Below, piece after piece: positions 1 to 37,036 of a stretch of DNA of 37,036 bases. A model generated the notes under the pieces. That model did no database searches and had not been told where the DNA came from. It saw only the letters and a program-made list of their open reading frames with translations. The translations under genes and the position numbers were made by a program. Numbering within the stretch: the stretch's first letter is position 1; each line of letters opens with the position of its first letter. This stretch comes from Actinomycetes bacterium (GTDB lineage: Bacteria; Actinomycetota; Acidimicrobiia; Acidimicrobiales; Bog-793). The stretch lies in NCBI GenBank assembly GCA_021798275.1, contig JAJZMK010000035.1, positions 1 through 37,036 on the forward strand, written 5' to 3'.

Positions 1-2031
1 CGGTGATCCGGGACTGATTGGCAAACCAACTTCAATAGGTGCAGAACCTGTTACGTCAATGATTGCATTCTTGGCTGTAACAGAGCTTCCATTTTGTGAA
101 ATTTCAGCATTCCATGAATTCAAGATGCTCTGTCCTGCAGGCCATGTCCAACCTATCGACCAGTTGTTCAAAACAGATGAGGTGTTGTTGGTAACGGTTA
201 CGTTAGCTGTGAATCCACCTGATCCGTTTGAAATCTCCCACTGACTTGTTACCTTCAACGTTACGCTACAGGTAGCTGATGTTGTACCTGAGGAAGAAGA
301 TGTAGCCGTGGTGGTTGGGGCTGTGGTGGTAGTAGGTGCTGATGTTGTGGTAGGTGCAGATGTTGTGGTAGGTGCAGATGTTGTGGTGGTCGGGGCAACA
401 GTCGTTGTAGTTGAGGTGGTGGCAGGAGCAGAGGTAGTTGTAGGAGTGGTACCTGAGCTCGTAGTGCCTGATGAAGAAGTTGTACCTGAGTTAGAAGAGC
501 CGGTGCTACTGACGACCACCAGTGAATAAGGAGGCAAAGTCACAGATGTAGCCGAGGCCTGTGTTTCTGTAATACCTTGGTTCAATGCGGGGTTGTATGT
601 GTAAACGGAAGCGGAGGTAGCAGATGAAGAAGTAATTCCGGAAAGATTTACTTGATAAGCGGAGTCACTCTCATTTCCCAAAATGACAGACTTTCCTCCC
701 GCCGGAGATACGCTTCCATAAGCGGCTACATTCGATTGATCAGATGTAGCCTGAACAATCTGGTCACCTGTCGTGGTGAAGTATTTCATCATCTCCAACC
801 CGTAATATGGCGGGAACGGGGTTTCGGCAGCGGGTTCACATATACTTCCGCTACAACTGCCGTTTGACAAAATACCTTGATCTCCATAGTCCATTACGCC
901 GGTGATGGGATCTGGCGCGGGGTTTTTAATGCCGTTGTGAACATCCCACCAGTCCACATTGGAAGCTCCAGATGCTATCCATCCAAGTTCATCAAACGGG
1001 GCAAATACTCCTGCTTCATAGCTGTCAAGCATGTAAGCGTCACTGCCGATGCTTGAGTTAGTCTCGGTAACAAAGATGGGAATCTTACTTCCAACTGTTG
1101 TTCCGTCATATTGGTCAAGTAACGCCCTGGTTTTTGACACCATTGCAGGAATACCCGAGAGAGATGCATACAAAGAGCTGGCTGTCGTTGCGTTTGAGTA
1201 CCAGTGAATAATTACAAAACCGGCTTCTGCTCCTACAATTGAAAGTACTGTTTGATTCCAGTCAAGTGTTTGCCCGGACAGGGTAATACCGTCTGGCCAT
1301 TGACCTGGAGTCGTAAGAACAACACCTACGCTTATGTTTGGATCAACTGCTTTCATGGCTTGAATATAACTCAGGGCATTTTCTCCATAGGCTTCAGGTC
1401 CAAGTCCGCTGTTTCCGCTACTTGTTGCTCTGTTGGTGGCTTCCCATGAGGATCCGTAGACACCGTCACCGTATGTCTCGTTACCAACTTCCCAGTACTT
1501 AATATTGTAGTTGTTGGTAACGTTTGCATCTTGTACCCAGGAAGCTGCCATTTGCGGAGTACCGGTACCGTAGTTGGTTGTGATGATAGGCTGGGCTCCA
1601 GTTGCTTGGGCCACCTTCATAAAATTGGCGAAATCATTGTTGGGGTTAGCATATCCCCCGCAGTGAGTGCACCCTGTGATGATACTGTTGGTTTCCCAAT
1701 TGTAGGAGTCAGATGTTGAACCGCCCGGATAGCGCAGCATTTCCGCTCCGTCTGTCTTTAGTAAGGCAGGTAGTTTCGGATCGGTTAGATCGGAATCATA
1801 AACGGCTGTATTCACACCAAATGCGGTTTGAGGAACGGTATTTAGGACGGTAGATGGATTGATGGTCACATTGGCTGTCAGGACCCCGGAGTTTCCGGCT
1901 GCCATAGCCTGATTGACTGTTCCGGCCAGAAATGCCGGAACGGCAATTAATGTTGCGCTTGTCGCTAACGCCAGCATCAGTAAGCGATGTTTTAATCTCG
2001 CCCCAAAGCCATTTCGTTGTTTTAATTTCAT
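1..2031 (-). CDS. Exported clan GH-A glycosidase with Thr-rich linker and CBM2-like domain (3' end off window)
   Basis: The frame is open for 677 codons from the ATG at 2031 to the left edge, with no stop seen. A G-rich ribosome site (GGGGGG, 2041-2047) precedes the start. Residues 1-44 form a signal peptide: basic start, hydrophobic core, likely cleavage after AMA. Residues about 50-510 resemble a (beta/alpha)8 glycosidase of the GH39/GH51/GH5 type. The WEVGNE motif gives a likely acid/base Glu185, and FVTET gives a likely nucleophile Glu323. A Ser/Thr linker with TTTSAP repeats covers 510-585. From Cys588 on, the sequence reads like a cellulose/xylan-binding CBM2 module (Trp598, GGFTANVTVTN, Trp624, Trp630, Trp640). 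The inferred role is extracellular breakdown of plant or microbial polysaccharide, with arabinofuranosidase or xylosidase the closest guess. Exact GH family and substrate are unsure. Confidence 0.85.
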   Translation of the reverse strand, partial: MKLKQRNGFGARLKHRLLMLALATSATLIAVPAFLAGTVNQAMAAGNSGVLTANVTINPSTVLNTVPQTAFGVNTAVYDSDLTDPKLPALLKTDGAEMLRYPGGSTSDSYNWETNSIITGCTHCGGYANPNNDFANFMKVAQATGAQPIITTNYGTGTPQMAASWVQDANVTNNYNIKYWEVGNETYGDGVYGSSWEATNRATSSGNSGLGPEAYGENALSYIQAMKAVDPNISVGVVLTTPGQWPDGITLSGQTLDWNQTVLSIVGAEAGFVIIHWYSNATTASSLYASLSGIPAMVSKTRALLDQYDGTTVGSKIPIFVTETNSSIGSDAYMLDSYEAGVFAPFDELGWIASGASNVDWWDVHNGIKNPAPDPITGVMDYGDQGILSNGSCSGSICEPAAETPFPPYYGLEMMKYFTTTGDQIVQATSDQSNVAAYGSVSPAGGKSVILGNESDSAYQVNLSGITSSSATSASVYTYNPALNQGITETQASATSVTLPPYSLVVVSSTGSSNSGTTSSSGTTSSGTTPTTTSAPATTSTTTTVAPTTTTSAPTTTSAPTTTSAPTTTTAPTTTATSSSSGTTSATCSVTLKVTSQWEISNGSGGFTANVTVTNNTSSVLNNWSIGWTWPAGQSILNSWNAEISQNGSSVTAKNAIIDVTGSAPIEVGLPISPGSP
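332..385 (-). repeat. 18-bp tandem repeat, three copies, in the glycosidase linker
   Basis: Three near-identical 18-bp units (332-349, 350-367, 368-385) encode repeated TTTSAP on the minus strand. The copies differ by one base (ct versus ca). It is a minisatellite within coding DNA and could vary in copy number without shifting the frame. Confidence 0.85.
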
Positions 2032-2134
2032 GTCTATATAACCCCCCGATTAAAGTTTTTGAACGCAACCGATCCAAGAGATTGCGTATTATTGGTATGT
2101 TATGCTGTGACATTCCCACTAAATATCATGACTG

Positions 2135-2164
2135 ATTATCCCATAAAATACTTGACCTAGTCAA
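2135..2164 (-). promoter_or_regulatory. Candidate sigma70-type promoter of the glycosidase gene
   Basis: On the minus strand, TTGACT (2159-2164) is followed after 18 bp by GATAAT (2135-2140). Transcription would start near 2128, giving a leader of about 100 nt. A small inverted repeat, TTGAC-CTA-GTCAA (2152-2164), overlaps the -35 box and could be an operator half. Confidence 0.5.
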
Positions 2165-2317
2165 TGGGAAAATTATATTGAAAATGAATGTATAATATAT
2201 CGCAGAGTGGTTACATAAATACTGGGTACAAAGTATATTTTTGCTGTTATAACAGATAGTAGCCTCTAAACCACCAGGAGTCGTAAATCCCTATTTTTAT
2301 AGCCAATTGTGTTTTAT

Positions 2318-2337
2318 TCTGTTCGCAAACGAACAGA
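2318..2337. promoter_or_regulatory. Inverted repeat, possible operator
   Basis: TCTGTTCG and CGAACAGA form perfect 8-bp arms around CAAA. No T-tract follows on either strand, so an operator is more likely than a terminator. The half-sites point the opposite way to the actinobacterial SOS box (GAAC..GTTC), so it is not called a LexA site. It lies about 190 bp upstream of the glycosidase transcription start. Confidence 0.4.
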
Positions 2338-2430
2338 TTCATCAATAATGATCTCTAGTATTTCGCTTCGTCTAAATACCTTAATATAGAATTTAAGATA
2401 CTTTGTACAGTTCATAAGGCCTATCTATTG

Positions 2431-5130
2431 TTAACCGGCGGCAAGCTGTTTGGCGACAAAGCGCAGAATACCCTGATGTAAATAATACTCAGCTTCTGTA
2501 GGGGTATCAATGCGGGATATGACTTCGAATTCTTTACCATCTGCTTTAACAAATAATTTTTTGCCCATCAGGTCGGTGGTAGTACTTCCTCTGAGACCTG
2601 TTATAGAGTAGAGTTCTTTGCCTGTCAGGCCAAGGGAATCTGCCGTATCGGTGGGTAGGAATTGAAGGGGTAGCACTCCCATCCCTATTAAATTCGATCT
2701 ATGAATGCGTTCAAAGCTTTCAGCGATGACGGCTTTGACTCCGAGTAGGGCCGTACCTTTAGCTGCCCAATCTCGCGAAGACCCCGTACCGTATTCTTTT
2801 CCGGCTAGGACGATGAGAGGCACATTCTCTTTTTGGTATGTCATGGCTATGTCGAAAATGGTTCCTTCGGAGTCCTCAGGCAGGTGAACGCTGACTCCAC
2901 CCTCTATTCCCGGGGTAAGCTTGTTTCTCAGTCTTATGTTGGCAAACGTACCTCTGACCATGACAAGGTCGTTTCCCCGCCTGGTTCCATAGGAGTTGAA
3001 GTCCTTGATATCAACTCCATGTGACATGAGCCAACCTCCGGCCGGGCTACTTGGCTTTATGGATCCCGCAGGCGATATGTGGTCTGTGGTAACACTGTCA
3101 CCTAGGTAAGCCAAGACTCTGGCGTTTTCTATGTCCGCAACAGGGGCTTCCTCTAAAGCCATGTCGGCAAAAAATGGAGGGTTATGTATATATGTTGAAT
3201 CGTCTGTCCAGGTAAATTTGGGCCCCGTTGGCACATCGAGTCCCCGCCATTGATCATCTCCATGGAAAACGTTTCTGTAGCTTTCGGTGAACAGTGAAGG
3301 GTCAAGTACGGAGCGCATCACGGAGTTGACCTCTTCAACACTCGGCCAAATGTCTTTTAGGTAGACCGGATTTTCGTTTTCGTCTGTTCCAAGAGGCTCT
3401 GTCTTCAAATCTATGGCCATTGTTCCGGCAAGCGCGTAAGCAACCACAAGAGGGGGAGAGGCTAGGTAGTTGAGTTTTACGTCGGGATGTATTCGTCCTT
3501 CAAAGTTTCTGTTTCCGGATAAGACAGCCGCAACAGCAAGGGAGTTATCGTTTATGGCTTCTGAAATTTCATGTTCCAAAGGACCGGAATTGCCGATACA
3601 CGTCGTGCAACCGAAGCCAACCAGAGAAAACCCTAATTTTTCCAGGTAGGGCAACAGAGAGGAATCTGTCAAGTATTTACTCACGACGCGCGATCCCGGT
3701 GCGAGAGATGTCTTGACCCAAGGCTTTTTCGTGAGCCCCGCCGCGAAAGCTTTTTTAGCTAAAAGACCGGCCGCTATCATAACTTCGGGGTTGGATGTGT
3801 TGGTACAACTTGTTATGGCACAAAGCACCACATCTCCATCGTGTATGCGGAAAGAATCTCCGTTAGACAGAGTTACATCTGCCTGCTTGATCGTAAGCTT
3901 GTCGGAGTGGTCTTTTGCTTCATTGCCAATCTGGGTCGTCGTCGACATTTTTGTCAGTGTTTTTATAAGATTATCTTTTGCGGAATACAGAGAAATTTTA
4001 TCTTGTGGTCTGGATGGTCCGGCAAGGCTGGGTACCACCGAGGATATATCAAGTTCGATAGTCTGACTGTAAACAGCTTCATGGTCAGGATCGTTCCAAA
4101 GTCCTTGTGTTTTGGCATAGGCTTCTACCAAGGCAATATGTTCTTCACTTCTCCCGGTCAACCTGAGAAACGACAGCGTGGCTTCATCAATTGGGAAAAC
4201 CGTGACGGTGGAGCCGTATTCGGGGGACATGTTGCCTATCGTGGCTCGGTTTTCAACCGGTAGGTACTTCAATGCCGGACCAAAGCACTCTACCATTTTG
4301 CCCACTACTTTATGTTGTCTGAGGAGTTCAGCTATCGTAAGAACCAGATCCGTCGCCGTGGTTCCCTCCTGCAGGCGTCCGGATAGTTTCAACCCTACAA
4401 TTTCCGGGATTAACATGGGTATGGGTTGTCCCAACATGGCGGCTTCCGCTTCGATGCCGCCGACTCCCCATCCGATTATACCGAGACCGTTCACCATTGT
4501 CGTATGAGAATCTGTTCCCACCAAAGTATCGGGGTAGGCATTATTATCTTGATCGGTGAAAACTACCTGTGAAAGGTATTCCAGGTTCACTTGATGGCAA
4601 ATACCGGTACCGGGAGGTACAACTCTCAGGTTGTTAAAAGCTTGTTGGCCCCATTTTAGAAACTTATATCTTTCGACGTTACGTTGAAATTCGATAGAGG
4701 TATTTTTCTCGTAAGAGTCGCTTGCCCCGGCGTATTCAACGATGACGGAGTGGTCAATGACCAGATCGACGGGAATCAGTGGATTGACTTTTTCCGGTGA
4801 TCCACCAAGGGATTCTACAGCGTCTCGCATGGCGGCTAAATCAACTACGCAAGGAACTCCGGTGAAGTCCTGAAGGAGAATTCTAGCCGGGCGAAAAGCT
4901 ATTTCTTCGCTTTTCGATCCGCTGCTTCCGAGATGACACAAAGCTTCGATATTCTGCTTTGTAACGTTAACGCCATCTTCATTGCGGAGCAAGTTCTCCA
5001 AGAGGATTTTACTTGCAAACGGTAGAGAACTGATATCAAACCGATCTTTTAGTTTTTCCAGAGAATATATGTTGTAATCCTTACCACCTACTTCAAGGTT
5101 GGTTTTTGTTTGAAAACTATTCAATGACAT
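2431..5130 (-). CDS. acnA: Aconitate hydratase (aconitase A)
   Basis: Cytoplasmic [4Fe-4S] enzyme of the TCA cycle, interconverting citrate and isocitrate through cis-aconitate. It has 899 residues, typical of the bacterial AcnA/IRP1 group. The cluster cysteines are visible: Cys442 in SCTNTSNP, and Cys508 and Cys511 in GCTTCIGNSG. Other family motifs are GTDSHTTMVNGLG (205-217) and the swivel-domain GSSRDWAAKGT near residue 790. The ATG at 5130 has a GGAG ribosome site about 8 bases upstream. The gene lies 125 bp downstream of, and in the same direction as, a MarR-type regulator. A half-site of that regulator's palindrome (TATTTTATA, 5156-5164) lies in the acnA leader or promoter, so co-regulation is possible. 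In Mycobacterium and Corynebacterium the acn neighbour is the TetR-type AcnR instead. Confidence 0.97.
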   Translation of the reverse strand: MSLNSFQTKTNLEVGGKDYNIYSLEKLKDRFDISSLPFASKILLENLLRNEDGVNVTKQNIEALCHLGSSGSKSEEIAFRPARILLQDFTGVPCVVDLAAMRDAVESLGGSPEKVNPLIPVDLVIDHSVIVEYAGASDSYEKNTSIEFQRNVERYKFLKWGQQAFNNLRVVPPGTGICHQVNLEYLSQVVFTDQDNNAYPDTLVGTDSHTTMVNGLGIIGWGVGGIEAEAAMLGQPIPMLIPEIVGLKLSGRLQEGTTATDLVLTIAELLRQHKVVGKMVECFGPALKYLPVENRATIGNMSPEYGSTVTVFPIDEATLSFLRLTGRSEEHIALVEAYAKTQGLWNDPDHEAVYSQTIELDISSVVPSLAGPSRPQDKISLYSAKDNLIKTLTKMSTTTQIGNEAKDHSDKLTIKQADVTLSNGDSFRIHDGDVVLCAITSCTNTSNPEVMIAAGLLAKKAFAAGLTKKPWVKTSLAPGSRVVSKYLTDSSLLPYLEKLGFSLVGFGCTTCIGNSGPLEHEISEAINDNSLAVAAVLSGNRNFEGRIHPDVKLNYLASPPLVVAYALAGTMAIDLKTEPLGTDENENPVYLKDIWPSVEEVNSVMRSVLDPSLFTESYRNVFHGDDQWRGLDVPTGPKFTWTDDSTYIHNPPFFADMALEEAPVADIENARVLAYLGDSVTTDHISPAGSIKPSSPAGGWLMSHGVDIKDFNSYGTRRGNDLVMVRGTFANIRLRNKLTPGIEGGVSVHLPEDSEGTIFDIAMTYQKENVPLIVLAGKEYGTGSSRDWAAKGTALLGVKAVIAESFERIHRSNLIGMGVLPLQFLPTDTADSLGLTGKELYSITGLRGSTTTDLMGKKLFVKADGKEFEVISRIDTPTEAEYYLHQGILRFVAKQLAAG

Positions 5131-5227
5131 CAGATATCTCCGTTTTCTCGCGCTTTATTTTATATAGTCGTTTTAAAAAAATACAGCAGACGTAAGATAC
5201 TTTAGCTTACCTGAGAAAGTGAAACAT

Positions 5228-5261
5228 CCTTAGGGATAAATTTCCTCACCTTGGCCTAAGG
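5228..5261. other. Inverted repeat at the end of the MarR gene
   Basis: CCTTAGG (5228-5234) and CCTAAGG (5255-5261) are complementary 7-bp arms around a 20-nt loop, overlapping the stop codon of the MarR gene. The hairpin could act as a partial terminator or RNA processing site between the regulator and acnA. There is no clear T-run on the minus strand, so the role is uncertain. Confidence 0.3.
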
Positions 5262-5816
5262 GGCAGAAGAGTCGTTGTCTGAACCGGTTACAGCATCGGG
5301 GTAGACGCGGTTACGTATCTGTGTCAGTAGCTTTGCCAACCTATCTTCTTCTTGAGGTTTGAGTATTCCCGTGAGGAGCGAATCAATATCTTTCAAGTGA
5401 TGTTCGAGAGCCACTTTCAAATGGTTGACTCCTGATCTTGTCAATATAGCGTAAGCTCCCCGCCGGTCATTCGTACACGATTCGCGTTCTAGAAGACCTT
5501 CTTCTACCAATTTGTCTACGGCTCTGCTGAGACCGCTTGGAGTAAGTCCTGTCTGGGCCGCCAAGTCCGCCATCCTTAAGCGGTGGGAGGGCGTTCGAAA
5601 CAGCCTGAGCATAATTTCAAAAGATTGACCTCCGACTCCGATCTCGCATTCCAAAGTCGGAGCCAGATTACGTCTAAGCCCCGCCGCTGTCTCAAATATC
5701 AGACCCACCAAGGTGATACGGTCTAACATTTCCGGCGGTGTCTCTGTAAGGACAAAGGAATCCAGATCTGTGGTTACAATTTCTTTATTTTCAAATTCTG
5801 TTCTTTGCTCTGACAC
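5256..5816 (-). CDS. MarR-family transcriptional regulator
   Basis: A 186-residue protein with a winged helix-turn-helix at about residues 80-125. LAAQTGLTPSGLSRAVDKL forms the HTH and recognition helix, and the DRRG wing lies at 117-120. Flanking helices (30-75, 128-178) would form the dimer interface. These proteins usually bind 16-24 bp palindromes as dimers and release DNA when they meet a ligand or an oxidised thiol. The start is a GTG at 5816 with no clear ribosome site. A perfect 23-bp palindrome ends 5 bases upstream of it, so autorepression is very likely. Divergent yceI and downstream acnA are the probable co-targets. Cys57 and Cys114 could be redox sensors, but the ligand cannot be told from sequence. 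Confidence 0.9.
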   Translation of the reverse strand: MSEQRTEFENKEIVTTDLDSFVLTETPPEMLDRITLVGLIFETAAGLRRNLAPTLECEIGVGGQSFEIMLRLFRTPSHRLRMADLAAQTGLTPSGLSRAVDKLVEEGLLERESCTNDRRGAYAILTRSGVNHLKVALEHHLKDIDSLLTGILKPQEEDRLAKLLTQIRNRVYPDAVTGSDNDSSAP

Positions 5817-5820
5817 GAAT

Positions 5821-5843
5821 ACTATTTTATACTATAAAATAGT
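5821..5843. promoter_or_regulatory. Perfect 23-bp palindrome, likely MarR operator
   Basis: ACTATTTTATA (5821-5831) and TATAAAATAGT (5833-5843) are exact complements around one central C. The site lies between the start of the MarR gene (5816) and the YceI gene (5913). Its TATAAA-like core could also be the -10 region of either promoter, so binding would block transcription both ways. Confidence 0.75.
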
Positions 5844-5912
5844 TGCGCGCACAATATTTGTCTAGTAATATTACTTTTATTGTTCGTTACAACTATATTG
5901 GAGGAGAAAATA

Positions 5913-6485
5913 ATGACAGACAGCAACGGAATAACACGTGTAGTAGACGGTGTGGAAGTACCTGTCCCAGGTAAATACGTAATAGACCCATCACATTCCA
6001 CAGTCGGCTTTACAGTCAAGCATATGATGTTTTCCAAGGTGAGAGGCAGTTTTAAGCAATTTACCGCTGAAATAAATATTGCGGAAAATGTAGAGGACTC
6101 AAGTGTGTCGGCAACGATCCAAATGGAAAGCATAGACACGGGAGATTCACAGCGTGACAATCATTTACGTTCAGGGGACTTTTTTGCTATAGATCAATAC
6201 CCGGAAATGACATATTCAGGCAATAAAGTCACCAAAAGCGGTGGGAATTGGGTTTTGGATGGCGAACTCAGTATACACGGAGTCACCAAAAGCGTTCCGC
6301 TGACTTTGGAATTCACGGGTTCAGGTGTAGACCCCTATGGCAATCAAAGAGTCGGTTTTTCCGCATCGACGGAAATCAACAGAGAAGATTTTGGTTTGAC
6401 GACAAACGTTGTGTTGGAGGCAGGAGGCATCATGATAGGAAAAGATATCAAAATCGAAATAGAGCTTGAAGCCATCAAACAGTAA
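5913..6485 (+). CDS. YceI-like family protein
   Basis: A 190-residue YceI-family protein. The family has a lipocalin-like beta-barrel that holds a polyisoprenoid-like lipid in solved structures, and it is often induced by stress or high pH. Visible features are the IDPSHSTVGFTVKHMMFSKVRGSF start of the barrel (about residues 26-49), the central DNHLRSGDFF segment, the LSIHGVTKSV strand and a GLTTN segment near the C-terminus. No signal peptide is seen, unlike E. coli YceI, so it is probably cytoplasmic. The ATG at 5913 is chosen over an upstream in-frame TTG (5880) because GGAGGAG (5900-5906) is correctly spaced. It is divergent from the MarR gene and shares the palindrome between them. A strong terminator follows. 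Confidence 0.88.
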   Translation: MTDSNGITRVVDGVEVPVPGKYVIDPSHSTVGFTVKHMMFSKVRGSFKQFTAEINIAENVEDSSVSATIQMESIDTGDSQRDNHLRSGDFFAIDQYPEMTYSGNKVTKSGGNWVLDGELSIHGVTKSVPLTLEFTGSGVDPYGNQRVGFSASTEINREDFGLTTNVVLEAGGIMIGKDIKIEIELEAIKQ

Positions 6486-6506
6486 TCACTAACTTTGTAT
6501 TTTGAG

Positions 6507-6550
6507 GCATAACAAAAGCGGTCCAAATAATCGGACCGCTTTTGTTATGC
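6507..6550 (+). terminator. Rho-independent terminator after the YceI gene
   Basis: An 18-bp perfect stem (GCATAACAAAAGCGGTCC with its complement) closes on an 8-nt loop. The descending arm carries CGCTTTTGTT, giving a U-tract within the stem. It starts 21 bp after the YceI stop codon. Confidence 0.85.
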
Positions 6551-6705
6551 AAAACAGAGCTTATTTCGACCGCAATAAAAATACTACTTATAAGCAACTA
6601 CATTTCCATAGTGGAAACAGTGTTTATGAGGGAAAAACTCAATATATAGAATTTGTATATATTGACAAGATAAAGTAATTTCATGACATATAAGAGCGAC
6701 AAGCT

Positions 6706-7485
6706 ATGATTACTTTTGAAGATGTAATGCTAACGCGGTCTGGACGAGTCATTTTGGACCTTGTTACTCTAAAGGTTAACGCAAACGAACACTATGCGTT
6801 GCTTGGTCCAAACGGTGCCGGTAAATCTACGTTAATTTCTGTTATAGCGGGAGAATTTTATCCAAGTACGGGCAGAGTCAATGTGCTTGGGACAGAATTT
6901 GGTGCGGGTAACATCAAGAAGATGCGCGAGGAAATAGCTACCGTCAGCCAGAGACTGCTCGAGAGTTTACCAGCGACCGCTACGGCAGCTGAAGTAGTTT
7001 TAACCGGCAAGCATAACGTACTGGCCCCATGGTGGGATGACTTTAGTAACGTAGACAGAGAGACCGCTCTGGAAGCTTTAGATAGGGTGGGTTGTAAGTA
7101 CTTGGCGGATAAATTATTTGGTTATTGCTCGCAAGGCGAACGTCAACGAATACTGATCGCCAGGTCAATACTGATGAATCATCAGCTGTTTCTTTTTGAT
7201 GAGCCGGCAGTCGGACTGGATTTTCAAGCCAGAGAACAACTTATGAGTACCATAGATCGCTTAATCAAGACGAAAAGCATTCTTGCCAGTATTTACGTGG
7301 CCCATTACCTGGAAGAATTGCCTACGGCGATAACACATGCAGTTTTATTAAAAAACGGGAAAATCGAAGCAAACGGACCGGTTAGAGATGTCCTTACCGG
7401 AGAGAATCTGACAAATCTTTACGATATGCCTATTGTGGTTGTCGAAAATAATGGCAGGTGGTCAGCCCATTTAGAGCGTGATTAG
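6706..7485 (+). CDS. Orphan ABC-type ATPase (ModF/YlmA-like)
   Basis: A single 259-residue ABC nucleotide-binding domain. It shows Walker A GPNGAGKST (34-42), a signature-like CSQGERQR (141-148) in place of LSGGQ, Walker B LFLFDEP (161-167) and the H-loop His200. No permease or binding protein lies nearby, so it either serves a distant membrane partner or is non-transport. Stand-alone proteins of this look are annotated as ModF- or YlmA-like, but the substrate cannot be inferred. The ATG at 6706 has no good ribosome site. A TTGACA (6662-6667) with TATA-like sequence at 6685-6694 would start transcription only a few bases upstream, so the message may be nearly leaderless. A hairpin terminator follows. 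Confidence 0.85.
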   Translation: MITFEDVMLTRSGRVILDLVTLKVNANEHYALLGPNGAGKSTLISVIAGEFYPSTGRVNVLGTEFGAGNIKKMREEIATVSQRLLESLPATATAAEVVLTGKHNVLAPWWDDFSNVDRETALEALDRVGCKYLADKLFGYCSQGERQRILIARSILMNHQLFLFDEPAVGLDFQAREQLMSTIDRLIKTKSILASIYVAHYLEELPTAITHAVLLKNGKIEANGPVRDVLTGENLTNLYDMPIVVVENNGRWSAHLERD

Positions 7486-7528
7486 ATTCTTTATGGAGAT
7501 TGTAGTTTTTGGTTGTGGTTTGATTTAT

Positions 7529-7565
7529 ACAAAGGGAGACCGGATGATATCCGGTCTCCCTTTGT
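7529..7565. terminator. Bidirectional terminator between the ABC ATPase and sodA
   Basis: A perfect 17-bp stem (ACAAAGGGAGACCGGAT with its complement) closes on GAT. CCCTTTGT on one arm and ATTTATAC beyond the other let it work for both convergent genes. Confidence 0.85.
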
Positions 7566-7588
7566 CGTTGGTAAAACTTTGTTTAGAA

Positions 7589-8197
7589 CTAACCGAGTGA
7601 TACAGATTTTGCTTGGATATATCTCTTAGCTATATCTTCCCAGTTGACAAGATTCCAAAAAGCGGAGATATAGTCGGCTTTGACATTTTTGTACTGGAGA
7701 TAGAAAGCGTGTTCCCAGACGTCTATGACAAGTAGGGGGATGGCTCCCTGACCATTGTTTCCTTGGTGATCGTAGATCTGTTCGATAATCAATCTCTTCC
7801 CCAAAGGCTCCCAGGCCAAAGCACCCCAACCTGATCCTTGGACGGTAGCGGTGGCTTGTGTCAATTGATTTTTGAAGTTGTCAAAACTGCCAAAAGCTTC
7901 CTTGAGAGCCAGTGCCAGTTCACCTTCCGGAGTTCCTCCGCCTTCCGGTGACATGTTAGTCCAGTAGATGGAGTGAAGTACATGGCCGGAAACGTTAAAG
8001 GCCAGAGTTTTTTCCAGGCCTACTATTCCCCCGTAGTCGTTTGATTCTCTGGCGGCCTCCAGCTTTTCCAGAGTAGCGTTGGCTCCTTGGACGTAAGCGT
8101 TATGGTGCTTACCATGGTGTAATTCAATTATGTTGCCGGAAATGTGCGGTTCCAAAGCGCTGTAATCATAAGGTAGCTCGGGTAGTTGGTATGTCAT
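7589..8197 (-). CDS. sodA: Superoxide dismutase (Fe/Mn type)
   Basis: A 202-residue cytosolic-type dismutase that converts superoxide to hydrogen peroxide and oxygen. The four metal ligands are all present: His27 (ELHHGKHH), His75 (GHVLHS), Asp159 and His163 ([11 protein letters not shown]). They match the mycobacterial SodA ligands with an offset of one. Whether iron or manganese is used cannot be read reliably. The family core motifs GSGWGALAW (121-129) and FWNLVNWED are intact, and no signal peptide is seen. The ATG at 8197 has a GGAG ribosome site. The gene is divergent from an aldo/keto reductase across 278 bp and convergent with the ABC ATPase. Confidence 0.97.
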
Positions 8198-8475
8198 TTT
8201 CTCTCCTCTTATCTCTTTTGTCTCTATCAGAATTTGCTAAATCCCGTTTGGTCATCCTAGCTGTGATTGAGTTGACCATACATCTGCAGATCTCTCTTTC
8301 GAGAAGTAAGTCTTTTCGGATATATAGCAACTTTTGGTATCTGTCGTATAGAACAATAGCCTTTTTTCGATCGCTTGGCAAGAGCGGTATGTAACAGCCT
8401 GAGGTGAGTCTAAGAAGCCGCCTAATATTTTTCTACGCGGGTGTAGCGACACGACAAATCCACTAAGGTGTAAAT

Positions 8476-9459
8476 ATGGAATTTCGTAGAATGCAACGCG
8501 GACAAAAAGATGTAAGTGTAATAGGGTTTGGTGCTTGGGCGATAGGGGGTAGCTGGGGCGATGTTGACGACAATCGCTCTTATGAGGCACTTGTCGCCGC
8601 CTATGAAAGCGGAGTACGCTTTTTTGATACGGCCGATGTATACGGTGACGGCCGGAGCGAGCGTCTTGTCGCCAAGTTGAAGAAAGAAGTCGGCGAAGAT
8701 ATTTTCATCGCCACAAAAGCCGGGCGAAGAGCGCCGCAGCAGCTTGTATCGGTCTACAGCATAGAAAATTTGGAGTCCTGGATCGATCGCAGTAGGGAGA
8801 ATTTGGAAACGGATTGCCTGGATCTGGTGCAGCTGCACTGCCCTCCGACAGATCTGTTTTACCATCCGGAAGTCTTTTCCGCTCTTGACGATTTGCAGTC
8901 CAGAGGTAAGATAGCCCGTTACGGCGTCAGCGTGGAGCGTGTTGAAGAAGGCCTAAAGGCCATAGACTTCCCGAATGTGGTCAGCGTGCAGATTATTTAC
9001 AATATTTTCCGGCAAAGACCGGCTGACCGCTTTTTAGATGCCGCCAAAGATGCCGGCGTGGGGGTAATAGCCAGGGTACCTCTTGCCTCCGGTCTTTTGA
9101 CAGGCAAGATTACGCGTGAGACAAAGTTTGCCGAAGACGATCACAGAAACTTCAACAGAAACGGAGAGGCGTTTGACGTCGGGGAGACTTTTGCCGGTGT
9201 TGACTTTGAAACCGGCCTTGGCGTTGTGGAAGAGCTCAAGCAATTGTTGTCACCAGACGAGTCGTTGTCCGCTCTGGCTCTTAGGTTTTGCTATTCACAC
9301 CCCGGAGTCACTACGGTTATCCCCGGGGCGAAAACCGCCGCTCAAGCTAGGGAGAACGCCAAGGCAGGTGAACTGGGCGTGCTGGACCAAGAAATAATAG
9401 AACAATTACAGCGTATCTATAGGGAAAAAATAGCCCCCCAAGTTCATTTCAGGTGGTAA
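8476..9459 (+). CDS. Aldo/keto reductase
   Basis: A 327-residue NADPH-dependent oxidoreductase of the aldo/keto reductase superfamily (TIM barrel). The catalytic tetrad is visible as Asp51, Tyr56 (FFDTADVYGDGRSE), Lys81 (ATKAGRR) and His121 (LVQLHCPP). The C-terminal VTTVIPGAKT fits the cofactor-phosphate region. It is closest in style to the YhdN/Tas-type general reductases, and the true substrate is unknown. The ATG at 8476 follows AAGGTG (8465-8470). It ends 8 bp before the convergent M23-like gene, so the two transcripts probably overlap at their 3' ends. A general detoxification role next to sodA is an inference from position only. Confidence 0.92.
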   Translation: MEFRRMQRGQKDVSVIGFGAWAIGGSWGDVDDNRSYEALVAAYESGVRFFDTADVYGDGRSERLVAKLKKEVGEDIFIATKAGRRAPQQLVSVYSIENLESWIDRSRENLETDCLDLVQLHCPPTDLFYHPEVFSALDDLQSRGKIARYGVSVERVEEGLKAIDFPNVVSVQIIYNIFRQRPADRFLDAAKDAGVGVIARVPLASGLLTGKITRETKFAEDDHRNFNRNGEAFDVGETFAGVDFETGLGVVEELKQLLSPDESLSALALRFCYSHPGVTTVIPGAKTAAQARENAKAGELGVLDQEIIEQLQRIYREKIAPQVHFRW

Positions 9460-9467
9460 CCGGCGGG

Positions 9468-10748
9468 TTAAAAAGCCGGCCACCCAGGTGGTACGGCGCC
9501 GGTGGGTGGGTTTTGTAAGACACCTCCGGGAGCTCCGAGAGATTGCAGGAGCTGTGAGAAGTTGGCTCCGAATGCGGTTGAATTGGAACCGTAATACTGG
9601 CCGTTGGCCGCCGCCATGGTCAGACCGTCGGCCGCCGGAGCTGCCCAACCCGTTTCTATTCCGTCGGGACCTTCGTATACATTACCTATGACGGTATTGG
9701 CGTTGACACTTTGACCCACCTGGACCGTCGGATTGATGTCTTCCGCTGCGTAGACGACCATTCCGGCTGCGGGACCGTCTGTCAACTGGTAGCAGATAAA
9801 AGTGCCACCCGGCCACCCGCCGTTGTATGTGCTGAGAACTGTTCCGTCCCCTATGGCATAAATGGGTCCGTAGCCCATATAGTCGACACCTTGGTCGATC
9901 CGGCTCACCGATAGTGCAGATATCGAGCGAAGCGGATTGGCGTAACTTCCGCTGGTCTGGGCTACAACTTGTATGGTGTGGCGCGGAACCGGCGGAGGTG
10001 TCGGGTTAGCCGCCGCCGTGGCCTCTGCTCTATGGGCTAGGGCCAGTTCGGCTTGCTGTTGTTCTTGCTGATGTCTTCTGGCTTCTTGGGCGAGGATAAT
10101 TTGTATATTGCCCTTTACCTGATGTAACAGTGAGTCGTCGTTTGCTATTGCCGAGTCGGCGGCCGTTTTGGATTTTTCCAAGTTGGAAATAGTTACAGTC
10201 AGAGCTTTTTGCGTTTTTTGAAGTTCTGCCGCTGCCGTATCGGTCCTTGCCTGATCTATCTGGAACTGCGCTATGGCGCTACTCAAAGTCCCTCCCGCCA
10301 CATCGGCATAGACCGATGCGGCCGCCGTTCCGGTAGCTGGTATGGAGAGAATTGAGCCGGAAGCACTTTGCCCGTTGCCATTCACGTAAGATTCAATCGC
10401 CACTTGTCGGAGACGGTTTTTCATGGCAACCTGAGCTCTTTTGTCCCGGGTCAAGGTGCTTTCAAGGGAGTTTTCACGCCTGGTTAGCAACGCGCTCTGT
10501 GCTTGTGCCTGGTTGAGCTTGGTCACTAAATTCTGGATCAGATTTCCGTCCTGAGCGATTTTACTTTCCAGCTGTTGTTCGGTGGAACGGTCGGTAGTGA
10601 TGCTTGCTGAAGCCCGGCCGGGCTTAGTAAGATTTGTCGCAACCGTAAAATACGAGCTGAATACAATGACTCCGAGGAGAAGTAGAGCCGGTTTTTTTGG
10701 CCGTATAAGCTTCGCGAGGCGAGGCTTGTGGTTTGTGCTTACTGCCAT
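9468..10748 (-). CDS. Coiled-coil, M23-like (probably degenerate) cell-wall protein
   Basis: A 426-residue envelope protein. A basic N-terminus and membrane segment (about 20-38) anchor or export it. Two long coiled coils rich in Gln, Ala and Lys (about 55-120 and 155-245) follow, then a Pro-rich hinge and a beta-rich C-terminal domain (268-385). The domain layout matches EnvC/NlpD/RipA-type hydrolase regulators, and DQGVDY...GPIYAIGDGTV resembles LytM/M23. The M23 zinc motif HxxxD is replaced by Asp-Gln-Gly-Val-Asp (285-289), and the HxH motif by VVYAAED (331-337), so peptidase activity is doubtful. Activation of another hydrolase is the likeliest role. The ATG at 10748 lacks a clear ribosome site. 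Confidence 0.75.
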   Translation of the reverse strand: MAVSTNHKPRLAKLIRPKKPALLLLGVIVFSSYFTVATNLTKPGRASASITTDRSTEQQLESKIAQDGNLIQNLVTKLNQAQAQSALLTRRENSLESTLTRDKRAQVAMKNRLRQVAIESYVNGNGQSASGSILSIPATGTAAASVYADVAGGTLSSAIAQFQIDQARTDTAAAELQKTQKALTVTISNLEKSKTAADSAIANDDSLLHQVKGNIQIILAQEARRHQQEQQQAELALAHRAEATAAANPTPPPVPRHTIQVVAQTSGSYANPLRSISALSVSRIDQGVDYMGYGPIYAIGDGTVLSTYNGGWPGGTFICYQLTDGPAAGMVVYAAEDINPTVQVGQSVNANTVIGNVYEGPDGIETGWAAPAADGLTMAAANGQYYGSNSTAFGANFSQLLQSLGAPGGVLQNPPTGAVPPGWPAF

Positions 10749-11014
10749 GGATAAAAAAACTAGCGTATATTTTGCAGGCTTGCAGACTTTAGCGGTATTT
10801 AATTTACTTAAATTAATGTTTAATTAAGAATTCTTCAGCATCAAGTTACCCATATTCATCGGATTTGTAGTTGAATATCAAATAATGTGTGTCTAAAACA
10901 AAAGCCAATATCTGCCTGAATTCCGGTCATATAATGTAGCCAGCGTTGTTACCTAAAATACGTCCAGATGAAGATAGTGCCATCAAAAGTATGGTAGATC
11001 CATTTTTTCTTAGA

Positions 11015-11034
11015 AAATAACAATATTGTTATTT
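11015..11034. promoter_or_regulatory. Perfect 20-bp palindrome
   Basis: AAATAACAAT is followed at once by its exact complement ATTGTTATTT. The size and symmetry suit a dimeric regulator, but no regulator gene is adjacent and no T-tract suggests termination. Confidence 0.4.
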
Positions 11035-11331
11035 AATCTAACGATTTCTGATATATGGGTATCAGTTTTATTTTTTACTAAAAGTATGTAATATTATTTG
11101 TCGGGATATAGAATAATCAACGTATCTGTCTATCAAGCGGTGAAAATATATCTGCATATTAATATAAATCATATAGCTTACTTCCTGGCTTGGTAAGACT
11201 TGATATGCACATGCAACCCGGACTATCTCAAGCAGTCGGCACGTTAGCAAGAACATCGCTTTTAGGTTTTGATAATTTTTGGCCCGATTTCATGCATATC
11301 TATTTCATAACGACCACCTTTTCTAAACGCT

Positions 11332-11369
11332 AATTTTACTCAGTCAAAGAGTTTTGACTGAGTAAAATT
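11332..11369. terminator. 17-bp-stem hairpin, possible terminator
   Basis: AATTTTACTCAGTCAAA (11332-11348) pairs exactly with 11353-11369 around a GAGT loop. The stem is AT-rich, with TTTT within one arm and TTT after the other, so it could end transcripts from either side. It could equally be part of a protein-binding locus upstream of the parM-like gene. Confidence 0.4.
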
Positions 11370-11478
11370 TCTGTATCAACCATGAGCGGTATGAGCGGTA
11401 AAGCCTGTGGTGGGCGAATTGATCTTGAAGGGCAAATATAACCGTCTAAAAAACATTTACCTCATCTTCTGAGAGTAT

Positions 11479-11708
11479 GATAGCGAAGAGGCATCGATGC
11501 CCTAAAAGATGCTGTCCGAAATAGGGCTCAGACAGGTAAAAAGTGTGTGTTGTGAGTTTTTGCGACAAAAAGTCTTAATAATAGTACTTGATTTACCATA
11601 CGGAAGCCCTTGGGGGATATAGCATACAAATAAGTTATTTTATAAATATGTTTGATAAGTATCTTAAAAAATATATGGTATCTGCGAAAGGATAGCGATA
11701 TGAGGCAT
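11479..11708 (+). repeat. Split direct repeat GATAGCGA..AGGCAT flanking the parM leader
   Basis: GATAGCGA-2 nt-AGGCAT occurs at 11479-11494, and GATAGCGA-4 nt-AGGCAT at 11691-11708, where it covers the ribosome site and first codons of the parM-like gene. The first copy runs into a 12-bp palindrome (GGCATCGATGCC, 11490-11501). This could be a binding site for the downstream ParR-like protein or coincidence. Confidence 0.3.
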
Positions 11709-12656
11709 ATAGCGGTAGACGTTGGCCATGGTTGGGTAAAAGCTCTTGCTGATGACGCTACCACGGCTAAGTTCCAGGCACTGATTATTCCGGCACCAAA
11801 GTCTGTCAGTTTGGGAAGTTTCGGGACAAGTCACGTATGGCGTATCAATGATAAAGAATATTATGTGGGTGAAGCCGCATCCAACCAAGGAGCCGCTCCG
11901 CTATGGGGGCGCGATAAGGCCGACGAGGATTCATCAGCCCTTTTGGCAGTCGCTATCGCTTCTTTGAAATGTGAGGGACCCATACATCTAGCCGTGGGTC
12001 TTCCTTTGAGCTGGTATGCAACGAAAGCCAAGGATTTACGGCGTACCTTATTGGCCAGTGAATGGGACGTATTTTCTCCCGACGGTACCAATTTCAAATG
12101 GTCTATATCCGATGTTTTGGTGGCCCCTCAAGGAGTGGCTGCTTCGATACCGGCTCTTTCCAATGCCGCTGTCGGGAATTGGTTAGTGGTTGACATAGGC
12201 TGGAGAACCACGGATTATGTCATAGGTCAAATTACGGACAGTCACGAAATGGACGTAGACCCTTCGTCTGCGGGGACCATTGAGATAGGTATGAGATATT
12301 TCTACGAACGGGTAGCCAGACAATTGGAGGCTCTCTATGACGTACCTATGACTGCCGAGACGGTGGGAGACCAGACAGAAATAGTAATTAGGGGTAAAAA
12401 GATATCTCTGGTAGCCATGAGGTCCGATTGGAAAGCAATCCTGGCTTCTCAGCTGGAACGTCAAATCAGTGCCAAATTGGAAAACCGAATCAATCAGATA
12501 AGCGGTACGGTTTTGGTCGGGGGAGGCGCCGTAGAGCTGCAATCATCCTGGCCAAGCGAGGTTATTGTGCCCGATGATCCTCAAACGGCTAACGTCAGAG
12601 GTTTTTTGGCTGCATTGAACGGCTGTAAATGCGCTAGCCAGAAAGTAGGCGCTTAA
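11700..12656 (+). CDS. ParM/Alp-type actin-like ATPase
   Basis: A 318-residue actin-fold protein of the ParM/StbA and Alp group, which forms ATP- or GTP-driven filaments that push DNA copies apart. The actin signature motifs are present: phosphate-1 VDVGHGWVKA (6-15, Asp7), phosphate-2 VVDIGWRTTDYV (163-174, Asp165) and adenosine motif VLVGGGAVEL (271-280). A ParM-like PDDPQTANVRGF follows (291-302). The ATG at 11700 is chosen over a TTG at 11652 because AAAGGA (11686-11691) precedes it. The stop overlaps the start of the next gene (TAATG), so the two are translationally coupled. The Cys-x-Cys tail (309-311) is unusual. Partition is inferred from fold plus partner. A cell-shape or cytomotive role is the alternative. 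Confidence 0.85.
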   Translation: MRHIAVDVGHGWVKALADDATTAKFQALIIPAPKSVSLGSFGTSHVWRINDKEYYVGEAASNQGAAPLWGRDKADEDSSALLAVAIASLKCEGPIHLAVGLPLSWYATKAKDLRRTLLASEWDVFSPDGTNFKWSISDVLVAPQGVAASIPALSNAAVGNWLVVDIGWRTTDYVIGQITDSHEMDVDPSSAGTIEIGMRYFYERVARQLEALYDVPMTAETVGDQTEIVIRGKKISLVAMRSDWKAILASQLERQISAKLENRINQISGTVLVGGGAVELQSSWPSEVIVPDDPQTANVRGFLAALNGCKCASQKVGA

Positions 12657-13036
12657 TGCCCGATGAGCCAACGGAACAACTCGACTTACAGATAACAATA
12701 AAAAATCAAGCTCTCATTAAAAAATTAAAGTCTCTTCCGGCTCGCAGGAGAAGTCTGCTGATTTTGGAGTTGTTGGAAGAAAAACTTCTCTCCGACCCTG
12801 TCTCTGTGACACCGGCTCCAGACATCAGTAAGCTGACGGAGCGAATCGATAAAATTGAAACCACTCTCGAACAGATAGTTGCCAAGATTAGTCTGTTCGA
12901 TCAAGGTAATATCCATACGGTTTCGGCCATAGAGGAACCGGCAAATGAAGCAGACTTTGATCCACTTCATAACGACATCGTCAATACGGTAAATGCCGAG
13001 AATCTTTTTAATAAATTAAACAGAAATTTCCTTTAA
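12656..13036 (+). CDS. Small ParR-like candidate partner of the actin-like ATPase
   Basis: A 126-residue protein not recognised from its sequence alone. Residues 8-16 (LDLQITIKN) form a short beta strand, followed by two helices (17-27 and 29-44, with ARRR at the turn). That is the strand-helix-helix pattern of ribbon-helix-helix DNA-binding proteins such as ParR. Residues 57-82 form a likely coiled coil (ISKLTERIDKIETTLEQIV). The acidic, disordered tail ends in a short amphipathic segment, NAENLFNKLNRNFL. ParR proteins contact ParM through their C-terminus, so the layout fits. Its ATG shares one base with the parM-like stop, as expected for a two-gene parMR operon. The assignment rests on context and topology, not on detectable homology. 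Confidence 0.6.
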   Translation: MPDEPTEQLDLQITIKNQALIKKLKSLPARRRSLLILELLEEKLLSDPVSVTPAPDISKLTERIDKIETTLEQIVAKISLFDQGNIHTVSAIEEPANEADFDPLHNDIVNTVNAENLFNKLNRNFL

Positions 13037-13159
13037 CCAGCCTGGCATTTAGACCTGACGGCAGAGGGGATTTGAGCCTGAAGGTCACAATGATCATGAG
13101 TGTAGCAAAATCGCGCTGAAAATTTTTAGGCCAACTTTTATACGGCGAATATGTCTGGT

Positions 13160-13945
13160 TTAGCTTCCGGTTGGAAATGGATCGGAACCTAAAGTACCGA
13201 TCGGCGAGCATTCCAGGAGCTTGGCCAGTTCTTGCGGACTACTGTTTGGACTAAGCCAGTCTTGCCAGTCGCCCTTTTCGATAATGACCGGTTGTCTATG
13301 GTGAATATGAGCAATGTCAGCGTTTGCTTCTGTGGTGATGATGCTGCAGGAGTAAAGGAATTGGCCTCCTCTCTCTGGCCGAGGTTCTGCATAGTTTTTG
13401 AGTGACAATTCCGTTCTGTTGCCGGATGTATCATCCGGGATATATGTGATATCAAATATTGCCGCTAAAGCAAAGGTCATACCGTCATTTCTGCTTATCA
13501 AAAAAGCCTTTTTGGCGCGGCCCCGGCTCTTGGATCGCTTTTTGGGCGCTTTGTAGCCGAAGTCAAACATGACTTCTTCGCTTATTTCATCAATCAAGCT
13601 CGGATCCATGACGTATCCCCATTCAAAGAAACCATCCGCCGGTATCAAGGCTCTTCTTGAAAAGAAAGCGGGACGGAAAGAGGATTTGCTTTGAATGGTC
13701 TCCGACCTTGTATTAAATATCAGCCCGGAAATGTTTTTGTTCCCGATCCATGATGGCGTAAAACCCCATCGGTAATAAGACAACCTGCGATTTCCCGTTT
13801 GATCGGATGTGATGCCCAAAATAGCTGAACCGGGTGTAAAAATATCACTCGGTGGCCAGGAGGTCGATATCTTCTCTGGAACTTTTAGGGAAAACAATTC
13901 CGCCAGTTCATTTGGCTGTAGTTTTAAAGAAAATCTGCCGCACAT
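13160..13945 (-). CDS. SOS response-associated peptidase family protein (SRAP; YedK/HMCES)
   Basis: A 261-residue SRAP-domain protein. The family cross-links covalently to abasic sites in single-stranded DNA, shielding them during replication. The catalytic Cys2 is exposed after Met removal (MCGRFSL). NTRSET (78-83, Asn78), Glu108 in GFFEWG and His215 in IHHRQPVII complete the active site. A basic stretch at about 131-147 (KAPKKRSKSRGRAKKAF) extends a loop and may add DNA affinity. The ATG at 13945 is fixed by the need for Cys at position 2. It is convergent with the ParR-like gene and lies just downstream of tRNA-Leu on the same strand. Confidence 0.93.
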   Translation of the reverse strand: MCGRFSLKLQPNELAELFSLKVPEKISTSWPPSDIFTPGSAILGITSDQTGNRRLSYYRWGFTPSWIGNKNISGLIFNTRSETIQSKSSFRPAFFSRRALIPADGFFEWGYVMDPSLIDEISEEVMFDFGYKAPKKRSKSRGRAKKAFLISRNDGMTFALAAIFDITYIPDDTSGNRTELSLKNYAEPRPERGGQFLYSCSIITTEANADIAHIHHRQPVIIEKGDWQDWLSPNSSPQELAKLLECSPIGTLGSDPFPTGS

Positions 13946-14087
13946 TTGGTTCCAAATATAATTTGCTCTCTCGGGTGGTATGTGTCACGGGATCGTATTT
14001 TGCTGGTTGGTCGGCAACTACGTCACTCCGAAACGACGTTCTTTTCCGGAAATCATGATAAGTTCGTCGTTCCAGAGGTGTTCTAAG

Positions 14088-14171
14088 TGGGCGAGGGGGG
14101 ACTTGAACCCCCACATCCTTGCAGATACAGGAACCTGAATCCTGCGCGTCTACCAATTCCGCCACTCGCCC
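14088..14171 (-). tRNA. tRNA-Leu (anticodon CAG)
   Basis: The minus strand folds as a class II tRNA of 84 nt. The acceptor arms are GGGCGAG (14165-14171) and CTCGCCC (14089-14095), with discriminator A at 14088. The D-arm contains TTGGTAGACGC. The anticodon arm is CAGGA-TTCAGGT-TCCTG, with CAG at 14135-14137. A long variable arm and a T-arm GGGGGTTCAAGTCCCCC follow. CCA is not encoded. In M. tuberculosis a leucine tRNA also sits beside fhaA, so this position looks like retained synteny. Confidence 0.97.
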
Positions 14172-14282
14172 GCGGAAGATAAGGCTATATTCTCTTTCAG
14201 ATACTATAGCAGTATGTTTCCAGCCTTCTTAGTATACGATACGCTCTCTTTTGAGGGTATTTTTTTATTTTCTTAACAATAT

Positions 14283-14312
14283 TTGACTTTCGCAGGTAAT
14301 AATAAGGGTAAT
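14283..14312 (+). promoter_or_regulatory. Candidate promoter of the fhaA-pbpA operon
   Basis: TTGACT (14283-14288) is followed after 18 bp by GGTAAT (14307-14312). Transcription would start near 14319, about 5 bases before the fhaA ATG, so the fhaA message would be essentially leaderless. This fits the absence of a ribosome site. Confidence 0.45.
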
Positions 14313-14323
14313 GTAATCATGTC

Positions 14324-14995
14324 ATGGGACTTCAGCAGTTCGAACAGCGCCTTGAAAGACTGGTAGAAGGAGCTTTTGCCAAAGCTTTCAGGGGCGTCTT
14401 ACAGCCGGTTGAGATAGGGCGCAGGCTGACGCGTGAAATGGATTTACAGCGCGCCGTTATTGTCAGTGGAATACTGGCCCCCAACAGTTTTGAAGTGCTG
14501 CTTTCGCGCGAAGATTACGAAAGGTTTGACTCGTTCGTTACGGTTTTAGCCTCTGAATTGGCCGAAGCTGCCAAGCAGCATGCCGAAGACGAAAATTATG
14601 TTTTTTTAGGTCCCGTTGAGGTCACGGTGGGCTGGAGTGAGGAACTGTCAAAAAGCACTTTTTCAGTCACAAGTGATTTTGTGGAAGGCGATCCACCTCC
14701 GCCAAGCTGGCTTATTTTGGCAAACGGCACCAGGATTTCCATAGAAGATGAGCCGCTTACGATTGGTAGACTCCCGGAATGTGCCGTAGTGATCAACGAC
14801 CACAACGTTTCTAGGCGTCATGCACAAGTGTTCCGCGACGGAGATGCTATCATAGTTGCTGATTTAGACTCGACGAACGGTACGAAAGTAAACGGTCAGT
14901 CGATTACACAAGTACGTTTAAACGACGGTGACGTCATCATGGTTGGGACAACCAGAATTTACTTTGAGACCGCAAGAGAAGATACTCCGGAATAA
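14324..14995 (+). CDS. fhaA: FhaA-like protein: DUF3662 plus FHA domain
   Basis: A 223-residue cytoplasmic adaptor. Residues 1-115 match the FhaA N-terminal domain (LERLVEGAFAKAFRG, LQPVEIGRRLTREMD). Residues 128-215 are a forkhead-associated domain that binds phosphothreonine: GR (148-149), SRRH (163-166) and DSTNGT (182-187). In mycobacteria FhaA binds the phosphorylated pseudokinase MviN-associated complex and tunes peptidoglycan synthesis. The Mycobacterium protein has over 500 residues with a long disordered linker. Here the linker is only about ten residues (EGDPPPP). It is first in a tight run with fhaB (6 bp), pstP and pbpA. Confidence 0.93.
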   Translation: MGLQQFEQRLERLVEGAFAKAFRGVLQPVEIGRRLTREMDLQRAVIVSGILAPNSFEVLLSREDYERFDSFVTVLASELAEAAKQHAEDENYVFLGPVEVTVGWSEELSKSTFSVTSDFVEGDPPPPSWLILANGTRISIEDEPLTIGRLPECAVVINDHNVSRRHAQVFRDGDAIIVADLDSTNGTKVNGQSITQVRLNDGDVIMVGTTRIYFETAREDTPE

Positions 14996-15001
14996 TTTTT
15001 T

Positions 15002-15460
15002 ATGTCACATGGCTTACTTGAAATCTTAAGGTACTTTTTTCTGGGACTACTGTGGCTATTTTTTCTATACGCCATCCGTATAGCTTTTGTCGAGGTGAAG
15101 AGATCAAAACTTGAATCGGAAGTTTTGGCTAAAGCCGCCGTTCCAACGTCGGCCAATGATAAAAAAGTCAATCTGCAGTTAAAAATTATTGAGCCTGCGG
15201 CCAGAAAAGGGTTAAATTTTCCTTTAGATGGTGAAATAACTCTGGGAAGAGCCCCGGGATGTGCAGTACTCCTTCAAGATGACAATTTTGCTTCATCGGT
15301 TCATGCCCGCGTATATCAATTGGGTGGGGAATTTTGGATTGAGGATTTGGGCTCCAGAAACGGCACATTTGTGAACGGTGCCCGTTTGGAAGAGCCTATA
15401 AGATTGAGGCGGGGTGACTCCGTACGCGTTGGATCTACCGTATTGGAGGTAACAAGATGA
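15002..15460 (+). CDS. fhaB: FhaB-like membrane-anchored FHA protein
   Basis: A 152-residue protein with one membrane segment (about 8-28), a short basic linker and a C-terminal FHA domain (60-150). The phosphothreonine-binding landmarks are GR (82-83), SVH (99-101, His101) and SRNGTFVNG (118-126). It is the FhaB/FipA type, which in mycobacteria links kinase signalling to the FtsZ/FtsQ divisome. The ATG at 15002 lies 6 bp after the fhaA stop, and pstP follows 13 bp later, so it is in the middle of the operon. Confidence 0.93.
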   Translation: MSHGLLEILRYFFLGLLWLFFLYAIRIAFVEVKRSKLESEVLAKAAVPTSANDKKVNLQLKIIEPAARKGLNFPLDGEITLGRAPGCAVLLQDDNFASSVHARVYQLGGEFWIEDLGSRNGTFVNGARLEEPIRLRRGDSVRVGSTVLEVTR

Positions 15461-15473
15461 GGTACCGCCGAAT

Positions 15474-17507
15474 ATGAGTAGGTTCGTAACCGCAACCGCA
15501 ACCGACAAAGGTTATATACGTGCTGTCAACCAGGACAAAGCTTTGGCAACAGACTACCTGGTGGCAGTGGCTGACGGCATGGGAGGGCATGTAGGCGGCG
15601 AAGTGGCGGCCAAGATAGCAATCGATACGCTATATGCCAGTTTTCGGGAAGATAACTCGACAAGCGGCCTTCTAAAAGCCATCAAAGGGGCCAATAAATC
15701 CATCATAGACCGCTCTTTTAAGCAGACAGATCTAAAAGGTATGGGTACGACGCTTGTAGCCGCAGCGTTAGTTGTAGATGAAGATACAATTTCTCATATA
15801 GTGGTGGTCAACGTCGGTGATTCCAGAGGTTATCTCTTGTCTGGAAACGGTGACCTCTCCAGATTGACAGAAGACCACAGTTTGGTAGAAGAGCTTGTCA
15901 GAAGAGGGGAAATCACCGAAGCGCAAGCACTTGTGCATCCCCACCGCCATATTTTGACAAGGGCACTCGGTATAGATGAGAATGTCGAGATAGACGCCTG
16001 GGAACTGGAGGTATCCGGTTCGGCAAGACTACTTTTATGCAGTGACGGGCTTACCAATGAATGCAGTGAATCAGAAATAGGAAGATTGCTAACGCAATAC
16101 GAGGACCCCAGGGAGGCTGCCGAGAAATTAGTCGAGTCGGCATTGGGACATGGCGGAAGCGATAACGTAACCGTAGTGGTGGCCGACATACTTATGTCGC
16201 GGGAAACAGATGGTCTCGCTCAGGCTGATGACGTAAGCGAAGATCCCTTTTTAGGGCTACTTCCCGAAAACTCTCAACCCATAGAGGATGTGCGAAGGGC
16301 GAAAGACGGGCTCTATCCTGGTTTTGAAGGTGAGAATTTCCGAACCGAAAGCCCCCATCAGGCAGAAGAAGGTCTCACGACCGCAACACCTATTATCAGC
16401 GATCAAAGCGGAGAAACCGGGGGAGCGTCCTCTATAGACCGGGGGGAAGATAAAACCGATGCGAGTCCAGCTGGGAAAGAAGGGAAAAAATCCCCTTTTC
16501 TAAGCGGACCCGGGAGCGGAGAGAGTTCTTTTCCCGGTCAAAATTCAGCTACAATACAAGCCGGACATAATTTAAAGCCGGTGACCGGCCAAGTGACTGG
16601 CTCCAAGAAGTCCGTCAAACGCGTCGCTGAAATCGGTAAATCAACAGCGATAAAAGCCAGGAAAAACGGCCGCAGTTCTTTTGTACTAAACCCCAAAGGT
16701 CAATTTAGCGGGCAGCCACAACGTAGCATAAGAGACGTCGCCATTGCCGAAAATGAGGGGATAGAGATACCATCTCCCCCTTTTACTTTTCGGATAGTGC
16801 TTTTCGCCTTCGTTTTCGCCGGCGTCTTTGTCGGGATCGGTGGTGTAATCTATTGGTACCTTCATTCCTCATATTACGTTGGGATAGACAACGGGTACGT
16901 TGCCATCTTCCAAGGCCGCCCCGGAGGTCTTCTTTCTATAAAGCCAACTTTGTATCAAAAAACTAATTTGCCCGTAAATAAGGTTTTTGCTCCGGAGGTG
17001 GGGCAATTGAAGGCCGGGATGATCGAGCCGTCATTGGCCAAGGCAGAGTATATAGTGCATAACCTGTCCAATGCCGGAAGCTATCTGCAATTGCCGGCCG
17101 GCAATTCGGCGCCGGCAGCCGAGTCGTTTCCCGTTCCGGTGGGAGCCACCCCCGTTTTCACAAAACCCGGTATAGCTCCATCCACAACTTTCGTTGTCGT
17201 CACTTCATCACCTACAACCACAACGACCTCTACAACCACAACGACGTCTACGACTAAATCTGCAACCACAACGACCTCTTCAGGACCAACGGGGCGGCGC
17301 AAAGCATCTGTCATAGCAATTCGTTCCCGACAGATCTCTTATGCCTTTGCGGGAAATATTAAACAAGCCGGCAGATACCACAATTTAGTTTCAAAAAGAA
17401 TTGGTGTTTTAGCCACTGACGTATCCGCATCATCCGGAAAAGGTACGCGAGACCGGCAGCCGGTTTTGGTGCCGGCCACAACTACCACCGGCGGTGTGCA
17501 TGGATAA
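15474..17507 (+). CDS. pstP: PP2C-type Ser/Thr phosphatase PstP, extended form
   Basis: A 677-residue membrane phosphatase that dephosphorylates PknB and its targets. The PP2C domain (1-240) has all metal motifs: NQDKA (Asp21), DGMGGH (34-39), GDSRGY (115-120), CSDGLT (189-194) and GGSDNVT (227-233). A long acidic and basic intracellular linker (245-435) leads to one membrane segment (439-463). Outside the cell are the YYVGIDNGYVAIFQG motif, typical of PstP, and a Thr-rich stretch (580-603) before a basic tail. M. tuberculosis PstP has 514 residues, so linker and outer region are clearly enlarged. The end overlaps the next gene by 8 bp, implying coupled translation. Confidence 0.95.
   Translation: MSRFVTATATDKGYIRAVNQDKALATDYLVAVADGMGGHVGGEVAAKIAIDTLYASFREDNSTSGLLKAIKGANKSIIDRSFKQTDLKGMGTTLVAAALVVDEDTISHIVVVNVGDSRGYLLSGNGDLSRLTEDHSLVEELVRRGEITEAQALVHPHRHILTRALGIDENVEIDAWELEVSGSARLLLCSDGLTNECSESEIGRLLTQYEDPREAAEKLVESALGHGGSDNVTVVVADILMSRETDGLAQADDVSEDPFLGLLPENSQPIEDVRRAKDGLYPGFEGENFRTESPHQAEEGLTTATPIISDQSGETGGASSIDRGEDKTDASPAGKEGKKSPFLSGPGSGESSFPGQNSATIQAGHNLKPVTGQVTGSKKSVKRVAEIGKSTAIKARKNGRSSFVLNPKGQFSGQPQRSIRDVAIAENEGIEIPSPPFTFRIVLFAFVFAGVFVGIGGVIYWYLHSSYYVGIDNGYVAIFQGRPGGLLSIKPTLYQKTNLPVNKVFAPEVGQLKAGMIEPSLAKAEYIVHNLSNAGSYLQLPAGNSAPAAESFPVPVGATPVFTKPGIAPSTTFVVVTSSPTTTTTSTTTTTSTTKSATTTTSSGPTGRRKASVIAIRSRQISYAFAGNIKQAGRYHNLVSKRIGVLATDVSASSGKGTRDRQPVLVPATTTTGGVHG
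17214..17279 (+). repeat. 18-bp tandem repeats encoding the Thr-rich part of PstP
   Basis: Units 17214-17231 and 17232-17249 differ by one base. A partial third copy lies at 17264-17279 after an interruption. They encode TTTTTST, similar in character to the repeats in the glycosidase and pknB. Confidence 0.7.
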
Positions 17508-18990
17508 GCGCATCAAATTGATTACTTTGGGGTTACTGCTCTGCTTTTTACTACTTTTTGTGCAGTTGAATAACTTACAAGTTGTCCAAGAAAATTCCCT
17601 CAGGTATAAATCGGCCAATGTCTATGACGATGTGACTCAAAATGTTCTAGACCTACCGAGAGGTGAGATTCTGAGTTCAGACGGGACAGTATTAGCCAAG
17701 TCGGTGCCGTCTCACGACCCTTACGGCTATCAAAGGCTCTATCCCAAAGGATCTCTGTTTGCCGATATTACCGGCTATTTTGACGTGGTAGACGGTGCGA
17801 TCCAATACGGCGTGGAAGCTACTTACAACAATTATCTGGAATCGCACGTAACCTCCGCGGGGAGTTTGAACGGTTTGATAGGCCAGCAAGTTGGGACCGA
17901 TACTTTAGTCCTTACTTTGAATACAAAATTGCAAGAGGTAGCTGCCGAGGCTCTGGGCGGAAAAGTCGGCGCCGTGGTGGCCATTGATCCCGTCAACGGA
18001 GATATTTTGGCACTGTACTCCAATCCTACCTATAACCCCAATTTACTGGCTTCCCATAACGCGGCATTTGTCGAAAAAGAAGCCAGGAAATTGGAAGATC
18101 TTTCCGATCCCGCGGCATCTCCTTTGATCGATGGGGCAACACAGCTGACGTATCCGCCGGGGTCGACTTTCAAAATAGTGACCACATCGACGATATACGA
18201 CTACGATCCCCATCTTGCCGCTATTTCTTACCCCTTTTTACCCTCAATAGTCTTGCCGGATTCTAATGTACCTCTACACAACTTCGACAACGAAGTATGC
18301 GGAGGAAGCTTAGCGGAAGCGCTTGCCGTATCTTGCGACACCACATATTCACAAATAGGCCTGGATTTAGGTGGCGATTTAATGTATAAGCAGGCTAAGA
18401 GATTTGGTTTTGATCAAGTTCCCCCGATTGATTTGCCGGGTGCGACGCCCTCTCAGTTCCCGGCTCCTTCAACTATTTCACCCCCGTTTTTGGCATACTC
18501 GGCTATAGGCCAGGGTAACGTCAGGGAATCTGCTTTACAGGACGCTATGGTAACGGCGGCGATAGCCGACGGCGGCAGATTGATGACTCCACACGTCTTG
18601 GGGCGTGTCATAGGTCCCCAAGGCCAGGTTGTATATACTTATCACCCCCATATGTGGTTGCAGGCAACAACCCCATCCACGGCAGCGGCCGTCAGAGAAT
18701 TGATGCTTGGTGTGACTGAGAACCCGGCGGGAACGGCAGCCACGCAGTCATGGCCGGCGGGAGTTCAGGTGGCGGCCAAAACCGGTACGGCTCAGAATGG
18801 CACCAATGCCTGTATAGACGACTGGCTGGTAGCCACTGCTCCGGCCGGAGATAAGCAGGTGCCAAAAGTGGCGGTTGCCGCTGTTGTCAGCGGCGCCGGC
18901 GCCGGAGTCGTCTGCGACGGGACCGGGGCAGCGGTAGCCGGACCCGTTGTATCACAGGTTTTGACGGCGGCTTTGAAATACGGATTGTAG
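17500..18990 (+). CDS. pbpA: Class B penicillin-binding protein PbpA (transpeptidase)
   Basis: A 496-residue monofunctional peptidoglycan transpeptidase. Residues 7-24 form the single membrane anchor, followed by a short PBP-dimer region (DLPRGEILSSDGTVLA, 51-66) and the catalytic domain. The active-site motifs are STFK (Ser222-Lys225), SCD (278-280) in place of the usual SxN, and KTGT (427-430). SxD also occurs in E. coli PBP2, so activity is likely kept. The ATG at 17500 overlaps the pstP end; a GTG at 17494 is also in frame. In mycobacteria rodA, the partner glycosyltransferase, lies directly upstream. It is absent here, so a SEDS partner must be encoded elsewhere. Confidence 0.95.
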   Translation: MDKRIKLITLGLLLCFLLLFVQLNNLQVVQENSLRYKSANVYDDVTQNVLDLPRGEILSSDGTVLAKSVPSHDPYGYQRLYPKGSLFADITGYFDVVDGAIQYGVEATYNNYLESHVTSAGSLNGLIGQQVGTDTLVLTLNTKLQEVAAEALGGKVGAVVAIDPVNGDILALYSNPTYNPNLLASHNAAFVEKEARKLEDLSDPAASPLIDGATQLTYPPGSTFKIVTTSTIYDYDPHLAAISYPFLPSIVLPDSNVPLHNFDNEVCGGSLAEALAVSCDTTYSQIGLDLGGDLMYKQAKRFGFDQVPPIDLPGATPSQFPAPSTISPPFLAYSAIGQGNVRESALQDAMVTAAIADGGRLMTPHVLGRVIGPQGQVVYTYHPHMWLQATTPSTAAAVRELMLGVTENPAGTAATQSWPAGVQVAAKTGTAQNGTNACIDDWLVATAPAGDKQVPKVAVAAVVSGAGAGVVCDGTGAAVAGPVVSQVLTAALKYGL

Positions 18991-19137
18991 ATGTTAGAGC
19001 ATGTTTTATGACCCGTTTTTAAAATGTGAATTAGGGCAACAAATATCTCCTGGAAGATGTCGGGCGGGATATCAAATCAGACAAGCAGATCCAAAGTAGG
19101 GTATGAATAAAAATGCAATTTCGAACAGAACAGACTA

Positions 19138-19166
19138 TTGTATTAGTCAGTGCGAGACCATATAGG
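19138..19166 (+). promoter_or_regulatory. Candidate promoter of pknB
   Basis: TTGTAT (19138-19143) is followed after 17 bp by TATAGG (19161-19166). The predicted start, near 19174, is about 4 bases from the ATG at 19178, so the message may be leaderless. No ribosome site is seen. The 187-bp gap after pbpA supports separate transcription. Confidence 0.4.
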
Positions 19167-19177
19167 CAGATTATAAA

Positions 19178-21298
19178 ATGACGACGAACCAGCCACCTAT
19201 ATATAACGGCCGCTATGAATTAAGGAGCCAAATAGCTCGAGGCGGTACGGCTCAGGTCTATTTGGCGCGAGATTTGGTTTTGGACAGGCCGGTTGCTCTG
19301 AAGGTATTATTCCCGGAGTTTGCCACGGACCATTTGTTTGTGGAACGATTCCGCCGGGAAGGCCAAGCTGCCGCCAACTTATCCCACCCGAATATCGTTC
19401 CCGTTTTTGACTGGGGAGAATCGGACTCAAGTTACTTTATCGTCATGGAATACATCGACGGAGAACCGCTTTCGGCAATTATCAAGGCCGAGGCACCGCT
19501 CATTCCCGCCCAGGCGGCCTCCATAGGTATCGGCATTGCCAAAGCTCTTTCTTACGCACACAGACATGGTGTGGTCCACAGAGACGTTAAGCCAAGCAAT
19601 GTGTTGATAACCACCGACGGACAGGTTAAAGTGACGGACTTTGGTATAGCGCGGGCTATAGGTTCGGACGAGCAGGTGACTCAAACGGGTCTTGTTATGG
19701 GAACAGCCACCTATTTTTCTCCTGAGCAGGCACAAGGTTTGCCGGTCGACGGCCGGAGCGACATATATTCACTCGGTGTAGTCCTTTACGAGATGGTGAC
19801 GGGACAGCCTCCTTTTTCCGGGGATAATCCGGTATCGATTGCTTATCAGCATGTACGAGAGCAGCCTCCGTCGGTGCGTTCCTTGGTACCGGAAGTACCG
19901 GTTGACCTTGAAGCCATTATTATGCAAGCCATGGCGAAGATGCCAGGTGAACGTTACGGAACGGCTCAGGAATTACAAGCCGACCTGGAGAGGTTCGTCC
20001 AGGGAATAAGAGTTGCCGCCACGGTCTCTGCACCGGTAAATAATGCCGCGTTGGAACAGACCCAGATGGTAGATCAGCAAACCCAGCTACTCTCGGCTCC
20101 TGTCGTCGCTACGATGGGAGCCATAGACGCCACTACCATATCTCCGGCTGTCAGTCAGGGCAACATACCAAAAGCCAAGGCCAAGACCAACACTCCAAAG
20201 TGGGCGGCCTTATCCTTGATCTTACTGATCGCTATCGGAGTGGTTGTATATTTCGGTGGCAGAGATCTCGGTTATTTCGGTGCTACAAAATTTATCAAAG
20301 TCCCTAGCCTGGAGGGCAAGAAAGAATCGACGGCTTCTTCTGTTTTGAGAAACGACGGACTTACTCCAATCATTGTTTACGGTGCACCGTCTAAAACAGA
20401 CGCCGGTAGAGTATCGACCCAGCATCCAAAAGCCGGCTCTGAACTCAGACAAGGTGATCAAGTGACTATCGTCATAGCTTCCCAAGTAAAAGAGATCAAA
20501 GTTCCGAAAATTACCGGTATGAATGAGTTGCAAGCTTCCAACAAACTTATCGGAGACGGTTTTAGGGTAAAGGTTAACTTATTGCCGGCAACAAGCTCTT
20601 CTGAATCACAAGGTACCGTGATCAGCCAACATCCAGGAGCGGGCTCAATGCGGGAACCGAAATCGGAAGTGACTATCGGAGTTATCGAAGGTGCGAAAGA
20701 GATACAAGTTCCCAATTTGGTCAATACGGCCTACACGCAAGTTTCCTCTACACTGACGAAAGATAAGTTGATTGAGGGAAGTACCACATACGAGTTTTCC
20801 TCGACTGTGCCGAAAGGTTACGTAATTTCCACGTCCCCGGCAGGTGGCACGAATGTTTTCCCAAGCTCATCTGTAAGTATCGTCGTGTCTAAAGGATCCG
20901 GTGTTACCATACCTCTGCTGACCGGGTACTCTTTTGCTCAGGCATCTCAATCCCTACAGTCTCTCGGTATTACCAGAATCGTGGAAAGGTATAAGCCTAC
21001 CGCCATCGCCGGAGCTATAGGGAACGTTTTATATACCTCGCCGGCAGCCGGAAAAGTTGTTCCTCCCGGATCACAAATCATCGTGGTAATGGGAATTCCA
21101 GAGAATAACACCACCACGACCACGGCGACGAACTCCGGACTAACCACGACCACGGCGACGAACTCCGGACTCACGACGACCACGGCGACAAATTCAGGCA
21201 ACTCAGGCAACTCAGGTATCGCCACAACAACGACGCCGGGACTGCCGCCAGCCCCTGGGCCTGGAAACGGCAATGGCAATGGGAATGGCAATGGATGA
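19178..21298 (+). CDS. pknB: Ser/Thr protein kinase PknB with four PASTA domains
   Basis: A 706-residue transmembrane kinase that senses peptidoglycan fragments or lipid II and controls growth and division. The kinase domain (13-275) has the glycine loop IARGGTAQVYLA (19-30), Lys42, HRDVKPSN (134-141), DFG (154-156) and GTATYFSPEQ (175-184). A Thr/Gln-rich juxtamembrane region leads to one membrane segment (342-360). Four extracellular PASTA repeats follow at about 372-436, 438-505, 508-573 and 575-640. The tail (641-706) is a low-complexity Thr-, then Gly/Asn-rich stretch encoded by tandem DNA repeats, which mycobacterial PknB lacks. There is no pknA beside it, so this is the only kinase of the block. 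It is convergent with trpG/pabA. Confidence 0.96.
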   Translation: MTTNQPPIYNGRYELRSQIARGGTAQVYLARDLVLDRPVALKVLFPEFATDHLFVERFRREGQAAANLSHPNIVPVFDWGESDSSYFIVMEYIDGEPLSAIIKAEAPLIPAQAASIGIGIAKALSYAHRHGVVHRDVKPSNVLITTDGQVKVTDFGIARAIGSDEQVTQTGLVMGTATYFSPEQAQGLPVDGRSDIYSLGVVLYEMVTGQPPFSGDNPVSIAYQHVREQPPSVRSLVPEVPVDLEAIIMQAMAKMPGERYGTAQELQADLERFVQGIRVAATVSAPVNNAALEQTQMVDQQTQLLSAPVVATMGAIDATTISPAVSQGNIPKAKAKTNTPKWAALSLILLIAIGVVVYFGGRDLGYFGATKFIKVPSLEGKKESTASSVLRNDGLTPIIVYGAPSKTDAGRVSTQHPKAGSELRQGDQVTIVIASQVKEIKVPKITGMNELQASNKLIGDGFRVKVNLLPATSSSESQGTVISQHPGAGSMREPKSEVTIGVIEGAKEIQVPNLVNTAYTQVSSTLTKDKLIEGSTTYEFSSTVPKGYVISTSPAGGTNVFPSSSVSIVVSKGSGVTIPLLTGYSFAQASQSLQSLGITRIVERYKPTAIAGAIGNVLYTSPAAGKVVPPGSQIIVVMGIPENNTTTTTATNSGLTTTTATNSGLTTTTATNSGNSGNSGIATTTTPGLPPAPGPGNGNGNGNGNG
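21113..21202 (+). repeat. 30-bp tandem repeat, three copies, in the pknB tail
   Basis: Units at 21113-21142, 21143-21172 and 21173-21202 encode TTTTATNSGL. The third copy has drifted. A short run of NSG units and then GGCAAT/GGGAAT (Gly-Asn) repeats continues to 21295. All keep the reading frame. Confidence 0.85.
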
Positions 21299-21384
21299 TT
21301 CCGAGAATAGGGCTGATAACGCTGGAATATCTATTTAGAGCCCGAATCTTAGAACGATAAAGCGAAGAAGGGCTTGTGAAATTG

Positions 21385-21402
21385 AAAAGCTGGGGCTTTT
21401 TT
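21385..21402 (+). terminator. Probable terminator after pknB
   Basis: AAAAGC and GCTTTT form a 6-bp stem around TGGG, followed by TT. It lies 86 bp after the pknB stop in the convergent gap before trpG/pabA. The stem is short, so termination may be partial. Confidence 0.5.
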
Positions 21403-21539
21403 GGGTGTGAGTTGCGGTTCTTTTTCAAAATACAGACAAGAGGCCGTGGTCGATATAGAAACGGTTCTTGTTTGGCGAAATAAGCCCCCGATGTCGGTTG
21501 TCAGTCTCTTTGACTTCGGACGTTTTCAATCCAGACGGA

Positions 21540-22148
21540 TCAGACCTTGCTTGCTTCGGCTTTGCTTAGGGTAATCTGTCGCAGGAAATTCCCTATGAGC
21601 TCATGTCCGTTTTTTGTCATGATCGACTCAGGGTGGAATTGGACGCCCTCTACGGGTAATTCTTTATGACGTAAGCCCATGATAACACCATCTTGTGTCG
21701 TGGCTGATACAATCAATACCTCCGGCACGCTCTCAGGTTCTACGATCAGGGAATGATAGCGCGTGGCCTCAAAGGGATTGGGGATATTGACAAATATGCC
21801 TTTTCCATCGTGGCTGATGTTCGAAGTTTTGCCGTGCATAATCTCTCTGGCCCGTACGACTTTTCCGCCATAAAGTTCACCTATGCATTGATGCCCAAGG
21901 CATACGCCGAGTACGGGTATGAAATGTGATCCGAAATAGCGAATTGCCTCCATGCTGATACCGGAGTCTGAAGGTGTTCCCGGCCCAGGAGAGATCAAAA
22001 CGCCGTCCGGTTCAGTCTTTTTTAATTCTTCGATCGACAGGGAGTCATTTCGCACCACAATAGGATCGGCTCCCAACTCACCCAAGTACTGGACCAGGTT
22101 GTAGACAAAACTGTCGTAATTATCAATAACTAATATTTTTCCTATCAC
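21540..22148 (-). CDS. pabA: Glutamine amidotransferase subunit of anthranilate / aminodeoxychorismate synthase
   Basis: A 202-residue class I glutamine amidotransferase that releases ammonia from glutamine for a chorismate-using partner, TrpE (tryptophan) or PabB (folate). The triad is Cys83 (GVCLGHQCIG), His172 and Glu174 (VQFHPESIMT). The NYDSFVYNLVQYLGELGA start and LISPGPGTP oxyanion loop are typical. It is named trpG or pabA in different genomes, and the two uses cannot be separated by sequence. No trpE or pabB lies nearby. The start is a GTG at 22148, and a TATAAT-like box about 45 bases upstream may be its promoter. Its place between pknB and crgA matches mycobacterial synteny. Confidence 0.93.
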   Translation of the reverse strand: MIGKILVIDNYDSFVYNLVQYLGELGADPIVVRNDSLSIEELKKTEPDGVLISPGPGTPSDSGISMEAIRYFGSHFIPVLGVCLGHQCIGELYGGKVVRAREIMHGKTSNISHDGKGIFVNIPNPFEATRYHSLIVEPESVPEVLIVSATTQDGVIMGLRHKELPVEGVQFHPESIMTKNGHELIGNFLRQITLSKAEASKV

Positions 22149-22199
22149 AATTTAAGAGGTTAGCCGCATTTGTCGTTCAAAGATGGCTAATCTTATATT

Positions 22200-22541
22200 A
22201 TGACCGTACGGGCTAAGGCAAAAAGTAAAATAACAGAAAGAAAGATCCCGGTAGATGGAGGGGGGGTTCCCGATTCTTTTGACGGGACTCCGGCCAGAGA
22301 GCGATCACCAAGGCAGACCTCGAACAGGACGGACGGACGTTACACGGCACCGATTCCAAAGTCTGTGAAGCGTAGCCCGAGATGGTACCCCTATGTGATA
22401 CTCGGACTTCTTATCTTCGGCGTCCTGATCATTATCCTCAATTTTGTGGGGGCATTGCCATCCAGTCCCACTAACTGGTATACCTTGGTAGGACTGCTGA
22501 CGATCCTGGTTTCAGTTGTCATGGGTACAAGGTACAGGTAG
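22200..22541 (+). CDS. crgA: Cell division protein CrgA
   Basis: A 113-residue small membrane protein of the actinobacterial CrgA family, which binds FtsZ, FtsQ, FtsI and CwsA and helps assemble or restrain the divisome. The N-terminal 60 residues are basic and disordered. The family hallmark SPRWYPYVI leads into the first membrane segment (about 62-85). A PTNWY loop precedes the second (about 92-108), and the chain ends in TRYR, close to the usual MRWR ending. The N-terminal part is longer than in Streptomyces or Mycobacterium. The ATG at 22200 has no ribosome site and is divergent from the trpG/pabA gene across 51 bp. Location next to the pknB cluster supports the call. Confidence 0.88.
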   Translation: MTVRAKAKSKITERKIPVDGGGVPDSFDGTPARERSPRQTSNRTDGRYTAPIPKSVKRSPRWYPYVILGLLIFGVLIIILNFVGALPSSPTNWYTLVGLLTILVSVVMGTRYR

Positions 22542-22995
22542 GCTTTAAGCGCGTATTTAGACCGAGACAATTATCGCTTTACTTTTCTCTCTAGACGCCG
22601 CATAGAACGCGGTAGATATTTATCTTTTGTAGCTAAGGTCAGACTAATACAGGAGAACCTGACGAAGTCTCATCAGAGATCTCCGCTGCGTTGAGAGGTA
22701 TTTCTATAGCTCAAAAAAGTGCTTGATCGCATGGCAAGGGCGCTTATCAAAATAAGCCGTAATCAATTATAATTTTTTTTTTCTACAGGCCATGCGTCGT
22801 GTAGCCAACAGCAGAATGTGATATTGTGCGACATATTGAGATAGAAAATATCTGGAATTATAGTTTATTATCATCTATATGATATAAGTGTATTTATTGG
22901 GTAAATAATATGGGTTGGATACTATGATCTTGAAACAATTAAAAATACCTTGATTTTATGTAGTAAAAATTTTTGACTTGCTGGTAGTCGAGGTC

Positions 22996-23037
22996 CCGTT
23001 AGCAGCATAAACCGTTGGCAGCTAACATTTTTAGCTG
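22996..23037 (+). promoter_or_regulatory. Mutually exclusive stems upstream of metE
   Basis: CCGTTAGCAGC (22996-23006) and CCGTTGGCAGC (23012-23022) are direct repeats. GTTAGC (22998-23003) can pair with GCTAAC (23021-23026). Alternatively CAGCTAA (23019-23025) can pair with TTAGCTG (23031-23037). Overlapping alternatives of this type are typical of attenuators, but the element matches no riboswitch known to me. Confidence 0.35.
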
Positions 23038-23245
23038 TATAGCATCACAGCCTTTTGTATGGGGAAGAAATTCAGCCTCATGACAATTTGTAGCCATTCG
23101 TAATCGTCATATCGAGCGATATAAGATCTTTTGTGAAAAACTCCTTTATTCTCCATGATCCTTTATGGGTATGAAATTGACGATAGATAGGGCAGCATCT
23201 TTACATCTAAGAAATTATTTAAGAGATGAAACATAAAATATTGTG

Positions 23246-23273
23246 CTCAAGCCGTTCCCGTTTCCGGTTTGAG
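23246..23273 (+). promoter_or_regulatory. Hairpin just before the metE ribosome site
   Basis: CTCAAGCCG (23246-23254) pairs with CGGTTTGAG (23265-23273), with one G-U pair, around a 10-nt loop. It ends 9 bases before GGAGAAAG and could modulate initiation at metE. Confidence 0.45.
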
Positions 23274-23293
23274 TGAGATTTGGAGAAAGCATA

Positions 23294-25579
23294 ATGAAGC
23301 AGATATCAGTGGTGGGTTATCCCCGTGTAGGTCAAGACAGAGAATTGAAGAAGTGGACGGAAAGCTATTTTGCCGGGCAGCTAAGCCAAGAGGAACTACT
23401 TAGCTTAGCTGCTAAGTTACGTCAAATACATTGGCTTAGTCAACGCCAAAGCGGAGTGAACTACATTCCGTCCAATGATTTTTCCTTTTACGATATTTTC
23501 TTAGACACAGCCTTTTTATTAAATGTCATACCTCAACGTTACCGTTCTTTGGATTTGGGTGCCTTGGATACTTACTTCGCTATGGCGAAAGGATATCAAG
23601 GTGCAAATGGCGATGTCAAAGCCTTACCCATGAAGAAATGGTTCAACACAAATTATCACTACATAGTTCCTGAAATAGAGTCCGATGTCGAGTTTAAACT
23701 TAATGGAACCAAACCGTTTGACGAGTATAATGAAGCTTTACGCGATAACAACTTGACCAAGCCAGTGCTTATCGGGCCATTTACCTTCTTGAAGTTGTCG
23801 GAGAATCAGTCCGATAAGACACTAGGCGAACTTGCCGAGAAGCTCGTCCCTGTATATCAAGACATTTTACGTAAATTTGCCGATTTAAAAGCCGAGATAC
23901 TGCAACTGGATGAGCCTTTATTGGTAACAGATCTTACCGAGGAAGACCTCACGCTTTTTGATGAAATATATAAAAAGTTGCTGGCGGAAAAGAGTCGACC
24001 CAAGATTCTCCTACAGAGTTATTTCGGTGACTTACGAGACATCTATGAGCAATTAATATCTTACGACTTTGACGCCATAGGATTAGATTTTATTGAGGGT
24101 AAAGAAAATCTGAGACTGATTGAGCGTTACGGCTTTCCTGCCGGGAAACAATTGTTTGCCGGTGTCGTCAACGGGAAAAATATTTGGATCAATAATTACG
24201 AGGAGACGTTAAATCTAATTCACCGCTTGGCAACAGTGACCGGTTCTGCCGATATCGTTATCTCCACCTCATGTTCTCTGTTGCATGTTCCTTACACGGT
24301 CAAAAATGAAACGGGGTTGGATGAAAAATACTTGGCCCATTTGGCGTTTGCCGAGGAAAAGCTTTCAGAACTAGCCGAAATTGCCCGCCTCGTAGACAGC
24401 CGAGATTATCGCAGCGACAGCTCATATCTTGCCAACAGAGCAATCATCAGTAAAAAGAGCGGTGAAGATTTTCGCCGGGAGGATGTTCGTAGAAAAGTTG
24501 CTCTGTTGGAGGAAAAGGATTTTGTAAGAACCCCTTCTTTCGAGGAGAGACGAGAACTGCAAAAGAAGGTACTACAACTTCCACTTCTGCCGACAACGAC
24601 CATAGGATCTTTTCCTCAGACAACGGAAATAAAAAAACTCAGAAGTCTGTATAAAAAGGGTGAACTTAATACAGATGAGTACGCAAGTGCCATCAAAGAG
24701 AAAATTGCCGAAGTCGTCAAATTCCAGGAGTCGATAGGTCTGGATGTGCTGGTACACGGCGAATATGAGCGCAACGACATGGTAGAGTATTTCGGCGAAA
24801 AACTCGCCGGTTTTGTTTTTACCAAGAAAGCTTGGGTGCAGTCATACGGGACGCGTTGCGTCAAGCCTCCCATTATTTTTGGTGATGTCAAGCGGCTTGA
24901 ACCGATGACTGTCGATCTTATCTTATATGCGCAGAGCTTAACTACCAAGCCCCTAAAAGGGATGTTGACTGGTCCCATCACGATTCTGAATTGGTCTTTC
25001 GGACGTGAAGACCTATCCGGGAAAGAAGTTGCTTACCAGATAGCGTTGGCAATTAAAGAGGAGGTGGAGGATCTGGAAAAAGCGGGTATAAAAATTATAC
25101 AAATTGACGAGGCGGCTCTCAGAGAAAAATTGCCGCTTCGCAAGTCAGACTGGCACGTTGAGTATTTAGATTGGGCTATACGAGCTTTTCGGCTTGTCCA
25201 CTCCGACTTGAAGCCCGAAACGCAGGTTCACACCCATATGTGCTACAGCGAATTCGAAGATATTATCAAAGATATCGAAGAGATGGATGCCGACGTCATT
25301 ACATTTGAAGCAGCCCGTTCAGAGCTGTCCCTGATAGATGTCTTAAGTGCCAATAATTTCAAAACGGAGGTAGGCCCGGGCGTCTATGATGTCCATTCGC
25401 CGCGGGTACCTTCCGTGGAGGAACTGGAAACGATAATTCGAAAGATAATCGATCGGCTTGAGTCTGACAGGGTGTGGATTAACCCCGATTGTGGTTTGAA
25501 AACACGCGGGGAAAAAGAGACCACGGAAAGTCTTAAAAACATGACAGAAGCAGTTCGCCTGATTCGTCAACATTCATAA
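23294..25579 (+). CDS. metE: Cobalamin-independent methionine synthase
   Basis: A 761-residue cytoplasmic enzyme that moves a methyl group from 5-methyltetrahydropteroyl-triglutamate to homocysteine, the last step of methionine synthesis. It has the expected two TIM-barrel halves (about 1-380 and 420-761). The zinc and homocysteine ligands His648, Cys650 (HMCYSEF), Glu672 (FEAARS) and Cys733 (NPDCGLKTR) keep the same spacing as in E. coli MetE (2, 22 and 61 residues). The ATG at 23294 is preferred over a GTG at 23273 because GGAGAAAG (23282-23289) is correctly placed for it. It has a long leader with possible RNA switches and no neighbouring methionine genes. Confidence 0.96.
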   Translation: MKQISVVGYPRVGQDRELKKWTESYFAGQLSQEELLSLAAKLRQIHWLSQRQSGVNYIPSNDFSFYDIFLDTAFLLNVIPQRYRSLDLGALDTYFAMAKGYQGANGDVKALPMKKWFNTNYHYIVPEIESDVEFKLNGTKPFDEYNEALRDNNLTKPVLIGPFTFLKLSENQSDKTLGELAEKLVPVYQDILRKFADLKAEILQLDEPLLVTDLTEEDLTLFDEIYKKLLAEKSRPKILLQSYFGDLRDIYEQLISYDFDAIGLDFIEGKENLRLIERYGFPAGKQLFAGVVNGKNIWINNYEETLNLIHRLATVTGSADIVISTSCSLLHVPYTVKNETGLDEKYLAHLAFAEEKLSELAEIARLVDSRDYRSDSSYLANRAIISKKSGEDFRREDVRRKVALLEEKDFVRTPSFEERRELQKKVLQLPLLPTTTIGSFPQTTEIKKLRSLYKKGELNTDEYASAIKEKIAEVVKFQESIGLDVLVHGEYERNDMVEYFGEKLAGFVFTKKAWVQSYGTRCVKPPIIFGDVKRLEPMTVDLILYAQSLTTKPLKGMLTGPITILNWSFGREDLSGKEVAYQIALAIKEEVEDLEKAGIKIIQIDEAALREKLPLRKSDWHVEYLDWAIRAFRLVHSDLKPETQVHTHMCYSEFEDIIKDIEEMDADVITFEAARSELSLIDVLSANNFKTEVGPGVYDVHSPRVPSVEELETIIRKIIDRLESDRVWINPDCGLKTRGEKETTESLKNMTEAVRLIRQHS

Positions 25580-25940
25580 TATCAAACTATAGTCTACTCG
25601 TATGTCGAAGATAGTTTTTGCTAATTATGTATAAATAAATTTTCGACAGAGTAATATTTTTGTATACAGTCGCTATCGGTTATGAAGATGATTGACACTA
25701 AGCTGTAGCTGAGTAGCAGTCAAAGTCATCGCTGTGGTCAGAAAGAATTCATTCCTACGAGTTTATCTTTCCACCGTTGTGTTCACCTCTGAGGCCACGA
25801 GCACCGTATGGGGTAAAGTGGACGCCATCTAAAACGAGGTAGTATGTGCGACGTGTAACTACAATTTTTGATGCCTCTCAAGAACAGGCGCGTACTTTAG
25901 CTTGTTCTAGACCACGAGTCAAGGTAGATCAAGTAGGGTA
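25580..25940. other. Intergenic region with possible gene remnants
   Basis: This 361-bp stretch begins with a weak AT-rich hairpin (AAACTAT 25584-25590 and ATAGTTT 25611-25617, then TT) that may terminate metE. From about 25750 to 25930 several short open stretches read like protein. A plus-strand frame ends ...IFDASQEQARTLACSRP..., and a minus-strand one contains YYLVLDGVHF. Neither has a start and both are broken by stops. They may be decayed genes or chance. Confidence 0.35.
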
Positions 25941-26336
25941 TTATTTTGGATCTAGATGAGCTGATATCCACTCAGCCAACTCATCTGTAGTTATGTCATC
26001 AGATGCAACTCGAACCATAATTGCAACCACATCATCACTCGTGGCAGTTTGCCAGCTGTAGTTATTGCGGGATACAAATTCTCTGAAACACGCATAAGCT
26101 GTTCTCTTATTTCCATCTGGAAGAGGATGGTTTTTAATCAGGTGCTTAACAAGAATAGCTGCTTTGCGGGGAAACTCTTCGTAAAACTCTATGCCAGCAA
26201 ATGATGCGCTTGGAGCACACAGAGCTGACTCGGCAAGATCAACACCAACACCTTTGGCTAGAACTTTTGCCTCAATTCCAAGAACCTTTTCTGCGATAAT
26301 TAAAAAGTCGGCTAGATCAAGATAATGAGTCGTCAC
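25941..26336 (-). CDS. Doc/Fic-family toxin
   Basis: A 131-residue toxin of the Doc branch of the Fic fold. The active loop HPLPDGNKRTAY (70-81) carries the catalytic His70 and the phosphate-binding GNKR. Doc proteins of phage P1 type phosphorylate EF-Tu and stop translation; other Fic proteins AMPylate. Which activity applies cannot be read, but the short length and Asp74 favour Doc. The GTG start at 26336 overlaps the antitoxin stop (GTGA), so toxin synthesis depends on antitoxin translation. The pair sits in AT-rich DNA between metE and an unlinked gene, consistent with lateral gain. Confidence 0.92.
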   Translation of the reverse strand: MTTHYLDLADFLIIAEKVLGIEAKVLAKGVGVDLAESALCAPSASFAGIEFYEEFPRKAAILVKHLIKNHPLPDGNKRTAYACFREFVSRNNYSWQTATSDDVVAIMVRVASDDITTDELAEWISAHLDPK

Positions 26337-26554
26337 ATTTTTGCAAGTTTTTCAAAAACATCACGTTCAGATTCAAACAGATCAGTTAGGCGCTTTTGAA
26401 AATCTGGATCAGCCCTTCGAGTGTCGATGTATTCATTTATCGCAACTCGAACCGCTTCGGATACTGACAGGTTATCCGCACGCGCAACTAACTCAAGTGA
26501 TTCAGCAGTTGTTTCCTGCATGCGAATAGTTGTCGTACGAGTGTGTGTATTCAT
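26333..26554 (-). CDS. Antitoxin of the Doc-type module, ribbon-helix-helix
   Basis: A 73-residue protein. The first 40 residues (TTTIRMQETTAESLELVARADNLS, then SEAVRVAINEYID) form an Arc/CopG-type ribbon-helix-helix that would bind the operon's own promoter. The charged C-terminus (DFQKRLTDLFESERDVFEKLAKM) would bind and block the toxin. It is upstream of the toxin, as is usual. The ATG at 26554 has no ribosome site. A TATACT box lies 6 bases upstream, so translation is probably leaderless. Confidence 0.9.
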   Translation of the reverse strand: MNTHTRTTTIRMQETTAESLELVARADNLSVSEAVRVAINEYIDTRRADPDFQKRLTDLFESERDVFEKLAKM

Positions 26555-26560
26555 AATATC

Positions 26561-26566
26561 AGTATA
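26561..26566 (-). promoter_or_regulatory. -10 box of the toxin-antitoxin operon
   Basis: TATACT on the minus strand ends 6 bases before the antitoxin ATG, which places the start of transcription at or next to the A of ATG (leaderless). The repeated TGATAT flanking it may be the autoregulatory operator. No -35 box is clear. Confidence 0.45.
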
Positions 26567-26814
26567 TCACACCTCTTTAGGTTTAATGCTTACGGAAAAG
26601 AATCAATCATCTTAAAAGTATCAATTGTATCCTGCTGGAATTAATTCTACAAAATCGCCATTTTGGGAATCAAAACAGTGGGCGAAGTCGCCTTTGTGAT
26701 CGGAAAGTATTTATAAGTGCGAATTTAAGCGATACCATTGATAAGTTATGCGTTGCCAGTTTAGTTTAAACAAGTCGCATGTTTAGGTGGCATTAATGTT
26801 CAGTTCAGTGTAAA

Positions 26815-26830
26815 TTTGAACTAGTTCAAA
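26815..26830. promoter_or_regulatory. Perfect 16-bp palindrome, possible operator
   Basis: TTTGAACTAGTTCAAA is its own complement and lies 6 bp upstream of a -35 box. The position suits an activator or repressor of the DinB-like gene. Confidence 0.5.
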
Positions 26831-26835
26831 ACCTA

Positions 26836-26865
26836 TTGATAAAAAGATGTAATAAAGTATATATT
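26836..26865 (+). promoter_or_regulatory. Candidate promoter of the DinB-like gene
   Basis: TTGATA (26836-26841) and TATATT (26860-26865) are 18 bp apart, each one base off consensus. Transcription from about 26872 would give a leader of about 135 nt. Confidence 0.5.
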
Positions 26866-27006
26866 ACGATTAGTACGTGGTTGGAAATTGCATCACAGGT
26901 CATGTGTCTGAGTAGTGCGCTCGGTTGAGACATAACCAGGCGTTCTCACTTACCTTGACCAACTAGGTAGGTATTTTATCAGCCTGATGGAACGGGAAGA
27001 GTGGTT

Positions 27007-27603
27007 ATGACTGATTTACAATCTTTGGTGGCGCTCACCTATGATGGTCTTGTAGACTTGCTTGTTGGCTTACCCGAAGAGACTTGGGATGCACCGTCGC
27101 TTTGCGACAATTGGCAGGTGCGTCATGTCGTCGCTCATATGATAATGCCAGTCCGCTTCACTCCCGAGCAATTTGCTGTCGAGATGGCAGCAGTAAAGGA
27201 CTTCAACGTCTTCTCCAACACTGTAGCCGCTCGCGATGCCTGCTTACCGATTATAGAACTCCTAGATGCCCTAGGTTCAAAGACGCTTCATGCCTGGCAG
27301 CCAGGAATTGGTGGCGCTATTGGTGCTCTTAGTCATGCAGTCATTCACTCGCTTGACATCACTCTTGCCCTTGACTGCCCCTCTACCGCTCCCATTGAGG
27401 CTGTGATTTCCGTCCTCGAATATCTCGTCGGGGCCAACGGCACTATTTTCGGCGTTGAGCTTGACGGAGTTCAATTGAGAGCCCTCGACATTGACTGGAC
27501 TTGGGGAACAGGTCGCAGCGTCAATGCCACTAGCAACGAACTCGTGGCTCTTTTGAGCGGTCGTACGTTGCCCAATGGTCATGCCTTGGAACGAGTCGGT
27601 TAG
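27007..27603 (+). CDS. DinB/maleylpyruvate isomerase-type (mycothiol-dependent) family protein
   Basis: A 198-residue protein of the actinobacterial family often annotated as maleylpyruvate isomerase N-terminal or TIGR03083. These are four-helix DinB-like proteins, several of which use mycothiol. The hallmark N-terminal pattern is present: LPEETWDAPSLCDNWQVRHVVAHM (about 23-46). The His of VVAHM and the two of LSHAVIHSLD (about 110-119) would form the metal site. The enzymatic reaction is unknown. The ATG at 27007 is chosen over a GTG at 27001 because GGGAAGAG lies just upstream. Its codons are visibly richer in G and C than the flanking DNA, so recent transfer is possible. It is convergent with purL over a 611-bp gap. 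Confidence 0.8.
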   Translation: MTDLQSLVALTYDGLVDLLVGLPEETWDAPSLCDNWQVRHVVAHMIMPVRFTPEQFAVEMAAVKDFNVFSNTVAARDACLPIIELLDALGSKTLHAWQPGIGGAIGALSHAVIHSLDITLALDCPSTAPIEAVISVLEYLVGANGTIFGVELDGVQLRALDIDWTWGTGRSVNATSNELVALLSGRTLPNGHALERVG

Positions 27604-28214
27604 CAACAAGATCGTGACGCCAACAGCTATCAATAATTTTACTCAGCTTGTCGTTTTAGGAGACCTCACTCTTATGGGTAAAATTTATACCGCTAATGCT
27701 CATTTTGTCAGGACTGTAGCATAACTAACCAACCCTGCTGCTAAAGAGTCAGCTCCATCTTCTGTAAATAGCAAGGTAGCAAGTTCTGATGGAATGTAGG
27801 TGTTTTAATCTTCATTTTCTATTCTAAAAGAACGAATACTTTTATAGTTATTTCTTCAATAACAGGTAAGTAAAAGACTGAAATTGAATAACGTATGTAA
27901 TCTCGCGATATTGTAAGATAATCCACGCGGGTCATATTTATCATGAGCTTTATTAGTAAATACTGCCCGGTGATTCAACAGCAGTGTTTAATACTGTTAT
28001 TATAACCTGATTTAGATCAGTGGCAAGTCTAATGTGCCGCTATTTTTCATTTGTGCACTTTGTATAGGCAATAAAATATGTTTTAAATTACAACACGATA
28101 TGATCTACATCGCGTAAAAGTCTATAAATAAAATACAAATAGTTATTTTTATTCAAAAATGTAGTCTATTTATTTTCAGAAGTTAAATATTACAAGGCTT
28201 AACGTTGGCAAATT
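27604..28214. other. Intergenic region between the DinB-like gene and purL
   Basis: About 610 bp, strongly AT-rich after 27800. A frame open from about 27602 to 27723 (SNKIVTPTAINNF... to ...AHFVRTVA) looks protein-like and lies one base out of frame with the preceding gene; it may be a remnant. A small inverted repeat, CTGAT-TTAG-ATCAG, lies at 28007-28020. No clear terminator of purL is seen. Confidence 0.4.
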
Positions 28215-30653
28215 CTATTCATTATCCGTTATTTCTAGATGTGCTGGCAGATAATTAGTGTAACTGCTTTTGATATCTGCTAAATCTATGTCGACCATAT
28301 TTTCTATGATCAACCTATCACCATCTGCAGAACCCAGTATTTTATGAGCTATCCCACTGCCATCGGCCAACTCACCGATTAGCGCCGGATACTTGGTGGC
28401 CACGACAACGCGAGACGGTGATTCTGAAAAGAGTTCTGCTTCGCTTTGAATGCCCGTTATGAGAGCCCCACATTGTGATTTGATCACCATCTCGCATAAC
28501 GTTGTAGCCAGACCGCCGGCAGATACGTCATGTATATGGCCGACAAGGTTGTCTCCGGTGTCAAAGTTTTTAGGTTTGCTAAGTTCCTTTCCCTGTATGT
28601 CTTCACTGATCTGTTTTCCTACCAGATCGGCGATAAAAGAGATAAACTTTTTGTGATAGCCAAGATCCAATTTGGGAAGGCGGCACTCATGTCGTGTATC
28701 CCAGTCGTGTTTATGTAGCTCAGCCCAGGATGAACCGCATAAAGTTTCCTCAGTCGTGCCTAATAAAACCAAACTTTCACCGGGGTCTAATCCTATTGCC
28801 GGTGGTTTGGTAGTTATATGTTCGATGAGTCCAACTACGGCTACGACCGGTGTCGGCAAGATATCTTTTCCTTCACTGGCGTTATAGAGGGAGACGTTTC
28901 CCCCTACCACCGGTATTTCCAATTCCGTGCAGGCTTTTGCCATTCCGTCTATGGATTCGGAAAGTTGCCACATCACTTCACCGTGTTCGGGGTTTCCGAA
29001 ATTCAAGCAATTGACAAGTCCTATAGGCTTTGCTCCGGTGCAGGCCACATTCAAAGCAGATTCAGCGACCGTCAAAGCCGTACCCGCTTTCGGGTCTATC
29101 GCACAGTAGTTGGGGTTGGCATCGGTCGATAGTGATACCGCTTTACCGGTGAACTCAATATCGGGAGCTGATAATTTCAAGACGGCAGCATCTGCTTCAC
29201 CGGGAGCACAGATGGTATTGGTAAATAACTGATAGTCATACTGTTCATAAATAAAGGAAGGATCAAGTAAGAGACTCAAGATATCTTCGGCTATCTCATC
29301 TCCGGAGCGCAAACCATTTTTCTCGCTGCCTTCAAAATGTGATACCGGTGTCGTTTCGGCGTCAGTGCTTACAGGGGTGATAAAGTCACTCAGTCTGGCC
29401 ATGGCTTTAGGTGGGGTAATCGGTCGGTGATATTTCGGTGCTTCATCGGCCAAAGTGGCAGCCGGCATATCTGCCAATACCGTGCCCCCGGGTTCTGACA
29501 AAATGCGCAGCCGGCTGGGACAGTCTGGGCTATCAGGGACAATATGTCCTATGATGCTTGAGTTAATTTCAAATTTATCACACAGAGACTTTACTTCGTC
29601 AAAGTCTTCAGGTTTCACTATGGCCAGCATGCGTTCCTGACTCTCGCTTGTCATAATTTCAGGCGGGGTCATACCATCTTCTCTAAGAGGTATGCAAGAG
29701 AGGTAAACGTCCATGGCCACCCGGCCCCTGGCAGCTAATTCGCTGGTAGCACAAGCCAATCCGGCGCCACCTAAGTCTTGGATGGCGACTGCCAAGTGGG
29801 CATCAAGCAACGCTAAAGTGGCTTCTATCAAACGCTTTTCTTCGTAAGGGTCCCCAACTTGTACACTCGGCCTTTTTGACGAGGTCTCATCATGGGCCGG
29901 TGTTTGTGAGTTGGTGACAGCCTTGGGATTTTCCTGTCCAAATCCCGCCGAAGCTAGGATACTGACCCCGCCTATACCGTCGCGACCGGTAGCTGAGCCT
30001 AGGAGTACCACCAGATTTCCCTCACCGGAAGCGCGTCCAAGCACAAGTCTATCTTTTGGTAAAATACCTAAACAAAATACATTGACCAAAGGATTTTGGT
30101 TATAGCAGGTATCAAAAGTAATACTGCCACCGACAGTCGGCACACCGACTGAGTTACCGTAACCGGAAATTCCCCGTACAATTCCGTCCAGGAGATAGGC
30201 GTTATGGGCGTTTTCTACCGGCCCGGTAAAGAGGGGATCCATCAAGGCAATAGGCCGAGCACCCATCGTAAATATGTCTCTGATGATACCGCCGGCTCCG
30301 GTAGCGGCCCCCTGATACGGTTCTATGGCGGAAGGATGGTTGTGGCTTTCTATCCGTAAAGCAATGGCAAGGTTGTCTCCCACGTCGATAACCCCCGCAT
30401 TTTCTCCGGGTCCCACAAGCACCAAAGGAGATTCGGAAGGCAGTCTACCCAAGTGAACGCGCGATGATTTATAGGAACAGTGCTCGCTCCACATTACCGA
30501 ATACATAGCCAATTCCAAGTCGTTTGGCTCTCTGGTAAGTTTCGTTTTGATTAAATCAAATTCTTCATCCGTCAAACCGAGTAACAAATGGGCGTTTTCC
30601 ATAAATACCAGTCTTTCAATAATTATATCTATAGTGCAATGACTTTTTGCCAT
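28215..30653 (-). CDS. purL: Phosphoribosylformylglycinamidine synthase subunit PurL
   Basis: An 812-residue ATP-dependent synthetase subunit that converts FGAR to FGAM, the fourth step of purine synthesis, using ammonia from PurQ with PurS as bridge. It is the small PurL type that needs PurS and PurQ, both encoded just upstream. Visible motifs are SEHCSYKSS (His58), GPGENAGV, IESHNHPS (101-108) and GAATGAGGIIRDIFTMGA (115-132), with duplicated AIRS-type halves. The start is uncertain. ATG 30653 gives an extra 17 residues compared with ATG 30602 (MENAHLLLGL), which fits the family start better, and neither has a strong ribosome site. It is the last gene of the cluster. Confidence 0.95.
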   Translation of the reverse strand: MAKSHCTIDIIIERLVFMENAHLLLGLTDEEFDLIKTKLTREPNDLELAMYSVMWSEHCSYKSSRVHLGRLPSESPLVLVGPGENAGVIDVGDNLAIALRIESHNHPSAIEPYQGAATGAGGIIRDIFTMGARPIALMDPLFTGPVENAHNAYLLDGIVRGISGYGNSVGVPTVGGSITFDTCYNQNPLVNVFCLGILPKDRLVLGRASGEGNLVVLLGSATGRDGIGGVSILASAGFGQENPKAVTNSQTPAHDETSSKRPSVQVGDPYEEKRLIEATLALLDAHLAVAIQDLGGAGLACATSELAARGRVAMDVYLSCIPLREDGMTPPEIMTSESQERMLAIVKPEDFDEVKSLCDKFEINSSIIGHIVPDSPDCPSRLRILSEPGGTVLADMPAATLADEAPKYHRPITPPKAMARLSDFITPVSTDAETTPVSHFEGSEKNGLRSGDEIAEDILSLLLDPSFIYEQYDYQLFTNTICAPGEADAAVLKLSAPDIEFTGKAVSLSTDANPNYCAIDPKAGTALTVAESALNVACTGAKPIGLVNCLNFGNPEHGEVMWQLSESIDGMAKACTELEIPVVGGNVSLYNASEGKDILPTPVVAVVGLIEHITTKPPAIGLDPGESLVLLGTTEETLCGSSWAELHKHDWDTRHECRLPKLDLGYHKKFISFIADLVGKQISEDIQGKELSKPKNFDTGDNLVGHIHDVSAGGLATTLCEMVIKSQCGALITGIQSEAELFSESPSRVVVATKYPALIGELADGSGIAHKILGSADGDRLIIENMVDIDLADIKSSYTNYLPAHLEITDNE

Positions 30654-30706
30654 ATATGGCAGGATATATTGTTACGTTCAAGATAACTTCATGACAGAGA
30701 TACATT

Positions 30707-31372
30707 CTATCGGGCGGCATCGATAAAAGAGCGTAACAAAATCTGACCGTCTGTCTGTCCAAGGAGCGGATCGGTTGCCCGCTCCGGATGGGGCATCAGA
30801 CCCACGACGTTTCCATTCATATTTCTTATCCCGGCAATTTGCCCCATGGATCCGTTGACATCTGCTTTGTATCTCAGAACTATCAGGTCGTTTTGCTCCA
30901 AGTAATCGAGGGTTTCATCATCACAAATATAATTACCTTCTCCGTGGTTGACCGGCAGACGGAGCTCTTGTCCTTGCTCGGTACCTGAAGTTAGTACCGA
31001 TTCTTTACTATTTACGACACAGGTAACCGTTTTACAGACAAATCGAACCTGGGAATTTTTACTCAAAGCACCAAGCAAAAGACCACATTCGGTCAAGACC
31101 TGAAAGCCATTACATATTCCAAGTACCGGTCCGCCCGCCTCGGCAAATTTTATGACCTGTTCCATGATAGGTGAGAACCTGGCTATGGCACCTGGTCTCA
31201 GGTAATCCCCGTGGGCAAAACCACCGGGTAAAACAATCCCACCGCAAGATCCCAACTCGGTTTCCCGATGCCATAGGAGTTCGGCCTTACTGCCAAGATA
31301 GTTAATTTGCTTTAGAACATCGTGTTCACAATTCGTGCCCGGAAAGGTAATTATTTTTATCGGATGTGTCAT
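30707..31372 (-). CDS. purQ: Phosphoribosylformylglycinamidine synthase subunit PurQ (glutaminase)
   Basis: A 221-residue class I glutamine amidotransferase that supplies ammonia to PurL. The triad is Cys87 (GICNGFQVL), His195 and Glu197 (HPERA). The ITFPGTNCEHD start and LPGGFAHGDYLRPGA loop (48-62) are characteristic. The ATG at 31372 follows a weak ribosome site. It lies between purS (59 bp upstream) and purL (53 bp downstream) on the minus strand, the usual purSQL order. Confidence 0.97.
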   Translation of the reverse strand: MTHPIKIITFPGTNCEHDVLKQINYLGSKAELLWHRETELGSCGGIVLPGGFAHGDYLRPGAIARFSPIMEQVIKFAEAGGPVLGICNGFQVLTECGLLLGALSKNSQVRFVCKTVTCVVNSKESVLTSGTEQGQELRLPVNHGEGNYICDDETLDYLEQNDLIVLRYKADVNGSMGQIAGIRNMNGNVVGLMPHPERATDPLLGQTDGQILLRSFIDAAR

Positions 31373-31431
31373 TTTTATTATCCTATATAAATTCTATAAC
31401 TAGCCGTGAAATCGGCACTGAAAAAACGTTA

Positions 31432-31689
31432 TCAGTCAGCAATTTCATCAATAAATATTTCAAAATATTCCATAACGGGGTTGACAAGTAGCTTTTTACA
31501 GATTGCCTGAATGGTTTCATTGGCTTGATCTTTGTCGGTGGCTACAAGAGTAAAGTTAATTACTTTGCCGACCCTTACATTTTTAACGTTATCAAACGAC
31601 AGTGCGCCAAGAGCCCGTTCTATTGTTTTGCCCTCCGGGTTTGCTATTTGTTCAAGTGGTTTAATAATAATTTGAACCTTATATTCCAT
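31432..31689 (-). CDS. purS: Phosphoribosylformylglycinamidine synthase subunit PurS
   Basis: An 85-residue ferredoxin-like protein that dimerises and holds the PurL-PurQ complex together, without catalytic residues of its own. YKVQIIIKPLEQIANPEGKTIERAL and VRVGKVINF are the family segments. The ATG at 31689 is chosen because AAAAGGAC lies just upstream; an in-frame TTG at 31710 would add seven residues without a ribosome site. It sits between purC and purQ. Confidence 0.95.
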   Translation of the reverse strand: MEYKVQIIIKPLEQIANPEGKTIERALGALSFDNVKNVRVGKVINFTLVATDKDQANETIQAICKKLLVNPVMEYFEIFIDEIAD

Positions 31690-31776
31690 AGCTGTCCTTT
31701 TTATTTCCAATATTTACAATATCAAAGTCACAATTTGATCTTCAAGACATATCCAGTCAATATCTCTCGCCGGGTA

Positions 31777-32652
31777 TTATTTACACCAGTCCGCAAAACT
31801 TCTCGAAGATAGCTGTTCGTATGCATAGATATATCTGGCAAGAGACTTATCTATGACTTCTTGAGGCAGTGGTGGGGGCGGAGAAGACTTGTCCCATCCG
31901 CTTTGTTCTGCCCAGTCTCTGATTGGCTGCTTATCAAAAGATACCTGGATCAGGTTTTTCTCGTAATCCTCCAAACTCCAAAAGCGCGAGGAGTCAGGAG
32001 TGAGAATTTCGTCGCAAATTGCCAAGCGGCCGTCGATAAGACCAACTTCAAATTTAGTGTCGGCAATGATAATGCCTTTTGCTGCGGCCAACTCAGAGGC
32101 AAGTCGGTATGCCGATACGCACAAAGCCTCCGCTTCTTTGAACAGGTCCTTGCCGATCAACTCTTGCGCCTTCTCGGGAGAAATATTTTCATCGTGGCCA
32201 AAGTTATTTTTTGTAGACGGCGTAAACAACGGATCGGTTAATTTATCGCCTTGGTGTAATCCGGAGGGCAACTTGATACCATGCATGGTGCCAGATGAAG
32301 AGTATTCTTTCCAGGCTGACCCCGCTATATAGCCGCGTACGATGCATTCCATGGGCAACATATCAGCTACTTTTACCAACATGGAACGGCCTTTAATATC
32401 TAATGCTTCAATCTCGGAACTCTCGAGTAGGAAGTCTTTGGGATCGGTGGAGATTAAATGTGTTGGGAATTGATCCCGCAAGACATCATCCCAGAACTTG
32501 GTGATAGCCGTCAGTACTTTACCCTTATTGGGGATGGTTTCTTTGAAAACGTGGTCAAAAGCTGAGATCCTGTCGCTTGCTACCATGAGCAATTTGTCGT
32601 TGCCAACCTGATAGACGTCTCTGACTTTACCCTGATATAAAAGAGGGTACAT
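31777..32652 (-). CDS. purC: SAICAR synthetase (PurC)
   Basis: A 291-residue enzyme joining aspartate to CAIR with ATP to give SAICAR. It carries YQGKVRDVY, SDRISAFDHVF (about 27-37) and the signature DPLFTPSTKNNFGHDENIS (starting near residue 140). Length is close to the eukaryote-like, longer form of PurC. The ATG at 32652 lies 2 bp after the purB stop; a TTG at 32658 would overlap it by 4 bp. Either way purB and purC are translationally coupled. Confidence 0.96.
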   Translation of the reverse strand: MYPLLYQGKVRDVYQVGNDKLLMVASDRISAFDHVFKETIPNKGKVLTAITKFWDDVLRDQFPTHLISTDPKDFLLESSEIEALDIKGRSMLVKVADMLPMECIVRGYIAGSAWKEYSSSGTMHGIKLPSGLHQGDKLTDPLFTPSTKNNFGHDENISPEKAQELIGKDLFKEAEALCVSAYRLASELAAAKGIIIADTKFEVGLIDGRLAICDEILTPDSSRFWSLEDYEKNLIQVSFDKQPIRDWAEQSGWDKSSPPPPLPQEVIDKSLARYIYAYEQLSSRSFADWCK

Positions 32653-32654
32653 TT

Positions 32655-33983
32655 TCAAACGACCTTGTCGAGTTTATCGATGGTGATATGGGTATTTTCA
32701 AGGAGTCTCTGTAAGTCAAATGCTTTTTCCAGGACGGTATCCGCTTTATCACTGGGAGAGAGTAAGTCATGTAATTCCTGATCATCATGGAGGGCATCAC
32801 GGAAGTTGATATTTTCGTTCAGGCATTTCATTGCCACCCTCTGGACTAGGCGGTAAGCGGCATCTCTGGTCAAACCGCTTTCTACAAGTGCCAGTAAAAC
32901 TGTCTGAGAAAATACAAGTCCGAGCGAGCCTTGCAAGAGATTCTTTTCCATTCTTTCTTTATTTACCGTCATGTTTTCTATCAGGTAAGTCGCTTTTTTT
33001 ACGGCATAGTAAGAAAGTATGCTGGCATCGGGTAGAACAATTCTCTCTACGGAGCTATGAGAGATATCGCGTTCATGCCAAAGAGAAATATTCTCCAACC
33101 CAGATACCAGATATCCGCGGAGTACTCTCGCTATTCCTACCAGTCGCTCGCTCAAGATGGGATTTCTCTTATGAGGCATGGCCGAGGACCCTTTTTGACC
33201 CTCCCTAAAGGGTTCCAAGACTTCACTGACTTCGCTTCTTTGTAGGTGTCTTATTTCCGTGGCTATAGCTTCGATCCCAGAGCCAAGCGAGGCGATAGCA
33301 TATAAGTATTGGCTGTGTCGGTCACGGGCGATCACTTGATTGGCCGGCACCGGCTCTAAACCCAAAGCTTCGGCAACGTATGCTTCTACCTCAGGACTTA
33401 AGTTGGAGTAAGTTCCCACGGCCCCGGAAAGTTTAGCCACGCTCATCTGTTTTGTCGCTTCTTTCAGGCGGTTTAAATCTCTGTCGATTTGGAAACACAG
33501 CAGGGCCATTTTGACCCCGAAAGTTGTGGGCTCGGCATGTATACCATGAGTTCTACCTAGACAGTAGGTATTGCGGTGCTCGATGGCTTTGGTTTTTAGG
33601 GCCAAGACCAAGTCATGGGTGGCTTCGATCAGCAATTGACCGGCTCTTGCCAATGTAAGTGAAAGAGCGGTGTCGACAACATCAGAAGACGTCAATCCAT
33701 GATGGATATAGGGCCCGGCAGGTTCTCCTATTTTGTCTTGCAGCACGTCTACGAAAGCGGCTACGTCATGGTCTGTGATCTTCTCTCTCTCGTTGACCAG
33801 ATTCACAAACTCTTGATCTACAACAGGGGCTTTTTCCCTTGCTTGTGTCGCATAGCTTGAGTTGACTAAGCCTAGTTTGGCTTGAGCCTCCAAAGCTAGA
33901 AGCTCAATCTCGACAAATGTCGAAAGACGGGCTTCGTCAGTGAACAATGAAGCCATTTCTTTCAATTGATAGCGTTGGATCAT
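32655..33983 (-). CDS. purB: Adenylosuccinate lyase
   Basis: A 442-residue lyase of the fumarase/aspartase superfamily. It removes fumarate from SAICAR and from adenylosuccinate, so it serves both the main path and the AMP branch. The signature GSSAMPHKRNPI (265-276) carries the mobile-loop catalytic Ser, and His72 (TDHDV) and His146 (GRTHG) are the other active-site residues. The ATG at 33983 follows AAAGGGT. It is between purA and purC, with a small hairpin in the 105-bp gap to purA. Confidence 0.97.
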   Translation of the reverse strand: MIQRYQLKEMASLFTDEARLSTFVEIELLALEAQAKLGLVNSSYATQAREKAPVVDQEFVNLVNEREKITDHDVAAFVDVLQDKIGEPAGPYIHHGLTSSDVVDTALSLTLARAGQLLIEATHDLVLALKTKAIEHRNTYCLGRTHGIHAEPTTFGVKMALLCFQIDRDLNRLKEATKQMSVAKLSGAVGTYSNLSPEVEAYVAEALGLEPVPANQVIARDRHSQYLYAIASLGSGIEAIATEIRHLQRSEVSEVLEPFREGQKGSSAMPHKRNPILSERLVGIARVLRGYLVSGLENISLWHERDISHSSVERIVLPDASILSYYAVKKATYLIENMTVNKERMEKNLLQGSLGLVFSQTVLLALVESGLTRDAAYRLVQRVAMKCLNENINFRDALHDDQELHDLLSPSDKADTVLEKAFDLQRLLENTHITIDKLDKVV

Positions 33984-34058
33984 TTAGTGTACCCTTTTAT
34001 CCAGTTGTAAATTTCCGTCAAAAATTGAGAGCTTTATTTGCCTAGGTGTGACGCGCCA

Positions 34059-34075
34059 AATGAGTCGTACTCATT
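34059..34075 (-). other. Small hairpin between purA and purB
   Basis: AATGAGT and ACTCATT pair over 7 bp around a three-base loop, 14 bp after the purA stop. On the minus strand only TTT follows, so it may be a weak terminator or an RNA processing site adjusting purB level. Confidence 0.35.
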
Positions 34076-34088
34076 GTCCATAAAGATC

Positions 34089-35363
34089 TTAGAGAGGGAC
34101 AAATTGGTCACGTCCCGGACCTACTCCGACAAAAGACACCTTTGTCTTACTGTAGTGCTCGATCAAACTAATGTAATCAACAGCCTCTTTGGGGAGATCC
34201 GTCTTTGTTTTGGCAGATTCCAAGTCTTTACTCCATCCGGGGAGTTGCTCGTATATGGGTTTTGCCACTTGGAATTTTGCTTGCTGGTAGGGTAGCTTGG
34301 TGTATTTCTCGCCGTCGATGTCGTAAGCGACGCAGACGTTGATCGTATCGAATCCAGAAAGTACGTCTAGTTTGGTCAATGCTATTTCCGAGACTGAACT
34401 CAGGCGAATAGCGTGGGACAACATAACCAAATCCAGCCAGCCGGGACGGCGTTTACGGCCGGTGTTGGTGCCGTATTCGTGTCCTCTGTCTATTAAGATA
34501 TCGGCTGTCTCGTCTGTCAATTCGGTTGGGAAAGGTCCTGCGCCGACTCTGGTCACGTAAGACTTGGCAATGCCGACGACTCTTGTGATATGCATCGGGC
34601 CGACGCCTGCTCCCACGCATGCCCCTCCGGCCGTCGGGTTGGATGAGGTAACAAAAGGATATGTGCCGTGATCAAGGTCGAGGAAAGTGGCCTGTGCTCC
34701 TTCCAGCATGACGTTTTGACCATCTTCTAAGGCATCGTGGATGAGTCCTACGCTATCTTGGACCATCGGCGCTATTTGAGGAGCCAGTTGAGTCAGATAT
34801 AGGTCGGCAATTTCACGGATGTCTAAGCTCAGACGATTGTAAACCTTGGAAAGAATGGCATTTTTTTCATGGAGAGCCACTTCCAACTTCTGCATGAAGA
34901 TATCTTTATCCAGCATATCTTGAACCCGCAAACCGGTTCGACTCGCTTTGTCGGCATAAGTGGGACCGATCCCCCTCTTGGTGGTACCGAGTTTATTACG
35001 CCCCAGCATTCGTTCGCTGAGCTTGTCGAGTTCGTAATGATAAGGCATGATCAAATGGGCGTTGGCCGATACGACCAATTTGCTGGTATCAATACCGCGG
35101 GCGTTTAATTTTCGGCATTCATCCACCAAAACCGCAGGGTCGACGACAACGCCGTTTCCTATGACGGGTGTAATATGGGGATATAGGACGCCTGATGGTA
35201 CGAGTTGGAGAGCAAAGCTTTCTTCTCCCACCACTATCGTATGGCCTGCGTTATGTCCGCCCTGGTAGCGGACTACATAGTTCATATCTTTGGCGAGAAG
35301 GTCTGTTAGCTTACCCTTTCCCTCGTCACCCCACTGGGTTCCAATGACGATGGTAGCTGGCAA
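34089..35363 (-). CDS. purA: Adenylosuccinate synthetase
   Basis: A 424-residue GTP-dependent ligase joining aspartate to IMP, the first step to AMP. The active site is intact: Asp13 in [11 protein letters not shown] and His41 in GHNAGHT, with the IMP-binding [17 protein letters not shown] (about residues 240-256) and the GTP-binding TKLDVL near the C-terminus. The start is a TTG at 35363. It is fixed by a strong ribosome site, AAAGGAG (35368-35374), 4 bases away, and by the family's [11 protein letters not shown] beginning. purA leads the pur gene run on this strand, and a leader hairpin overlaps the ribosome site. Confidence 0.97.
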
Positions 35364-35372
35364 GTTACTCCT

Positions 35373-35403
35373 TTTAGGTCTTAGGATAAAATCCTAGCCT
35401 AAA
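35373..35403 (-). promoter_or_regulatory. Leader hairpin overlapping the purA ribosome site
   Basis: An inner stem TAGGAT/ATCCTA (35382-35396, loop AAA) is extended by an outer stem TTTAGG/CCTAAA (35373-35403). The outer arm shares two bases with the AAAGGAG ribosome site, so folding could limit purA translation. Transcription from the nearby promoter would include only the inner stem. Confidence 0.4.
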
Positions 35404-35432
35404 TAATGATAGGGTTTTCCCAGTTTTATCAA
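35403..35432 (-). promoter_or_regulatory. Candidate purA promoter
   Basis: On the minus strand TTGATA (35427-35432) is followed after 18 bp by CATTAT (35403-35408). It predicts a start near 35396 and a leader of about 33 nt. Confidence 0.4.
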
Positions 35433-36054
35433 AGAGTCTTTCGTCACTTAATATTTTTCAAAAAGCTCAAGTAAACAGCTCAATCAGATAGGTATTTTTC
35501 TTGATGTAAGTTACCAAAAGTAAAAAGCATGCAAGAAGAAAAGCTCTTCATTTCCTGCTGTCGGTATTTTTGGTTATGCAAAGCGCTTTGTTGTAAGCAT
35601 AGGGAAAGTTTGATTTCGTAAAGTCTAATCCGTTCCTTTATGCGGTAATACATCATAGATATAGCCCGTTCGTTGTCGGTTCCTATCTATGGAAAAACTG
35701 TATGGAATTAATCACAAAACAGCAACAGAACCCATCTAATTTATGCTTTTGTGTTGCTTCTATCAGCATAGCTTGATAACAAATAGGCGAATATAACCGA
35801 TTCCAGAAGTCATTGTCGGTTGTGAGATAAATTAATCCAACCAAATATTTTTAGTTTTGGTCCTCGCCTTGCTAAATCTAAAGCTCTATATGAGAGAACA
35901 AAATCTCAAAGACCAGATAGATGTATTTACGATAAAACCCACGGCTGGAGAGCGACTTCTAGAACAACTTGGGTTATCCCGTCACTATCAGAACTACGAG
36001 AAGGGGAGAAATACCACCTAGCAATTGTAGTAAATGCGTTAACTGAGTTGAGAG

Positions 36055-37036
36055 TCACTGGTGTGCGGCAACAGATATGGATAGATTTTCCGTTTTATAC
36101 TCTCCGGCCAAGTCAAGTACCGTAACGCTAAAAGATGAAGTACCGGTTTTATTCGGTGTCCCTGTAATCTGACCCGTCAACGAGTTAAGGTGAAGACCAT
36201 TTGGCAGCTTCCCACGTGATAAGTACCAATCGTATCCAAAAATGCCACCTGATGCAGATAGATGGGCAGAATAGTGAGTATTTAGAGTAGCAGATGGGAG
36301 AGTGGATTTTGAAAAGTCAAGTCGGTGATTCCCTACGACATAGATGGAGTTACTAGTTGGACTTCCTATATACATATTCCCGGCTGAGTCAAAAGTAGTG
36401 GTCAGCGGGAATGGAGATGCCAGAGCGGGATTGATCGTCTTGAGTACCGTGGCTTTATTTGCCCGGATATATTGGCCAAAGATAGCACCGGAGTGCTTGG
36501 CAATGACCGTGACGAAGCCCACCCCACTTGCATTTGAGTTATTGAAGCTTGTCATATACATATTTCCGACGGAATCAAAAGCAATTCCTATCGGGAAGAC
36601 AACCTTCTTAGTAACATCTAGTACTGTGGCTTTATTTGCCCGGATATATTGGCCAAAGATAGCACCGGAGCGCTTGGCAATGACTGTTATATAGTCTATC
36701 CCACTTGGAGCCAGAGCGTAGCTGCTGCTGTTTGCAATATACATATCTCCAGAGTTAAAAGCAATGCCACCTAGGAAGAGAACCTTCTTAGCGGCATCTA
36801 GCACTGTGGCTTTATTTGCCCGGATATATTGGCCAAAGATAGCACCGGAGCGCTTGGCAATGACCGTGACGAATCCTAATTTTTTTGTGTATGAAACAGA
36901 GTCGTTTACAATATACATATTCCCGGAGTTAAAAGCAATCCCAGTCGGGTAATCAAGTCCCTTAGCGGCATCTAGCACCGTGGCCTTATTTGCCTGTATG
37001 TATTGGCCAAAGATAGTACCGGAGCGCTTGGCAATG
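36055..37036 (-). CDS. Tandem-repeat, propeller-like protein with C-terminal putative-Ig domain (5' end off window)
   Basis: The frame is open from the right edge to the stop at 36055, giving at least 326 residues; the start lies outside. It holds four repeats of about 58-60 residues. Each begins IAKRSGAIFGQYIRANKATVL and continues to a GIAFNSGNMYI segment. The second segment resembles NHL or SBBP-type beta-propeller blades. The last 90 residues (LDFSKSTLPSAT..., GLPNGLHLNSLTGQITGTP-like, VTVLDLAGEY) match the He_PIG putative Ig domain found in cell-surface proteins. A surface or secreted role is inferred; the binding target is unknown. The repeats are almost identical in DNA, a sign of recent duplication. 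Confidence 0.75.
   Translation of the reverse strand, partial: IAKRSGTIFGQYIQANKATVLDAAKGLDYPTGIAFNSGNMYIVNDSVSYTKKLGFVTVIAKRSGAIFGQYIRANKATVLDAAKKVLFLGGIAFNSGDMYIANSSSYALAPSGIDYITVIAKRSGAIFGQYIRANKATVLDVTKKVVFPIGIAFDSVGNMYMTSFNNSNASGVGFVTVIAKHSGAIFGQYIRANKATVLKTINPALASPFPLTTTFDSAGNMYIGSPTSNSIYVVGNHRLDFSKSTLPSATLNTHYSAHLSASGGIFGYDWYLSRGKLPNGLHLNSLTGQITGTPNKTGTSSFSVTVLDLAGEYKTENLSISVAAHQ
36449..37036 (-). repeat. Direct repeats of about 177 bp with a nearly identical 60-bp core
   Basis: A core starting GTGGCTTTATTTGCC (on the plus strand) recurs at 36449, 36626, 36806 and 36980, so the period is 177, 180 and 174 bp. The cores differ at only a few positions, while the DNA between them has drifted more. 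The array continues beyond the window. Confidence 0.9.

Follow-up and report, generated by a model that had tools for sequence, protein, structure and literature searches.

The window, a 37-kb stretch that is one entire contig of a 2.09-Mb MAG, carries two overlapping genes whose products we read as a ParM-type actin and a small ParR-like adaptor (Table 1). The TAATG stop/start overlap puts the small gene directly beside parM in all three species of the genus examined, i.e., the window species and two sister species (isolates WH2.bin4 and LSA5.bin10, here L006 and L007). Both reading frames at 11700–13036, and their overlap, are as a preliminary description of this DNA had given them.

Table 1 Features of the parMR locus and its surroundings, in window coordinates
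Feature	Position	Strand	Evidence or remark
AT-rich divergent intergenic region, expected place of parC	10749..11699	.	No excess of direct repeats
GGGGGATATAGCATAC, block shared by three species upstream of parM	11612..11627	+	Candidate promoter/operator
parM-like gene, 318-aa actin-fold ATPase	11700..12656 (stop included)	+	PF17989, PF21522, phrog_691; solved-structure relatives
Phosphate-1 motif AVDVGHGWVKA (Asp7, Lys14)	11712..11744	+	Mostly invariant in the genus and Sulfobacillus plasmid ParM
Phosphate-2 motif DIGWRTTD (Asp165–Asp172)	12192..12215	+	D165, G167, R169, T170, T171 and D172 invariant
Adenosine motif VLVGGGAVEL	12510..12539	+	G274–G276 and L280 invariant
TAATG stop/start overlap of parM and parR	12654..12658	+	Sequence; kept in sister species L006 and L007
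parR-like gene, 126-aa adaptor protein	12656..13036	+	Similar to plasmid proteins in ParR position
ParR residues 9–46, putative ribbon-helix-helix (strand, helix 18–25, helix 29–46)	12680..12793	+	Sulfobacillus and Burkholderia matches; modelled helices
ParR residues 57–84, predicted coiled-coil helix, fast-evolving linker	12824..12907	+	Model; regional identities
ParR residues 102–126, conserved C-terminal tail, proposed ParM-binding peptide	12959..13033	+	84–96% identity vs 16–67% elsewhere
tRNA-Leu(CAG)	14087..14171	-	3′ end faces parMR; synteny break in related genera (context only)

Assignment of the larger protein to the actin family is far beyond chance, given its matches to PF17989 (ALP_N, E = 8e-20), PF21522 (MreB-like_C, E = 8e-18) and, over residues 4–304, phrog_691 “partition protein” (E = 6e-31). 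It is covered over its full length by a ParM-type profile and carries the actin-fold ATPase motifs proposed for it earlier, with Asp7, Asp165 and the adenosine motif falling in alignment columns shared with a 35% identical homologue, the ParM of a Sulfobacillus plasmid. The best database match was indeed ParM/StbA of Sulfobacillus thermotolerans plasmids (33–35% identity over 95%), and the nearest solved structures in sequence and profile searches were pCBH ParM, Ta0583, and Dh-cParM1, with pCBH ParM outscoring Ta0583 in the profile search. A closed β-barrel subdomain sets ParM apart from other actins (PMC12270681); in an AlphaFold2 model of the window protein built from a three-sequence alignment, this barrel was not seen at the low confidence reached (mean pLDDT 37).

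The small protein matched no Pfam family above chance level, in line with the preliminary description, which had recognized none; pSK41 ParR, an established case, likewise has no significant Pfam match. We built a CopG-type ribbon-helix-helix (RHH) profile from 30 loci in related genomes; against it, the genus protein alone was not significant (20/100 shuffles scored as well), and the protein downstream of the Sulfobacillus plasmid parM beat all shuffles (0/100). The genus protein aligns to the latter without gaps over 36 residues spanning the strand and both helices (1/2000 shuffles), and each of the three genus proteins is significantly similar (p < 0.001) to the product of the ORF that follows parM on a Burkholderia plasmid. 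The Sulfobacillus and Burkholderia proteins in turn both match pSK41 ParR (p = 0.002 and 0.009), to which the direct similarity of the genus protein is not significant, while a joint profile of eight ParR-position proteins matches an RHH_1-type set better than any shuffle (0/200). Linked in this way to pSK41 ParR through products of ORFs that follow plasmid parM, the small protein is best read, on such indirect evidence, as a ParR-type RHH protein. An AlphaFold2 model (three-sequence alignment, mean pLDDT 57) has helices at residues 18–25, 29–46, 57–84, 104–110, and 114–125, in agreement with the strand-helix-helix, coiled coil, and amphipathic C-terminus described earlier, with the N-terminal strand absent from this monomer model; Foldseek with the same low-confidence model gave no usable match. 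The RHH fold, on which the preliminary description had staked its reading, therefore gains support from similarity to plasmid ParR-position proteins, and not from the protein’s own profile score or a confident model. Separately, the short hypothetical ORFs that immediately follow ParM/StbA or PRTRC_D genes on plasmids (L099, 2500–2835; L097, 2620–2952; L101, 2190–2543) appear to encode ParR-type RHH proteins that annotation missed, each ending in a hydrophobic C-terminal tail.

Next, we considered the chromosomal setting of the pair. It is syntenic in 3/3 species of the genus, from three separate MAG assemblies and on a contig of 198.7 kb in one of them. In the sister species, an M23-like peptidase gene precedes the pair and tRNA-Leu(CAG)-FhaA-FhaB-PstP-PbpA-PknB follows it; aconitase, SOD, and AKR genes lie to the left of this segment. 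This shared synteny with aconitase, SOD, tRNA-Leu, and FhaA-PknB in three species argues against carriage on a plasmid or mobile element. It also bears out two earlier statements: that the pair is a chromosomal one of ParM/ParR type, and that its neighbors (SRAP, tRNA-Leu(CAG), and an FHA/FHA/PP2C/PBP/PknB block) are ordinary chromosomal genes. The SRAP gene itself (13163–13945, minus strand), between parR and tRNA-Leu, occurs in the window species only and is absent from L006 and L007.

The distribution of the pair is narrow. It was found in none of 95 other genomes of the same family and order, and a five-sequence profile (E ≤ 1e-10) had no match outside the three genus genomes in a phylum sample of 396 genomes. 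A phrog_691 search of 395 class members gave strong full-length matches in this genus only; from their lengths and the profile segment that they cover, the other matches in the class look DnaK/MreB/FtsA-like, and the one better match (G122) is an Hsp70-like protein of 749 aa. The small protein was found only in the three genus genomes, and parM and parR occur together or not at all among the sampled genomes; a widespread actin-like protein lacking the small partner, which would have counted against the earlier reading, was not seen. A viral contig scan returned no relative and a phage collection one weak partial match only, while tblastn of plasmids gave ParM matches of at most 33% identity and no ParR match. 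Six related genera keep tRNA-Leu(CAG)-FhaA; the genus’s genes beyond the tRNA 3′ end are absent there, and a UvrD-like helicase, an S9 peptidase, and a methyltransferase gene take this place where it could be identified. The tRNA 3′ end may thus be a plastic breakpoint. Together with the plasmid location of the closest relatives, the synteny break makes it plausible that a plasmid or mobile element brought parMR in long ago.

Plasmid parC usually consists of direct repeats near the operon (PMC9426499). Pairs of near-identical 12-mers were counted and compared with simulations that preserved dinucleotide composition; this test sees direct repeats only, and a single-palindrome or far-off parC would escape it. 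No excess was found upstream of the three chromosomal operons (254, 177, and 265 of 300 simulations reached the observed count), nor downstream of these loci by the same test. Excess repeats were recovered upstream of the operon in pSK41 (3/300 simulations), in the gap of the Sulfobacillus plasmid pL15 (3/300 and 1/200), and for the Burkholderia (1/200), Cupriavidus (0/200), and Thermovibrio (0/200) relatives; pY0017, the other Sulfobacillus plasmid, carries pL15's thrice-repeated 11-mer too but gives a weaker signal by 12-mer count (34/200), and no excess was seen in the Acidovorax gap, which spans only 67 bp. Overall, repeats indicative of an iterated parC beside the operon were detected at 0/3 chromosomal loci vs five plasmid relatives, so that an adjacent iterated parC is apparently lacking from the chromosome. 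The block conserved upstream of parM ends in GTATAGCATAC (ATATAGCATAC in the window), ~75–90 bp before the parM start. We rejected this palindrome as a dispersed centromere: the exact 11-mer GTATAGCATAC has one copy per genome, which lies at the parMR locus in 2/3 genomes and on another contig in the window’s genome. A perfect 17-bp inverted repeat with a 4-nt loop is also found upstream of parM (11332–11369); being absent from both sister species, it was discarded as a conserved parC.

We then examined selection across the locus. ParM was the most conserved syntenic protein compared (93% identity vs 57–89% for the others), and its dN between the window and sister species (0.047–0.048, Nei–Gojobori) was the lowest of eight genes. 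The pS of parM was ~0.8, as high as in neighbor genes, with synonymous sites saturated; a low dN at this level of pS indicates constraint rather than recent transfer or conversion. ParM is under strong vertical purifying selection, and is not a decaying remnant. ParR was the least conserved protein, at 42–49% identity to the window species, with marked differences between regions: 46–67% in the RHH, 16–59% in the linker and coiled coil, and 84–96% in the last 25 residues. In studied ParRs, ParM takes up the conserved C-terminal tail in a hydrophobic pocket (review PMC5016525), and by analogy the tail would play the same part here. All three species also have ParB beside dnaA as well as two MreB-family genes, which rules out that parMR replaces either ParABS or MreB.

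Chromosomal cParMR systems were described in 2025 by Ali et al. in J Biol Chem (Dh-cParM1/R1 of Desulfitobacterium hafniense and Cb-cParCMR of Clostridium botulinum; PMC12270681). Two cParMs, including Desulfitobacterium cParM1, were shown to polymerize, Desulfitobacterium cParM1 ranks with the best-conserved proteins of its genus, and the authors left the role open (PMC12270681). As in these precedents, the genus studied here has a chromosomal ParM-type actin with an adjacent small RHH-type ParR, synteny within the genus, a highly conserved ParM, and ParABS alongside. It differs in phylum, in a ParM distant from Dh-cParM1 (E = 4e-11), and in that Cb-cparC has palindromic repeats bound by ParR, whereas no repeat array was found at the window locus. 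With ParM and ParR on the chromosome and conserved within the genus, the operon is an actinomycete case of the 2025 cParMR kind, apparently without an adjacent iterated parC; the earlier suggestion of an undescribed system hence does not hold for the kind as such (PMC12270681).

The Sulfobacillus thermotolerans plasmids pL15 and pY0017 share the best-matching ParM/StbA and a downstream 93-aa RHH-like protein of similar strand-helix-helix, but their 199-bp intergenic gap holds a thrice-repeated TGTGACGGCAC and their ParR is shorter, without the coiled coil. PRTRC system protein D of a Burkholderia ambifaria plasmid is a ParM-type actin (27% identity) whose downstream small protein is the best ParR match (p < 0.001), in a plasmid-borne system with repeats upstream of parM; the window ParM scored 48.9 bits against PRTRC_D (TIGR03739), far below the cut-off of 214.8, and no PRTRC companion genes were noted among the annotated neighbors. 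The type II partition system pSK41 ParMRC has the same parM-parR order and an RHH adaptor with a C-terminal tail, but an iterated parC upstream. AlpC/AlpA of the Corynebacterium glutamicum prophage CGP3 (PMC4446434), likened here by description and not by sequence, also pairs an actinobacterial actin-like protein with a co-transcribed DNA-binding adaptor; it is prophage-encoded, however, and serves phage DNA replication, and the adaptor binds repeats upstream of its operon (PMC4446434).

Given the two genes, their relatives, chromosomal synteny, selection pattern, lack of an adjacent repeat array, and co-occurrence with ParB and MreB, we favor, with some confidence, a working and vertically inherited chromosomal operon (cParMR), most likely serving a host function added to ParABS and not plasmid partitioning. 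For filament formation, tail binding, DNA binding, and cellular role, we infer the following scheme. ParM would be an ATP/GTP-dependent actin forming dynamic filaments, and ParR a dimeric RHH adaptor whose long coiled-coil linker presents the conserved C-terminal peptide, which would bind ParM at the ends of filaments. The probable RHH target is a non-iterated site, at least in the operon's own promoter region; such binding could repress the operon and/or link the filament to one or a few sites on the chromosome. No parC was found at the parMR locus to support DNA coupling there. The host role might be nucleoid or DNA positioning, or a ParR-regulated filament: a fixed ParM and ParR tail, a drifting RHH, and missing repeats favor a host role over plasmid partition, and leave these two options undivided. 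More tentatively, a chromosomal ParMR without an iterated centromere may have become a strongly selected host filament system of a single actinomycete genus, its array lost after the move to the chromosome and its ParR mainly regulating the filament and/or binding single dispersed chromosomal sites.

A rather unlikely variant is a domesticated cytoskeletal filament, with ParM as a cell-structure actin, ParR as a purely tail-mediated filament regulator, and DNA coupling lost. Absence at 3/3 loci of the repeat arrays seen in plasmid relatives, divergence of the RHH next to a nearly fixed tail and ParM, and the action of Cb-cParR as a depolymerization factor for aged filaments (PMC12270681) would all fit; however, a strand-helix-helix still kept at 46–67% identity makes retained DNA binding likely, and the genus already has two MreB-family proteins. 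Plasmid-borne closest relatives and the lack of a local parC would also be expected if the chromosomal operon acted in trans to partition a low-copy plasmid, or an integrated element, whose parC lay elsewhere, yet the operon occupies the same place in all three species and is extremely conserved, and we know of no plasmid from the genus (see tblastn results above), so that we deem such a helper role improbable.

Two further readings concern the nature of the proteins and whether they function at all. Ta0583 is among the closest solved relatives of ParM and PF21522 is described as “archaeal MreB-like C-terminal”, which might point to a Ta0583-like or MreB-like shape actin with a small protein unrelated to ParR. 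This is very improbable: pCBH ParM scores above Ta0583, pSK41 ParM is itself structurally closest to Ta0583 (PMC4911067) and the two likenesses are therefore not exclusive, and the small protein matches plasmid ParR-position proteins. A decaying, functionless remnant of an integrated plasmid or prophage would suit a locus adjoining the 3′ end of tRNA-Leu, a usual integration site at which family synteny breaks. Intact frames in three species at saturated synonymous sites, the lowest dN of eight genes, and the lack of any integrase, rep, transfer, or other plasmid or phage gene noted among annotated neighbors make it barely credible. Of the integrated plasmid remnant suggested in the preliminary description, the ancient plasmid or mobile origin remains plausible, while a dead remnant is not supported, given the strongest purifying selection of the genes tested and no other plasmid or phage gene noted among the annotated neighbors.

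Whether chromosomal ParM moves chromosomes, organizes the cell, or helps plasmids was a question raised in 2025 for a few, mostly Firmicutes, systems. The actinomycete case has a distinct signature, i.e., a nearly fixed ParM and ParR tail, a drifting RHH, no repeat array, and ParABS and MreB both present; the contrast of fixed ParM and tail with drifting RHH and absent repeats is what it adds to the 2025 cParMR work, and the locus could serve to test DNA segregation against a repurposed filament. Such pairs can be missed because the small partner has no Pfam match, as for pSK41 ParR.

Elsewhere in the window, a Fic/Doc-like ORF (HPLPDGNKRTAY motif, 131 aa) overlaps a 73-aa RHH antitoxin-like ORF (25941–26554, minus strand), the latter passing the PF01402 cut-off at 26423–26533; the two are likely a toxin-antitoxin pair. 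A very similar RHH is encoded on a different contig of this genome (L048). L006 lacks the surrounding ~5.7 kb (22541–28215), which holds a metE-like gene and a small ORF besides the toxin-antitoxin pair, at the matching place; there, the purL-like gene comes almost directly after crgA.
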